Part shown: piece by piece, positions 1-54,523 of the stretch | Numbering within the stretch: position 1 is the first letter of the stretch | How the letters are laid out: the number at the start of each line of letters is the position of its first letter | Assembly: GCA_902801205.1 (NCBI GenBank) | Contig: CADCHE010000014.1 | Coordinates: forward strand, 1-54,523 | DNA length: 54,523 bases | Direction: 5' to 3' | Source: an uncultured Bacteroidia bacterium | Lineage (GTDB): Bacteria; Bacteroidota; Bacteroidia; Bacteroidales; UBA932 | Position numbers and translations under genes: made by a program | The notes under the pieces: model-generated | The model's database searches: none | Seen by the model: only the letters and a program-made list of their open reading frames with translations | What the model was told of the DNA's origin: nothing

Positions 1-1055
1 ACGTATTCGATGCCGATGACTTTCGCCGCCTTCTTGGAAACGAACTGCGCGATGGTGCCCGTTCCGGTGTACAGGTCGTAGACCGTCTCCGTCCCTGTCA
101 GCGCGGCGAATTCGCGGGCGACACTGTAGAGGCGGTAGGCCTGCGGGCTGTTGGTCTGGTAGAACGACTTGGGACCGATGTGGAACGTCAGGTCCTCCAT
201 CGTCTCGTGGATGGTCGGATCCCCTTTGAACAGGTAGCATTCCAGATCGGTTATCGTGTCATTTAACTTGTTGTTAATGACATAGTAGAATGATGTGATT
301 TGCGGAAAAGCTTCAAGTACTGCGCGCATCAGTTTCTCGCGGGTGGCCCGGTCTTCATAGTAGAAGACGAGGATGACCATCAGGTCGCCGGTCTCCGTTG
401 TCCGGACGAACATGTTACGCATGTAGCCCATGTTTGCGCGGATGTCGAAGAACTCCAGCCCGTTTTCGATGCAGTAGTTCTTGATGAAGAGACGGATTTC
501 ATTGGAAGGGGACTTCTGCAGGTAGCATTTCCGGATGTCCAGGACTTTGTCGAAGAATTTGCTCACGTGGAATCCGACGCCCATCCGTTCCTGCGGCGTC
601 ATCTGCTCCGGATCCTCGTCCTGCAGGAACCAGCGGCGCGTGGAGAAGGAAAACTCCAGCTTGTTGCGGTAGAACTGCGTTTTTTCTGAGGGAATCGTCG
701 GCCGGATCTCCGGCACGTCCAGGTGACCGAGGCGGACCAGCTGGTCTTCGACCTGCCGGCGTTTCGCCTCCAGCTGCATCTCGTAGGGAATCGGCTGCCA
801 GCGGCATCCGCCGCAGACACCGAAGTGCTCGCAGAAGGGCTCCAGCCGCCGGGGAGACGGCTCGATCATTTCTTCGATGAAACCTTCCATGTAGTTGCGC
901 TTCTTGCGCTGGACACGGATGTTCACGTGGTCGCCGGGCACAGCGAACGGCACGAACACGACCATCCCGTCGTAATGCGCGATGGCTTTGCCTTCGGCAG
1001 CACAGTCTTCAATGACCACGTTCTCGAGGAGCAGGTCGACTTTCTTTCTGGACAT
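1..1055 (-). CDS. rlmD: 23S rRNA (uracil-C5)-methyltransferase, RlmD/RumA type (3' end cut by window edge)
   Basis: SAM-dependent methyltransferase that makes 5-methyluridine in 23S rRNA. The ATG is at 1055 and the frame stays open to base 1, so about 351 N-terminal residues are visible and the C-terminal quarter is missing. An N-terminal TRAM-like region (about 1-60) is followed by Cys75, Cys81 and Cys84 (CEHFGVCGGC) and a fourth Cys near 177 (RKCYLQ), the layout of the RumA [4Fe-4S] cluster. SAM motif I (DLYTGTGTIAQF) starts near residue 331, close to the cut. The catalytic Cys motif would lie outside the window. It sits 43 bases downstream of fprA on the same strand. Family assignment is firm; which uracil is methylated is inferred. 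Confidence 0.88.
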   Translation of the reverse strand, partial: MSRKKVDLLLENVVIEDCAAEGKAIAHYDGMVVFVPFAVPGDHVNIRVQRKKRNYMEGFIEEMIEPSPRRLEPFCEHFGVCGGCRWQPIPYEMQLEAKRRQVEDQLVRLGHLDVPEIRPTIPSEKTQFYRNKLEFSFSTRRWFLQDEDPEQMTPQERMGVGFHVSKFFDKVLDIRKCYLQKSPSNEIRLFIKNYCIENGLEFFDIRANMGYMRNMFVRTTETGDLMVILVFYYEDRATREKLMRAVLEAFPQITSFYYVINNKLNDTITDLECYLFKGDPTIHETMEDLTFHIGPKSFYQTNSPQAYRLYSVAREFAALTGTETVYDLYTGTGTIAQFVSKKAAKVIGIEY

Positions 1056-1098
1056 TTCTCGGAGCTTATATTTGGATGGGGAAGCGGCTTTTTACAGA

Positions 1099-2268
1099 TT
1101 ACTTAACATAATATAAATTGTGTAACAAGTCACCGAAGTCGCACTTGTCGGGCGAATACGCATGCTGGAACGAAATTCCATCGCCGATCAGTTCCATTCC
1201 CGCGGATTTCGCCATCTCGTTGAGCAGCCGGACGCTGGCGCCTGCCCATGTGAACGATCCGAATGCGAAAAACCTGCGGTTCTTGACCAGGCGGTCGCAT
1301 ACGGCTTCCATCAGCTGGCGTACGGGCGGGAAAATGCCGTTGTTGTACGTCGGTGCGCCCAGTACGAGCGTTTCATAGCGGAAAACGTCGCGCAGCGCAT
1401 AGGAAACGTTCTCGCTGCACAGGTCATGGAGGGCATAAGGGATCTTTGCGGATTCCAGCGCATCGGCCAACGCCCGGGCGGCTTTCGCCGTATTTCCGTA
1501 CATCGATCCGTACGCGATGACCACGCCCGGATCCGCATCATAGCGGCTCAGGCGGTCGTACAGGGCGACAACTTGCGGGATATCGCGCTCCCAGACCGGT
1601 CCGTGCGTGCTGCAGATCCGCTTGATGGGCAGCCCGGACAGCTTTTTCAGCGCGTTCTGGACGGTGGCGCCATATTTGCCGACAATGCTGGCGTAATACC
1701 GCGTCATCTCCTCTTTATATGATTCATAATCGTTTGATTCTGAGTCAATTACGTTATTATTGACGGCTTTGAACGTCCCGAAGGCGTCGCCGGAGAACAG
1801 GGTCTGTTCTTCCGCGCACCAGGTGACCATCGTTTCCGGCCAGTGGACCATCGGAGCCATGAAAAACTGCAGCGAAGTCTCCCCCAGCGGCAAGTTCTCC
1901 CCTTCCTTGATCACGCGGATGTTTTCCGTGATCCCCTGGAATCCGGCGATCATCGGCACCGCCTTGGCGTTCGTGACGATCGTGACATCCGGATACTGCG
2001 CCCGGATCCGGGCCTGCAGCGCGGAGTGATCGGGTTCCATGTGGTTGACAATCAGGTAGTCGACGGGCCGGTCGCCGATTTCGCGGCGGATGTTCTCCAG
2101 GTACGCGTCCCCGAAGGCCGCGGCGGCGGTGTCGATCAGGGCCACCTTTTCGTCCACGACCAGGTATGAATTGTAGCTGACTCCTTCCGGAATCGGCCAC
2201 TGGTTTTCAAACAGTACCGTCTGCCTGTCGTTCAAGCCGACATAACGGATTCTTTCGGTCAATTTCAT
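1099..2268 (-). CDS. fprA: FprA-type flavo-diiron protein (A-type flavoprotein)
   Basis: Cytosolic flavo-diiron oxidoreductase; the family reduces O2 to water or NO to N2O and protects anaerobes. The 389-residue length is typical. The metallo-beta-lactamase-like N-terminal half carries the diiron ligands: H76-x-E78-x-D80-H81 (NHMEPDHSA), His142 (VHWPE), Asp161 (SGDAFGTF) and His222 (STHGPV). A flavodoxin domain begins near 250 with the FMN phosphate loop YGSMYGNTAKAA. No rubredoxin domain is fused, so an external rubredoxin or similar donor is expected. It is the first gene of a minus-strand pair with rlmD. Whether O2 or NO is the main substrate cannot be read from the sequence. Confidence 0.93.
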   Translation of the reverse strand: MKLTERIRYVGLNDRQTVLFENQWPIPEGVSYNSYLVVDEKVALIDTAAAAFGDAYLENIRREIGDRPVDYLIVNHMEPDHSALQARIRAQYPDVTIVTNAKAVPMIAGFQGITENIRVIKEGENLPLGETSLQFFMAPMVHWPETMVTWCAEEQTLFSGDAFGTFKAVNNNVIDSESNDYESYKEEMTRYYASIVGKYGATVQNALKKLSGLPIKRICSTHGPVWERDIPQVVALYDRLSRYDADPGVVIAYGSMYGNTAKAARALADALESAKIPYALHDLCSENVSYALRDVFRYETLVLGAPTYNNGIFPPVRQLMEAVCDRLVKNRRFFAFGSFTWAGASVRLLNEMAKSAGMELIGDGISFQHAYSPDKCDFGDLLHNLYYVK

Positions 2269-2353
2269 TCGCTAGTAATTTTTGTGCGAATGTACGATTT
2301 TCCCCCGACATTGGCAAGTGCGTCCGGGCCGAGGGATTTCGTCTTCTTTTTCT

Positions 2354-2361
2354 TACATTTG
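2354..2361 (+). promoter_or_regulatory. Candidate -7 box TACATTTG (rarA)
   Basis: Matches the Bacteroidota -7 consensus TAnnTTTG in the gap before rarA. It lies 103 bases before the ATG, farther than the second candidate at 2422. No clear -33 TTTG was found at the usual distance. Confidence 0.35.
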
Positions 2362-2397
2362 TATCCGGAGGCCCTTAAATGTGCGAAAAAACAGGCA

Positions 2398-2411
2398 TAA
2401 CAATATTGTTA
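2398..2411. repeat. Palindrome TAACAATATTGTTA, copy 1 (upstream of rarA)
   Basis: Perfect 14-base palindrome 11 bases before a candidate -7 box; the same 14 bases recur at 54027-54040. Confidence 0.6.
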
Positions 2412-2421
2412 CCTATTGTAA

Positions 2422-2429
2422 TATTTTTG
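2422..2429 (+). promoter_or_regulatory. Candidate -7 box TATTTTTG (rarA)
   Basis: TAnnTTTG match 35 bases before the rarA ATG, giving a leader of roughly 28 bases. It lies just downstream of the palindrome TAACAATATTGTTA (2398-2411), which would overlap the spacer or upstream part of this promoter and could act as an operator. Confidence 0.45.
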
Positions 2430-2464
2430 TTACTCAATTTGATTATTAGATAGTTATAGATAAA

Positions 2465-3790
2465 ATGGGAGATTCTCTTCAAAATGGGAGCCCTTCCGCC
2501 CTCCCTCCCCTTCCGGAGCGGATGCGGCCTGAAACACTGGACGATTATGTCGGTCAGAAGCACCTTGTCGGGCCCGGCTGTATCCTCCGGAAAATGATCG
2601 AGAGCGGCAATCTCACCTCCTTTATCCTCTGGGGACCGCCCGGTGTCGGAAAGACGACGCTGGCCCACATCATCGCCCGCTCCCTTTCGCGGGATTTCTT
2701 CACCCTTTCCGCCGTCAGTGCGGGTGTGAAGGATGTCCGTGACGTCATCGAAAAAGCCCGCAGCCGTTCCGTCTTCTCCCGCGGGCTCGCCCCCGTGCTC
2801 TTCATCGATGAAATCCACCGTTTCAATAAGGCCCAGCAGGATGCCCTTCTGGGGGCCGTCGAGAACGGAACGGTCGTATTGATCGGTGCGACAACGGAGA
2901 ACCCTTCCTTCGAAGTGATCACTCCCCTCCTGTCCCGTTGCCAGGTCTTCGTCCTGAAGTCGCTCGGCGTGGACGACCTGCGTACCCTCATGCAGCGTGC
3001 CCTGGACACGGACGTCGTCCTGAAGAAGAAGGACATTACGGTGAAAGAGTATGAGGCGCTCTTCAAATACAGCGGCGGCGATGGCCGTAAGTTGTTGAAT
3101 ATCCTCGAGATCGTCGTCGATTCCTTCGCCGGAGACGACTCCCCTGCCATCATCGACAACGAGCGGGTGAAAGCCTGCTGCATCCAGGAGAACATGGCGA
3201 TCTACGACAAAGACGGAGAGATGCACTACGACATCATCTCCGCATTCATCAAGAGCATCCGCGGCTCGGATCCCAATGCGGCTGTCTATTACCTCGAGCG
3301 GATGCTGGCGGGGGGCGAAGACCCGCTGTTCATCGCGCGGCGTCTCTGCCTTTCCGCCTCCGAAGACGTGGGGCTTGCCAACCCGAACGCCCTGCTGCTG
3401 GCCAATGCCTGCTTCCAGGTCGTCCACCAGATCGGCATGCCGGAAGCGCGCATTCCGCTGGCTGAAACGACGATCTACCTCGCTTCCTCCCCCAAGAGCA
3501 ACGCCGCGTACATGGCCGGCGAGAAGGCGATGGCCGCGGCCAAGGAAGACCTCACGAAGCAGGTCCCGCTCTATCTGAGGAACGCCCCGACGAAACTGAT
3601 GGAGGATCTGGGCTATTCCGACGGGTACAAGTACGCGCATGATTTCCCCGGGCACTTCGTGGACTTGGAATTCATGCCCGCCGGCATGGAAGGAACCGTC
3701 TTCTACGAGCCTGCGCCCAATGCGCACGAGGACCGGCTCAAGGCTTATCTCGAGCAGTGCTGGCCGAAGTATTATCCGAAGGCTAAATAA
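2465..3790 (+). CDS. rarA: Replication-associated recombination protein A (RarA/MgsA AAA+ ATPase)
   Basis: AAA+ ATPase related to clamp-loader subunits and eukaryotic WRNIP1; acts at stalled replication forks. The 441-residue length is normal. Walker A GPPGVGKT is at 57-64, and Walker B with its family-specific extension FIDEIHRFNKAQQD at 113-126, followed by GATTENPSF (sensor I region). The C-terminal half is the tetramerisation region, with LAGGEDPLFIARRL and ASEDVGLANP. The ATG at 2465 follows an AT-rich 196-base gap holding two candidate -7 boxes and a 14-base palindrome. It converges on tamL with 14 bases between stop codons. Confidence 0.95.
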   Translation: MGDSLQNGSPSALPPLPERMRPETLDDYVGQKHLVGPGCILRKMIESGNLTSFILWGPPGVGKTTLAHIIARSLSRDFFTLSAVSAGVKDVRDVIEKARSRSVFSRGLAPVLFIDEIHRFNKAQQDALLGAVENGTVVLIGATTENPSFEVITPLLSRCQVFVLKSLGVDDLRTLMQRALDTDVVLKKKDITVKEYEALFKYSGGDGRKLLNILEIVVDSFAGDDSPAIIDNERVKACCIQENMAIYDKDGEMHYDIISAFIKSIRGSDPNAAVYYLERMLAGGEDPLFIARRLCLSASEDVGLANPNALLLANACFQVVHQIGMPEARIPLAETTIYLASSPKSNAAYMAGEKAMAAAKEDLTKQVPLYLRNAPTKLMEDLGYSDGYKYAHDFPGHFVDLEFMPAGMEGTVFYEPAPNAHEDRLKAYLEQCWPKYYPKAK

Positions 3791-3804
3791 GCGGCGCCCC
3801 CGCG

Positions 3805-6021
3805 TCAGAAGGCATGGCCGACACCGAAGTGCAGGGCGAAGGGACGCTCCGCATCGCCATAGTCACCGGGCAGGATCCAGCGGTTGCCGGCCGGACGGGA
3901 CGGGTCGTGGAGCTTGACACCCAAGTCGATGCGCAGGATGAGGAAATTCAGGTCGAACCGGAGTCCCAGGCCCCAGTTGGCAGCCAGGCTTTCCGGCAGT
4001 GAATCCAGGCTGAAATCCGCCGGCGGATCCTCTTCCCCTTCGTCGTATTGCAGCGCCCAGATGTTGCCCACGTCCGTGAACAGCACACCCTTGAGTTTCC
4101 CGGTCAGGGGGAAGCGGTATTCAACGTTCGCTTCCAGCTTCAGGTCACCTGTCTGGCTGGGGATGACGAAGGAAGGATCCGGTCGGGCAAGTCCGGGACC
4201 GAGGGCACGCGCCTGCCAGCCGCGCATGCTGTTTGCACCGCCGCTGTAGAACTGCTTTTCGAACGGCATGACGGTGGAGTTCCCGTAGGCGTATCCCAGG
4301 CCGCCGAGGAGCCGCGTGGCCAGGGCCTGGTTCCCTTCCGGACCGAATACGAACGTCTTCCCCAGGGTCAGTTCCACCCGGGCGTACTGGGAAAACGGCG
4401 TTCCCCACAGCAGGTGGGCTCCGTAGGCGTCCTGCCGCATGTTTTCCCTGAAGACGCTGAGCAGGTTGCCCGAGAGGTCGGCCTGCAGGCGCACGTACTG
4501 GTACGAGACGCGGGGATTGAGGTCCGCGCAGGTGGTGTAGTAGCCATTGAAGCCGGCACCCATGTCGAAGTGGTTCTGGTAGGCGTCGCGCAGGAAGGGA
4601 TTTCCCGCCAGGGTATTGTAGAAGTTTTGGTCCAGGTTAGATAGCCTGACCACCTTCAGCTGAAGTGGATAGAACTGATAGAAGAACTTCCGCTCGTGGT
4701 TTCCGCTGTATCCGAAGGAGGTCGAGATGATGTTGCGGGTGTACTCCGGACGGTTCTGGTAATTGTACGAGACGGCGACCTCGGTCCGCGGGACGGAAGG
4801 TCCGCGGAACAGGGAGTTGGGCAGTCCGAGGAATTCCGGGAAGCTGACGGAAGCCGTCACGCCGAATTCATTGGAATGGATGTTGCGGTTGGACGCCATG
4901 AACTGGAAATTGCCCAGGAAGCCCAGGTTCAGCCACTGTCCGCCGTGGAAGATGTTCTTGTGGAAGTAGTTCAGCTGCGGCGAGATACCGATCAGGCCGC
5001 TCGAATTGGTGGATCCTTCCAGATTGACTTTGAATCCCTGCAGCTGCGATTTCGTCAGCCGGATGTCACAGTCGACGAGGGCGGAGTCCCGCGGTGTCAG
5101 CTCGACCGAAACCCCGCTGAAGAGCTTCAGGGCCGTCATCCGGGAATAGGTGTTGTTGACTTCCTGTTCGTCGTAGAGCATTCCGCTGCGCAGCGTGTTC
5201 ATTTCCAGCAGCAGGCGGTCGTTGAAACGGAGGCTGCGGTCATAGGAGATCAGCACGTCCCCGATCCGGAATTTCTCCAGGCGACGCGCATCTTCCGGAG
5301 TCTCGTTGCGCGTGTAGGTACGGACGGTCATGCACAGGTCGGCCGTGTCGCGTCCCGACAGGGTGTCGGCTTCGAAGGTATAGAAGTTCTTGTTGAAGCC
5401 GTAATAGCCCAGCCGGCGGAAATACGCAGCGGAGCGTTCGGACTCCTTTTCGAGCGCATCTTCCGACAGGAAGTCGCCGGACTTGATGCTGATGTTGGAT
5501 GTATCTGCCTGGAAATCAGCCGTAAATGGACCTTCCGGGACGGAATAGGTCACCCGACCGATGCGGAAACGCTTGCCTGGGATGACATCGTAGCGCACGG
5601 TTGCCTTCTTGCCCCGGACGGTCACCTCCCCTTTCACTTCCGATCCGTAGTAGCCGAGGTATTCCAGGTGCCTGCGGATATTATCCTCGGAAGAAGTCAC
5701 GAGCGTGGGCGAGAAGATCACGGGGGCGGTGCCCAGTGAACGGAGCAGCCGGTTGATCCCCTTTTGCGGGTCCTTTCCGGAGAGGTTGTACAGGAGCAGG
5801 CCGGGGCGGAAGCCGAACAGGCCGGAGCCATTGGGCTTCTGGCTGATATAGGATTCCATCTCCTTGGCGGACAGGTCTTTGTCCTTCCCGTGCAGGACGA
5901 TTTCGTTCTTGTCGAGACGCTGCTCCCCTTCTCCGAGCAGCCGCGTGGTACTGCATCCGGCGCCCAGGACCAGTACGGCACCGAGCAGGGAGGAAACAAT
6001 ATGCAGTCGGAACGACATCAT
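3805..6021 (-). CDS. TamL-like lipoprotein of the BamA/TamA outer-membrane assembly family
   Basis: Outer-membrane Omp85-type protein with POTRA-like repeats and a C-terminal 16-strand barrel. The N-terminus is a lipoprotein signal with lipobox LGAGC (Cys23), the feature that separates Bacteroidota TamL from TamA. POTRA-like segments fill about residues 80-330 (for example VRYDVIPGKRFRIGRVTYSV). The barrel follows, with QFYSGGANSMRGWQARALGPG near residues 590-610, the conserved strand 12/loop 6 signature, and a terminal aromatic strand ending HAF. The two adjacent Met codons at 6021 and 6018 are equivalent starts. The usual partner tamB is not next to it here. Family assignment is firm; TamL versus another Omp85 lipoprotein is inferred from the lipobox. 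Confidence 0.88.
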   Translation of the reverse strand: MMSFRLHIVSSLLGAVLVLGAGCSTTRLLGEGEQRLDKNEIVLHGKDKDLSAKEMESYISQKPNGSGLFGFRPGLLLYNLSGKDPQKGINRLLRSLGTAPVIFSPTLVTSSEDNIRRHLEYLGYYGSEVKGEVTVRGKKATVRYDVIPGKRFRIGRVTYSVPEGPFTADFQADTSNISIKSGDFLSEDALEKESERSAAYFRRLGYYGFNKNFYTFEADTLSGRDTADLCMTVRTYTRNETPEDARRLEKFRIGDVLISYDRSLRFNDRLLLEMNTLRSGMLYDEQEVNNTYSRMTALKLFSGVSVELTPRDSALVDCDIRLTKSQLQGFKVNLEGSTNSSGLIGISPQLNYFHKNIFHGGQWLNLGFLGNFQFMASNRNIHSNEFGVTASVSFPEFLGLPNSLFRGPSVPRTEVAVSYNYQNRPEYTRNIISTSFGYSGNHERKFFYQFYPLQLKVVRLSNLDQNFYNTLAGNPFLRDAYQNHFDMGAGFNGYYTTCADLNPRVSYQYVRLQADLSGNLLSVFRENMRQDAYGAHLLWGTPFSQYARVELTLGKTFVFGPEGNQALATRLLGGLGYAYGNSTVMPFEKQFYSGGANSMRGWQARALGPGLARPDPSFVIPSQTGDLKLEANVEYRFPLTGKLKGVLFTDVGNIWALQYDEGEEDPPADFSLDSLPESLAANWGLGLRFDLNFLILRIDLGVKLHDPSRPAGNRWILPGDYGDAERPFALHFGVGHAF

Positions 6022-6028
6022 CTTCCTG

Positions 6029-6036
6029 CAAAAATA
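6029..6036 (-). promoter_or_regulatory. Candidate -7 box TATTTTTG (tamL)
   Basis: Minus-strand TAnnTTTG match ending 8 bases from the tamL start. A transcript start about 7 bases downstream would fall at or just before the first of the two ATG codons, implying an almost leaderless mRNA. Confidence 0.45.
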
Positions 6037-6058
6037 GCAAGGCTTTCTGAATTTTCCG

Positions 6059-6066
6059 TATATTTG
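6059..6066 (+). promoter_or_regulatory. Candidate -7 box TATATTTG (speA-like gene)
   Basis: Exact TAnnTTTG match in the divergent gap between tamL and the decarboxylase gene, 48 bases before the ATG at 6114. No obvious -33 element was found. Confidence 0.6.
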
Positions 6067-6113
6067 CGTGTTAGTTTAAATAATATTTTATGTTTTAACT
6101 GGGTTTTCAACTG

Positions 6114-7514
6114 ATGAAGAACAAGTACATTGATCTTGTCGGGCAGACTTTCGACTTCCCGCAGGATGAATTCAGGGTGGACGACGGCCGTCTTTTCGTC
6201 AATGACATCGACATGATGAAAATCATTAAAGAATACGGCACTCCGTTAAAAATCACCTATTTACCTAAAATTACCTCACAAATCCAAAGAGCTAAGCGGA
6301 TGTTCCGCAACGCCATGTCCAAGGCCGGGTACGAGGGTGAATATCACTACTGTTACTGTACGAAAAGTTCCCAGTTCGAGTTCGTTATCCAGCAGGCGCT
6401 CAAGAGCGACGTGCATATCGAGACTTCCTCCGCTTACGACCTCGACCTCATCAAGAAGCTCAAGGAGAAAGGGATGATCGACAAGAACCTGATCATCATC
6501 TGCAATGGCTTCAAGCGTCCCCAGTATATTTACAACATCGCCGAGATGATCAACGCCGGCTGGGAGAATATCTTCCCCATCCTGGACAACAAGAACGAGC
6601 TGGAAGACCTGGACGACCAGATCGACGACTCGCGTACGGCGCGCCTCGGCATCCGGATCGCCTCCGAGGAGGAGCCGTCCTTCGACTTCTACACCTCCCG
6701 GCTCGGCATCCGTTACAGCGACATCATCCCCTTTTACCGCAACGGAATCAGCAAGAATCCCAAGTTCAAGCTGAAGATGCTGCATTTCTTCATCAACACC
6801 GGTATCCGCGATACCTCCTATTATTGGAACGAACTGCTCCGGTGCCTGAACCTGTATTGCGACCTCAAGCAGATCTGCCCCGACCTGGATTCCCTGAACA
6901 TCGGCGGCGGCCTGCCCGTGAAGACATCCCTCGCGATGGAGTACGACTACAAGTACATGATCGAGGAAATCGTCTACCAGGTGAAGTCGGTCTGCGATGC
7001 CCACGGCGTGCCTGTTCCGGACCTGTATACGGAATTCGGCAACTTCACCGTCGGCGAATCCGGTGCCACCATCTTCAAGGTGCTGGATGTCAAGCAGCAG
7101 AACGACCGCGAGTGCTGGTACATGATCGACAACTCCTTCATGACCTGCCTGCCGGACACCTGGGGCCTGCATCAGCGCTTCATCCTGCTGCCGGTCAACA
7201 AATGGAACGAGGAATACCACCGCGTCTTCCTGGGCGGCCTGACGTGCGATAGCAAGGACTTCTATAATTCGGAGGCACATGCGAATGCCATCTTCCTGCC
7301 CGTGGTCAAGAACCGCCGGGATCCGCTTTACATCGGGTTCTTCCATACCGGAGCCTACCAGGAGGCGATTTCCGGGTACGGCGGTGTCAAGCACTGCCTG
7401 CAGCCGTCTCCGCGCCACATCCTGATCGACAAGGACCGCGAAGGCAACATCACCACGCAGGTCTTCGCCGAGGAGCAGAGTTCCGAATCGATGCTCAAGA
7501 TCCTGGGATACTGA
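6114..7514 (+). CDS. Arginine decarboxylase-like PLP enzyme (fold III)
   Basis: PLP-dependent basic amino acid decarboxylase of the alanine-racemase/ornithine-decarboxylase fold. At 466 residues it matches a Bacteroidota family usually annotated as arginine decarboxylase, shorter than the ~630-residue SpeA. Visible motifs are the PLP lysine region YHYCYCTKSS (Lys84), ETSSAYDLD, the substrate/PLP helix HFFINTGIRDTSYYWNE, the phosphate-binding LNIGGGLPV, and LGGLTCDSKDFYN, the counterpart of the catalytic Cys-Asp-x-x-Asp segment. The product would be agmatine, feeding putrescine/spermidine synthesis. No polyamine gene lies beside it. Decarboxylase family is certain; arginine versus another diamino acid is from recall of the family and not provable here. 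Confidence 0.85.
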   Translation: MKNKYIDLVGQTFDFPQDEFRVDDGRLFVNDIDMMKIIKEYGTPLKITYLPKITSQIQRAKRMFRNAMSKAGYEGEYHYCYCTKSSQFEFVIQQALKSDVHIETSSAYDLDLIKKLKEKGMIDKNLIIICNGFKRPQYIYNIAEMINAGWENIFPILDNKNELEDLDDQIDDSRTARLGIRIASEEEPSFDFYTSRLGIRYSDIIPFYRNGISKNPKFKLKMLHFFINTGIRDTSYYWNELLRCLNLYCDLKQICPDLDSLNIGGGLPVKTSLAMEYDYKYMIEEIVYQVKSVCDAHGVPVPDLYTEFGNFTVGESGATIFKVLDVKQQNDRECWYMIDNSFMTCLPDTWGLHQRFILLPVNKWNEEYHRVFLGGLTCDSKDFYNSEAHANAIFLPVVKNRRDPLYIGFFHTGAYQEAISGYGGVKHCLQPSPRHILIDKDREGNITTQVFAEEQSSESMLKILGY

Positions 7515-7524
7515 TTCTTGCACG

Positions 7525-8286
7525 ATGGAAACCGCTCCCCTCTCCGCCGCACGGGTCAAGCTGATCCGCTCCCTGGACCTCAAGAAGTTCCGGGATGCGA
7601 CCGGCTTGTTCGTCGTCGAAGGGGAGAAGATGGTTCAGGAAGCGGAAGCTTCTTCCTTCCGGGTCGCGGACATCTACCGGACCGCGCAGATCGGCGAAGC
7701 GGCGATGCGCCGGATCAGCCATCTGTCTTCGCCCTCCCCCGCCCTCGCCCTCGTCCATAAACCGGATACCGTGGCGCTCGACGGGGATCGTCTCGCCGGG
7801 GCACTTGGCGCGGCCGGATTGTATCTGGCGCTGGACGGCATCAAGGACCCCGGCAACCTCGGGACGATGCTCCGGATTGCCGACTGGTTCGGCCTGGACG
7901 GCGTTTTCGCCTCCCCGGACACCGTCGACTTCTTCAATCCGAAGGTCGTCCAGGCCACGATGGGCGCCATTTTCCGCGTCCGATTCCATACCTGTGACAT
8001 TCCCGCCCTCTGCCGTGCGGCACGGTGCGCCGGCGGACACGCATACGGAACCTTCCTCGACGGCGAAGATCTCTACCGGCTGCCTGCGCTTTCCACCGGG
8101 GATGCTGCGCCCGTCGTGCTGGTGGTCGGCAACGAGTCCCGCGGCATCGGCGAGGCCGTATCCGCCCAGGTCGACGCACGGCTCTTTATCCCGCCCTTCC
8201 CTGCCGGCAGGTCCGGCTCAGAATCATTGAACGCTGCCGTGGCCGCTTCGCTGGCCATCGCAGAATTCCGGCGCAGAAGCCGCTAA
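7525..8286 (+). CDS. TrmH/SpoU-family RNA 2'-O-methyltransferase
   Basis: SPOUT-class RNA methyltransferase. At 253 residues it has an N-terminal substrate-binding domain (FVVEGEKMVQEA near 30) and the three SpoU motifs: DPGNLGTMLRIADW (motif 1), VLVVGNESRGIGE (motif 2) and SESLNAAVAASLAIAEF (motif 3). The N-terminal extension resembles RlmB/YsgA-type proteins that modify rRNA or tRNA. The start is 10 bases after the upstream stop and the next gene begins 7 bases after its end, so it is probably cotranscribed with both. The exact RNA target is unknown. Confidence 0.9.
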   Translation: METAPLSAARVKLIRSLDLKKFRDATGLFVVEGEKMVQEAEASSFRVADIYRTAQIGEAAMRRISHLSSPSPALALVHKPDTVALDGDRLAGALGAAGLYLALDGIKDPGNLGTMLRIADWFGLDGVFASPDTVDFFNPKVVQATMGAIFRVRFHTCDIPALCRAARCAGGHAYGTFLDGEDLYRLPALSTGDAAPVVLVVGNESRGIGEAVSAQVDARLFIPPFPAGRSGSESLNAAVAASLAIAEFRRRSR

Positions 8287-8293
8287 AAGACAT

Positions 8294-11227
8294 ATGTATA
8301 TGAACGAAGAATCATTGATGCGGTCCAGGATCCGGAAGATCCTGATGATCTGCAGCAACTACGACGCATTCTCCCTCGAGGAGGACGGCCGGGTCGAGTC
8401 GCAGATCGTGAGCGAATACCGCGAGCTGAACCTCAGCAATCCGCCCCGTTTCATCTGGGCCACTTCCTCCGACCAGGCGCGCCGGATCATCGCCGCCGAC
8501 GACGAGATCGACACGGTGATGTGCCTGTACAATGACCAGGACCGCGGCATCTTCGCCTTCGCCGACGAGCTGAAGGATACCGGCCGGGAGATTCCGTTCA
8601 TCATGCTCATCCACTACTCCAAGGCTGTCCGCCAGAAGATCTTCGAGGAGGAACGGCGCGGGGTGGACTATGTCTTCAGCTGGCACGGAAATGCCGACTT
8701 GATCCTGGCCATCGTCAAACTGCTGGAGGACCAGGCGAATGCGGAGAACGACGTCTTCGGGGTCGGTGTGCAAGCCATCCTCCTGGTGGAAGACTCCGTG
8801 CGTTACTATTCCACCTATCTGCCTGAGCTGTACAAGCTTGTACTCACGCAGAGCCGCGAATTCCTGAAGGAACTGGTCAACGACGACCAGAAGAAATACC
8901 GCAAGCGTTCCCGTCCGAAGATCTTCCTGGCCACCTGCTATGAGGAGGCGATGGCCTATTTCGAAAAATACAAGGAGAACCTGCTCGGCGTCATCTCCGA
9001 TGTCGGCATGGTCATCCACCAGGGCGACAAGCCCAAATCGGAAAAACTCGATGCAGGCATCGACCTCGTGCGGCACATCCGTGCCTACGATCCCCGGATG
9101 CCCGTCCTGCTCCAGTCCTCGCAAGCCAGCATGTCGGAGCTGGCGGCCCAGCTCGGTGTCGGTTTCCTCCGGAAGTTTTCGCGCACCCTTTTCCTTCAGT
9201 TGGGTGATTACATGAAAGAGGAGTTCGGCTTCGGCGATTTCGTCTTCCGCGACCCTTCGGGACAGGAATGCGGCCGGGCCTCCGACCTGGCGCAGCTGGA
9301 GGAGATCATCGATGACATTCCCGACGATATCCTCCTCAGCAACGCTTCCCGGAACATGTTTTCCAAGTGGCTTTTCGCCCGCGGCCTGTTCAACATGGCG
9401 CGGACGTTCCGGGCCGAGCACCATACCGACCCGCAGGTCTTCCGGACGTTCCTGATGGAGCAGATCGGCAAGTACCACGACGAGGTCGGACGGGGCATCA
9501 TCGCCGAGTTCCATGCCGATTCCTACAAAGACTATTTCCGCTTTGCGCGACTGGGCGCCGGCTCGCTCGGCGGCAAGGCCCGCGGCCTGGCTTTTTTGAA
9601 CCACCTCGTCCACAAGCACGCACTGGCCGACCGCTATGAGGACATGCCCGTCTCGATCCCGCGTACCATCGTCCTGACGACGGAGTGGTTCGACCGCTTC
9701 ATTCTGGACAACGGTCTGCAGTATGTGATCGATTCCGAGATGTCCGACGACGAGATCCTCTCCGAATTCGTCGCCTCGCGGCTTCCGGACGACCTGCTGG
9801 AACTGCTCCGTACCTATGTGGAGACGGTCTCCCACCCGCTGGCGGTCCGTTCCAGTTCCAAACTGGAAGACAGCAACTTCCAGCCGTTTGCCGGCGTCTA
9901 TTCCACCTACATGTGTCCGCTGGTGGAGAACAAGGACCGGATGCTCCGCGAGCTGGGCAAGGCCGTCAAGAGCGTCTATGCATCCACCTACTTCTCCGGC
10001 AGCCGGAATTACATCCAGGCCAGCGGGAACCTCCTGAGCGAGGAGAAGATGGGCGTGATCATCCAGGACATCTGCGGGACGATGCACGGTGGGTATTACT
10101 ATCCGATGCTCTCCGGCGTCGCCCGTTCGCTGAACGTGTATCCGATCGGGGCCGAGAAGGCGGAGGACGGTGTCCTGAGCGTGGCCTTCGGACTGGGAAA
10201 GACAGTCGTGGACGGCGGCAGGACCCTTCGCGTCGATCCGAAACTTCCCCGCAAGATCCTGCAGCTGACGGACACACGGCTGGCCCTGCGCGAGACCCAG
10301 AGCGAACTCTTCGTGCTGGACAGCAATGCTTCCGCATTCAAGATTTCGCGTGACGACGGTATCAACCTGCGCCGGATCCGGACGACGGACGCCCTGCAGA
10401 CCTTTGCCTATCCGGAACTGGTGGCGTCGACGTATGTCGCCCAGGACGACCGGATCCTTCCCGGGGTCTTCGCGGAAGGGGCGCGGATCATCTCGTTCGA
10501 CGCCATTTTCCAATATGGACGGTATCCGCTGGCCAAGGCTCTCTACGAGATCATGCAGATCTGCAAGGAGGAGCTGATGGCGGAGGTGGAGATCGAATTC
10601 GCCCTCGACCCCGTGCCCGGAACCGACGGGCAACAGGCTGAACTGAGCCTGCTGCAAGTCCGTCCTGTCGCCTCCAATGACGACACGCAGACGAGCAGCA
10701 TCGAAGAGGTGACGGAAAAACTCCAGCGGCAGATCGTCACTTCCGACAATGCCCTGGGAAACGGTTTCTTCACCGATTCCTCCTATATCGTCGTCGTTCC
10801 GCCGGAGACCTTCGACAAGATGAAGACGCAGCAGATGGCCGAGGAAGTCTCCGCCATCAACGCGGCGATGACGGCGCGGGGCGAGTCGTATTTCCTCATC
10901 GGACCCGGCCGCTGGGGCTCTTCGATTCCCTCTCTCGGCATTCCCGTGCTCTGGACAGACATCTCTGCCGCCCGCATGGTCGTGGAATACGGCATCGACG
11001 GCTTCCGGATCGACCCGAGCCAGGGAACGCACTTTTTCCAGAACATCACCTCCCTGGGCGTCGGGTACCTTTCGGTGGATGAGTACGCGGGTTCCGGTCT
11101 CGTCGATTTCAAGGCGCTTTCCGAGATGGAATGCATCCAGTCCGGCACCTACACACGGGTCTACCGGATTCCCGGCCTGACCGGTTTCATCGACCGGAAC
11201 AAGGGCTTCGCCGTCATCGGCTGCTAA
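8294..11227 (+). CDS. Tandem receiver-like domains fused to a PPDK_N/PEP-synthase ATP-binding domain
   Basis: A 977-residue protein. Residues about 15-130 form a flavodoxin-like pseudo-receiver (ILMICSNYDAF ... FIMLIHYS). Residues about 155-315 form a second receiver with LLVEDS at its start, a candidate phospho-Asp in VISDVGM, LQSSQ and a Lys in LRKFS. From about 420 comes the pyruvate-phosphate-dikinase N-terminal ATP-grasp domain (GAGSLGGKARGLAFL), containing PLAVRSSSKLEDS, FAGVYSTYM, and EIEFA...LLQVRP. The mobile His domain (GG-x-TSH) and the PEP/pyruvate barrel are both absent, so it cannot be an ordinary PEP synthase. The C-terminus (LIGPGRWGSS, PSQGTHFFQNI) is a separate conserved region. 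Start is ATG 8294, with ATG 8300 as alternative. Function unknown; regulatory nucleotide-dependent phosphotransfer is an inference. Confidence 0.82.
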   Translation: MYMNEESLMRSRIRKILMICSNYDAFSLEEDGRVESQIVSEYRELNLSNPPRFIWATSSDQARRIIAADDEIDTVMCLYNDQDRGIFAFADELKDTGREIPFIMLIHYSKAVRQKIFEEERRGVDYVFSWHGNADLILAIVKLLEDQANAENDVFGVGVQAILLVEDSVRYYSTYLPELYKLVLTQSREFLKELVNDDQKKYRKRSRPKIFLATCYEEAMAYFEKYKENLLGVISDVGMVIHQGDKPKSEKLDAGIDLVRHIRAYDPRMPVLLQSSQASMSELAAQLGVGFLRKFSRTLFLQLGDYMKEEFGFGDFVFRDPSGQECGRASDLAQLEEIIDDIPDDILLSNASRNMFSKWLFARGLFNMARTFRAEHHTDPQVFRTFLMEQIGKYHDEVGRGIIAEFHADSYKDYFRFARLGAGSLGGKARGLAFLNHLVHKHALADRYEDMPVSIPRTIVLTTEWFDRFILDNGLQYVIDSEMSDDEILSEFVASRLPDDLLELLRTYVETVSHPLAVRSSSKLEDSNFQPFAGVYSTYMCPLVENKDRMLRELGKAVKSVYASTYFSGSRNYIQASGNLLSEEKMGVIIQDICGTMHGGYYYPMLSGVARSLNVYPIGAEKAEDGVLSVAFGLGKTVVDGGRTLRVDPKLPRKILQLTDTRLALRETQSELFVLDSNASAFKISRDDGINLRRIRTTDALQTFAYPELVASTYVAQDDRILPGVFAEGARIISFDAIFQYGRYPLAKALYEIMQICKEELMAEVEIEFALDPVPGTDGQQAELSLLQVRPVASNDDTQTSSIEEVTEKLQRQIVTSDNALGNGFFTDSSYIVVVPPETFDKMKTQQMAEEVSAINAAMTARGESYFLIGPGRWGSSIPSLGIPVLWTDISAARMVVEYGIDGFRIDPSQGTHFFQNITSLGVGYLSVDEYAGSGLVDFKALSEMECIQSGTYTRVYRIPGLTGFIDRNKGFAVIGC

Positions 11228-11231
11228 GCAC

Positions 11232-12602
11232 ATGGGAAAGACGGTCATCTATCAGATGCTGCTCCGCCTTTGGGGCGGCCGCGGGCAGGGCCGGTTCTCC
11301 ACGGTGGATGCCGCCTCGCTCCGTTACCTGAAAGAACTGGGTGTTACCCACGTGTGGTATACCGGGCTGCTGCGCCATGCGGTGCCCGAGGGGCCGGCAG
11401 GTGACTTCGTCAAAGGGGATATCGGTTCACCGTATGCGGTCTGCGACTATTATGATACAAATCCTTATCTTGCTGATTCGGAAAGCGAAAGAATGAGTGA
11501 GCTGGAGGATTTGATCAATCGGACCCATGCGGCCGGGCTGAAAGTGGTCATGGATTTCGTCCCGAACCATGTCGCCCGGAATTATCGCAGCGACCGTCCC
11601 TTCGACCTGGGTGTCGGCGACGACCCTTCGGTGCATTGGAAACCGGAAAACGACTTTTATTACTATCCCGGCGAAACGCTTTGCCTGCCCGGAGGCAGCG
11701 GGCGCTGGCGAGAGCTTCCCGCCCGTGCGAGCGGCAATGCTTTCACGTCCTCCCCTTCCCGGAATGACTGGTTCGACACCGTCCGGCTCAATTACTGCCC
11801 TTTCCATACCCCTACCTGGGACAAGATGTACGACATTGTCCACTTCTGGGCCTCGAAAGGCGTGGACGGCTTCCGCTGCGACATGGTGGAGATGGTACCG
11901 AAGGAGTTCTTCCAGTGGCTGATCGCGAAAGTGAAACGGACCTTTCCGGACCTCCGTTTCATCGCCGAGGCCTACGACCGGAACAATTACAGGACCTTGG
12001 TCCGGGAAACCGGCTTCGACTGGCTGTACGACAAATCCGGCCTGTACGACCGCCTGCGGGCGGTGACGACGGGATCGGCCGGCACCGGCGAACTGACCCG
12101 GAACTGGCAGGAACTGGGGCCGTTGCAGCCTGCGATGCTGCATTTCCTGGAGAATCACGACGAGCAGCGGGTCGCCTCGCGGTTCTTCGCCGGCGCACCG
12201 GAAAAGGCCTACCCTGCCCTGACGGTCTCCGCACTCTTTACCGACGCGCCTTTCATGCTGTATTTCGGGCAGGAAATCGGGGAGCCCGGCGGTGCGGAAG
12301 ATGGGCGGACGAGCATCTTCGATCGGATCGCCGTCCCTTCCCTGGCCCGCCTGTACGATGAAATCCACGGTGTGCAGGATGCACTTCTGCTTGCCGAGCG
12401 ATGCGTGCTGGCACATTACCGCGATGTCCTGCAGGAAGCGCACGCCGTTTTCGGCCTGCCGAACTACGACCTCTGCTGGTGCAACAAGGAACGGCCCGGA
12501 TTCGATCCGGACCGTCACTTTGCCTTCCTGCGCGGGAAGCGTGTCTATTTCTGTGCGTTCGACGGCGCACCGGCAGGAATGCCGGACCTTTACATCCCTT
12601 AG
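11232..12602 (+). CDS. Cytosolic GH13 alpha-amylase-family enzyme
   Basis: Alpha-glucan-acting glycoside hydrolase with the GH13 barrel. The 456 residues contain all four conserved regions: DFVPNH (108-113), GFRCDM with nucleophile Asp217, RFIAEAYD with acid/base Glu246, and FLENHD (HD at 309-310). There is no signal peptide, so it acts on internal glycogen or imported maltodextrin. It starts 4 bases after the receiver-PPDK_N gene, which implies cotranscription and suggests a link to carbon storage. Its stop codon overlaps the convergent stop of the GH127-like gene (TTAG at 12599-12602). Codons around 11440-11530 are richer in A/T than the rest of the gene. The subfamily is unclear. Confidence 0.9.
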   Translation: MGKTVIYQMLLRLWGGRGQGRFSTVDAASLRYLKELGVTHVWYTGLLRHAVPEGPAGDFVKGDIGSPYAVCDYYDTNPYLADSESERMSELEDLINRTHAAGLKVVMDFVPNHVARNYRSDRPFDLGVGDDPSVHWKPENDFYYYPGETLCLPGGSGRWRELPARASGNAFTSSPSRNDWFDTVRLNYCPFHTPTWDKMYDIVHFWASKGVDGFRCDMVEMVPKEFFQWLIAKVKRTFPDLRFIAEAYDRNNYRTLVRETGFDWLYDKSGLYDRLRAVTTGSAGTGELTRNWQELGPLQPAMLHFLENHDEQRVASRFFAGAPEKAYPALTVSALFTDAPFMLYFGQEIGEPGGAEDGRTSIFDRIAVPSLARLYDEIHGVQDALLLAERCVLAHYRDVLQEAHAVFGLPNYDLCWCNKERPGFDPDRHFAFLRGKRVYFCAFDGAPAGMPDLYIP

Positions 12603-14236
12603 AACAGTACCTGCCTGGCATATCCGGGCCGGAGGACCTCCGGCGACATCGGATGGCAGACCGGCCGCAGCGCCTCCGTGTCGACCGCGGAGGCATCCAC
12701 GGCTTCTTCGGTATCCAGTCCTAGCATCAGCGGGCCGTTGAAAAAGCGCGTTTTGTCCTTCCAGCGGTCTGTCCTGAGACCGGTGCGGAACAGGACTTCC
12801 ACCTTGTCGCCGGGCTTGAACCTGCGGTTGACCGCGAGGAACCCGTCCTCCGTGCCGGTCTCGACGCTTTCTCCGTTCACTTCGACATGCCATCCGTCCG
12901 CCCAGGGCAGGTCGGGCAACAGCAGTTTGTCGATTCCGGCGCGGTTGGACGTGAAGGTGAAGGTCGCGGAAGGCTGCACGGGATAGCCGGTCACCTCCTC
13001 GACGGTGAGGTCCGGGGTGGACAGGGTCGAGGCGCAGAAGAAGGGAACGTAGAGTTTCCGGCCGTCGCGGGCCCAGGCGGACGCTGCGACACGGGGCAGC
13101 CCCTCTCCCCCGCGCATCGTGCAGCACCAGGTCGCTTCGGGAATGACCACTTTCAGGAAGGGGGAATCCGGCAGCGGCGTGCTGTCGCAGCCGAAGCCGC
13201 CGTTTTCACGCTGACCGTGGCAGATGGCGTTATAGTAGATCAGCTCGGCCATGTCGCGGTAATGCGCATCGCGCGTTTCCAGCCACAGGTTGAAGGCGAC
13301 GATGTAGGAGTCGACGACAGCACAGGGCTCCGTCCAGGCGTCGAAGCGGCCGAACCAGTTGTAGTTCGCATAGTTGCATGTCATTCCGTCCTTCTCGTAC
13401 GTCGCCCAGCGTTCCTTGGCGGCTTCCAGCCATTTGTCCTCTCCCGTCAAGGCGTGGTATTTCAGCATGCCACGCAAGGCGGAGAGGGTCGCATGCGTCT
13501 GCATCTGGATGCCGGTCAGGTCGACTTCCAGGAAGCGTCCGAGCATCTCTTCGATGGTGGGGACGATCCGCTCGTCGCCGAGCACTTCATAGGCGTCGAT
13601 CAGGCCGGCCATACCGATGAACAGGCAGCCGACGTCCGTGGAGAGCATCCAGTCCGGGGTGGCGGCGCCGATGGATCCGCTGGCGGCCCCTCCTGTCGTG
13701 GAGCGCTGCTCCGGTGCGATCGGGTACGCTGCGTAGCGGCCCGTACCGGGCAGGAAGAGGCTGTCGACGATGGTGCGGATGACGGGCAGGACGCTTTCGT
13801 CCCCTTTCCATTTGTAGTATTCGCACAGGCCGCGCAAGAGCCATCCGTGTCCGGAAAGCTGTTGTTCGTTGATGACCTTTCCGAAATCGCCGCCCAGGTA
13901 ACCTTTCGCGTTCCGGCTGCCCGGAAGCCGGCGGAGGATTTCACCCAGATAGCGCGGTTCGGCATGCAGGGCACGGGCATCCATCGTCACCCCCAGGATC
14001 GTGCGGCCGACATAGTCGCCGGGCCAGTTCACGTCATCGGCGATGGCCCGGTCAGGCTGGTAGAGCTCACTCTCGAGACGCGACTGGTTCCGCAGGATGC
14101 GCTCCTGCAGGGGGCTCCCGGACGCCAGCGTCACCGATTCCAAGGGAAACACATGGAGTCCTTCCTCCGTTTTTTCCGTACAGGCGACCGGCATCAGGGC
14201 CGCCAGGACGGTCAGGACAAGGGTTCTGGTCTTCAT
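12599..14236 (-). CDS. Exported GH127/GH146-like (beta-L-arabinofuranosidase-fold) protein
   Basis: A 545-residue exported protein of the DUF1680/GH127-type alpha-toroid family. The signal (about 1-19) ends at a lipobox-like VAC (Cys19). The family zinc/thiolate set is visible: Glu303-x-Cys305 in WTEPCAVV and the double Cys371-Cys372 in EATWCCTMRGGE, matching the catalytic Cys arrangement known for these arabinofuranosidases. A C-terminal beta-sandwich follows (FNGPLMLGL). It is the last gene of a four-gene minus-strand unit; its ATG overlaps the SGNH stop by 4 bases. The partners are a nucleobase permease and phosphoribosyltransferase-like protein, so the substrate may not be a plant arabinan. 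Fold confident, substrate unknown. Confidence 0.78.
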   Translation of the reverse strand: MKTRTLVLTVLAALMPVACTEKTEEGLHVFPLESVTLASGSPLQERILRNQSRLESELYQPDRAIADDVNWPGDYVGRTILGVTMDARALHAEPRYLGEILRRLPGSRNAKGYLGGDFGKVINEQQLSGHGWLLRGLCEYYKWKGDESVLPVIRTIVDSLFLPGTGRYAAYPIAPEQRSTTGGAASGSIGAATPDWMLSTDVGCLFIGMAGLIDAYEVLGDERIVPTIEEMLGRFLEVDLTGIQMQTHATLSALRGMLKYHALTGEDKWLEAAKERWATYEKDGMTCNYANYNWFGRFDAWTEPCAVVDSYIVAFNLWLETRDAHYRDMAELIYYNAICHGQRENGGFGCDSTPLPDSPFLKVVIPEATWCCTMRGGEGLPRVAASAWARDGRKLYVPFFCASTLSTPDLTVEEVTGYPVQPSATFTFTSNRAGIDKLLLPDLPWADGWHVEVNGESVETGTEDGFLAVNRRFKPGDKVEVLFRTGLRTDRWKDKTRFFNGPLMLGLDTEEAVDASAVDTEALRPVCHPMSPEVLRPGYARQVLF

Positions 14237-14907
14237 TTCTTTTTGATGTAAGGTTCGATCAGTGATCCCCAGAGCTGGTATCCGGCCGCCATCAGGTGGA
14301 GTCCGTCATTGGTGTACGCCGGGTTCATCTTTTCGTCTCCCGCATTCTTGAAGTGGCTGTACAGGTCGATGTAGGTCACGCCTTCGCGCGCGCAGAGGTC
14401 CCGGTAACGTTCGTTCAGCGCGATGATCTTCGGCCCCTTGTCCATGTGGGCGACAAAGATGTGCCAAGCGTCGTTGACCGGCAGGAGGCTCTGTACGTAG
14501 AGCTTCGTGCGTGGTGACAGTTCCTTCGTGCGTGCGATGATGCGTTCCATCATCCGGGCGACCGAGTCGACGGGTGCGCCGTTCGCCAGGTCGTTGGTGC
14601 CGATCATGAGGAAGACCTTGGCCGGCTGTCCGGCCAGGGTGGAAGGCAGCCGGTCATAGACGCCGACGGAGGTGTCGCCATTGATGCCGCGGTTCTTGAC
14701 ACGGCGGTTACCGAACAGCTCGAACCACTCGCAGCCGTTCGTGATGCTGTCGCCCAGCAGGACGACATCCTTGTGCTGGTTCCCGGTAAACGTATCGAAG
14801 AGGGCGACCCGCTGGTGCCAGTACGGAAAATGGTTCTGTGCACCCGCCGTAGGGAGGATGCACAGAATACTAAGCAGGAAAAGGCAGAATTTCCTTATCA
14901 TAGGCAT
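14233..14907 (-). CDS. Exported SGNH/GDSL-family hydrolase
   Basis: Small serine hydrolase (224 residues) of the SGNH fold, with a Sec signal peptide (about 1-23, ending TAGA-Q). Block I is LGDSIT with Ser54, block II GINGDTS with Gly as oxyanion residue, block III IGTND (Asn105), and block V DGLH with Asp201 and His204. It resembles PAF-acetylhydrolase/sialate esterase-like members that cut ester bonds on sugars or lipids. It lies between codB (3-base gap) and the GH127-like gene (4-base overlap), so the three are translationally coupled. An extracytoplasmic de-esterification step before the GH127-like enzyme is a reasonable inference. Confidence 0.88.
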   Translation of the reverse strand: MPMIRKFCLFLLSILCILPTAGAQNHFPYWHQRVALFDTFTGNQHKDVVLLGDSITNGCEWFELFGNRRVKNRGINGDTSVGVYDRLPSTLAGQPAKVFLMIGTNDLANGAPVDSVARMMERIIARTKELSPRTKLYVQSLLPVNDAWHIFVAHMDKGPKIIALNERYRDLCAREGVTYIDLYSHFKNAGDEKMNPAYTNDGLHLMAAGYQLWGSLIEPYIKKK

Positions 14908-14910
14908 ACC

Positions 14911-16182
14911 TTATTTCGTCGCAGCCTTCTTGTCGAGCCAGGCCCCGCAGAGGTAGCAGACGGTGGCGACAGCCATGCCGTTGATGGAAGGAATACCCCA
15001 CTTCACCAGGTTGGCGACCACCGCGCCGGCAACGACGCCGATCACGGCCGCCCAGTTCACGTTCCGCTTGGGAAGGGTATCGTCCAGATACGCTTTCCGG
15101 TTCATGAAGTAGCTGAGCGTAAGGATGATGCCGATCGGAGGAAGGGTGCAGTTCAGGACATTGAGCCAGCCGCAGAAATTCCAGTAGAGCCAGACCGCCG
15201 TGACCGTTCCGATGAGACCGGCGATCAGGACCATCGTCTTTTTCGACAAGCCGAAGATGTTCGATAGGCCGAGACCGGAGGTGTAGAGTGCGTTGTCGTT
15301 GGTGGTCCAGATGTTCAGGCCGAGGACCAGGATGGCGAGGTAGAACAGGTTCAGGTTGAGCATCACCTCGAAGATGTCGTTGCCGCCTACGTAGATGCTG
15401 GAGACAGCGCCGAAGAGGAACATCAGGCTGTTGCCGATGAAGAACGCCACGACCGTGACGATCAGGCCCACCTTCGGAGTCTTGGCGAACCGGGAGAAGT
15501 TCGGGGTGGCCGTACCGCCGGATACGAAACTGCCGATCACGAGGCCGGCGCCGGCGATGACGCCCAGGTCCTTCGTGCCCTTGGCGAACTGCTCGACGAG
15601 GCCCGTGTCACCGCTCTTGACGGCCATGATCATGGCGACGGTACCCAGTATGGCGACGGCCGGGACGGCGATGTAGCTGATGATCGTGAGGCTCTTGATG
15701 CCGAAATAGGCGCTGCCCGTCATCAGGATACCGGCGATCAGCACCAGCAGGTAGCCCTGCCAGGGCATGTAGTCCGGGGTGACTTCCAAGCCCATGATCT
15801 CCTTGGCCACGGGGATGGCGAACATCGCCAGGCCCACGCCGAACCAGCCGATCTGGGTGAACGAGATCATCGCACTGGGCAGGTAACTGCCTTTCTCGCC
15901 GAAACTGCGGCGGGCGAGCATGTCCAGTGTCATGCCGCTTTCCGCACCGATCCATCCGAGGGCGCCGGTATAAGCGGCCAGGATGAGGCCACCGAGCAGG
16001 AGCGCCCAGATGAAGCCATTGAAATCCAGACCGTTCGCAAGGTTTTGACCGACCCACATGGAGGCGGAGAAGAAGGTGAAGCCAAGCATCACCATGAACA
16101 TGCTGAGGTTGCTCTTGCGCCCCGCGGCGTCGACGGGCTTGTTCGTGAAGTCCACGTCGAAGTGTTGATTCTGTTTACTCAT
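14911..16182 (-). CDS. codB: NCS1-family cytosine/purine permease (CodB-like)
   Basis: Inner-membrane nucleobase:cation symporter of 423 residues with about 12 hydrophobic segments. Recognisable CodB-type stretches include GQNLANGLDFNGFIWALLLGG, LGWIGAESGMTLDMLARRSFGEKGSYLP and WTTNDNALYTSGLGLSN. The last is the conserved Trp-Thr-Thr-Asn-Asp segment of the cytosine-permease branch. Its ATG overlaps the stop of the phosphoribosyltransferase-like gene by 8 bases, so uptake and phosphoribosylation of a base are probably coupled. No cytosine deaminase (codA) is present. The precise base transported is inferred from family resemblance. Confidence 0.88.
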   Translation of the reverse strand: MSKQNQHFDVDFTNKPVDAAGRKSNLSMFMVMLGFTFFSASMWVGQNLANGLDFNGFIWALLLGGLILAAYTGALGWIGAESGMTLDMLARRSFGEKGSYLPSAMISFTQIGWFGVGLAMFAIPVAKEIMGLEVTPDYMPWQGYLLVLIAGILMTGSAYFGIKSLTIISYIAVPAVAILGTVAMIMAVKSGDTGLVEQFAKGTKDLGVIAGAGLVIGSFVSGGTATPNFSRFAKTPKVGLIVTVVAFFIGNSLMFLFGAVSSIYVGGNDIFEVMLNLNLFYLAILVLGLNIWTTNDNALYTSGLGLSNIFGLSKKTMVLIAGLIGTVTAVWLYWNFCGWLNVLNCTLPPIGIILTLSYFMNRKAYLDDTLPKRNVNWAAVIGVVAGAVVANLVKWGIPSINGMAVATVCYLCGAWLDKKAATK

Positions 16183-17254
16183 ATCCTTTAAGGGTTTGTT
16201 TTATTTGTTCGATCCGTTTCTGTGCGATGTCTTTCAAGGACAGGCGCCGCGCCTTGTCCAGGAAGAACATTTCGTCGCCATACAGCACCCGCAGGTCGCC
16301 CAACTCCCGGAAATGCGTCACCTCCAGCCACTCCTCGTACGAGATGGGTTCCCGGTACCCGAGCCGTTCCATGGTCAGTTCCATCAGGTCGATGCGGGCG
16401 GACGCCTCAAGCACCTCCTCCCAATAGGCGATCACCTCCTTGTAATGGTCCGGAATCTCGTACCGGCGCGCTCCCCCGTCGTAGATGATGCATTTCTCGT
16501 AAAGGGCGAAGCCGTGCGAGACGACATGTTCGCGGAACTCCGGCGAGACGATGCCGTCGCCCCAGTAGAAATCGATATCCGGTACCTGGAATCCGAGCAG
16601 GCCCTTGTCCTGGTAGACATTGAAGATCCCTTCGTAGAAAAAGCATGTAAATCCCTGGAAACCGGGGCTGAACGCGCGGATCTTTTCCGTCAGGTCCTCC
16701 ATCAGGTCGATGGCGTTGGAGCCGCCGATCGTGAAGAAGATGATCCGCTTGAAGGAACCGCCGTGGGAGCGGAACCAGCCGATCACGTGGTCCATGCACA
16801 TTTTCAGGGTCGCGCCGGAGGCGATGATGTCACCGATCATCAGGACACAGTCGCGGCAGGTGCGGACCTTCTGGTAGCGGACGTCCAGCCCTTTGATGAC
16901 GTTGTCCTCGATGATGCGCTCGCAGGAGAGGAAGTCGATGTTCGTCACGCGCAGTCCGGCACGGAATGCACATTCTTCGATGGGATAGTTGAGCCCCCCG
17001 CGGAGGATGGTCAGGATGTTGACGTCGTCGTCGAGACCGCCGTCCACCAGGTATTGCATCGCTGACATCGTGGCCGGGACCATGCTCTGGTACGATCCGA
17101 AACCGACCACTTCCGGTGACGCCATCAGGTGGCGCGTTCCCTCGCCGCTGACGATCAGGAAGTCGTTCACAAGTCCCTCTGTACGAAGCTTGTACACGCT
17201 GCGATGGCCGGTCCTTATCAGGGCCGCGCCGTCCAGATTATGTTTTGTTGGCAT
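16175..17254 (-). CDS. Phosphoribosyltransferase-like protein, unusual long form
   Basis: A 359-residue soluble protein. A type I phosphoribosyltransferase core is suggested by TILRGGLNYP (82-91, like the PILRAGL strand of uracil PRTases) and by a PRPP-loop-like VLMIGDIIASGATL (137-150). The loop has Gly where the first acidic residue is usual, leaving one Asp. The C-terminal ~160 residues (FFYEGIFNVYQDKG..., YWGDGIVSPEF) are not part of any PRTase I can name. It is the first gene of the unit and overlaps codB by 8 bases (ATGAGTAA). The context argues for nucleobase salvage. Catalytic activity is uncertain because of the altered loop. Confidence 0.7.
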   Translation of the reverse strand: MPTKHNLDGAALIRTGHRSVYKLRTEGLVNDFLIVSGEGTRHLMASPEVVGFGSYQSMVPATMSAMQYLVDGGLDDDVNILTILRGGLNYPIEECAFRAGLRVTNIDFLSCERIIEDNVIKGLDVRYQKVRTCRDCVLMIGDIIASGATLKMCMDHVIGWFRSHGGSFKRIIFFTIGGSNAIDLMEDLTEKIRAFSPGFQGFTCFFYEGIFNVYQDKGLLGFQVPDIDFYWGDGIVSPEFREHVVSHGFALYEKCIIYDGGARRYEIPDHYKEVIAYWEEVLEASARIDLMELTMERLGYREPISYEEWLEVTHFRELGDLRVLYGDEMFFLDKARRLSLKDIAQKRIEQIKQTLKGYE

Positions 17255-17325
17255 ATTTCCCGATATGATTCATCGGGATATAAAGGTACACACTTTTCCG
17301 GGATGCACTCCATCCCCCCGGGAAA

Positions 17326-17347
17326 AGTTATCAAACGAGTTATCAAC
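17326..17347. repeat. Two direct copies of AGTTATCAA, 12-base period
   Basis: AGTTATCAAA at 17326-17335 and AGTTATCAAC at 17338-17347, in the 138-base divergent gap between the PRTase-like gene and the GNAT-like gene, directly upstream of the run of T and a TATATTCG element. A same-face dimer operator or a pair of degenerate DnaA-box-like sites are both possible. Confidence 0.5.
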
Positions 17348-17356
17348 TTTTTTTTG

Positions 17357-17364
17357 TATATTCG
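17357..17364 (+). promoter_or_regulatory. Weak candidate -7 box TATATTCG (GNAT-like gene)
   Basis: One mismatch to TAnnTTTG, 29 bases before the ATG at 17393. The position suits the start of the three-gene lipid unit, but the match is imperfect. Confidence 0.35.
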
Positions 17365-17392
17365 CGAATCAATCATGTAATCTGATAGTGTG

Positions 17393-18514
17393 ATGGACAT
17401 TACGGTCAAGGAAGTCAGGACGCGGAAGGAACTGCGGCAGTTCGCCGCTTTCCCGAACCGGCTCTACAAGGATAATCCCTACTATGTGCCGCAGATCGTG
17501 TCGATGGACATGGATACGTTCGATCCGAAAAAGAACCGCGCTTTCGAGGTCTGTGAAGGGACCTACTGGCTGGCTGTCGATGGAGAAGGCGATATCGTCG
17601 GGCGCATCGCCGGCATCATCAACCACCAGTACAACCGGAAGGTCGGCCGGAAGATCTGCCGTTTCGGCTGGGTGGATTTCATCGAATCCCAGGAAGTGGC
17701 CGACGCCCTCCTGGAGCAGGTCGCCCGGTATGCCCGCGAGAAGGGGATGGACGAGATCGAAGGTCCGGTCGGTTTCCTGGAGTTCGACATCGCCGGCGTG
17801 CTCGTCGAAGGATTCGACCAGCTGCCGACCGCATACGGGAAGTACAATGCCCCCTATTACGAGCCGATGATCCTGAAGAACGGCTTCGTCAAGTCGACGG
17901 ATTTCGTGGAATTCCTGATCAAGGTCCCGGAGGACCTTTCCCGCTATGAACGCTTTGCGAAGCTGATCGCCGAGAAATACGGACTCCGCGAAGCCCCGAT
18001 CCGCAACAAGCGGCAGCTGGGACCGTATCTCGACGGTGTCTTCCGTGTCATGAACGAGTGCTATTCGCACCTGCACGGCTTCTCGGAACTGTCCCCTGCC
18101 CAGTGCGACGACCTGAAGAAGCAGTTTCTCGGCAACATCCGGCTCGACTATGTCTCCATCATCCTCGATGCCTCCGACCGGGTCGTGGCCTTCGGCGTCT
18201 GCCTGCCTTCCCTCTCCAAGGCGATGCAGAAAGCGAAGGGAAGCCTCTTCCCGTTCGGGTTCATCCACCTGCTCCGGGCCCTTCGCAAGAACGACACCGT
18301 CGATGCGCTGCTGATCGCGATTTCGGACGAGTACCGGCACAAGGGAGTGAACGCGCTGATCGCCTCCAAACTGGGGCACGGCTTCCATGCCAACGGCATC
18401 CACTACATTGAAAGTACGCGCGAACTGGAGGACAACAACAACGTCCAGAACATCTGGGGAAGGCAGGAATACCGTCTCCACAAACGCGCACGGGTATATA
18501 TCAAGCACATCTAA
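17393..18514 (+). CDS. GNAT-like protein of unknown substrate, in a lipid-synthesis unit
   Basis: A 373-residue soluble protein from a widespread Bacteroidota family with an N-terminal acyltransferase-like half (PNRLYKDNPYYVP, near 20-32; VGRIAGIINHQYN near 63) and a second GNAT-like half containing DEYRHKGVNALIASKLGHGFHANGI, which resembles the acetyl-CoA binding loop and following helix. I chose ATG 17393; a GTG at 17390 is directly before it. The stop is 10 bases from a CDP-alcohol phosphatidyltransferase gene and an acyltransferase gene follows, so N- or O-acylation in lipid or aminolipid synthesis is a fair inference. No substrate can be assigned. Confidence 0.68.
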   Translation: MDITVKEVRTRKELRQFAAFPNRLYKDNPYYVPQIVSMDMDTFDPKKNRAFEVCEGTYWLAVDGEGDIVGRIAGIINHQYNRKVGRKICRFGWVDFIESQEVADALLEQVARYAREKGMDEIEGPVGFLEFDIAGVLVEGFDQLPTAYGKYNAPYYEPMILKNGFVKSTDFVEFLIKVPEDLSRYERFAKLIAEKYGLREAPIRNKRQLGPYLDGVFRVMNECYSHLHGFSELSPAQCDDLKKQFLGNIRLDYVSIILDASDRVVAFGVCLPSLSKAMQKAKGSLFPFGFIHLLRALRKNDTVDALLIAISDEYRHKGVNALIASKLGHGFHANGIHYIESTRELEDNNNVQNIWGRQEYRLHKRARVYIKHI

Positions 18515-18524
18515 CGAAACGTAT

Positions 18525-19232
18525 ATGACAGACAAGAAAGCGGAAAGGATCCAGACATCCTTCCTGAACGGGATTGAAAAGAAGGCGCTGGTCTGGCTGG
18601 CCGCACGGCAGCCCAAGTGGATGGTTTCCGACATGCTTACGTTCATCGGTACCCTGGGTGCGATCGTGATTGCGGCGGGATACATCCTCTCTTCACAGTC
18701 CATCCATTTCCTCTGGCTCAGTTCGCTCGGCTTCATCATCAACTGGTACGGCGATTCCCTTGACGGAACGCTCGCCCGTGTACGTGACATGCAGCGTCCC
18801 ATTTACGGTTATTATCTTGACCATACGGTCGACTGCATCAACGAAGCGTTCATGTTCCTCGGCGTAGGACTCTCTCCCCTGATGAACCTGCCCCTGGCCC
18901 TGATGATCCTGGTCGTCTACCTGTTCCTGACGATCAACGTGAGCGTCAATGCCCACCTCAAGGGTGAATTCAAGTTGACGTACCTCAAGCTGGGCCCTAC
19001 CGAATTCCGGGTATTCGCCATCCTCGTCAACACTCTCTTCATCCTGGTGCGCCCCCTGCGTGATTTCTCGCAGCAGGTGAACATCCTGGGCCATCCGGCC
19101 GAACTTCGCGCCCTCGACGTCGCCGGAATCATCATCCTGGTGCTCCTGGTGGCCATTTATCTGATTACCATCATCTCCGATGCGCGGGCCTATGCGAAGG
19201 CCGATCCGATGCCGGAGAAGAAAAAAGACTGA
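18525..19232 (+). CDS. CDP-alcohol phosphatidyltransferase family membrane protein
   Basis: Integral membrane enzyme that moves a phosphatidyl (or similar) group from a CDP-activated donor onto an alcohol. The 235 residues contain the full family signature: Asp77, Asp80-Gly81, Ala84-Arg85, Gly95, Asp99 and Asp103 (DSLDGTLARVRD ... GYYLDHTVD). About six hydrophobic segments flank it. The ATG at 18525 is chosen because it falls 10 bases after the upstream stop; the frame is open further upstream only inside the previous gene. The acceptor may be inositol phosphate, glycerol phosphate or another polar headgroup; this cannot be decided by motif. Confidence 0.9.
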   Translation: MTDKKAERIQTSFLNGIEKKALVWLAARQPKWMVSDMLTFIGTLGAIVIAAGYILSSQSIHFLWLSSLGFIINWYGDSLDGTLARVRDMQRPIYGYYLDHTVDCINEAFMFLGVGLSPLMNLPLALMILVVYLFLTINVSVNAHLKGEFKLTYLKLGPTEFRVFAILVNTLFILVRPLRDFSQQVNILGHPAELRALDVAGIIILVLLVAIYLITIISDARAYAKADPMPEKKKD

Positions 19233-19238
19233 CACGTC

Positions 19239-20081
19239 ATGCCGCTCCTGCCCGTCAGCGACCTGGAGAAATGGATTCCGGCTTTCCGCGGGAAAGCCGG
19301 CCGCGCCCTGGCGGAAAGTCTCCGCGGACTGCTGGGCATCCGGACGCTCTCTGGCTTGTATGACGAGATCTGCGGAAGCGAAGGGGCGGATTTTGCCCGC
19401 ACCCTGCTCCAGCGCCTGAACGTGCGGTATCGCATCGGACATCCCGATCGTCTCGCGCAACTTCCGGAAGGGCCTTTCGTGACGGTCAGCAACCATCCGT
19501 ACGGCGGCTTGGACGGCGTCATGCTGATCGATCTGATGGGCCACCTGCGCGACGATTTCAAGGTGATGGCCAACGAATTCCTGACTGTGGTGAAGGCGTT
19601 GACGCCCAGCCTGATCGTCGTCAACCCGAGCAACAAAGCGAGCACCGGTGTAACGGAGCGGAACATCCGCGGTACGCATGAGGTGTTCCGGCAGCTTTCC
19701 AGCGGCCATCCGGTCGGCTTTTTCCCTTCCGGTGCGGTGTCGGACCTGCATCTGCGGGGGCAGTGTGCCATCCGCGACCGCGACTGGCAGATGTCCACGG
19801 TCCGTCTCATCAAGAAGGCGCGCGTTCCCGTCGTCCCGGTCCGGTTCTTCGACCGGAATTCCCTTTTCTTCTATCTTCTGGGTTTGGTAGACTGGCGCGT
19901 ACGGGTGACCCGCTTGCCGCGTGAACTGCTCAACAAACGGGATGCAACGCCGCGGATCGGGATCGGTGAGGTCCTCTCCGTCGAGGCGCAGGACCGCGTG
20001 ACGGACCTGCAGGCGTACCGTTCCCTGCTGCGTGGCAGCGTCTACGACATGCCGCTCCCGGATTCCTTCACGGAACTGTAA
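19239..20081 (+). CDS. PlsC-type acyltransferase (lysophospholipid/aminolipid acyltransferase family)
   Basis: A 280-residue membrane-associated acyltransferase. The catalytic block NHPYGGLDG (N85, H86, D92) has five residues between His and Asp, as in the Bacteroidota NHPFGGLDG subgroup, not the classic HX4D. Further blocks are VKALTPSLIVVNP, FFPSGAVS (FPEG equivalent) and VVPVRFF. It is the third gene of the unit with the GNAT-like and CDP-alcohol genes (6-base gap). The family includes O-acyltransferases for phospholipids and for ornithine/glycine lipids. It ends before a large hairpin element and a terminator shared with the convergent pfp gene. Confidence 0.85.
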   Translation: MPLLPVSDLEKWIPAFRGKAGRALAESLRGLLGIRTLSGLYDEICGSEGADFARTLLQRLNVRYRIGHPDRLAQLPEGPFVTVSNHPYGGLDGVMLIDLMGHLRDDFKVMANEFLTVVKALTPSLIVVNPSNKASTGVTERNIRGTHEVFRQLSSGHPVGFFPSGAVSDLHLRGQCAIRDRDWQMSTVRLIKKARVPVVPVRFFDRNSLFFYLLGLVDWRVRVTRLPRELLNKRDATPRIGIGEVLSVEAQDRVTDLQAYRSLLRGSVYDMPLPDSFTEL

Positions 20082-20124
20082 ACCGTCCTTCCCGGCAGCA
20101 AAAAATATGTTGTTTCAAGTTCGC

Positions 20125-20218
20125 GGGCGGGTTGTCCTGCAAACCTTCCGCTTCGCGGCGGGCCCCTTCCGTTCACGAGGCCACGGGCGGCCACGGGTTT
20201 GCCAGGACAACCCGCCCG
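20125..20218. repeat. Long GC-rich hairpin element (22-bp arms)
   Basis: Arms 20125-20146 and 20196-20218 pair over 22 base pairs with one bulged base (20202). The 49-base interior is itself structured: CCGC-TTC-GCGG near 20149-20159 and a tandem 10-base repeat GGCCACGGGC/GGCCACGGGT at 20179-20198. It lies between convergent genes, upstream of a separate terminator. It looks like an extragenic palindromic repeat or a folded RNA, not a gene. No other copy was noticed in the window. Confidence 0.7.
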
Positions 20219-20234
20219 GCTCACTTTCTTAATA

Positions 20235-20278
20235 AAAAAGAAGACGACCAATAATCACTTATTAGTCGCCTTCTTTTA
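20235..20278. terminator. Bidirectional intrinsic terminator between acyltransferase and pfp
   Basis: Arms 20236-20254 and 20259-20277 pair with two mismatches around the loop TCAC (20255-20258). The A-run at 20234-20239 and the TTCTTTT at 20271-20277 supply U-runs in both directions, which suits two convergent genes. Confidence 0.8.
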
Positions 20279-20297
20279 TCTCCATGGAAGTACCTGA

Positions 20298-23718
<3,421 letters not shown>

Positions 23719-23723
23719 AGGGT

Positions 23724-25955
23724 ATGAGTTTTTCGAAGTTTACAGAAGAAGACAACGCGTTGATCCGCAACTGTTTCCACGAACTCATGGAAGTGGCGGA
23801 AAAGCGTTGCGCGAACCCCTCTGAGATCGAAGTCGTCCAGAAGGCCTTCGATTTCGCCAATGAAGCGCACAAGGACATCCGCCGCCGTTCGGGCGGCCCC
23901 TATATCATCCACCCGATCGAGGTGGCGAAAATCGTGGTCTCGTCCATCGGGCTCGGCTACAAGTCCATTGCCGCCGCCCTCCTGCACGACGTGGTGGAAG
24001 ACACCGATTATACCGTCGAGGACATCCGCAACCTCTTCGGCGACAAGATCGCTTCGCTGGTGGACGGCTTGACCAAGATCAAGACCGTGCTCGACAACGA
24101 AGACCGCAGTAAATCGCTGGGTGAGGCGCCTGCAGAACAGAGCCTCCAGGCGGAGAATTTCAAGCGCATCCTCCTCACGCTCAACGACGACGTGCGCGTG
24201 GTCCTCATCAAACTGGCGGACCGGCTGCACAACTGCCGTACGATCGAGTTCATGCCCGAATACAAGCGCGACAAGATCCTCAGCGAGACGATGTTCATCT
24301 TCATCCCCCTCGCCCACCGGCTCGGCCTTTACGAGATCAAGTCCGAGATGGAGAACATCTGGCTGAAATACAAGGAGCCGGATGCCTTCCGGGACATCAC
24401 GGCACAGATCGCTTCGACGATCTCCGGAAAGGAGAAGGACATCGATGCGTTCGTGGTCCCGATCGAGAGCGCCCTGCGCCGCGCCGGGTTCGACTTCGAG
24501 ATTCGCAAGCGCATCAAGACGCCGTACTCGATCTGGCACAAGATGCAGACGAAACAGGTCACGTTCGACGAGGTGTACGACCTGTTCGCCCTCCGCATCG
24601 TCTTCTCCCCGCCCTCGGACGCGAAGGAGACGGAACGGGACCAGTGCTACCACATCTTCTCGATCATCACCGGCATGTACCGCTACAAGCCGGACCGGGT
24701 GCGCGACTGGGTGCGCCATCCGAAGAGCAATGGTTACGAGGCCCTGCACTGCACCCTGCTGAGCGAAAAGGGCATCTGGGTGGAAGTCCAGATCCGCTCC
24801 AAGCGGATGGACGACATCGCCGAGAAAGGTATCGCGGCCCACTGGTCGTACAAGAAGGAAGGCTACATCAGTGAGAACGACAGCGAGATGGACAAATGGC
24901 TGGCGAAGGTCAAGGAGATCCTGGTCAGTCCGGACGTCAACGCCCTGGAATTGCTCGACATCATCCACAACGACCTGACAGGCAGCGAAATCGTCGTCTT
25001 CACGCCGAAGGGGGAACAACGCTCGGTGGCCAAGGGCAGCACCGCCCTGGACTTCGGTTACCAGATCCACACGGAGATCGGGAACCGGGCCATCGCCGCG
25101 AAGGTGAACATGAAGCTGGTTCCGCTCTCGTACGTGCTGCACAGCGGCGACCAGGTGGAGATCATCACGGCCGGCAACGGGCACCCGAAGCGCGAATGGC
25201 TCCAGTTCCTGCAGACGCGCCATGCCCGCAACCTTGTCCTGGACTATTTCAAGGGTGACAAGAAGGAGACGGTCCGCCAGGGGCAGGCGTTGCTTGCGCA
25301 ATACCTGGAAAAGGCCGGGTACAAGATGAACCAGGACTCCCTTACGCTGATCTGTGACCATTTCAACGTTCCGGGCAGGAATTTTGAAGAACTGTATTTC
25401 CGCATCGGGCTGGGGATGCTCAACCTGGGCGAACTGCCGGAAGTGCTTTCCGCCAGCGGTGTCGGCCGCGGCCACTCCTGGACGTTCCCGTGGTTCCGCC
25501 GGGGCAAGGGCGGGAAGGATCCGGAGAAGAATGGTTCCGCACCGGTGATCGCCTCCTGCTGCAAGCCGATTCCGGGCGATCCGGTGATCGGCATCCGTAC
25601 GCCCGACGGGGTGGTGACCGTGCATAAGAAAACGTGTCCCGTCGCCGAAAACATTGCCTCCAAGCATGGCGACTGGGTCGTCGTCCCCAAGTGGGAGGGA
25701 ACGGCGGATAACCAGGTGTTCACGGTCCGGCTCTCCGTCACGGGCATCGACCGGATGGGCCTGCTCAACGAGATCTCGCGTTTCATCTCGCTGGTGATGG
25801 GGGTGAACATGCGGAAAGTTTACCTCAGTTCGGAGAACGGTGTCTTTGAAGGCTACTTCGACCTGAGCGTGCAGAACAAGTCCGTGCTGGAGCGGATGAT
25901 CAAGCGGTTGAGCGCGATCGACGGCATCCAGAATGTGGCACGGACCGATATATGA
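23724..25955 (+). CDS. spoT: Bifunctional (p)ppGpp synthetase/hydrolase (Rel/SpoT)
   Basis: Makes and degrades the stringent-response alarmone. 743 residues. The HD hydrolase domain shows IIHPIEVAKI (His63) and LLHDVVEDT (His88-Asp89, Glu92-Asp93), so hydrolysis should be active. The synthetase domain has KTPYSIWHKMQ, FDEVYDLFALRIVF and RVRDWVRHPKSNGYEALH; the basic RVRD at the place of RxKD is the signature of bifunctional enzymes, unlike the acidic ExDD of mono-functional RelA. TGS (IVVFTPKGEQRSVAKGSTALDFGY) and C-terminal ACT domains follow. It is the only such enzyme in the window and lies between ligA and a lipoprotein gene, 5 and 7 bases apart. Confidence 0.96.
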   Translation: MSFSKFTEEDNALIRNCFHELMEVAEKRCANPSEIEVVQKAFDFANEAHKDIRRRSGGPYIIHPIEVAKIVVSSIGLGYKSIAAALLHDVVEDTDYTVEDIRNLFGDKIASLVDGLTKIKTVLDNEDRSKSLGEAPAEQSLQAENFKRILLTLNDDVRVVLIKLADRLHNCRTIEFMPEYKRDKILSETMFIFIPLAHRLGLYEIKSEMENIWLKYKEPDAFRDITAQIASTISGKEKDIDAFVVPIESALRRAGFDFEIRKRIKTPYSIWHKMQTKQVTFDEVYDLFALRIVFSPPSDAKETERDQCYHIFSIITGMYRYKPDRVRDWVRHPKSNGYEALHCTLLSEKGIWVEVQIRSKRMDDIAEKGIAAHWSYKKEGYISENDSEMDKWLAKVKEILVSPDVNALELLDIIHNDLTGSEIVVFTPKGEQRSVAKGSTALDFGYQIHTEIGNRAIAAKVNMKLVPLSYVLHSGDQVEIITAGNGHPKREWLQFLQTRHARNLVLDYFKGDKKETVRQGQALLAQYLEKAGYKMNQDSLTLICDHFNVPGRNFEELYFRIGLGMLNLGELPEVLSASGVGRGHSWTFPWFRRGKGGKDPEKNGSAPVIASCCKPIPGDPVIGIRTPDGVVTVHKKTCPVAENIASKHGDWVVVPKWEGTADNQVFTVRLSVTGIDRMGLLNEISRFISLVMGVNMRKVYLSSENGVFEGYFDLSVQNKSVLERMIKRLSAIDGIQNVARTDI

Positions 25956-25962
25956 GACAAAT

Positions 25963-27759
25963 ATGAAGCGATTGATAAAGAGATATTTCCCGTTGATTCC
26001 CGTCTTCGTCGCCCTCGGCGTGTCGCTCTTCTCGCCCTCCTGCGCGAACACGACCCAGGCTCCGACCGGCGGAAAGAAGGATACGATTCCTCCGGTGGTG
26101 ACGGCGGTCTCCCCCGCCCTGGGTGCCCTGAACGTGCCCGTGCACGACACCAAGGTGGTCTTCACCTTCAACGAGTACGTGACCGTCAAGGAGCCGAAGG
26201 CGCTCTACCTCTCCCCGCCCCTGCAGAAACAGCCCCGTTTCAAACTCAAGGGCAAGAGCGTCGTCGTCTACTTCGAAGAGGATCTCCAGCCGAATACGAC
26301 GTACACGCTCGATGTGACGGGCGCCATTGCGGACAACAACGAGGGAAATAAGTTCCCGGGATACACGGCCGTCTTTTCGACCGGTTCCGCCATCGACACC
26401 ATGCTCCTGACGGGAACGGTCGTCGACTGCAACACACTCAAGCCCATCAAGGGGGCGACGGTGATGCTGTACAAGGACCAGGCGGATTCCGCCGTCTTCC
26501 TGCGGCGCCCCTTCGCGTCCGTCCGCACGGACGACTGGGGCTACTTCACCCTGCGGAACATCCAGGACACCCTATACCGGATCTATGCCGTGGTCGACGG
26601 GAACGGAAACAACCTCTATGATCCCGACGAGGACCGGATCGCCTTCTCGGATACGCTCGTACGTCCACACCGCTTCGTGGTCGATTCCCTGCCGGAACTC
26701 ACGAAATATGACATGAAGGACACCGTCCACTGTCTCGCGCGCGGCTCCGACATGACGCTGAACGTTTTCCGCGAACGCCCTTCCAAGCAGATGCTGATGA
26801 ACAAGGTGCGGATTTCCGACCGTTCCGCTTATGTGACTTTCAACGCGCCGGACACCCGGATCGACTCGCTCTGGTTCAAGGGCATTGCCCCGAACCGCGT
26901 CATCGCCCAGTTCAATCCGCGTCGCGACAGCCTCGAACTCTGGGTCAATGACCGGCGCCGGATTCCGGACACGCTCCATTTGAACCTGGTTTTCTGGAAG
27001 ACCGATTCCACCGGCACGCTGAAACCCGTGACGGAAACCGTCCGGCTCTTCGACGAGAACAAGCCCAAGGGAAAGCCCACGCGCAAGAAACTCGAGCATA
27101 AGGACACGGTCTGCCAGATGACGCTTACCGGCAAGCCGGAGACCGTGGAACAGGCCGGTTTCGAGATCGAGTTCGCCTTCCCGCCGGTCTACGGCCACTT
27201 CGATTCGCTGGTCCTGAAGTCGGTCAACCCGAAACAGCAGGAGACCATCGAAGCGTTCACATGGGAGCGGGATTCCCTGAACCTGCGCAAATACACCTTC
27301 CGGCCTACCGGAACCCTGCAGACGGGGTTTGACTATATCTTCAAGGTCCCTTCGCGGACGTTCCAGGACATCAACGGTTTCTGGAACGACAGTACGCAGG
27401 TGAAGGTCACCCTGCCCACGGATGAATCGCTCAGCAGCCTCACGCTGCGGATGACGGGCGTGGGCGGACGGCGGTACATCGTCGACCTGCTGAACGAGAA
27501 GCGGAGCCAGGTCCTCCGTACGTATCAGATCGAGGCGGACGCCGACCTTCTCTTCCCTTACCTGAAGAAGGGCAAGTATTCCGTCCGGATCACGGAAGAC
27601 GTGAACCGGAATGGCATCGTCGACACCGGCCTGCTCCTCGCCCGCCGGCAGCCGGAGAAGGTGAAGTTCCTCCAATTCAACCGGGAGGACATGGTCGACA
27701 TCCCGGAAAAAACGGAGTTGTCGCAAGATGTTGATCTTGTTGAAGTGTTTAAAGACTAG
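25963..27759 (+). CDS. Ig-like-domain (Big_5-type) envelope lipoprotein
   Basis: A 598-residue exported protein of a Bacteroidota family with no known activity. The start at ATG 25963 gives a basic N-terminus (MKRLIKRY), a hydrophobic stretch and a lipobox-like PSC near residue 29. Residues about 44-140 form an Ig-like domain (DTIPPVVTAVSPALGALNVPV; DLQPNTTYTLDVTGAIADNNEGN). A second beta-rich segment with a carboxypeptidase-regulatory look follows (GTVVDCNTLKPIKGATVMLYK). Near the end DVNRNGIVDTG resembles a Ca-binding loop. It is cotranscribed with spoT and a small beta-barrel gene. Confidence 0.75.
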   Translation: MKRLIKRYFPLIPVFVALGVSLFSPSCANTTQAPTGGKKDTIPPVVTAVSPALGALNVPVHDTKVVFTFNEYVTVKEPKALYLSPPLQKQPRFKLKGKSVVVYFEEDLQPNTTYTLDVTGAIADNNEGNKFPGYTAVFSTGSAIDTMLLTGTVVDCNTLKPIKGATVMLYKDQADSAVFLRRPFASVRTDDWGYFTLRNIQDTLYRIYAVVDGNGNNLYDPDEDRIAFSDTLVRPHRFVVDSLPELTKYDMKDTVHCLARGSDMTLNVFRERPSKQMLMNKVRISDRSAYVTFNAPDTRIDSLWFKGIAPNRVIAQFNPRRDSLELWVNDRRRIPDTLHLNLVFWKTDSTGTLKPVTETVRLFDENKPKGKPTRKKLEHKDTVCQMTLTGKPETVEQAGFEIEFAFPPVYGHFDSLVLKSVNPKQQETIEAFTWERDSLNLRKYTFRPTGTLQTGFDYIFKVPSRTFQDINGFWNDSTQVKVTLPTDESLSSLTLRMTGVGGRRYIVDLLNEKRSQVLRTYQIEADADLLFPYLKKGKYSVRITEDVNRNGIVDTGLLLARRQPEKVKFLQFNREDMVDIPEKTELSQDVDLVEVFKD

Positions 27760-27765
27760 GAGTAT

Positions 27766-28605
27766 ATGCGGCGTTATATAAAGTATTTCCCCATCCTTTT
27801 CCTGCTGCTATGCCTGCAGATGACCCTGTCTGCTGCGCCGCGCATGCCGCGGGATACGTCGGTCCGGACCGAGTATCCAGACGAGTACCTGGATACAGTG
27901 CAGGTGTCGAAACGCTTCATCATCAACGACTATACGCTCTTCGGCGTCGAATATGGCGCCTCTCTCTCCCGGATGGAGTTCAATCCTTCCCAGGTGCAGG
28001 AAATGCTGTTTGCACCGATGACAGCCGGGGTCTTTATCACGCGTTACGGAAAGATGTTCGGCTACCTCCCCTATTTCGGGTTCAAGGCCGGCGTGCGGTA
28101 CAGCCACGAAGGCTACAAATTCAAGGAAAACAAGGAAACGGGGCGCATTGCCGTGATCGAGGGGGCGACGCAGGCGCTCATGGATGTCGTGGAAGTTCCT
28201 TTCATGGCACATTTCCATATCGACATGCTGCATTTCAAGATGATGGCCGATGCGGGCATCTACGGTGGATGGCGCATGAACATCGAGCGGACCGGGCCGA
28301 TCGTCTCCGAATCCGCCGCCCATTCTTTCCTTGAAACGGACCACCGCTTCGATTACGGCCTGACCGGCGGCGTGGGTTTTGCCGTGGTCTTCGACCCTTT
28401 TGAATTCCACGTGAACGGTTCGGTGCGCTACGGATGGTCGACCCTGTATGACCCCGACTACGCAAGCCAGTACTACTATCGCTTTGCCTATCCTTTTGAC
28501 ATCATGCTGACGGCCGGCATCTACATCCAGCTGGGCCGCAGGACGGGCAACAACAAGGCGGCGCTCCGCCGTGAAGCTTACAGACAAGTCTATGAAAGTG
28601 AATGA
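27766..28605 (+). CDS. Outer-membrane beta-barrel-like protein, unknown function
   Basis: A 279-residue protein with a clear Sec signal (MRRYIKYFPILFLLLCLQ, cleavage likely after LSAA). The rest is alternating hydrophobic/polar strands rich in Tyr, Phe and Gly (GYLPYFGFKAGVRYSHEGYKF; GLTGGVGFAVVFDPFEFHVNGSVRYGW), typical of a porin-like 8-12-stranded barrel. It follows the Ig-like lipoprotein by 6 bases and overlaps ispG by 14 bases. The two envelope proteins may form a pair, but no role is known. Confidence 0.7.
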   Translation: MRRYIKYFPILFLLLCLQMTLSAAPRMPRDTSVRTEYPDEYLDTVQVSKRFIINDYTLFGVEYGASLSRMEFNPSQVQEMLFAPMTAGVFITRYGKMFGYLPYFGFKAGVRYSHEGYKFKENKETGRIAVIEGATQALMDVVEVPFMAHFHIDMLHFKMMADAGIYGGWRMNIERTGPIVSESAAHSFLETDHRFDYGLTGGVGFAVVFDPFEFHVNGSVRYGWSTLYDPDYASQYYYRFAYPFDIMLTAGIYIQLGRRTGNNKAALRREAYRQVYESE

Positions 28606-29953
28606 GTGGGTCGCCCGGGTCGGCGACATCCGGATCGGCGGTGGCAATCCCATCGTCGTCCAGACAATGTGCAATACGCATACGGCGGATGTGGACGCTT
28701 CCTTTGCGCAATGTGTGCGGCTGTATGAGGCCGGTGCGCAGCTGATCCGCCTGACGGTCCCCGGACCGGCGGAAGTGGAATCCATGCGGATGCTCCGCGC
28801 GCGCCTCGACGACGCCGGCATACCCGTTCCGTTGGTGGCCGACATCCATTTTTCCGCCGCCACGGCCCTGGCCGTCGCTCCTGTCGTGGAGAAGGTCCGG
28901 ATCAATCCGGGTAACTTCCACCGTGACCATGAAACCGCCCGCAGTCTCTTCGGGCAACTGCTCGGGGTCTGTGCGGAATCCGGGACGGCCATCCGGATCG
29001 GCGTGAATCACGGCTCGCTCGGCGAATACATCACGGGACTGTACGGCAACACTCCGGAGGCCATGGCCCATGCGGCCATGGAGTGGATCCGGATGTGCAT
29101 CGAGGCGCGTTTTTTCAATGTTGTCGTATCGCTCAAATCCAGCAATACCGTGGTGCTCGTCGAGGCCTACCGCCATCTGGAACGCATGATGCGCGAGGCG
29201 GGACACCGTTTCCCGCTCCATGTCGGACTGACCGAATCCGGAAACGGCGACAGTGGCCGGATCAAGTCCTGCGTCGGCATTTCCACCCTCCTCTCGGAGG
29301 GCCTCGGCGACACCCTGCGCGTTTCCCTGACGGAAGATCCGGAAGCCGAACTGCCGGTCGCGCGGTATCTGGCCGACCGGTATGAAGGTCGGACCGCTTC
29401 CTCCCTCGTCTCCCTGAAAGTTGAAGGGAAGCAGGTCTGCGCCCGGTACGAGGCGCCTTCCCGGGAGCGGCTCCTGCTCGACGCCTCCTGTGATTTCGGA
29501 AAGCGGCTGCTGGAAGGTTCCGTCGATGCGCTGACGCTGGAAGGAACCTACCTGGACACGGACGGGACCCCTGTTTCCCTGACCGATTCCGGCTTCGGCG
29601 CCTACCTCGAAGATGAACTGATGCAGGCTGCCCGGCGGCGTTTCTACAAGCCGGAATACATCGCTTGCCCGGGCTGCGGGCGGACGATGTACGACCTCCA
29701 GGGCGCCCTGGAAGAGGTAAAAGCGCGCACGGCTCATTTGAAGAATGTCGTCATTGCCGTGATGGGCTGCATCGTCAACGGCCCCGGTGAGATGGCGGAC
29801 GCGGACTGGGGCTATGTCGGCGAGGGAGGCGGCAAGGTATCGATCTACCGTGGCAAGACACCCGTCCTGCGCCACGTCCCCCAGGAGGAAGCGGCCGACA
29901 GGCTGCTGGAACTGATTGAATCAGAAGGGAGTCAGGGGCGGGCTCTGCTTTAA
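28592..29953 (+). CDS. ispG: 4-hydroxy-3-methylbut-2-enyl diphosphate synthase IspG (GcpE)
   Basis: Penultimate enzyme of the MEP isoprenoid pathway. I start at ATG 28592 (453 residues, MKVNEWVARVGDIRIGG); a GTG at 28571 is in frame. The TIM-barrel half shows NPIVVQTMCNT, PVPLVADIHF, VRINPGN and LKSSNTVVLVEAYRH. The [4Fe-4S] domain has CPGCGRT (first Cys near 358) and GCIVNGPGE. The stretch between them is about 88 residues longer than in the 372-residue enterobacterial enzyme but much shorter than the insert I recall for other Bacteroidota and plants. It overlaps the upstream barrel gene by 14 bases. Confidence 0.95.
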   Translation: MKVNEWVARVGDIRIGGGNPIVVQTMCNTHTADVDASFAQCVRLYEAGAQLIRLTVPGPAEVESMRMLRARLDDAGIPVPLVADIHFSAATALAVAPVVEKVRINPGNFHRDHETARSLFGQLLGVCAESGTAIRIGVNHGSLGEYITGLYGNTPEAMAHAAMEWIRMCIEARFFNVVVSLKSSNTVVLVEAYRHLERMMREAGHRFPLHVGLTESGNGDSGRIKSCVGISTLLSEGLGDTLRVSLTEDPEAELPVARYLADRYEGRTASSLVSLKVEGKQVCARYEAPSRERLLLDASCDFGKRLLEGSVDALTLEGTYLDTDGTPVSLTDSGFGAYLEDELMQAARRRFYKPEYIACPGCGRTMYDLQGALEEVKARTAHLKNVVIAVMGCIVNGPGEMADADWGYVGEGGGKVSIYRGKTPVLRHVPQEEAADRLLELIESEGSQGRALL

Positions 29954-30005
29954 GGAGCGGAGCGGCCGAAGGCGGCATCAGGCCGCAACGGAAGTCTAGT
30001 GTTGT

Positions 30006-30665
30006 TTATTTCAGCTGGGCGATCACGGTCTCGCAGGCCCGTGTCAGGTCTCCCACTTTCACTTTGATCTCGGCGTCGAGCGGCAGGTACATGTCGATGC
30101 GCGAGCCGAACTTGATGATGCCGCATTGGGCTCCCCTGCGGACCGGCTCCCCTTTCTTCGAATAGATGACGATCCGGCGAGCGAAGGTGCCCGCGATCTG
30201 CTTGAAAAGGAGTTCTCCCTTTTCGCTGCGGATGACGGTGGAAGAATGTTCGTTCTTCTCCGATGCCTTGGGGTGGAACGCCAGGAGGTATTTCCCGGGA
30301 TGGTATTTATAATAGGAAACCGTCCCGTCCATCGGCCAGAAATTCGCGTGGACGTCGAAGAAATTCATGTAGATGGAGACGAGCATGCAGTCCCGCTTGA
30401 GGTATTCGCCTTCGTAGGCGGGCAGGATCTGGAGGATCTTCCCATCGGCGACGGCTGTCACCGTGCCGGCATCCCCCGCCGGTGTCTCACGCTCGGGTAC
30501 GCGGTGGAACCAGGTGACGAAGCAACCGAACACGCCCAGCAGGACGAGCAACGGAATCCGGACCGCCGCGACGGAGGTGAAACGGATGACCACGAAGCCC
30601 AGCAGCAGGACGATCGCCCAGACCAGCAGGATGGTGCCGTAACAGTCGGAATCGATCTTGATCAT
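30006..30665 (-). CDS. psd: Phosphatidylserine decarboxylase
   Basis: Pyruvoyl enzyme turning phosphatidylserine into phosphatidylethanolamine at the inner membrane. The 219 residues start at ATG 30665 (MIKIDSDCYG); an earlier in-frame Met at 30710 lies inside cdsA. Two N-terminal hydrophobic segments (about 8-60) are followed by MNFFDVHANFWPMDG (catalytic Asp-His motif) and KFGSRIDMYLP, where cleavage between Gly and Ser makes the pyruvoyl group. The GS motif with following Arg marks the short soluble-type Psd subfamily. It is last in the rsfS-ftsH-cdsA-psd unit, 10 bases after cdsA. Confidence 0.94.
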   Translation of the reverse strand: MIKIDSDCYGTILLVWAIVLLLGFVVIRFTSVAAVRIPLLVLLGVFGCFVTWFHRVPERETPAGDAGTVTAVADGKILQILPAYEGEYLKRDCMLVSIYMNFFDVHANFWPMDGTVSYYKYHPGKYLLAFHPKASEKNEHSSTVIRSEKGELLFKQIAGTFARRIVIYSKKGEPVRRGAQCGIIKFGSRIDMYLPLDAEIKVKVGDLTRACETVIAQLK

Positions 30666-30675
30666 AGCGAAAGGG

Positions 30676-31506
30676 TTAAAGCAAGTCAAACATAGCCAGA
30701 TATATCGCACCGATCGGCATCGCCATCAGCGTGCTGTCGAACCGGTCGAGCATGCCGCCGTGACCGGGAATGATGTTGCCGGAGTCCTTGACCCCGTAGA
30801 CACGCTTCCATTGCGACTCATACAGGTCGCCGTAAACGCCCGCAATGCACATGATCAGCGAAAGGATGATGCAGTGCATGAGGGGGAAACGAAGCATGCC
30901 GCAGTAGTAGAGGATGATGGCGGAACCGACGGAGGTCGTCAATCCGCCGAAGAAGCCGACCCAGGTCTTTTTCGGAGAAACGGACTCGAAAAGCTTTTTC
31001 GGGAACTTCTTGCCCAGCAGGATGCCGAACGTGAATGCGCCGACGTCGGAGCACCAGATGATGACGAAGAAGCAGATCAGCAGCAGGCCGCTGAAGTTGC
31101 CGGCCTTGTCGAAGGCGATCAGGTTGGAGAGCGCCGTGGGCAAGGCGATGTAAAGCAGCCCCGTGTAGATGTTCGAAAACTTGCCGTATTCTTCCTTGTC
31201 CTTGACGTACAGCGAGTTGATCATGATGATGAAGATCGGAACCATGACCAGGACCACCATCCGCATCGGCGTGTGGTAACAACAGGTTGCGAACATGACT
31301 CCGAAAATGAAGATCGCGGCCAGCACGGCCAGGAACTTGGAGAAGCCGTAGCTTTTCCCCATCGTGATGTGATAGAATTCCAGCAGCATGACGGAGGTGA
31401 TGAAGACCACCATGCCCGCGAAAAGGAACTTGTTGAACATCAGGCAGGCGAGCATCACCAGCACGAATCCGATGCCGGAGATGGTGCGTACAGTTACGTT
31501 ATTCAT
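30676..31506 (-). CDS. cdsA: Phosphatidate cytidylyltransferase
   Basis: Integral membrane enzyme making CDP-diacylglycerol, the precursor for phosphatidylserine and other phospholipids. 276 residues from ATG 31506 ([13 protein letters not shown]); frame extension upstream to 31686 is inside ftsH and rejected. Around seven hydrophobic segments. The family signature runs from SPKKTWVGFFGG to GDLYESQWKRVYGVKDSG, then PGHGGMLDRFDS with the catalytic Asp residues. Its ATG overlaps the ftsH stop by 8 bases (ATGAATAA). The next gene, psd, acts two steps later in the same pathway. Confidence 0.95.
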   Translation of the reverse strand: MNNVTVRTISGIGFVLVMLACLMFNKFLFAGMVVFITSVMLLEFYHITMGKSYGFSKFLAVLAAIFIFGVMFATCCYHTPMRMVVLVMVPIFIIMINSLYVKDKEEYGKFSNIYTGLLYIALPTALSNLIAFDKAGNFSGLLLICFFVIIWCSDVGAFTFGILLGKKFPKKLFESVSPKKTWVGFFGGLTTSVGSAIILYYCGMLRFPLMHCIILSLIMCIAGVYGDLYESQWKRVYGVKDSGNIIPGHGGMLDRFDSTLMAMPIGAIYLAMFDLL

Positions 31507-33469
31507 CACCCTGCGCTTTTTCCGGTTCTTCCGCCGGGGCCTCCGGCGCCGCCGTAGCGGGGCGTACTTTCGGACCAAGGATCCGCTCCAGGTCATCCGC
31601 CATGATGACTTCCTTATCAAGGAGCAGTTCCGCCACCTGGCGGAATGCCGCTTCGTGCTCCCGGAGGATGTTTTCCGTTCGGACACGGACGGTTTCGACG
31701 ATGTCCCGGACTTCCTGGTCCATCAGTTCCGCCGTCTTTTCGCTGTAGGGCTTCACGAGTTCGAATCCGCGCGACCCGGTGGAATCGTAGAAGGACAAAG
31801 GCCCGATCTTGTCGCTCATGCCATAGTACTGGACCATGGCGTAGGCCATGTTGGTGAGCCGTTCGAAGTCGCTCAGCGCCCCGGTGGAAGGCTCTCCGTT
31901 GATGATCCACTCGGCCGCGCGTCCGCCCATCAGCGTACACATCTCGTCCATCATGTAGGAACGCGACCAGTTCTTCCGTTCGGCAGGCAGGTTCCAGGTC
32001 AAGCCCAGCGCCTTTCCGCGCGGGATGATGCTGACTTTCAACACCGGATCGGCTTCCGGCAGCAGCCAGCCGACGACGGCATGGCCGGCCTCGTGGTAAG
32101 CGGTCGTCCGCTTCTCGGCCGGCGTCATGATGGTGTTGTCCTTCCGCTCCAGACCGCCGATGATGCGGTCGACGGCGTCCATGAAGTCCTGCATTTCGAT
32201 CACTTTCTTGTTCTTGCGGGCGGCCGTGAGGGCGGCTTCGTTGCAGACATTCGCGATGTCGGCGCCGGAGAAACCGGGCGTATGCTTGGCCATCAGTTTG
32301 ACGTCGAAGTCGTCCGCGACCTTGAGACCGCGCAGGTGCACCTGGAAGATTTCTTCGCGCTCGTTCACTTCCGGCAGTTCCACATGGATCTGGCGGTCGA
32401 ACCGGCCGGCACGCATCAGTGCCTTGTCGAGGATGTCGGCCCGGTTGGTGGCTGCGAGGATGATGACGCCGCTGTTCGTTCCGAAACCGTCCATCTCGGT
32501 CAGGAGCTGGTTCAAGGTGTTTTCACGCTCGTCGTTGCTCGAGAAACCGGCGTTCTTGCCACGGGCGCGTCCGACGGCGTCAATCTCGTCGATGAAGACG
32601 ATGCAGGGGGCTTTCTCCTTTGCCTGCCGGAACAGGTCACGCACACGTGACGCACCTACGCCGACGAACATCTCCACGAAGTCGGAACCGGAAATCGAGA
32701 AGAACGGAACGTTCGCCTCCCCCGCCACGGCCTTCGCCAGCAGGGTCTTGCCCGTTCCGGGAGGACCGACCAGGAGGGCTCCCTTGGGAATTTTTCCGCC
32801 CAGTGCGGTGTATTTCTGGGGATTCTTCAGGAAGTCGACGATCTCCATCACCTCGTCCTTGGCGCCGTACAGTCCGGCGACATCCTTGAAGGTGACGTTG
32901 ACTTTGTCCTTGTCGGCGAGCTTCCCGGTCGCGCGGCCTACGTTGAAGATGCCGCCGCCCGGTCCGCCGGGGCCTGCGCCGTTCGCGCGGTTCATGCCGC
33001 GGAACATCCAGACCCACATCAGCACCAGCAGGAGGAGCGGAAGGATCATCTCGAGCGCACTAGACCAGAAATGGCTCTCGCTCTTGACGACCACCTTCAC
33101 CTGCGCGTCGGCGGGCAGTCCTTCGTTCAGGGCACCGAACTCATTCTCGGCGTCGAACTTGTCGGATACCAGGAAGATGAAGTGCGGCGAACGGGCCGGC
33201 ACCTTGCCGCCGAACTTGTCGGCGTACTTGGCCAGCCGGTCCGGACGGACCGTCACTTCGCCCCTGTAGTCGTTGCGGATATAATCGATCTGCTTGATGT
33301 CCCCTTCCCGGAACATTTCCTTAACCTCCGCCCACTCGGCTTTCTGTGGATTGGCGGCACCCTGATTGTTCATGAGCATCCAGCCGATGCCCAGGACGAG
33401 AAGCAGGTAGAACCAGGAGAAATTGAAGCGGAAGGTGAACTGCTTCTGGGGTTTGTTCTCGTCAGGCAT
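31499..33469 (-). CDS. ftsH: ATP-dependent zinc metalloprotease FtsH
   Basis: Membrane-anchored AAA+ protease controlling turnover of membrane and regulatory proteins. 656 residues from ATG 33469. Two transmembrane segments near 17-34 and about 125-145 flank the periplasmic domain. Walker A GPPGTGKT, Walker [11 protein letters not shown], and the SRH ([20 protein letters not shown]) follow. The zinc site is HEAGH, with a downstream Asp in the [10 protein letters not shown] region. It overlaps rsfS upstream and cdsA downstream by 8 bases each, so the four-gene unit is translationally coupled. Confidence 0.97.
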
Positions 33470-33854
33470 CTTCTTCCGTTTTTTTCGTTTTGGAAGCGGG
33501 TTTGCGCCGTTCCTTGTATTCCTTGCGCGGCGCATCGGCCCAAAGTTCCTCCAGCCGGTAGAAAGCCCGGTATTCGGTCAGGAAAATATGGGCGATGATA
33601 TCGCCGTAATCGAGGATGATCCAGAATCCGTTCTCGAAGCCTTGGGTGCGAAGCGGCTTACGGCCCAGTTCGGTGCGCATCTTTTCGATCACGCTGTCCG
33701 CGATGGCGTTCACATTGGTCGTGGAATCGCCGTTGCAGATCATGAAATGGTCCGTAATGGCCGTTCCGATCTGCCGGAGGTCGATATCGACGACGTTCTG
33801 TGCTTTCTTGTCGAGCATGGCGTCCGCCATCACCCTGAGGTCGTGTGTAATCAT
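33462..33854 (-). CDS. rsfS: Ribosomal silencing factor RsfS
   Basis: Binds ribosomal protein uL14 and blocks subunit joining in nutrient limitation. The 130 residues hold the family core: DALLDKKAQ-like start, DIDLRQIGTAITDHFMICNG and GFENGFWIILDYGDIIAHIFLTEYRAFYRLEELWADA. The C-terminal 20 residues are Lys-rich ([17 protein letters not shown]) and probably disordered. First gene of the rsfS-ftsH-cdsA-psd unit, with its own divergent promoter facing birA. Confidence 0.93.
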   Translation of the reverse strand: MITHDLRVMADAMLDKKAQNVVDIDLRQIGTAITDHFMICNGDSTTNVNAIADSVIEKMRTELGRKPLRTQGFENGFWIILDYGDIIAHIFLTEYRAFYRLEELWADAPRKEYKERRKPASKTKKTEEDA

Positions 33855-33867
33855 ATGAAAAAACCGT

Positions 33868-33875
33868 TAAATTTG
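33868..33875 (+). promoter_or_regulatory. Candidate -7 box TAAATTTG (birA)
   Basis: Exact TAnnTTTG match, 45 bases before the birA ATG. Confidence 0.6.
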
Positions 33876-33893
33876 CATTATTATTACAATCTA

Positions 33894-33901
33894 CAAATAT
33901 A
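33894..33901 (-). promoter_or_regulatory. Candidate -7 box TATATTTG (rsfS operon)
   Basis: Exact minus-strand match 40 bases before the rsfS ATG. Faces the birA box in a 65-base gap; the two transcripts would start within about 10 bases of each other and overlap. Confidence 0.6.
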
Positions 33902-33919
33902 AAAACAAATTCTGAACCA

Positions 33920-34666
33920 ATGAAAGAATCTGTCCGGATACTGTGGTTCGAAACGCTGGATTCCACGAACAACGAGGCCCTGAGGCGTTTGGATGACCTT
34001 GACAATTTGTCAGTTCTGGCTGCCCGGGAACAGACGGCCGGACGCGGACAGCGGGGCAACCGCTGGCATGCGGCTCCCGGTGAGAACCTGACGTTCTCGC
34101 TCGTCTTCAAGCCGGGATTTCCCCTCCCCGCCGCCGAAGCCTTCGGCATCTCCCGCGCTGCCGCGCTCGCTGTGCGGGAATATCTGCAGAGCCGCGGCAT
34201 CAGTGCCTTCGTCAAGTGGCCGAACGACATCTATGTCCGCAACCGGAAGATTTGCGGCATGCTTGTCGAGAACGCCCTGCAGGACGGTTTCGTCCGGGCC
34301 AGCGTCATCGGTATCGGACTGAATGTCAACCAGCGGACGTTCCGCCCCGATCTCGTCAATCCGGTTTCCATGGCGCTTGTTTCCGGAGAGAACTACACGC
34401 CCGAGACGGAACTTGAAGCTTTGTGCGGTTTCCTGGCTGCGGCATTGGGTGCGCTGGCGGTCCCCGACGAAACGGCTGCGCAGGCCCGGCGGTACCGGGT
34501 TGCCCTCTACCGTCTCGGCGAACGGCACGAATACGTCCGCTGCGCCGACGGAACCTCTTTCCATGCCCGGATCTGGGACGTGGACAATACGGGAAGGCTG
34601 CTTCTGGAAAATGAAAAAGGCGAACGGGAGTCGTTCGCCTTCAAAGAGATCAGCTTCGTTATCTGA
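33920..34666 (+). CDS. birA: Biotin--[acetyl-CoA-carboxylase] ligase, monofunctional
   Basis: Attaches biotin to the carboxyl-carrier protein. 248 residues without the N-terminal helix-turn-helix of the regulatory form, so a class I ligase that does not repress biotin genes. Motifs are TLDSTNNEAL (17-26), the biotinyl-AMP loop GRGQRGNRWHA, ENLTFSLVFKP, KWPNDIYV (catalytic Lys and Asp) and IGIGLNVNQ. A small C-terminal domain follows. Convergent with rpe, the two stop regions overlapping by 8 bases (34659-34666). Confidence 0.95.
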   Translation: MKESVRILWFETLDSTNNEALRRLDDLDNLSVLAAREQTAGRGQRGNRWHAAPGENLTFSLVFKPGFPLPAAEAFGISRAAALAVREYLQSRGISAFVKWPNDIYVRNRKICGMLVENALQDGFVRASVIGIGLNVNQRTFRPDLVNPVSMALVSGENYTPETELEALCGFLAAALGALAVPDETAAQARRYRVALYRLGERHEYVRCADGTSFHARIWDVDNTGRLLLENEKGERESFAFKEISFVI

Positions 34667-35315
34667 CGCGCATCTGCTTGATCGCTTCCGCGGGATCTGC
34701 CGCTTTGAACACCGAACTACCCGCAACCAGGATCTCCGCGCCGGCATCGGCCAGTTGCGCCGCGTTCGCCGCAGATACACCGCCGTCGACCTCGATGGGC
34801 CGCAGGAGGCCCCTGCGCTCCATCTCCTCATGCAGCTGACGGATGCGTCCGATGGAATCTTCGATGAACTTCTGCCCGCCGAATCCGGCGAACACCGACA
34901 TGATCAGGAAGAAATCCACCTTTTCGATGTAGGGGTACAGCCGGTCGACCGGAACGTCGGGGTCGATGGCGAGGCCGGCCTTCGCGCCGCAGCGGTGTAC
35001 CAGGTCGAGGATCTCTCCGGCATCGATGCCAGCTTCGTCAGCGGCTTCCAGGTGGAAGCTGATCATCTGCGCGCCGGCTTTCGCGAAGCGTTCGATGTAT
35101 TTCTCGGGATGGACGATCATCAGGTGGACATCCATCGGCACTTCGATGACCTTGGCGATGGCCTCCATGACCGGGAAACCGAAGGAGATGTTGGGGACCA
35201 GGCTCCCGTCCATTACGTCGATGTGGATGAGGTCCGCGTGTTCGTTGATCATTTTCAGGTCGGGCTCCAGGTGCAGGAAATTGCCCGACAGGATGGAAGG
35301 TGCGATTTGTATCAT
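34659..35315 (-). CDS. rpe: Ribulose-phosphate 3-epimerase
   Basis: Pentose-phosphate enzyme converting ribulose 5-phosphate and xylulose 5-phosphate. 218 residues, a TIM barrel. Substrate/metal residues are seen in APSILSGNF (Ser), LIHIDVMDG (His, Asp), DVHLMIVHP (His) and VDGGVSAANA (Asp), with the SVFAGFGGQKFIE phosphate loop. The usual SV-x-PGFGGQ has Ala in place of Pro here, a minor change. It is 13 bases from the pepD stop on the same strand. Confidence 0.96.
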   Translation of the reverse strand: MIQIAPSILSGNFLHLEPDLKMINEHADLIHIDVMDGSLVPNISFGFPVMEAIAKVIEVPMDVHLMIVHPEKYIERFAKAGAQMISFHLEAADEAGIDAGEILDLVHRCGAKAGLAIDPDVPVDRLYPYIEKVDFFLIMSVFAGFGGQKFIEDSIGRIRQLHEEMERRGLLRPIEVDGGVSAANAAQLADAGAEILVAGSSVFKAADPAEAIKQMRVR

Positions 35316-35328
35316 AGTATAGTCTTTT

Positions 35329-36756
35329 TTACTGTTGGAAACGGATGACGACGTCGGCGAGATGGCGCGTGAATTTCTCCAGGGAAGCCAGGTCGAGCCG
35401 TTCGCCCGGCGTATGCACGCCGCGGAGGGTGGGGCCGAAGGAAATCATGTCCAGATCGCCGAACTTTTCTCCGAAGAGGCCACATTCCAGGCCGGCATGG
35501 ATCGCCTTGACCTCGGGCTCGGTCCGGAAGAGCGCGCGGTAGGAGGCCACGCTGACTTCCAGGATCCTGGAGTGCAGGTTGGGCTTCCAGCCGGGGTACT
35601 CCGAAGCGTGCTCGACCTCGGCGCCGGCCAGCAGGAAGTGGGCGGCCACCTTGGCTCCCATCATTCTGCGGGCGGATGCCGTGGCGCTCCGCTGGCTGGT
35701 GACGATGTGCGCCACGCCTTCCTCCATGCGGATGGAGGCCAGGTTGGTCGACGTTTCTACGAGGCCGGGGATGTCCTGGCTCATCGCTTCGACACCATGC
35801 GGGCAGGCGAAGAGTGCACGGATCAGGCGCAAGGCATCCGCGTCCGCCATCGGGGGCATTTCCGCCGGGGCCGTTTCGCAGGTGAACCGGGCGTCCGGAT
35901 CGGACTGGAAATGCTCGGCGCGTACTTCCTCCCCGAAAGCGGCGAAGCGGCGGGCGGTCGCTGCCGGGTCGGGGACGGCGACCACGGCTTCGCACTCGCG
36001 GGCGATCGCGTTCGGTTTGCCGCCGCCTTCCAGGTGGATCAGCTGCAGGCCATGGGGATAATCCCCATCGAGGAAGCGGGCCATCGTCTGCACGGCGTTG
36101 ATCCGTTCCTTGTCGATGTCGTCACCGCTGTGCCCGCCGAGGGCACCGGCGATGCGCAGCACGGCCGTCTTGTATCCCGGCCGGAGCGTTCCGGTCGTAT
36201 ATCGGAAAGTGGCGAAGGTGTCGAGGCCGCCGGCGCAGCCGATGAACAGCTGGCCTTCGTCTTCGGAATCGAGGTTGATGAGGGTACGGCCCGTGAAGAA
36301 ACCGGGTTCCATGCCGAAGGCACCATCCATGCCCGTCTCCTCGGAGACCGTGAAGACGCACTCGAGGCGGCCGGTGGGCAGGTCGCTCTCCAGCAGGGCG
36401 AGCATGGCTGCTACGCCGATGCCGTCGTCGGCCCCCAGGGTCGTTTCCTTGGCGATCATCCATCCATTTTCGATCACATATTCGATCGGATCCTTGCCGA
36501 AGTCGTGCGCGGAGCCTTTCAGTTTCTCGCAGACCATGTCCTGGTGGCCCTGGAGCACCAGCGTCGGCGTCTGCTCCTTCCCGGGAGCCGGCTCCTTGGT
36601 GATGCAGACGTTGCCGACGGCGTCGGTGCGGCATGCGAGCGCATGGGCGCGGGCGAAGTCCTGCAGGTAGGCCTGCATCTGCTCTTCATGCCCGGATTCC
36701 CTGGGGATCCGGGTGATTTCCTTGAATATTTCCAGGATTCTTTCCGAATTCATCAT
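35329..36756 (-). CDS. pepD: Aminoacyl-histidine (cytosolic non-specific) dipeptidase, PepD family M20
   Basis: Di-zinc dipeptidase of the cytosol. 475 residues. Zinc ligands and active site are recognisable in VLQGHQDMVCEK (His, Asp), LGADDGIGVA (Asp), TVSEETGMDGA (Glu-Glu) and NLDSEDEGQLFIGCAGG (Asp). The lid/dimerisation domain is in the middle and a C-terminal metal His is in FGPTLRGVHTPGE. Start codons at 36756 and 36753 are adjacent. It lies between dnaA (upstream, 52 bases) and rpe. Confidence 0.95.
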   Translation of the reverse strand: MMNSERILEIFKEITRIPRESGHEEQMQAYLQDFARAHALACRTDAVGNVCITKEPAPGKEQTPTLVLQGHQDMVCEKLKGSAHDFGKDPIEYVIENGWMIAKETTLGADDGIGVAAMLALLESDLPTGRLECVFTVSEETGMDGAFGMEPGFFTGRTLINLDSEDEGQLFIGCAGGLDTFATFRYTTGTLRPGYKTAVLRIAGALGGHSGDDIDKERINAVQTMARFLDGDYPHGLQLIHLEGGGKPNAIARECEAVVAVPDPAATARRFAAFGEEVRAEHFQSDPDARFTCETAPAEMPPMADADALRLIRALFACPHGVEAMSQDIPGLVETSTNLASIRMEEGVAHIVTSQRSATASARRMMGAKVAAHFLLAGAEVEHASEYPGWKPNLHSRILEVSVASYRALFRTEPEVKAIHAGLECGLFGEKFGDLDMISFGPTLRGVHTPGERLDLASLEKFTRHLADVVIRFQQ

Positions 36757-36795
36757 TTTTTTCCTGTTTCATTTGGTATGTGGATGCCCGAAAAT

Positions 36796-36816
36796 GGAAA
36801 AGCCGGCTTCACCGGC
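36796..36816 (-). terminator. Weak hairpin overlapping the dnaA stop
   Basis: GCCGG (36802-36806) pairs with CCGGC (36812-36816) around a 5-base loop that contains part of the stop codon; in the minus direction it is followed by only four U. A weak terminator or an mRNA-end structure. Confidence 0.35.
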
Positions 36817-38236
36817 CGGCGGGGACGAGCATCTTCTCGATATCAGTGACGTACTGCCGGAATGTCTTGTCCGTGGACATCAGGTCGGAAACCGTCGTAC
36901 AGGCATGCAGGACGGTCGCGTGGTCCTTTCCGCCGAGTTCCATGCCGATGGTGGACAGGGAGCATCCGGAGATGAGGTTGCGGCTCATGTACATGGCGAT
37001 TTGACGAGCCTGGACGATCTGGCGCTTGCGGGATTTGGACAGCAGGGTGTCGCGCGTGATGTTGAAATAGTCGCAGACAACTTCCTGGACCTTCCCGATG
37101 GTCACTTCCGTCTGGTCTTCCCCGACAATGGACTCGGTGATCTTTTCGGCCAGTTCCAGCGTCACTTCCTTCTGGCAGAGCGTGGCATTGGCGATGAGCG
37201 AGATCAGTGCCCCTTCCAGTTCACGGAAGTTGGTGCGGATCCGTTCGGCGAGGAAGGTGAGCACGTCGTCACTGATGGCGATACCCTCCCGGAAACAACG
37301 GGACCGGAGCATCGCCAGGCGCGTCTCCTGGTCGGGCCGTGTGAGCTCGACGGAAAGCCCCCACTTGAAGCGGGACAGCAGTCGTTCCTCGAAATTGACC
37401 AGGTCGGCCGGGGCGCGGTCGGAGGTGAAGACGAGCTGCTTGCCGGATTGGTGCAGGTAATTGAAGATATTGAAGAAAGCGTTCTGCGAGGCGGGGCCGA
37501 TCAGTTCCTGGATGTCGTCCACGATCAGCACGTCGATCCGCATGTAGAAGGCCATGAAGTCGGAAAGCTTGTTGTTGACCTTGATGGCGTTCACATACTG
37601 GGTCTTGAACTCATTGCCGGTGACGTACAGGACGACGAGGTCCGGATACCGGTCGTGGATGGCGATGCCGATCGCCTGGGCGATGTGCGTCTTGCCGAGG
37701 CCCGAACCGCCGAAGATGAACAGCGGGTTGAAGGGCGTCTTGCCCGGCTTCTCGGAGATGTTCTGCCCGGCGGTCACGCCGATCCGGTTGCACTCCCCTT
37801 TCACCAGGTTGTCGAAACAGTAGGTGGGGTTGAGCCGCGGCTGGATCTGTACTTTCTGGATGCCCGGAAAGACAAAGGGCCCCGGATTGCTGGCCGGCTG
37901 GAACGTGTTGATCATGACGGGCTTGTTCACGGGGACCTCCTCGGTCGCGGCCGGATAGACCATCGGCGCCTCCCGGCGGACGGGATGCACCTTATATACC
38001 AGGCGGGCTTCGGGGCCGATGACGCGGCGCAGCGTTGCCTTGATGATCTGGAGGTAGGCGCTTTCGAGGTATTCACGGAAGAAATCGGTCGGGACTTCCA
38101 CCGTCAGCGTGGTGCCTTCGAACGAAACCGGAACGATGGCTTTGAACCAGACGTTGAACTGCTTCTTGTCCACGTTCTCCTCGAAGATACGCAGACAAGC
38201 GTTCCATATGGAAATATGTCTTTCCAGTTCAGCCAT
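36809..38236 (-). CDS. dnaA: Chromosomal replication initiator DnaA
   Basis: ATP-dependent origin-binding protein. 475 residues. Domain I is at the N-terminus (WNACLRIFEENVDKKQFNVWFKAI), followed by a linker of about 70 residues and the AAA+ domain with NPLFIFGGSGLGKTH (Walker A) and IDVLIVDDIQEL (Walker B). The C-terminal DNA-binding domain has the signature RQIAMYMSRNLISGCSLSTIGMELGGKDHATVLHA. The 306-base gap upstream is AT-rich. Canonical DnaA boxes (TTATCCACA) are not visible there, so this gene is not evidence by itself that oriC is adjacent. Confidence 0.97.
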   Translation of the reverse strand: MAELERHISIWNACLRIFEENVDKKQFNVWFKAIVPVSFEGTTLTVEVPTDFFREYLESAYLQIIKATLRRVIGPEARLVYKVHPVRREAPMVYPAATEEVPVNKPVMINTFQPASNPGPFVFPGIQKVQIQPRLNPTYCFDNLVKGECNRIGVTAGQNISEKPGKTPFNPLFIFGGSGLGKTHIAQAIGIAIHDRYPDLVVLYVTGNEFKTQYVNAIKVNNKLSDFMAFYMRIDVLIVDDIQELIGPASQNAFFNIFNYLHQSGKQLVFTSDRAPADLVNFEERLLSRFKWGLSVELTRPDQETRLAMLRSRCFREGIAISDDVLTFLAERIRTNFRELEGALISLIANATLCQKEVTLELAEKITESIVGEDQTEVTIGKVQEVVCDYFNITRDTLLSKSRKRQIVQARQIAMYMSRNLISGCSLSTIGMELGGKDHATVLHACTTVSDLMSTDKTFRQYVTDIEKMLVPAGR

Positions 38237-38542
38237 TCCGGTAAAATTTAAGCCATTGTTTCGGCAAGAAATCAGCCTTGCTTTAGGTATTGCAAAATTG
38301 GAGGAAAATTAATTGATAAAAAATCTTTTTTTCTATTGCTTATATTTTTTTTTATCGCTATAATTATACGAGAGCCGCCCCTGAAATCCGGATTATAAAG
38401 TGCTGATTTCCAAGCAACGTAATTGGTTTTTCATCGCTAATCCCCATGAATTTTAGCTATTTACCAATTTAGAATTATTCTAAATTAACGAAAAATGGAT
38501 TTTTCTTTGCTGCATGTTTCTGCAGGGTGGAAAAAACCGGTT
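38237..38542. other. 306-base AT-rich intergenic region upstream of dnaA
   Basis: Sits between the start of dnaA and the end of the amidase gene. It holds an inverted pair GATAAAAAA (38315-38323) / TTTTTTATC (38348-38356), a 21-base perfect palindrome (38466-38486) and long T-runs. No exact TTATCCACA box, tRNA or open frame was seen. It could contain the dnaA promoter and an unwinding-prone region; no good TAnnTTTG match was found on the dnaA strand. Confidence 0.5.
38466..38486. repeat. 21-base perfect palindrome AATTTAGAAT-T-ATTCTAAATT
   Basis: Two 10-base arms around a single T, inside the AT-rich region beside dnaA. Symmetry of this size suits a dimeric DNA-binding protein. Confidence 0.75.
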
Positions 38543-39670
38543 TTACTGTGTGCGCGCGGGGATACCGTTCTCGATCTTGACGAGGAATGATCCGGGGAAT
38601 TTGTCCTTGATCCGGGCAAAGGTTTTTTTCGCTTCGGCGGGGTCATCCGTCAGGCCGACGACATACTTGTACAGTTTTCCGGAAGGAAAGGCTTCAAAGG
38701 CTTCGCCGTGGAAGAAGGGGTCGTTCCTGGGCATCTTGCGCGACGATGCGCTGACCTGGATGCCATAGCGGACATTCCCTTCGGGTTCCGCCTGCGGCGC
38801 ATCTTCCTTTTCTTCAGCGGCCTCTTCGGGAGCGGGCTTTGCCTGGGGCTCTGCCTTCGATCCGCCGTCGTACTTCTTCTTATAACGCACGAAGGCATCG
38901 TACAGGTCCGAAGCGATCTTCTCCCTCCCCTCCTCCTTGATCAGGGCGGCCCGGTCGTCCGGGTTGGACATGAAGCCGCATTCGACAAGGACGGCAGGCA
39001 TGGCCGTCCGCCAGAGGACGTAGAACGGATCCTGCGAGATGCCGCGGCTGGCGTGGATCGTGCCGCCCCGCATCTCCTCTTCAACCATCTGCGCAAAGAG
39101 CAGGCTCTGCTCCAGGTTGGCATTCTGCATCAGGTTCATGAAGATATAGGACTCCGGGTCGGACGGATCGAATCCCTCATAGCGTGTGGAGTAGTCGTCC
39201 TCCAGGAGGATAACGGAGTTCTCGCGTTTCACGACTTCCATGTTTCCGGCATACAGGTCCCTGTTTTTGGATGTATACTGGCCCAGGATGTGGACCGAAT
39301 AGCCGTTCGGCCCGGTCCGTTTCTTCTCGACGGAATTGACGTGGACGGAGATGAAAAGATCCGCTCCATTGCGATTGGCGATGTCGGCGCGTCCTTGCAG
39401 GGTGACGAAGACATCTTCGGAGCGGGTCATCACGACTTTGACGTCCGGGTATCCGGCCCGGATCATCCTGGCAAAGCGTTTGCCGATGTCCAGCACGATG
39501 GTTTTCTCCATGGTTTTCCCGCTCGGGCTGATGCAGCCGGCGTCTTTCCCGCCGTGCCCCGGGTCGATGACAACCGTCTTCAGCCGAATATCTTGGCCGG
39601 CGGCCGGAAATGCGGCCCAAAGGAGGGCGAATGCCGAAAGAACGGCAAGAAAATTGCGATGGGTAACCAA
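38543..39670 (-). CDS. N-acetylmuramoyl-L-alanine amidase (AmiC-like) with SPOR domain
   Basis: Periplasmic zinc amidase that cuts peptide stems from peptidoglycan, used in cell division. I start at TTG 39670 (375 residues; MVTHRNFLAVLSAFALLWAA, a good Sec signal ending AAG-Q). An ATG at 39727 would place the start upstream of the predicted promoter and add 19 unlikely residues. Amidase_3 motifs are VVIDPGHGGKDAG (His), MEKTIVLDIGK (Glu), DLFISVHVNS (His) and VLVECGFMSN (catalytic Glu). An Ala/Glu/Pro-rich linker leads to a C-terminal SPOR domain (YGIQVSASSRKM ... LYKYVVGLTDDPAEAKK) that binds denuded septal glycan. Confidence 0.9.
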   Translation of the reverse strand: MVTHRNFLAVLSAFALLWAAFPAAGQDIRLKTVVIDPGHGGKDAGCISPSGKTMEKTIVLDIGKRFARMIRAGYPDVKVVMTRSEDVFVTLQGRADIANRNGADLFISVHVNSVEKKRTGPNGYSVHILGQYTSKNRDLYAGNMEVVKRENSVILLEDDYSTRYEGFDPSDPESYIFMNLMQNANLEQSLLFAQMVEEEMRGGTIHASRGISQDPFYVLWRTAMPAVLVECGFMSNPDDRAALIKEEGREKIASDLYDAFVRYKKKYDGGSKAEPQAKPAPEEAAEEKEDAPQAEPEGNVRYGIQVSASSRKMPRNDPFFHGEAFEAFPSGKLYKYVVGLTDDPAEAKKTFARIKDKFPGSFLVKIENGIPARTQ

Positions 39671-39678
39671 AATAGTCG

Positions 39679-39686
39679 TATATTTG
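39679..39686 (+). promoter_or_regulatory. Candidate -7 box TATATTTG (lptD)
   Basis: Exact match 24 bases before the proposed TTG start of lptD. The ATG at 39659 would lie upstream of it. Confidence 0.55.
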
Positions 39687-39693
39687 TCTTTTG

Positions 39694-39701
39694 CAAATTT
39701 A
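39694..39701 (-). promoter_or_regulatory. Candidate -7 box TAAATTTG (amidase)
   Basis: Exact minus-strand match 24 bases before the proposed TTG start of the amidase. Together with the lptD box it forms a symmetric divergent pair. Confidence 0.55.
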
Positions 39702-39709
39702 GAAAAAAA

Positions 39710-42496
39710 TTGCGTTTCGGAAAACATACATATCTCTTTCTGCTTGTGTTCGTGCTGGCCACGGCCTTGACGTTCTCCGTCACGGGCCGTCCCCGCGGCC
39801 CCCGGAGTTTCTCCGGGCGCGGTTCCGATACGCTTCCCAAACCCTTGCTTTCCGCTGACTCCCTCCGGTTCCGGCAGGGGGATTCCCTCCTGCGTCCGGC
39901 CGCGGATTCCCTGTCCGGTCCCGTGGATTCCCTGCTCAGCCGCTCGGATTCGTTATCCAACGCCGCGGCGGATTCCCTCGAGCTGCTGGAAAAAAGTTCC
40001 CTGGACCGTCCTGCCTTTTCCGGCGCGAAGGACTCCATCCGTCAGGATTTTGCGGAAGGCCGCCGGAAAATGTACTATTACGGCGACGTTTCCGTCACCT
40101 ACGGCAACATGAAGCTGACGGCCGACTACATGGAATACGACATGTCGACCGGGACGGTCTTTGCGCGCGGAACCTATGACTCCCTGGAAGGCGAATGGGT
40201 CGGGCGCCCGAAGATGGAACAGGATGGCAACACCTTCGAAATGGAGGAGGTCCGCTATAACTTCAACTCCCGGAAGTCCTTCATCACCAACATGGTGACC
40301 CAGGAGGACGATGGCATCCTCCATGGGAAGAACATCAAAATGATGGCGGACCGCTCGATCAACATCACGCAGGGCAAGTACACGGTCTGCGACCTCGAGC
40401 ATCCGCATTATTACCTGAAACTCTCCGCCGCGAAAGTCGTGACGAAACCCTCGCAGAAGACGGTTTTCGGCCCTGCGCACCTGGTCGTCGAGGACGTCGA
40501 CCTTCCGGTCGCCATCCCCTTCGGCTTCATTCCCAAGCGGCCGGAGCGCGCGACGGGATTCCTGATGCCGACCTTCGGCGAGGAGAACGCACGCGGTTTC
40601 TACCTGCGCGACGCCGGTATGTACTTCGTCATGGGCGATTTCTTCGACCTGTCGCTGACCGGCGACATCTACACCCTCGGCTCCTGGGCCGCGGACGTCA
40701 ACTCTCGCTACATGGTCAAGTACAAGTTCTCCGGCAACTTCGCGTTCAACTATTCCGTCGACCAGACGGGTGAACGCGGGAGTTCGGATTTCTTCCAGAG
40801 CAAGAACTTCGGCGTCCGTTGGTCGCATTCGCAGGACGCGAAGGCGCATCCGGGGACATCCTTCTCCGCGTCGGTCAACTTCTCCAGCCCTTCGAACAGC
40901 CGTTACAACTCGCGGTCGGTCTCCGAAGCGCTCCAGAACCAGATCTCGTCCTCGATCTCCTATTCGAAAAACTGGAACGGCAAATACAACCTGTCGCTCA
41001 ACGGCCTGCACAGCCAGAACTCCCGGGACAGTTCCTATTCCTTCACGCTGCCGAACCTGACGTTCAGCGTCTCGCGCTTCTATCCTTTCAAGATCAAGAA
41101 CCGTGTCGGCAAGGAGCGTTTCTATGAGAAGTTCTCGCTGGCCTATTCGACCTCGCTGCAGAACAAGATCAACTTCAAGGCGTCCGAGTTCGGCCAGCCC
41201 GGCTTTACCGACAAGTTCAGCAACGGCATGTCGCACACGTTCACGATCGGCCTGCCGAACTTCACCCTGCTCAAATACCTGAACTTCACGCCGAGCGTCA
41301 ATTACGGCATGAACTGGTTCTTCCGGAAGAGCGAGGCCTATTTCGATCCGGAAACCAACTCCGTCAAGACCGAAATGGGCCGGCAGTTCGGCACCTTCGG
41401 CACGACGCACAACTATTCCGGTTCGATGCAGATGAGTACGCGCCTCTACGGCATGTTCAACTTCGGGCGAGGCAGCAAGGTCCAGGCGATCCGCCACGTG
41501 ATGTCGCCGAACATCGGTATCAGCATCAGCCCGGAGAAGGGCAAGGCGTTCAATGGATGGCGTACGCTCAATTACGTCGACACCCTGGGCGTGGCAAAGA
41601 CCTATGACTACAACATCTACGCAGGGCAGGTGAACAGCGCGCCCGGGAAGGGCCGTTCCGCCACCATGACCTTCTCCCTGTCGAACAATCTGGAAGCCAA
41701 GGTGCGTAGCGCGAGCGACACGACCGGAAACGGCTCGAAGAAGGTGAAGATCCTCGACCAGCTGAACCTGAGCACCGGATACAATTTCCTGGCCGACTCC
41801 CTGAAGATGAATCCGGTCGGCGTGACGATGTCCACCTCCGTCTTCGGCAAGGTCGGCATCAACGGCAACCTGAACTTCGACCCGTATGCCATCGATGGAC
41901 AGGGGCGGCGGATCAACAAGTACAACATCATGCAGAACGGCGTTCCGCTCCGGCTGACCAACGCCAGCGCCTCCCTCTCCTACTCCTTGTCCGGACAGGG
42001 CCAGGTGAAGGGGAACGACGGATCATCGACCGTCGCGGGTGGAGAGACCGGCGGCAATCCGGCGGACTATTACCGGCGGATCTATTACCACCCGGTCACC
42101 GGGCAGTACATCCCGGGCGGATGGCTGTACTATACGAACCCGAATGTACCCTGGTCGGTCAACTTCAACTATTCCTTCCAGTTCAACCGGTCGTACAACT
42201 ATACGAACAACCAGCTGGTCCGCAATGACCGGTTCACCCAGACGCTGGGCGTGTCCGGCAATGTCCAGCTGACGCCGAAAATGTCGATCCAGGCGCAGTC
42301 CGGATGGGATTTCATGATGATGAAGATGACGACGACGCAGCTCTCCGCGAAGTACGACCTGCATTGCTTCAACATCCAGGTTTCGTGGATTCCGACGGGG
42401 ATGTACCAGTCGTATTCGTTCCTGATCTGCGCGAATGCGTCGGCCCTCGCCGACCTGCTCCGTTTCAAGAAGAGTTCGAGCTACTGGGACAATTGA
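39710..42496 (+). CDS. lptD: LPS-assembly protein LptD, Bacteroidota type
   Basis: Outer-membrane protein inserting lipopolysaccharide into the outer leaflet. I start at TTG 39710 (928 residues, MRFGKHTYLFLLVFVLATAL as signal); ATG 39659 is the alternative. A Ser/Asp-rich spacer with six DSL repeats (50-90) precedes the OstA/LptA-like beta-jellyroll: MYYYGDVSVTYGNMKLTADYMEY, VCDLEHPHYYLKLSAAKV, IPFGFIPKRPERATGFLMP. A large C-terminal barrel with alternating Tyr/Phe/Asn strands fills the rest. The open frame continues upstream through the antisense of the amidase, which is not real coding sequence. Its neighbour amidase also serves the envelope. Confidence 0.9.
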   Translation: MRFGKHTYLFLLVFVLATALTFSVTGRPRGPRSFSGRGSDTLPKPLLSADSLRFRQGDSLLRPAADSLSGPVDSLLSRSDSLSNAAADSLELLEKSSLDRPAFSGAKDSIRQDFAEGRRKMYYYGDVSVTYGNMKLTADYMEYDMSTGTVFARGTYDSLEGEWVGRPKMEQDGNTFEMEEVRYNFNSRKSFITNMVTQEDDGILHGKNIKMMADRSINITQGKYTVCDLEHPHYYLKLSAAKVVTKPSQKTVFGPAHLVVEDVDLPVAIPFGFIPKRPERATGFLMPTFGEENARGFYLRDAGMYFVMGDFFDLSLTGDIYTLGSWAADVNSRYMVKYKFSGNFAFNYSVDQTGERGSSDFFQSKNFGVRWSHSQDAKAHPGTSFSASVNFSSPSNSRYNSRSVSEALQNQISSSISYSKNWNGKYNLSLNGLHSQNSRDSSYSFTLPNLTFSVSRFYPFKIKNRVGKERFYEKFSLAYSTSLQNKINFKASEFGQPGFTDKFSNGMSHTFTIGLPNFTLLKYLNFTPSVNYGMNWFFRKSEAYFDPETNSVKTEMGRQFGTFGTTHNYSGSMQMSTRLYGMFNFGRGSKVQAIRHVMSPNIGISISPEKGKAFNGWRTLNYVDTLGVAKTYDYNIYAGQVNSAPGKGRSATMTFSLSNNLEAKVRSASDTTGNGSKKVKILDQLNLSTGYNFLADSLKMNPVGVTMSTSVFGKVGINGNLNFDPYAIDGQGRRINKYNIMQNGVPLRLTNASASLSYSLSGQGQVKGNDGSSTVAGGETGGNPADYYRRIYYHPVTGQYIPGGWLYYTNPNVPWSVNFNYSFQFNRSYNYTNNQLVRNDRFTQTLGVSGNVQLTPKMSIQAQSGWDFMMMKMTTTQLSAKYDLHCFNIQVSWIPTGMYQSYSFLICANASALADLLRFKKSSSYWDN

Positions 42497-42538
42497 CCCT
42501 TTTTTAACCGGAGTTCTTTCCTTATTAAATTTTTTTAC

Positions 42539-42546
42539 TATATTTG
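42539..42546 (+). promoter_or_regulatory. Candidate -7 box TATATTTG (rho)
   Basis: Exact match 76 bases upstream of the rho ATG, leaving a leader of about 70 bases. Confidence 0.6.
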
Positions 42547-42550
42547 CATT

Positions 42551-42578
42551 CGTGTGCGTGAATTCTTTACTGCACACG
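42551..42578 (+). promoter_or_regulatory. Hairpin in the rho 5' leader
   Basis: CGTGTGC (42551-42557) pairs exactly with GCACACG (42572-42578) around a 14-base loop, starting about where transcription should begin. A position suited to control of rho mRNA stability or autoregulation. Confidence 0.5.
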
Positions 42579-42621
42579 CTCATGTTTCTTTCCGGATCAA
42601 TCCCGGATCAATGTTGTTTTT

Positions 42622-44565
42622 ATGCCTTATTCTTTATTCGATCTAAACAAGATGAGCGCCGAGCAGCTTGAAGACATCGCTCGGGGATACGATATCAAGA
42701 ACACGAAAAAAATGGACGCCGAGAACCTGGCGTACGCGATATTGGATGCACAGGCGAAAGCCGAGTCGCTCAAGCCCGAAGAGGACGGCAAGTCCCGCAA
42801 GCGCGGGCGGCCCCGCAAATCGGAAAAACCGGCGGCCAAGGCGGATGCTCCTGCGGAGAAGAAGCCTGTGAAGCCTGCAGCAAAGGCCGCTCCCAAAGAG
42901 GATGCGCCCCAACTTGAAAAGAAGGAGGATGCGCCTGCGGCCGAAACCGCCGCGCAACCCGCTGGCGAAAAGAAACGCCGCGGACGTCCTGCCAAGAAGC
43001 AGGCCGCAACTCCGGCGGAGACGCCTGCCGCCCCTGAAGCTGCAGAAAAGAAGGAGGAAGCTCCTGCCGCCGCACAGCCTGCACCGGCTGCCGCTGACGA
43101 GGCCCGCAAGGGAAACCGCCGCGGACGCAAGGCCAAAGCGCCCCAGGCGGCCGCTCCGCAGCCCGCTGCGGAAGAGAAAGCGGACGCTCCCGCAGAAAAG
43201 ACGGCGGAAGCCACCGCAGAAACACCTGCGGCCAAGCCCGTCGATTCCAAGGAATTCATCCACCAGCTGTTCGACGACCTGAAAGGCGATCCCTCCGAGC
43301 ACCCGGATCCTTCCGGTGAGGCGTCCCGCCAGGGCGGCAAACCGTTCCGTCAGAACAACCGCCAGCAGCAGAACAACGGTGGCAAGCAGCGTCCCCAGGA
43401 GCCCGAATTCGAAGGGACGGTCGAGGCGACCGGCGTGCTGGAGATCATGCCCGACGGCTATGGATTCCTCCGTTCTTCCGACTACAACTACCTCAACTCC
43501 CCGGACGACATCTATGTCTCGCAGGGACAGATCAAGAACAACGCCCTGAAGTCCGGCGACACGGTGACCGGAGAGATCCGCCCGCCGAAGGAAGGGGACA
43601 AATACTTCCCGCTGGTCAAGATCAAGTACATCAACGGGCGTACGCCTGAATTCATCCGCGACCGGGTGCCGTTCGATTTCCTCACTCCCCTCTTCCCGGA
43701 CGAGAAATTCAACCTGCTCGGCCATGGCCACCACAAGGACATATCCTGCCGCATCGTGGACATGTTCACCCCGATCGGCAAGGGCCAGCGCGGCCTGATC
43801 GTCTCGCAGCCGAAGACCGGTAAGACGATGCTCTTGAAGTCGATTGCGAATGCCATCGCGGACAACCACCCCGAGGTGTACGAAATCGTCCTCCTCATCG
43901 ACGAGCGTCCCGAGGAAGTGACCGACATGAGCCGCAGCGTCAAGGCCGAAGTGGTCGCGTCCACCTTCGACGAACCGGCGGAGCGCCATGTCAAGGTGGC
44001 GAACATGGTCCTTGAGAAGGCCCGCCGCCTGGTGGAATGCGGCCATGACGTGGTGATCCTCCTGGATTCCATCACGCGTCTGGCGCGCGCCTACAATACC
44101 GTCCAGCCTGCTTCCGGCAAGGTGCTGACCGGCGGTGTGGACGCCAATGCGCTGCAGAAACCGAAGCGTTTCTTCGGCGCCGCGCGCAACATCGAGGGGG
44201 GCGGTTCCCTCACGATCCTGGCGACGGCCCTCACGGAGACCGGATCCAAGATGGACGACGTGATCTTCGAGGAATTCAAGGGGACCGGCAACATGGAACT
44301 CCAGCTCGACCGTACGCTGGCCAACCGCCGGATCTTCCCCGCTGTCAATGTCGTGCTGTCCAGCACCCGGCGGGACGACCTCCTCTACAGCCGTGATGTG
44401 GCGAACCGGATCTGGATCCTCCGCAAGCTCCTCGCCGACATGAACCCGACCGAGGCCATGAACTTCATGCTCCAGCTGATGGACGAGTACAAGACGAACG
44501 AGGACCTGCTCGACAACATGAATAAAGTGACGCCGCGCGAGGCCAAGTACTACGATTCATTCTGA
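42622..44565 (+). CDS. rho: Transcription termination factor Rho with long disordered insert
   Basis: Hexameric RNA helicase ending transcription. 647 residues, against about 420 in E. coli. The Rho N-terminal helical domain is residues 1-45. Residues 45-262 are a low-complexity insert rich in Ala, Lys, Glu and Pro with three basic patches (RGRPRK 61-66, RRGRPAKK 119-126, RRGRKAK 166-172), then Gln/Asn-rich (240-255). The RNA-binding fold starts at [14 protein letters not shown] (271). The ATPase has P-loop SQPKTGKT (near 396-403), [23 protein letters not shown] and the Q/R-loop region. Inserts of this kind are known in gut Bacteroidota Rho, where they drive condensate formation. Confidence 0.97.
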
Positions 44566-44570
44566 CGGGA

Positions 44571-46127
44571 ATGGGAACGCGGGAAGCGAAGAATGGAAGA
44601 CGCATGCGCGAATGGCTGGCCGGCGGGCTCGTCGGCGTGGCCGTAGGCGCGTGCATCCTTCTTGCGCTGGTGACGGCGGCGGAAAAGACGTCCACCAACG
44701 AGTACTGCATGAAGTGCCATTATCATGAGCAGGCGGACGCCGACTGGAAGAAATCCATGCATTACGCCGGAAAGACCGGTACGGTGACCGACTGCGCCGC
44801 CTGTCATCTTCCGCCGAAGGAAGACGGCATGCTGAAATACTATGCCGTGAAGGCGGGCATCGGCGTGAAGGACCTCTGGACCAAGGCGACCAAGGACAAG
44901 GACGAGATCGACTGGGATTCCAAGCGCCAGCTCGAGCATGCCCAGCGCATCGTCTTCAACCGTTCCTGCGAGAAATGCCATACGAACCTCTTCCCGGAAG
45001 GCATTTCGGACGACGGGGTCACGGCGCATCTCTATTATGAGGAGAATGCGAAGAAGCTCGACCTGCAGTGCATCAGCTGCCACTTGAACGTCGGCCACTT
45101 CATGCCCGGCTACGAGCACAAGAAGCTCAAGGGGAAGGTCGAGACGGGCTCTTCGGTGATTTACGACGCGCCTGCGGCCGTCGAGCGTTTCGCCGACTTC
45201 ACAGAGACGGTACCCGGCACGGGCGCGGCCATCCGGATGATCGCCGTCCCCGGCGGGGAGTTCCTGATGGGCAGCCCGGAGAAGGAAGCTTTCCGCGAGG
45301 CGGACGAAGGTCCGCAGAAGCGGGTCAAAGTCTCCTCGTTCTTCATGGCTGAGACGGAAGTGACCTGGCAGCAGTACTGGTCTTTCTACAACGAAACGAT
45401 GTCGGAAGGTCGTACGCCGCCTGAAAAGATCTACGCGAACAATTCCCGTCCCGACGTGGACGCCGTCAGCGGTCCGACGCCGCCGTTCGGCTTCCCCGAC
45501 CAGGGCTGGGGCATGGGAGAGCGGCCGGCCATTACGATGACGCATTACGCTGCGGAGACTTTCTGCCAGTGGCTTTCCCTGAAGACCGGCCGGCACTACC
45601 GCCTCCCTACCGAGGCGGAATGGGAGTATGCTGCCCGGGGCGGCACGTCGACACCTTATTTCTTCGAAGGGGATCCCAAGAAGATGTCTGAAAAATCCTT
45701 CATGAGCCGCTTCCGCAAAGCCGATACGACGAACATCGCCCACTACGCCATTTACGCCGTGAACGGCCGCGGCCGGACCCAGGAGCCTTCGGCGGTGGAT
45801 GCCAATCCGTTCGGCTTGAAGAATATGCTCGGCAACGTGATGGAGCACTGCGCCGACTGGTATGCGGCGGATGCCTATGCTTCCCTGCAGGACGGTGCCG
45901 TCGATCCGAAGGGACCCGCTTCCGGGACGGAGCATGTCGTCCGCGGCGGTTCCTATGCAGACGATGCGGCCGACATCCGGTGTGCGCGGCGCGGATATAC
46001 GCGGACGGAAGACTGGCTGCGGACCGATCCGCAGAATCCGAAGAGCATCTGGTGGTTCTCCGACATCAAGGGCATCGGCTTCCGCGTCGTGTGCGAAGTG
46101 CCGGAGAATATAAACATGGACAATTGA
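44571..46127 (+). CDS. NapC/NirT-like tetraheme cytochrome c fused to a SUMF1-like domain
   Basis: A 518-residue membrane-anchored exported protein. One transmembrane helix (about 17-37) precedes four c-type heme motifs: CMKCH (46-50), CAACH (75-79), CEKCH (133-137), CISCH (167-171), the size and spacing of the NapC/NrfH quinol-oxidising family. From about 219 a FGE/SUMF1 fold begins (IRMIAVPGGEFLMGS, ETEVTWQQYW, YRLPTEAEWEYAARGG, GNVMEHCADWY, VVRGGSYADDAADIRCARRG, GFRVVCE). The two closely spaced cysteines that make formylglycine enzymes active after RGGS are absent, so it is unlikely to make formylglycine. The start is 5 bases after rho; the next two genes encode exported sugar enzymes. Confidence 0.85.
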   Translation: MGTREAKNGRRMREWLAGGLVGVAVGACILLALVTAAEKTSTNEYCMKCHYHEQADADWKKSMHYAGKTGTVTDCAACHLPPKEDGMLKYYAVKAGIGVKDLWTKATKDKDEIDWDSKRQLEHAQRIVFNRSCEKCHTNLFPEGISDDGVTAHLYYEENAKKLDLQCISCHLNVGHFMPGYEHKKLKGKVETGSSVIYDAPAAVERFADFTETVPGTGAAIRMIAVPGGEFLMGSPEKEAFREADEGPQKRVKVSSFFMAETEVTWQQYWSFYNETMSEGRTPPEKIYANNSRPDVDAVSGPTPPFGFPDQGWGMGERPAITMTHYAAETFCQWLSLKTGRHYRLPTEAEWEYAARGGTSTPYFFEGDPKKMSEKSFMSRFRKADTTNIAHYAIYAVNGRGRTQEPSAVDANPFGLKNMLGNVMEHCADWYAADAYASLQDGAVDPKGPASGTEHVVRGGSYADDAADIRCARRGYTRTEDWLRTDPQNPKSIWWFSDIKGIGFRVVCEVPENINMDN

Positions 46128-46147
46128 TACACTAAATACTACAAAAA

Positions 46148-47494
46148 ATGAGCGACAACAAAATGAACAGAAGATCCTTTATCGGGGTATCTTCGATGAT
46201 CGGGGCGGCCGGCTTGCTCGGCGGCACGGTTCTCACTTCCTGCGCGGGCGGAAAGAAACTCGTTCCGCTGAAGCAGCCCGGTGAGTACTACATTCCGGAA
46301 CTTCCTGACAAGGCCATCGATGGCCGCGAACTGAAGGCCGGTCTCATCGGTTGCGGCGGCCGTGGCAACGGTGCGATCCACAACCTCCTTGCTGCTGCGA
46401 ACGGCATCAAGGTGACGGCCCTCGGTGATGTTTTCCAGGACAGGATCGACACCGTCCGTGAGAACCTCAAGAAGGCTGGACAGGAAGTCCCTGTCGAGAA
46501 TTGCTTCACCGGTTTTGATGCTTACAAGAAAGTGATCGACTCGGGTGTCGACATGGTCGTGGTCGCTACGCCTCCGGTCTTCCGCCCGGTCCATTTCCAG
46601 TATGCGACGGAGAAGGGAGTGCATTCCTTCCTCGAGAAGCCGATTTCGGTGGACGCGAAGGGATACCGCACCATCATGGCAACTGCCAAGCAGGCCGAGG
46701 CCAAGGGCTTGAGCGTCGTCACCGGTACGCAGCGCCATCACCAGCGCCCGTACGTCGAGTCCTTCAAGAAGATCCAGGAAGGTTACATCGGTGAAATCAC
46801 CGGCGGTAACGTGTACTGGAACCAGCCGATGCTCTGGTACCGTGAGCGCCAGGCCGGTTGGAGCGACATGGAATGGATGATCCGCGACTGGGTCAACTGG
46901 AAGTGGCTCTCCGGCGACCACATCGTCGAGCAGCATGTCCACAACATCGACGTCTTCACCTGGATGATCGGCAAGCATCCGCTGCGCGCCACTGGCTTCG
47001 GCAGCCGTCAGCGCCGTGTCACCGGCGACCAGTACGACTTCTTCAGCGTCGACTTCGAGTTCGAGAACAACGTCCATCTGCACAGCATGTGCCGTCAGAT
47101 CGACGGTTGCTCCAACAACGTCAGCGAGTTCGTGCAGGGTACGAAGGGCTCCTGGAGCTCGACGGATTTCGCGATCCGCGACCTGCAGGGCAATATCATC
47201 TGGCAGTTCGACGATGCCGCTGCGAAGGCGGAGTTCCAGCAGCATGATCCCTATGTGCTCGAGCACGTTGACTGGGTCAACCACATCCGCAAGGGAACGA
47301 CCCATGTGGAAGCGGGCGAAACCGGTATGTCTTCCCTCGCCGGCACGATGGGCCGCGAGTCCGCCTACACCGGCCAGACCGTCAACTGGGACGACATCAG
47401 CGCCTCCGATCTCGACTACATGCCCGAGACGCTCGAGCTGGGTCCGATGGATATGTCCAAGTACGTCGTCCGCGTTCCCGGAAGTGGTAAATAA
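46148..47494 (+). CDS. Tat-exported Gfo/Idh/MocA-family oxidoreductase lipoprotein
   Basis: NAD(P)-dependent sugar oxidoreductase, 448 residues. The N-terminus has a twin-arginine motif (NRRSFIG, Arg8-Arg9) and then a lipobox LTSC (Cys32), so it should be folded with bound cofactor and moved across the inner membrane as a lipoprotein. The Rossmann loop is GLIGCGGRGNG (66-76), followed by VVVATPP and the catalytic FLEKPIS motif (Lys164), plus HIVEQHVHNIDV, the Gfo/Idh/MocA active-site helix. Export of such enzymes implies a tightly bound cofactor, as in glucose-fructose oxidoreductase. It lies 20 bases after the tetraheme fusion gene and 9 bases before the TIM-barrel gene. Confidence 0.9.
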   Translation: MSDNKMNRRSFIGVSSMIGAAGLLGGTVLTSCAGGKKLVPLKQPGEYYIPELPDKAIDGRELKAGLIGCGGRGNGAIHNLLAAANGIKVTALGDVFQDRIDTVRENLKKAGQEVPVENCFTGFDAYKKVIDSGVDMVVVATPPVFRPVHFQYATEKGVHSFLEKPISVDAKGYRTIMATAKQAEAKGLSVVTGTQRHHQRPYVESFKKIQEGYIGEITGGNVYWNQPMLWYRERQAGWSDMEWMIRDWVNWKWLSGDHIVEQHVHNIDVFTWMIGKHPLRATGFGSRQRRVTGDQYDFFSVDFEFENNVHLHSMCRQIDGCSNNVSEFVQGTKGSWSSTDFAIRDLQGNIIWQFDDAAAKAEFQQHDPYVLEHVDWVNHIRKGTTHVEAGETGMSSLAGTMGRESAYTGQTVNWDDISASDLDYMPETLELGPMDMSKYVVRVPGSGK

Positions 47495-47503
47495 TCGTCG
47501 GCC

Positions 47504-48406
47504 ATGAATCGGAAAGAATTCTTCCAGACTTCCCTGCTGGGTGCCGCTTCAATCGCTGCGGCATCCACGGGTTTGACGGCTTGCTGCTCCGACAAGAAGA
47601 AAGGGGCGGATGTCAAGCTGAACCTTTCCTTCCAGGAAGGAATCGCTCCCGGCGAAAGCCTCTCCGAGAAGCTTGACTTCATGGAGAATCTCGGCATCGT
47701 CGGTTTCGAGCCCGGCGGACGTGGACTCGCCGGACGGGTGAACGAGATCCAGCAGGCCCTCAATGGCCGCAATATCAAGGTTTCGGCCATCTGCGCAGGC
47801 TTCGACGGGTTCATCCTCTCGGAGGATCCCGCCATCAAGGCCGCGTTTGATGCTTCCATGCGCGAGATCGTTGCCGCGGCCGGAGAGCTCGGTTCCGTCG
47901 GTGTGATCATGGTCCCTGCTTTCAATGGCCAGCAGCCTTGCATGCCGCATACGCAGGCGACGCGTGACTACCTGTGCGAGCAACTGCACGAACTCGGCGA
48001 GTATGCCGTCAAGTGCGGTACGACCGTCATCCTGGAGCCCCTGAATCGTCGTGAGTGCTTCTACCTGCGCCTCGTTGCGGACGCTGCAGCGATCTGCCGC
48101 GATGCCCAGAGCGCCGGTGTGAAGTGCATGGGTGACTTCTGGCACATGCAGGAGGAGACTTCCGACTACGCTGCCTTCATGGCGGCCGGTGCGGAGTACC
48201 TCCAGCACGTTCACATGGCCAGCCGCGGCCAGCGGATCATGCCGGGCGAGGATGGAGACAAGGATGTCTATGTGGACGGATTCCGCGCCCTCAAGGAAAT
48301 CGGCTACGACAAGTATGTCAGTTTCGAGTGCGGAACCAAAGGCGACCGTGCGACCACCGTCACGGCTGCCGTGAATCTGCTGCGCGAACAATGGGAAAAC
48401 GCCTGA
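47504..48406 (+). CDS. Exported TIM-barrel sugar isomerase/lyase-like lipoprotein
   Basis: A 300-residue member of the xylose-isomerase-like (AP endonuclease 2) TIM-barrel superfamily. The signal carries NRKEFF, a weak twin-arginine variant, and a lipobox LTAC (Cys27). The metal-binding quartet of the superfamily is intact: Glu178 (VILEPLNR), Asp211 (MGDFWHM), His237 (QHVHMA) and Glu275 (VSFECG). Reactions in this family are keto-sugar epimerisation or isomerisation, and, in exported Bacteroidota members, elimination from 3-keto-glycosides. It is the third member of the redox module. No terminator follows immediately; the next gene, carB, is convergent. Confidence 0.87.
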   Translation: MNRKEFFQTSLLGAASIAAASTGLTACCSDKKKGADVKLNLSFQEGIAPGESLSEKLDFMENLGIVGFEPGGRGLAGRVNEIQQALNGRNIKVSAICAGFDGFILSEDPAIKAAFDASMREIVAAAGELGSVGVIMVPAFNGQQPCMPHTQATRDYLCEQLHELGEYAVKCGTTVILEPLNRRECFYLRLVADAAAICRDAQSAGVKCMGDFWHMQEETSDYAAFMAAGAEYLQHVHMASRGQRIMPGEDGDKDVYVDGFRALKEIGYDKYVSFECGTKGDRATTVTAAVNLLREQWENA

Positions 48407-48445
48407 CGGGTTTCCCCGCAGGCGCTTCCGCAATAGAACCTTTTT

Positions 48446-48480
48446 TCAAGGCCTGGGTCAATATTCGTCCCAGGCCTTGA
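48446..48480. other. Strong hairpin overlapping the carB stop codon
   Basis: Twelve-base arms (48446-48457 and 48469-48480) around an 11-base loop that contains the carB stop (48458-48460). Neither direction has a proper downstream U-run: the T-run at 48441-48446 is on the wrong side for the plus strand and is A on the minus strand. It may end the plus-strand module by blocking readthrough or protect the carB mRNA 3' end. Confidence 0.6.
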
Positions 48481-51400
48481 TTTGTATGTCGTCCTGTGAC
48501 ATCGACGTGAAGGCTCGGATGAACGCTGTCGCGAGCCGGGCGTTCGTGAAGAGCGGAACGTTGAAGTCGATGGCGGCGCGCCGGAGCTTGTATCCGTTGG
48601 AAAGTTCCAGCTCGGAGAAGTCTTTCGGGATATTGATGACCATGTCAACCTCTTTTCCCTGAATCATTTCCAAGGCCGGTTTGAAGCGTCCCTTGAAGTT
48701 CGGATTGTCACATTCGCTAGGCCAGAGCACCTTGGTGGCGGGGATGCTGTTCTCGACAAGGTACTTGTACGTACCGCCGGTAGCGAACAGTTCGTAGCCG
48801 TGTTCGTTCAGCAGTTTGCAAGCCAGGAGCATATCCGCCTTGGTGAGCGCATCGCCGGTGGAAAGGAGGATGCGGCCGCGCGGAATCTCGTATCCGACCG
48901 AGATGACGGACTTGAGCAGCGCCTCGTTCAGGTCGTCACCCAGACAGCCCACTTCCCCGGTCGAGGACATGTCCACGCCGAGCATCGGGTCCGCTTCTTC
49001 CAGACGGGCGAAACTGAACTGCGAGGACTTGACGCCGACATAGTCGAGGTCGAAGGCGCTCTTCCCCGGTGCGGCGGGATGCAGGCCGAGCATCACCTTC
49101 GTCGCGAGTTCGATGAAATCGATCTTCAGCACCTTGGAGACGAACGGGAAGCTGCGGGACGCCCGCAGGTTGCACTCGATGACCTTGATCTTGTTCTCCT
49201 TGGCGAGGAACTGGATGTTGAAGGGACCGGAGATGTTCAGCGTGCCGGCGATCGCCCGGGCGATCTTCTTGATCCGGCGGACCGTCTCTACATACAGTTT
49301 CTGCGGCGGGAATTGGATCGTTGCGTCGCCGGAGTGTACGCCGGCGTATTCGATGTGCTCGGAAATGGCATACGCCAGCACCTCTCCCTTGTCGGCCACC
49401 GCATCGAACTCGATCTCCTTCGCCCGGGTCATGAATTTGCTGATGACGACCGGATGCTCCTGGGAGACTTCGACGGCGAGGGACAGGAAATGACGCAATT
49501 TCTCTTCATCGTAGCAGACGTTCATGGCTGCACCTGAAAGCACGTAGGAGGGCCGTACGAGCACGGGGAAACCGACTTTCTCGATGAAGCGGTCGACATC
49601 TTCCATCGTCGTCAGCTCACTCCACTGCGGCTGGTCGACGCCGAGGGCATCCACGATGGTCGAGAACTTGTGCCGGTCTTCCGCCTTGTCGATGTCTTCC
49701 GCACTCGTTCCCAGGATCGGAACGCCGTGTCGGTGCAGGCGGAGGGCCAGGTTGTTCGGAATCTGTCCTCCGACAGAGACCACCACGCCGTGCGGCGTCT
49801 CCAGCTCAATGATGTCCATCACCCGTTCGAACGTGAGTTCGTCGAAATACAGGCGGTCGCACATGTCGTAGTCCGTAGAGACCGTCTCGGGGTTGTAGTT
49901 GATCATGACGCCGCGGTACCCCTGCTTCTGGATTGTTTTCAGGCAAGTGACCGAGCACCAGTCGAATTCGACGGAACTGCCGATGCGGTAGGCGCCCGAG
50001 CCGAGCACGACCACGCTGCGCCGGTCGTTCTCGTACACGATGTCGTTCTTCGTGCCGTTGTAGGTCAGGTACAGGTAGTTCGTCTGCGCGGGGAATTCGG
50101 CGGCCAGGGTGTCGATCTGCTTGACGACCGGCACGATGCCGAGTTTCTTGCGGTAGGCGCGGACCTGGTCCATGCGTTCGGCGGAATTGCCTTCGGTATC
50201 CTTGAAGACGGCCCGCTGGACCTGGAAGTCGGAGAATCCTTCCTGCTTGGCCAGCAGGAGGAGCTCGGCCGGCAGGTCTTCCAGCCGGTCGTACCCGCTC
50301 ATTTCCTCATAGGTACGGACGATACCGGCGAGTTTCTCCAGGAACCACTTGTCGATCTTCGTGAGCGCGTGGATGCGGTCGACGGTGTAACCTGCGCGCA
50401 TCGCCTTCGAAATCACAAAGATGCGGTTGTCTGTCGGTTCCTTGAGCGCCGTCTCGATGTCAGCCACCTGCAGCTCCTTGTTGCCGACGAAGCCGTGGGC
50501 GCCCTGCCCGATCATCCGGAGTCCTTTCTGGATCGATTCTTCGAAGGTCCGGCCCACGCTCATCACCTCGCCGACCGACTTCATCGAAGAGCCGATCTTG
50601 CGGGAAACGCCGTGGAACTTGCTCAGGTCCCAGCGCGGGATCTTGCAGACGATGTAGTCGAGCGCCGGTTCGAAGAAGGCGGGTGTCGTCTTCGTGACGG
50701 AGTTCTTCAGGTCGAATAACCCGTAGCCCAGGCCCAGTTTCGCAGCCACGAAGGCCAACGGGTAACCGGTCGCCTTGGAGGCCAGGGCGGAAGACCGGCT
50801 GAGGCGGGCGTTTACTTCGATCACGCGGTAGTCCATCGCGTTGGGATCGTAGGCAAACTGCACGTTACACTCCCCTACGATGCCGATGTGCCGCACGATG
50901 CGGATCGACAGTTCGCGCAGGAAATAATAGTCCTTGTTGGAAAGCGTCTGGGAAGGAGCCACGACGATGCTCTCGCCCGTATGGATGCCAAGCGGGTCGA
51001 AGTTCTCCATGTTGCAGACGGTGATGCAGTTGTCGTATTTGTCACGCACCACTTCATATTCGATCTCCTTCCATCCCTTGAGGGACTTTTCAACGAGCAC
51101 CTGGGGGGAGAAGGAAAAGGCTTTCTCGCAGGTCTCTTCGAGCTCGGCGTCGTTGTCGCAGAAACCGGATCCGAGACCGCCGAGGGCATAGGCGGCGCGG
51201 ACGATCAGCGGATAGCCCAATTCCGCGGCGGCCTTGCGCGCCTGCGCGATATCGCCGGCCGGGTGCGACTTGATCGTCTTCACGCCGATCTCGTCGAGGC
51301 GCTTGATGAAGAGGTCACGGTCCTCCGTGTCCATGATCGCCTGCACGGGGGTGCCAAGCACGTGGACGTTGTACTTGTCCAGGACGCCGTTTTCATACAG

Positions 51401-51700
51401 CGCGACGCCGCAATTCAGGGCTGTCTGGCCGCCGAACGAAAGCAGGATGCCCTGCGGCCGCTCGCGGGCGATGACCTTCTCGACGAAGAAGGGCGTCACC
51501 GGAAGGAAGTAGATCCGGTCGGCCACGCCTTCGGACGTCTGCACCGTCGCGATGTTCGGGTTGATCAGCACCGTCTCGATCCCCTCTTCCCGAAGCGCCT
51601 TGAGCGCCTGCGAGCCGGAGTAGTCGAATTCTCCCGCCTGCCCGATTTTCAGGGCGCCGGAACCCAGGAGAAGCACTTTCTTTATGCTGGTATCTTTCAT
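48458..51700 (-). CDS. carB: Carbamoyl-phosphate synthase large subunit
   Basis: Makes carbamoyl phosphate from bicarbonate, ammonia and two ATP, feeding pyrimidine and arginine synthesis. 1080 residues, the normal length. Two homologous ATP-grasp halves are visible: LLGSGALKIGQAGEFDYSG with GGQTALNCG near the N-terminus, and VLGSGAYRIGSSVEFDWCSV with GGQIPNNLA in the second half. In between is the oligomerisation domain. The C-terminal methylglyoxal-synthase-like allosteric domain begins near LLSTGDALTKADM, ending DEY. It follows carA by 4 bases on the same strand. The hairpin at its stop codon is listed separately. Confidence 0.98.
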   Translation of the reverse strand: MKDTSIKKVLLLGSGALKIGQAGEFDYSGSQALKALREEGIETVLINPNIATVQTSEGVADRIYFLPVTPFFVEKVIARERPQGILLSFGGQTALNCGVALYENGVLDKYNVHVLGTPVQAIMDTEDRDLFIKRLDEIGVKTIKSHPAGDIAQARKAAAELGYPLIVRAAYALGGLGSGFCDNDAELEETCEKAFSFSPQVLVEKSLKGWKEIEYEVVRDKYDNCITVCNMENFDPLGIHTGESIVVAPSQTLSNKDYYFLRELSIRIVRHIGIVGECNVQFAYDPNAMDYRVIEVNARLSRSSALASKATGYPLAFVAAKLGLGYGLFDLKNSVTKTTPAFFEPALDYIVCKIPRWDLSKFHGVSRKIGSSMKSVGEVMSVGRTFEESIQKGLRMIGQGAHGFVGNKELQVADIETALKEPTDNRIFVISKAMRAGYTVDRIHALTKIDKWFLEKLAGIVRTYEEMSGYDRLEDLPAELLLLAKQEGFSDFQVQRAVFKDTEGNSAERMDQVRAYRKKLGIVPVVKQIDTLAAEFPAQTNYLYLTYNGTKNDIVYENDRRSVVVLGSGAYRIGSSVEFDWCSVTCLKTIQKQGYRGVMINYNPETVSTDYDMCDRLYFDELTFERVMDIIELETPHGVVVSVGGQIPNNLALRLHRHGVPILGTSAEDIDKAEDRHKFSTIVDALGVDQPQWSELTTMEDVDRFIEKVGFPVLVRPSYVLSGAAMNVCYDEEKLRHFLSLAVEVSQEHPVVISKFMTRAKEIEFDAVADKGEVLAYAISEHIEYAGVHSGDATIQFPPQKLYVETVRRIKKIARAIAGTLNISGPFNIQFLAKENKIKVIECNLRASRSFPFVSKVLKIDFIELATKVMLGLHPAAPGKSAFDLDYVGVKSSQFSFARLEEADPMLGVDMSSTGEVGCLGDDLNEALLKSVISVGYEIPRGRILLSTGDALTKADMLLACKLLNEHGYELFATGGTYKYLVENSIPATKVLWPSECDNPNFKGRFKPALEMIQGKEVDMVINIPKDFSELELSNGYKLRRAAIDFNVPLFTNARLATAFIRAFTSMSQDDIQIKAWDEY

Positions 51701-51704
51701 GTCG

Positions 51705-52781
51705 TCAGAGTTTGCTGATGAATTCGTCGAAGAGGAATTTGGTGTCGGTCGGGCCGCTGGAAGCTTCCGGATGGAACTGTACGGAGCAGAACGGCTTGAA
51801 CTTGTGCCGGATGCCTTCGTTGGTCCCGTCGTTCATGTTGACGAACCAGGGCTCCCAGTCCTTGCCGAGGGTTTTGTCGTCCACGGCGAAACCGTGGTTC
51901 TGCGAGGTGACGAAGCAGCGGTTCGTGCCCACCTGGCGGACGGGCTGGTTGTGGCTGCGGTGGCCGTATTTCAGTTTGAAGGTATTGGCGCCACCCGCAC
52001 GGGCCAGCAGCTGGTTGCCCATACAGATGCCGAAGATCGGTTTGTCGCGTTCCATCGCCTTGCGCAGGTTCGCGACGGTGATGTTGCAGAACTGCGGGTT
52101 GCCGGGGCCGTTGGAGATGAAGAGGCCGTCGTATTCCAGCTGGTTGAAATCGTAGTTCCAGGGCACGCGCACCAGGTGCACGCCGCGCTCGGCGAAGCAC
52201 CGAAGGATGTTGTGCTTCACACCGCAGTCAACGAGCACGACCGTCTTCTCCCCTTCTCCGTACGTGAGCACTTCCTTCGTGCTGACGAGCGCGATCTGGT
52301 TGGCCAGGTTCGGGTCGTCCACAGGGAAATCCTTCGTTTCCCCTTCGGGAACGATCATGCCGAGCATGGACCCCTTCTCGCGGAGCAGCTGCGTCAGGGC
52401 GCGGGTATCGATGCCGTAGATGCCCGGAATCCGCTGTTCCTTCAGCCAGGCATCGAGGCTCTTGACGGCGTCCCAGTGACTGTATTCGAATGAATAGTCA
52501 CTGATGACCAGGCCGCGCACCCAGATCTGTTCCGATTCGAAGTTCCGGGAGATTCCAAGTTCATCGAATCCTTCATTTGGAACCCCATAATTACCTATCA
52601 AAGGGTAGGTTACACAAAGGATTTGTCCGGAATACGAAGGGTCTGTCAGGCTTTCCGGGTAGCCGACCATCGCCGTGGAAAAGACCACTTCCCCGTCGAC
52701 CGGTCCGCCATATCCGAAGGAATAGCCGCGGAACAGGGTTCCGTCTTCCAGTTTCAGGACCGCGCTGATTCTTTCTTTCAT
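51705..52781 (-). CDS. carA: Carbamoyl-phosphate synthase small (glutaminase) subunit
   Basis: Hydrolyses glutamine and channels ammonia to CarB. 358 residues from ATG 52781 (MKERISAVLKLEDGTLFRG). The open frame extends to 52838, but that stretch is the leader terminator and would give a non-family N-terminus. The N-terminal CPSase_sm domain shows GYPESLTDPSYSGQI. The class I GATase triad is Cys in FGICMGNQ, His in VQFHPEAS and the following Glu. The first gene of carAB, behind a leader with a candidate attenuator. Confidence 0.96.
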   Translation of the reverse strand: MKERISAVLKLEDGTLFRGYSFGYGGPVDGEVVFSTAMVGYPESLTDPSYSGQILCVTYPLIGNYGVPNEGFDELGISRNFESEQIWVRGLVISDYSFEYSHWDAVKSLDAWLKEQRIPGIYGIDTRALTQLLREKGSMLGMIVPEGETKDFPVDDPNLANQIALVSTKEVLTYGEGEKTVVLVDCGVKHNILRCFAERGVHLVRVPWNYDFNQLEYDGLFISNGPGNPQFCNITVANLRKAMERDKPIFGICMGNQLLARAGGANTFKLKYGHRSHNQPVRQVGTNRCFVTSQNHGFAVDDKTLGKDWEPWFVNMNDGTNEGIRHKFKPFCSVQFHPEASSGPTDTKFLFDEFISKL

Positions 52782-52791
52782 GCTCGCATAT

Positions 52792-52827
52792 AAAAAAGGG
52801 ACCACCTCAAACGAGAATGAGATGGCC
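52792..52827 (-). terminator. Intrinsic terminator in the carA leader (attenuator)
   Basis: On the minus strand, arm 52827-52818 pairs with arm 52809-52800 over 10 base pairs (two G-U) around an 8-base loop, followed by CC and six U (52797-52792). It ends about 10 bases before the carA ATG and after no other minus-strand gene, so its only plausible role is premature termination of carAB. Confidence 0.75.
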
Positions 52828-52911
52828 GCCGGTTTCACATAAAAAGAAACATACTCCCTGAGCGTCTACGGGCGCCGGCATTGTCACGGTTATTTTGACA
52901 AAGTGAACCAT
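52807..52911 (-). CDS. Candidate carAB leader peptide (34 residues)
   Basis: A short frame from ATG 52911 to TGA 52809-52807, MVHFVKITVTMPAPVDAQ... ending HLILV. The stop lies in the second arm of the leader terminator, and the U-rich tract (52836-52853) is inside the frame. A ribosome following RNA polymerase closely would sit on both arms and prevent termination. An overlapping ATG at 52919 gives only a 9-residue frame. Expression is not shown; it is proposed from geometry. Confidence 0.5.
   Translation of the reverse strand: MVHFVKITVTMPAPVDAQGVCFFLCETGGHLILV
52836..52853 (-). promoter_or_regulatory. U-rich tract in the carA leader
   Basis: Twelve of 18 transcript bases are U (UAUGUUUCUUUUUAUGUG), ending 8 bases before the terminator stem. 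A UTP-sensitive pause site is the obvious reading by analogy with pyrBI. Confidence 0.5.
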
Positions 52912-52924
52912 TGGGGCATGTTCG

Positions 52925-52958
52925 TTTTGGCAAATGTACAAAATAAATAGTAATTTCG
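52925..52958 (+). promoter_or_regulatory. Candidate mnmE promoter (TTTTG ... TAATTTCG)
   Basis: TTTTG at 52925-52929 and TAATTTCG at 52951-52958 are 21 bases apart, the usual -33/-7 spacing, with one mismatch in the -7 element. The start of mnmE is 19 bases further. It interleaves with the carAB -7 box at 52931-52938. Confidence 0.5.
52931..52938 (-). promoter_or_regulatory. Candidate -7 box TACATTTG (carAB)
   Basis: Exact minus-strand TAnnTTTG, 150 bases before the carA ATG, giving a leader near 143 bases that contains the leader frame, U-tract and terminator in that order. Confidence 0.55.
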
Positions 52959-52977
52959 CATCATCAAAACACGAAAT

Positions 52978-54393
52978 ATGGATTTTTCCAGCTATGAAGA
53001 TACCATCGCCGCTCCAGCGACGACACCGGGGACGAGCGCCATCACCGTATTGCGCCTCAGCGGCCCGGAAACCTTCCCGATCCTTGACCAGACGGTTTCT
53101 TTCCGGCACGGCGACGCCTCCGGGGCTGGAGGCTATACGCTGAAAAGCGGCATCGTCCGCACGGAGGACGGTGAAGTTCTGGACGAGGTGCTGGTCAGTT
53201 TCTTCCGCGCTCCCCATTCCTATACCGGGGAGGATGCCGCGGAAATCTCCTGCCACGCTTCCCCGTATATCGCCGGCGAGCTGCTCCGGCTGCTTTGCGC
53301 GGCGGGCGCACGTATGGCGCGTCCCGGTGAATTCACGCAGCGCGCTTTCTTGAACGGAAAGATGGATTTAGCACAGGCTGAGGTTGTTGCAGATATCATC
53401 TCATCTTCTGATGCAGCTTCCTTGAAAGTTGCCATGCATCAGTTGCGCGGTGGTTATTCGCAGCGGTTGAAGGAGGTCCGTGCGCAGCTGCTGCGACTCA
53501 CGTCGCTGGTCGAACTCGAATTGGATTTCTCCGAGGAAGAAGTAACGTTCGCGGATCGGGAAGAGTTGCGGACCCTCCTCGAGGCGACGCGGTCCGATGT
53601 TGTCAGGCTCCGGGATTCTTTCCGGCTCGGCAACGCGATCAAGAATGGTGTCCCCGTTGCGATCGTCGGTCCGGTCAACGCCGGAAAGAGCACCCTGCTC
53701 AACGCCCTGCTCGAAGAAGACCGGGCGATCGTTTCGGATGTTCCGGGGACAACGCGCGACAGCATCGAAGAATCCGTCGTCCTGGGCGGAGTCCGTTTCC
53801 GCTTCATGGACACGGCCGGCCTCCGAAGCACCGATGACCATGTCGAGCGGATCGGGATCGAGCGCTCCCTCCGGCGCCTGTCCGAGGCGGATGTCGTGCT
53901 CATGATCCTGGATGTCACTGCTCCCGTAGAAGAGAATACCGTCGTGCTTTCTTCGCTCCTGGAGCGAGTCAATTGGGATGCACAGAAAGTCCTTATCTTG
54001 CTCAATAAGGCTGACAAATTGGGCGATAACAATATTGTTAGTATTTGTAACCGATATGTTTCTCTTGTTGATAATAAATGCGAAATATTATCTATGGCCG
54101 CAAAGTCAGGGGTAGGGATCCCGGACTTGATCAAGTGGCTTGAAAAGTCACAAAATGGGCTATTCAAAACATCGGACGAAACGCTGGTGACCAATCTTCG
54201 TCACTACGAAAAACTAAAGGAAGCGGCCGATTCGCTTGCCGCGGCCGGTGCCGCTTTGGACGCCGAACTCCCTGGCGACCTGCTGGCGGAGGACCTCCGT
54301 TCCGCCGCGTCCAGCCTGGGCGCCATTACCGGCGAAATCACCTCCGACGAAGTCCTCGGCGAGATCTTCGCGAAGTTTTGCATCGGAAAGTAA
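52978..54393 (+). CDS. mnmE: tRNA-5-carboxymethylaminomethyluridine GTPase MnmE (TrmE)
   Basis: GTPase that with MnmG modifies wobble U34 of several tRNAs. 471 residues. The N-terminal folate-binding domain is followed by the central helical domain (FTQRAFLNGKMDLAQAEVV). The inserted G domain has GPVNAGKST (G1, near 230), DVPGTTRDS (G2), MDTAGLRST (G3) and LNKADKLG (G4). The C-terminus ends in CIGK, with the essential Cys. Codons in 53985-54185 are strikingly A/T-rich compared with the rest of the gene. A strong terminator follows about 80 bases after the stop. Confidence 0.97.
   Translation: MDFSSYEDTIAAPATTPGTSAITVLRLSGPETFPILDQTVSFRHGDASGAGGYTLKSGIVRTEDGEVLDEVLVSFFRAPHSYTGEDAAEISCHASPYIAGELLRLLCAAGARMARPGEFTQRAFLNGKMDLAQAEVVADIISSSDAASLKVAMHQLRGGYSQRLKEVRAQLLRLTSLVELELDFSEEEVTFADREELRTLLEATRSDVVRLRDSFRLGNAIKNGVPVAIVGPVNAGKSTLLNALLEEDRAIVSDVPGTTRDSIEESVVLGGVRFRFMDTAGLRSTDDHVERIGIERSLRRLSEADVVLMILDVTAPVEENTVVLSSLLERVNWDAQKVLILLNKADKLGDNNIVSICNRYVSLVDNKCEILSMAAKSGVGIPDLIKWLEKSQNGLFKTSDETLVTNLRHYEKLKEAADSLAAAGAALDAELPGDLLAEDLRSAASSLGAITGEITSDEVLGEIFAKFCIGK
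54027..54040. repeat. Palindrome TAACAATATTGTTA, copy 2 (inside mnmE)
   Basis: Identical to the 14-base palindrome upstream of rarA, here within coding sequence. Confidence 0.6.
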
Positions 54394-54474
54394 ATAGAAA
54401 GTAACAACTTCCACCAAATCTGTTCTAAAAAGTACGAATTGTCTAATAATCAACTAAATACATAGACAAATATT

Positions 54475-54507
54475 TCCGGATATTCCTTTTTGATATCCGG
54501 ATTTTTT
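54475..54507 (+). terminator. Intrinsic terminator downstream of mnmE
   Basis: Arms 54475-54483 and 54493-54501 pair over 9 bases (core CCGGATAT/ATATCCGG) around a 9-base loop, followed by six T (54502-54507). Confidence 0.88.
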
Positions 54508-54510
54508 CAT

Positions 54511-54518
54511 TATATTTG
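54511..54518 (+). promoter_or_regulatory. Candidate -7 box TATATTTG for the gene beyond the window
   Basis: Exact TAnnTTTG directly after the mnmE terminator; a TTTTTG at 54487-54492, in the terminator loop, could serve as -33. Confidence 0.5.
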
Positions 54519-54523
54519 AACCA

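Follow-up and report, generated by a model that had tools for sequence, protein, structure and literature searches.

A probable translation-coupled transcription attenuator ahead of carAB in an uncultured Bacteroidales bacterium

RESULTS

Organization of the carAB leader

The window analyzed here is a 54,523-nt stretch of DNA from an uncultured, gut-type member of the Bacteroidales, whose genus appears to be Cryptobacteroides (GTDB). On its minus strand lie carA and, directly behind it, an ORF taken to be carB; on the plus strand, a divergent gene, presumably mnmE, starts at 52978. The 196-nt gap between the divergent gene (ATG 52978) and carA (ATG 52781) is wholly intergenic and holds all of the leader elements, as follows.

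52951-52958, plus strand: TAATTTCG, read off the sequence as a putative -7-like box of the divergent gene with its ATG at 52978
52938-52931, minus strand: TAnnTTTG box TACATTTG, read off the sequence as the putative promoter of the carAB leader transcript
52919-52890, minus strand: out-of-frame short ORF MPQWFTLSK*, nine codons, with its AUG at 52919 (read off the sequence)
52911-52807, minus strand: leader ORF MVHFVKITVTMPAPVDAQGVCFFLCETGGHLILV, 34 codons plus TGA (read off the sequence; ORF-to-hairpin conservation in relatives)
52875-52862, minus strand: GCGCC-CGUA-GACGC, a small hairpin of the pause type, weakened by a single C.A mismatch
52853-52836, minus strand: U-rich tract, 12 U of 18 (read off the sequence; shuffles)
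52827-52800, minus strand: predicted intrinsic terminator hairpin of 10 bp with an 8-nt loop and two G-U pairs, -15.7 kcal/mol (sequence, folding, covariation)
52799-52792, minus strand: CCUUUUUU, directly after the hairpin (read off the sequence)
52797-52792, minus strand: U6 run of the terminator (read off the sequence)
52781-51705, minus strand: carA, carbamoyl-phosphate synthase small subunit, the putatively controlled gene (ORF; TIGR01368, 451.5 bits, above the cut-off)
51700-48458, minus strand: presumed carB, large subunit, directly 3' of carA (ORF)

The initial annotation had named the -7 box, the 34-codon frame, the U tract, the hairpin, and the carA ATG on the minus strand, and all of them lie where it had placed them; its count of 12 U in 18 and its 10-bp hairpin with two G-U pairs hold to the base. 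It had also claimed that the leader frame stops inside the second arm of the hairpin, and the TGA at 52809-52807 indeed forms the initial three bases of the 3' arm. To these elements we add the pause-type hairpin and the out-of-frame AUG at 52919, eight bases 5' of the leader AUG. An excerpt of a study of the phylum gives TAnnTTTG as its sigma-A promoter consensus (PMC9723704), from which we infer that TACATTTG is the promoter of the carAB leader.

The 145-nt leader folds more stably than its shuffled versions (z of -2.67; 1 of 200 as low). Since the hairpin ends only 18 nt before the carA AUG (15 to 25 nt in many relatives), carA has to be transcribed through it; the predicted terminator would thus stand between the promoter and the first structural gene, which is read through it. 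The pyrB gene of the same genome directly follows an upstream gene and is without such a leader.

Conservation of the terminator hairpin

Our sample comprised 192 carA loci with 134 distinct upstream regions. At its threshold, the scanner reported a hairpin followed by a U run in 73 of these and none in 61, and a loose pattern of the same terminator fits 58 of the 73. For leader analysis, 59 upstream regions were selected; a TAnnTT[TC]G box lies 5' of the hairpin in 56, and the three without one (L071, which is cut by the contig end, L185, and L145) were dropped. Two of the 56, L041 and L046, have kept the hairpin and lost the long leader; in both, a frame still begins just before the hairpin, and in L046 it is continuous with carA. 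The remaining 54 leaders were clustered at 70% identity into 27 representatives, 19 of them long (at least 90 nt) and eight short.

Because MAFFT, run on 48 hairpins, put the short stems out of place, we used a register anchored on the conserved CC/GG, which 46 of 49 stems share (L045, L066, and L069 have a differing anchor and were dropped), and a separate alignment of 16 rows. In the anchored register, 487 of 529 cells of the 46 stems are standard pairs (shuffled mean, 443; sd, 4.4; maximum, 457). Some changes are compensatory, e.g., one pair that goes from U-A to C-G in 15 of the 46 stems. The 16-row alignment is 97.7% paired, two of its pairs are changed on both sides, and none of 500 shuffles attained its covariation score; since the sequences are related, the shuffles overstate the significance of the stem. 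The initial annotation had proposed aligning carA upstream regions across relatives, and in such a comparison within the genus the hairpin covaries and the short frame is conserved in all 27 nonredundant leaders.

A covariance model built from the 16-row alignment (R1) has this hairpin as its only match in the genome of the window at E up to 1 (E of 3.2e-8), the window sequence being one of its training rows. Among 299 genomes of the family, R1 matches 25: 16 of the same genus, including that of the window, and 9 of other genera. All 16 same-genus matches lie just upstream of carA, and at least three of them (G000, G072, and G143) are training rows; at the matches in the 9 genomes of other genera, carA is absent from the stretch that was fetched. 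R1 misses same-genus genomes whose element the scanner detects, e.g., G016, G052, and G310.

PyrR-binding attenuators (Rfam PyrR) are known to attenuate pyrimidine genes. Rfam gave no match at E up to 1 in window positions 44000-54523, and in 11 related loci its single match scored far under the gathering cut-off of an unrelated family. With no Rfam match, a PyrR element or riboswitch was rejected.

Distribution of the element among carA genes

In L036 and L037, which are close relatives, the whole element has been lost and carA sits right behind the promoter. Judged by eye, other carA genes without the attenuator seem to have joined other operons. On a tree of 111 CarA proteins, 50 rows carry the label "attenuator with leader"; their placement takes 15 changes, versus 36.7 when labels are shuffled, and 6 of the 15 are forced by well-supported branches. 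The attenuator is clustered on the carA tree, a pattern that suggests repeated gains or, more simply, losses.

Several side observations concern the carA genes of the genus themselves. The distribution of carAB is patchy: at E up to 1e-60, 229 of 400 genomes of the genus gave a carA match, as did 106 of 150 high-quality ones. In L131, the region upstream of carA lacks the usual leader and has in its place a 6-codon ORF and, 15 nt ahead of carA, a different hairpin that resembles a terminator. Two loci of the genus, L029 and L030, whose CarA is about 49% identical, have kept the leader attenuator. By eye, their CarA has no glutaminase cysteine (FGVGMGYH or FGLGVGYH in place of FGICMGNQ) and a changed QFHPE region, for which reasons it may be glutaminase dead and the enzyme ammonia fed.

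The leader ORF reaches the terminator

Each of the 27 representatives has an AUG in its first 45 nt whose frame extends to position -21 relative to the hairpin or beyond, whereas dinucleotide shuffles (300 rounds) gave a mean of 10.0 and a maximum of 16. When only the first AUG is counted, 25 of the 27 frames reach the hairpin, versus 7.6 in shuffles (maximum, 14); the two exceptions, whose first AUG is not the hairpin-reaching one, are the window and L049. Leader stop codons are spread over the last 20 nt ahead of the hairpin and its interior; those of L006, L018, L090, L122, and L123 lie past it, as in E. coli pyrL. According to the portion of PMC4824070 cited here, stop codons placed more than 27 nt ahead of a terminator lost their repressive effect on it in an E. 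coli test system. Judged by that limit, the stops of all 27 leaders would put the ribosome within reach of the terminator, suggesting that each leader ORF can bring a ribosome to the terminator 5' arm.

The leader peptide is weakly conserved, which would be the expected outcome if what counts is that the leader is translated and not which peptide results. Third codon positions vary most in 4 of the 5 groups that have comparable pairs, with the provisos that the compared pairs are not independent, that nonsynonymous changes are common, and that the L029-L030 pair has no third-position excess.

The U tract and the pause-type hairpin

The U tract of the window is richer than expected from dinucleotide shuffles of its own leader (p of 0.008). 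In every one of the 19 long leaders, the 18-nt segment richest in U ends no more than 30 nt from the hairpin (shuffled mean, 8.7; maximum, 15) when ties are settled toward the hairpin; settled the other way, the count is 18 of 19 (mean, 5.7; maximum, 13). For U richness itself, Fisher's combined p is 6e-9 over the 19 long leaders, 10 of which fall below 0.05 singly, and 2e-6 over all 27. The U fraction is 0.43 to 0.57 at positions -25 to -6 and 0.15 to 0.29 further upstream. A U-rich tract shortly before the terminator thus appears to be a regular part of the leader, albeit weak in two of the 19 long leaders (L019 and L047, with 7 U in the best window) and absent from five of the eight short ones (L007, L009, L018, L060, and L090), which have at most 7 U in the best window and keep the ORF and terminator.

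Among 9 leaders picked by hand, 8 form all five pairs of a candidate pause-type hairpin whose 3' end lies 29 to 35 nt ahead of the terminator, a count that leaves out L045 and L123, whose hairpins have another shape; the window forms four of the five pairs. The alternative pairs seen are U-A, U-G, and C-G and G-C, G-U, and A-U. The folding energy is hardly below that of shuffles (combined p of 0.028 over 20 leaders; p of 0.92 in the window). For E. coli pyrL, the cited part of PMC9291695 describes a pause that is independent of NusA and a pause hairpin classed as weak.

carA and pyrB leaders outside the genus

For the order at large, we read 70 carA loci, two of them from the same family, out of 138 of 247 genomes that matched above the cut-off. 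Seven (L208, L213, L240, L251, L253, L259, and L265) pass the hairpin threshold, and by eye the hairpin of L213 resembles a terminator that ends the upstream gene; L235, L244, and L266 have hairpins near carA that fall below the scanner threshold. Alone among the 70, L240, from another family, combines box, ORF, and terminator near carA at threshold: its ORF MNEDRHFKLMRRKIKFSNTKD stops 9 nt before a 13-bp terminator, and carA follows 24 nt on. Possibly, L240 represents an independent carA attenuator.

A different arrangement was seen upstream of carA in L203, L205, L207, L216, L233, L238, and L254, all from other families: a conserved inverted repeat, with a ACGATAGAA-like and a TTCTATCGT-like arm, lies directly before the ATG. 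The ACGATAGAA-like first arm is in or beside a small hairpin that follows the promoter, and the whole resembles a control element of another kind; six of the loci were scanned and gave no Rfam match at the gathering score.

The corresponding pyrB sample comprised 30 loci read from 106 genomes above the cut-off, and most of its hairpins resemble, by eye, terminators of the upstream gene. In two other families, f96 and f37, a hairpin with a U run lies within 140 nt in 30 of the 59 loci with a recognized pyrB start. Of these 30, 25 have the box, located 103 to 111 nt upstream in 20 of the 25, and the ORF stop is within the hairpin in 14 of the 25. A hairpin-reaching ORF is present in 14 of 14 representatives (shuffled mean, 4.2; maximum, 9). 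The U tract of these leaders is not significant (Fisher p of 0.76), although U peaks at -25. Their terminators, in L316, L329, L334, L362, and others, are of the types CCAACATTG...CAATGTTGG or CCAATAT...ATATTGG, followed by a U run; in L316 and L329, we also observed that the leader AUG lies in the loop of a small hairpin, TCTGATATGAAATCAGA. Because these pyrB leaders have the ORF and lack a significant U tract, ORF-coupled attenuation of pyrimidine genes seems to be wider than the U tract.

Comparison with E. coli pyrBI and other known leaders

As a yardstick, the pyrBI leader of E. coli K-12 (L268) was read with the same scripts as the window. The two have in common the order of promoter, leader ORF running into the terminator, candidate pause-type hairpin, U tract, terminator, and pyrimidine gene, and their spacing agrees closely, element by element: box to hairpin, 111 nt in the window and 119 nt in pyrBI (from the -10 box); ORF start before the hairpin, 84 and 88 nt (pyrL); U window, 12 of 18 ending at -8 and 10 of 18 ending at -10; end of the pause-type hairpin, -34 and -38; terminator energy, -15.7 and -15.3 kcal/mol; and hairpin to gene, 18 and 30 nt. 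They differ in that the ORF stops inside the hairpin in the window and 3 nt before the gene in E. coli, that the genes controlled here would be carAB, and that the promoter box is of the Bacteroidota type.

Local alignment of pyrL with 40 leader peptides detected no relationship to pyrL: the alignment with the window peptide is 3 residues long, and the best single p, 0.004 out of 40 tried, belongs to an alternative frame of L122. Homology with pyrL is therefore not supported, and the likeness to pyrBI is one of layout, probably convergent.

The E. coli carAB operon itself shares with the window the genes, their role in two pathways, and the response to pyrimidines proposed here. In the excerpted text of PMC6245113, its control is exerted at initiation, through tandem promoters, ArgR and several other DNA-binding factors, and UTP-dependent reiterative transcription, and attenuation is said to play no part at its arginine promoter; within that account, an attenuator is a feature proposed for the window and not for E. 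coli.

Within the phylum, leader-peptide attenuators are mentioned for amino acid operons of Flavobacterium psychrophilum in an excerpt of PMC9723704, and small ORFs reminiscent of leader peptides are mentioned for Bacteroides thetaiotaomicron in one of PMC7366714. Like the carAB leader, these combine a leader ORF with proposed attenuation in the Bacteroidota; they belong to amino acid operons or unassigned genes, with no pyrimidine gene named in the excerpts, whereas the carAB leader has no regulatory codon run. The initial annotation knew of no described case in the phylum, and our searches of open-access papers agree, having turned up no description of a pyrimidine attenuator in the Bacteroidota.

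DISCUSSION

We propose that the carAB operon of the window is probably controlled by a transcription attenuator that works like that of E. coli pyrBI. RNA polymerase would start at the TAnnTTTG promoter and transcribe the ORF, the pause-type hairpin, the U tract, and, 18 nt ahead of carA, the terminator. With ample UTP, polymerase would pass the U tract undelayed, the terminator would fold ahead of the ribosome, and transcription would end. When UTP is scarce, polymerase would be slowed in the U tract and the ribosome translating the leader would catch up; the stop codon inside the hairpin would carry this ribosome over the 5' arm, so that no hairpin forms and carAB is transcribed. Comparison among relatives supports the terminator, the hairpin-reaching ORF, and the U tract, as well as the way in which the three are ordered and spaced at carA, and from this anatomy we infer termination in vivo. 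Release of the attenuator by leader translation is very likely, and UTP is its likely signal.

The initial annotation had described the leader as a pyrBI-style UTP attenuator. Its translated-leader part is borne out by the conservation of ORF, terminator, spacing, and location at carA, and its UTP part finds less direct support: the U tract is rightly placed in the long leaders beyond shuffles, but no clear tract stands in five of the eight short and two of the 19 long leaders, and the window has a weak pause-type hairpin. In the chief alternative, the attenuator would be coupled to translation in the same manner but would report another nucleotide, or translation itself through its general rate or its initiation; a ribosome that keeps pace would release the terminator, with the U tract acting as a plain pause. 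The ORF and terminator are conserved more widely than the U tract, as the five tract-less short leaders and the 14 pyrB representatives of two other families illustrate; yet the U maximum of the long carA leaders, that of the window included, stands at the pyrBI position beyond shuffles, and the controlled gene belongs to the pyrimidine pathway. We regard a signal other than UTP as unlikely.

Carbamoyl phosphate also leads to arginine, and an amino acid attenuator, in which a shortage of arginine stalls the leader ribosome, would suit both the service of carAB to arginine synthesis and the general anatomy of such attenuators, a leader ORF with a terminator. The window peptide has no arginine codon, however, and arginine codons are not enriched among leader codons up to the hairpin end (28 of 717); moreover, with a stop at or in the hairpin, a ribosome finishing the leader would block the terminator rather than permit it. 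We rejected this very improbable candidate on codon content.

It is just as hard to credit that the hairpin is an unregulated terminator or the end of a small RNA, with carA transcribed from elsewhere. Terminator-like hairpins do end upstream genes before pyrB in other families, but here the upstream gene is divergent, so no transcript needs ending; the 18 nt before carA have no room for another promoter, and the leader ORF and U tract would go unexplained.

Least probable of all is a translational switch in which the hairpin, 18 nt from the AUG in the window, hides the carA ribosome-binding region, or in which the leader supplies ribosomes by reinitiation, a process proposed in the cited part of PMC4833913 to increase translation at short leader genes near start codons, Bacteroidetes included: both are disfavored because the relevant distances vary, the hairpin lying 15 to 91 nt from the AUG in full-length loci that keep the pairing and the U run, and the leader stop at least 28 nt before the AUG in most representatives, versus the 11- to 14-bp peak of Bacteroidetes given there.

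Returning to a pyrBI-like attenuator, we offer a broader proposal tentatively, as one that may well prove wrong. Ribosome-coupled attenuation could be standard for pyrimidine synthesis in the Bacteroidales, acting on carAB in Cryptobacteroides and on pyrB in two or more other families. It would have arisen independently of the proteobacterial pyrBI system, with sensors that extend from a strict U-tract gauge of UTP to leaders poor in U that respond to the rate of translation or to a different nucleotide.

In the classic account of E. coli pyrBI, UTP is sensed directly by a ribosome that chases RNA polymerase. If the carAB leader works in this way, the same spacing on another pyrimidine operon, in a distant phylum and with no sequence kinship, would be a convergent nucleotide sensor, and tight coupling of transcription and translation would be implied in the Bacteroidales. 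The carAB leader would offer a concrete reporter for such coupling in gut and rumen bacteria, and its natural variants, which include long leaders with the U tract, short ones without it, leader-less forms, and complete losses, lend themselves to its dissection.
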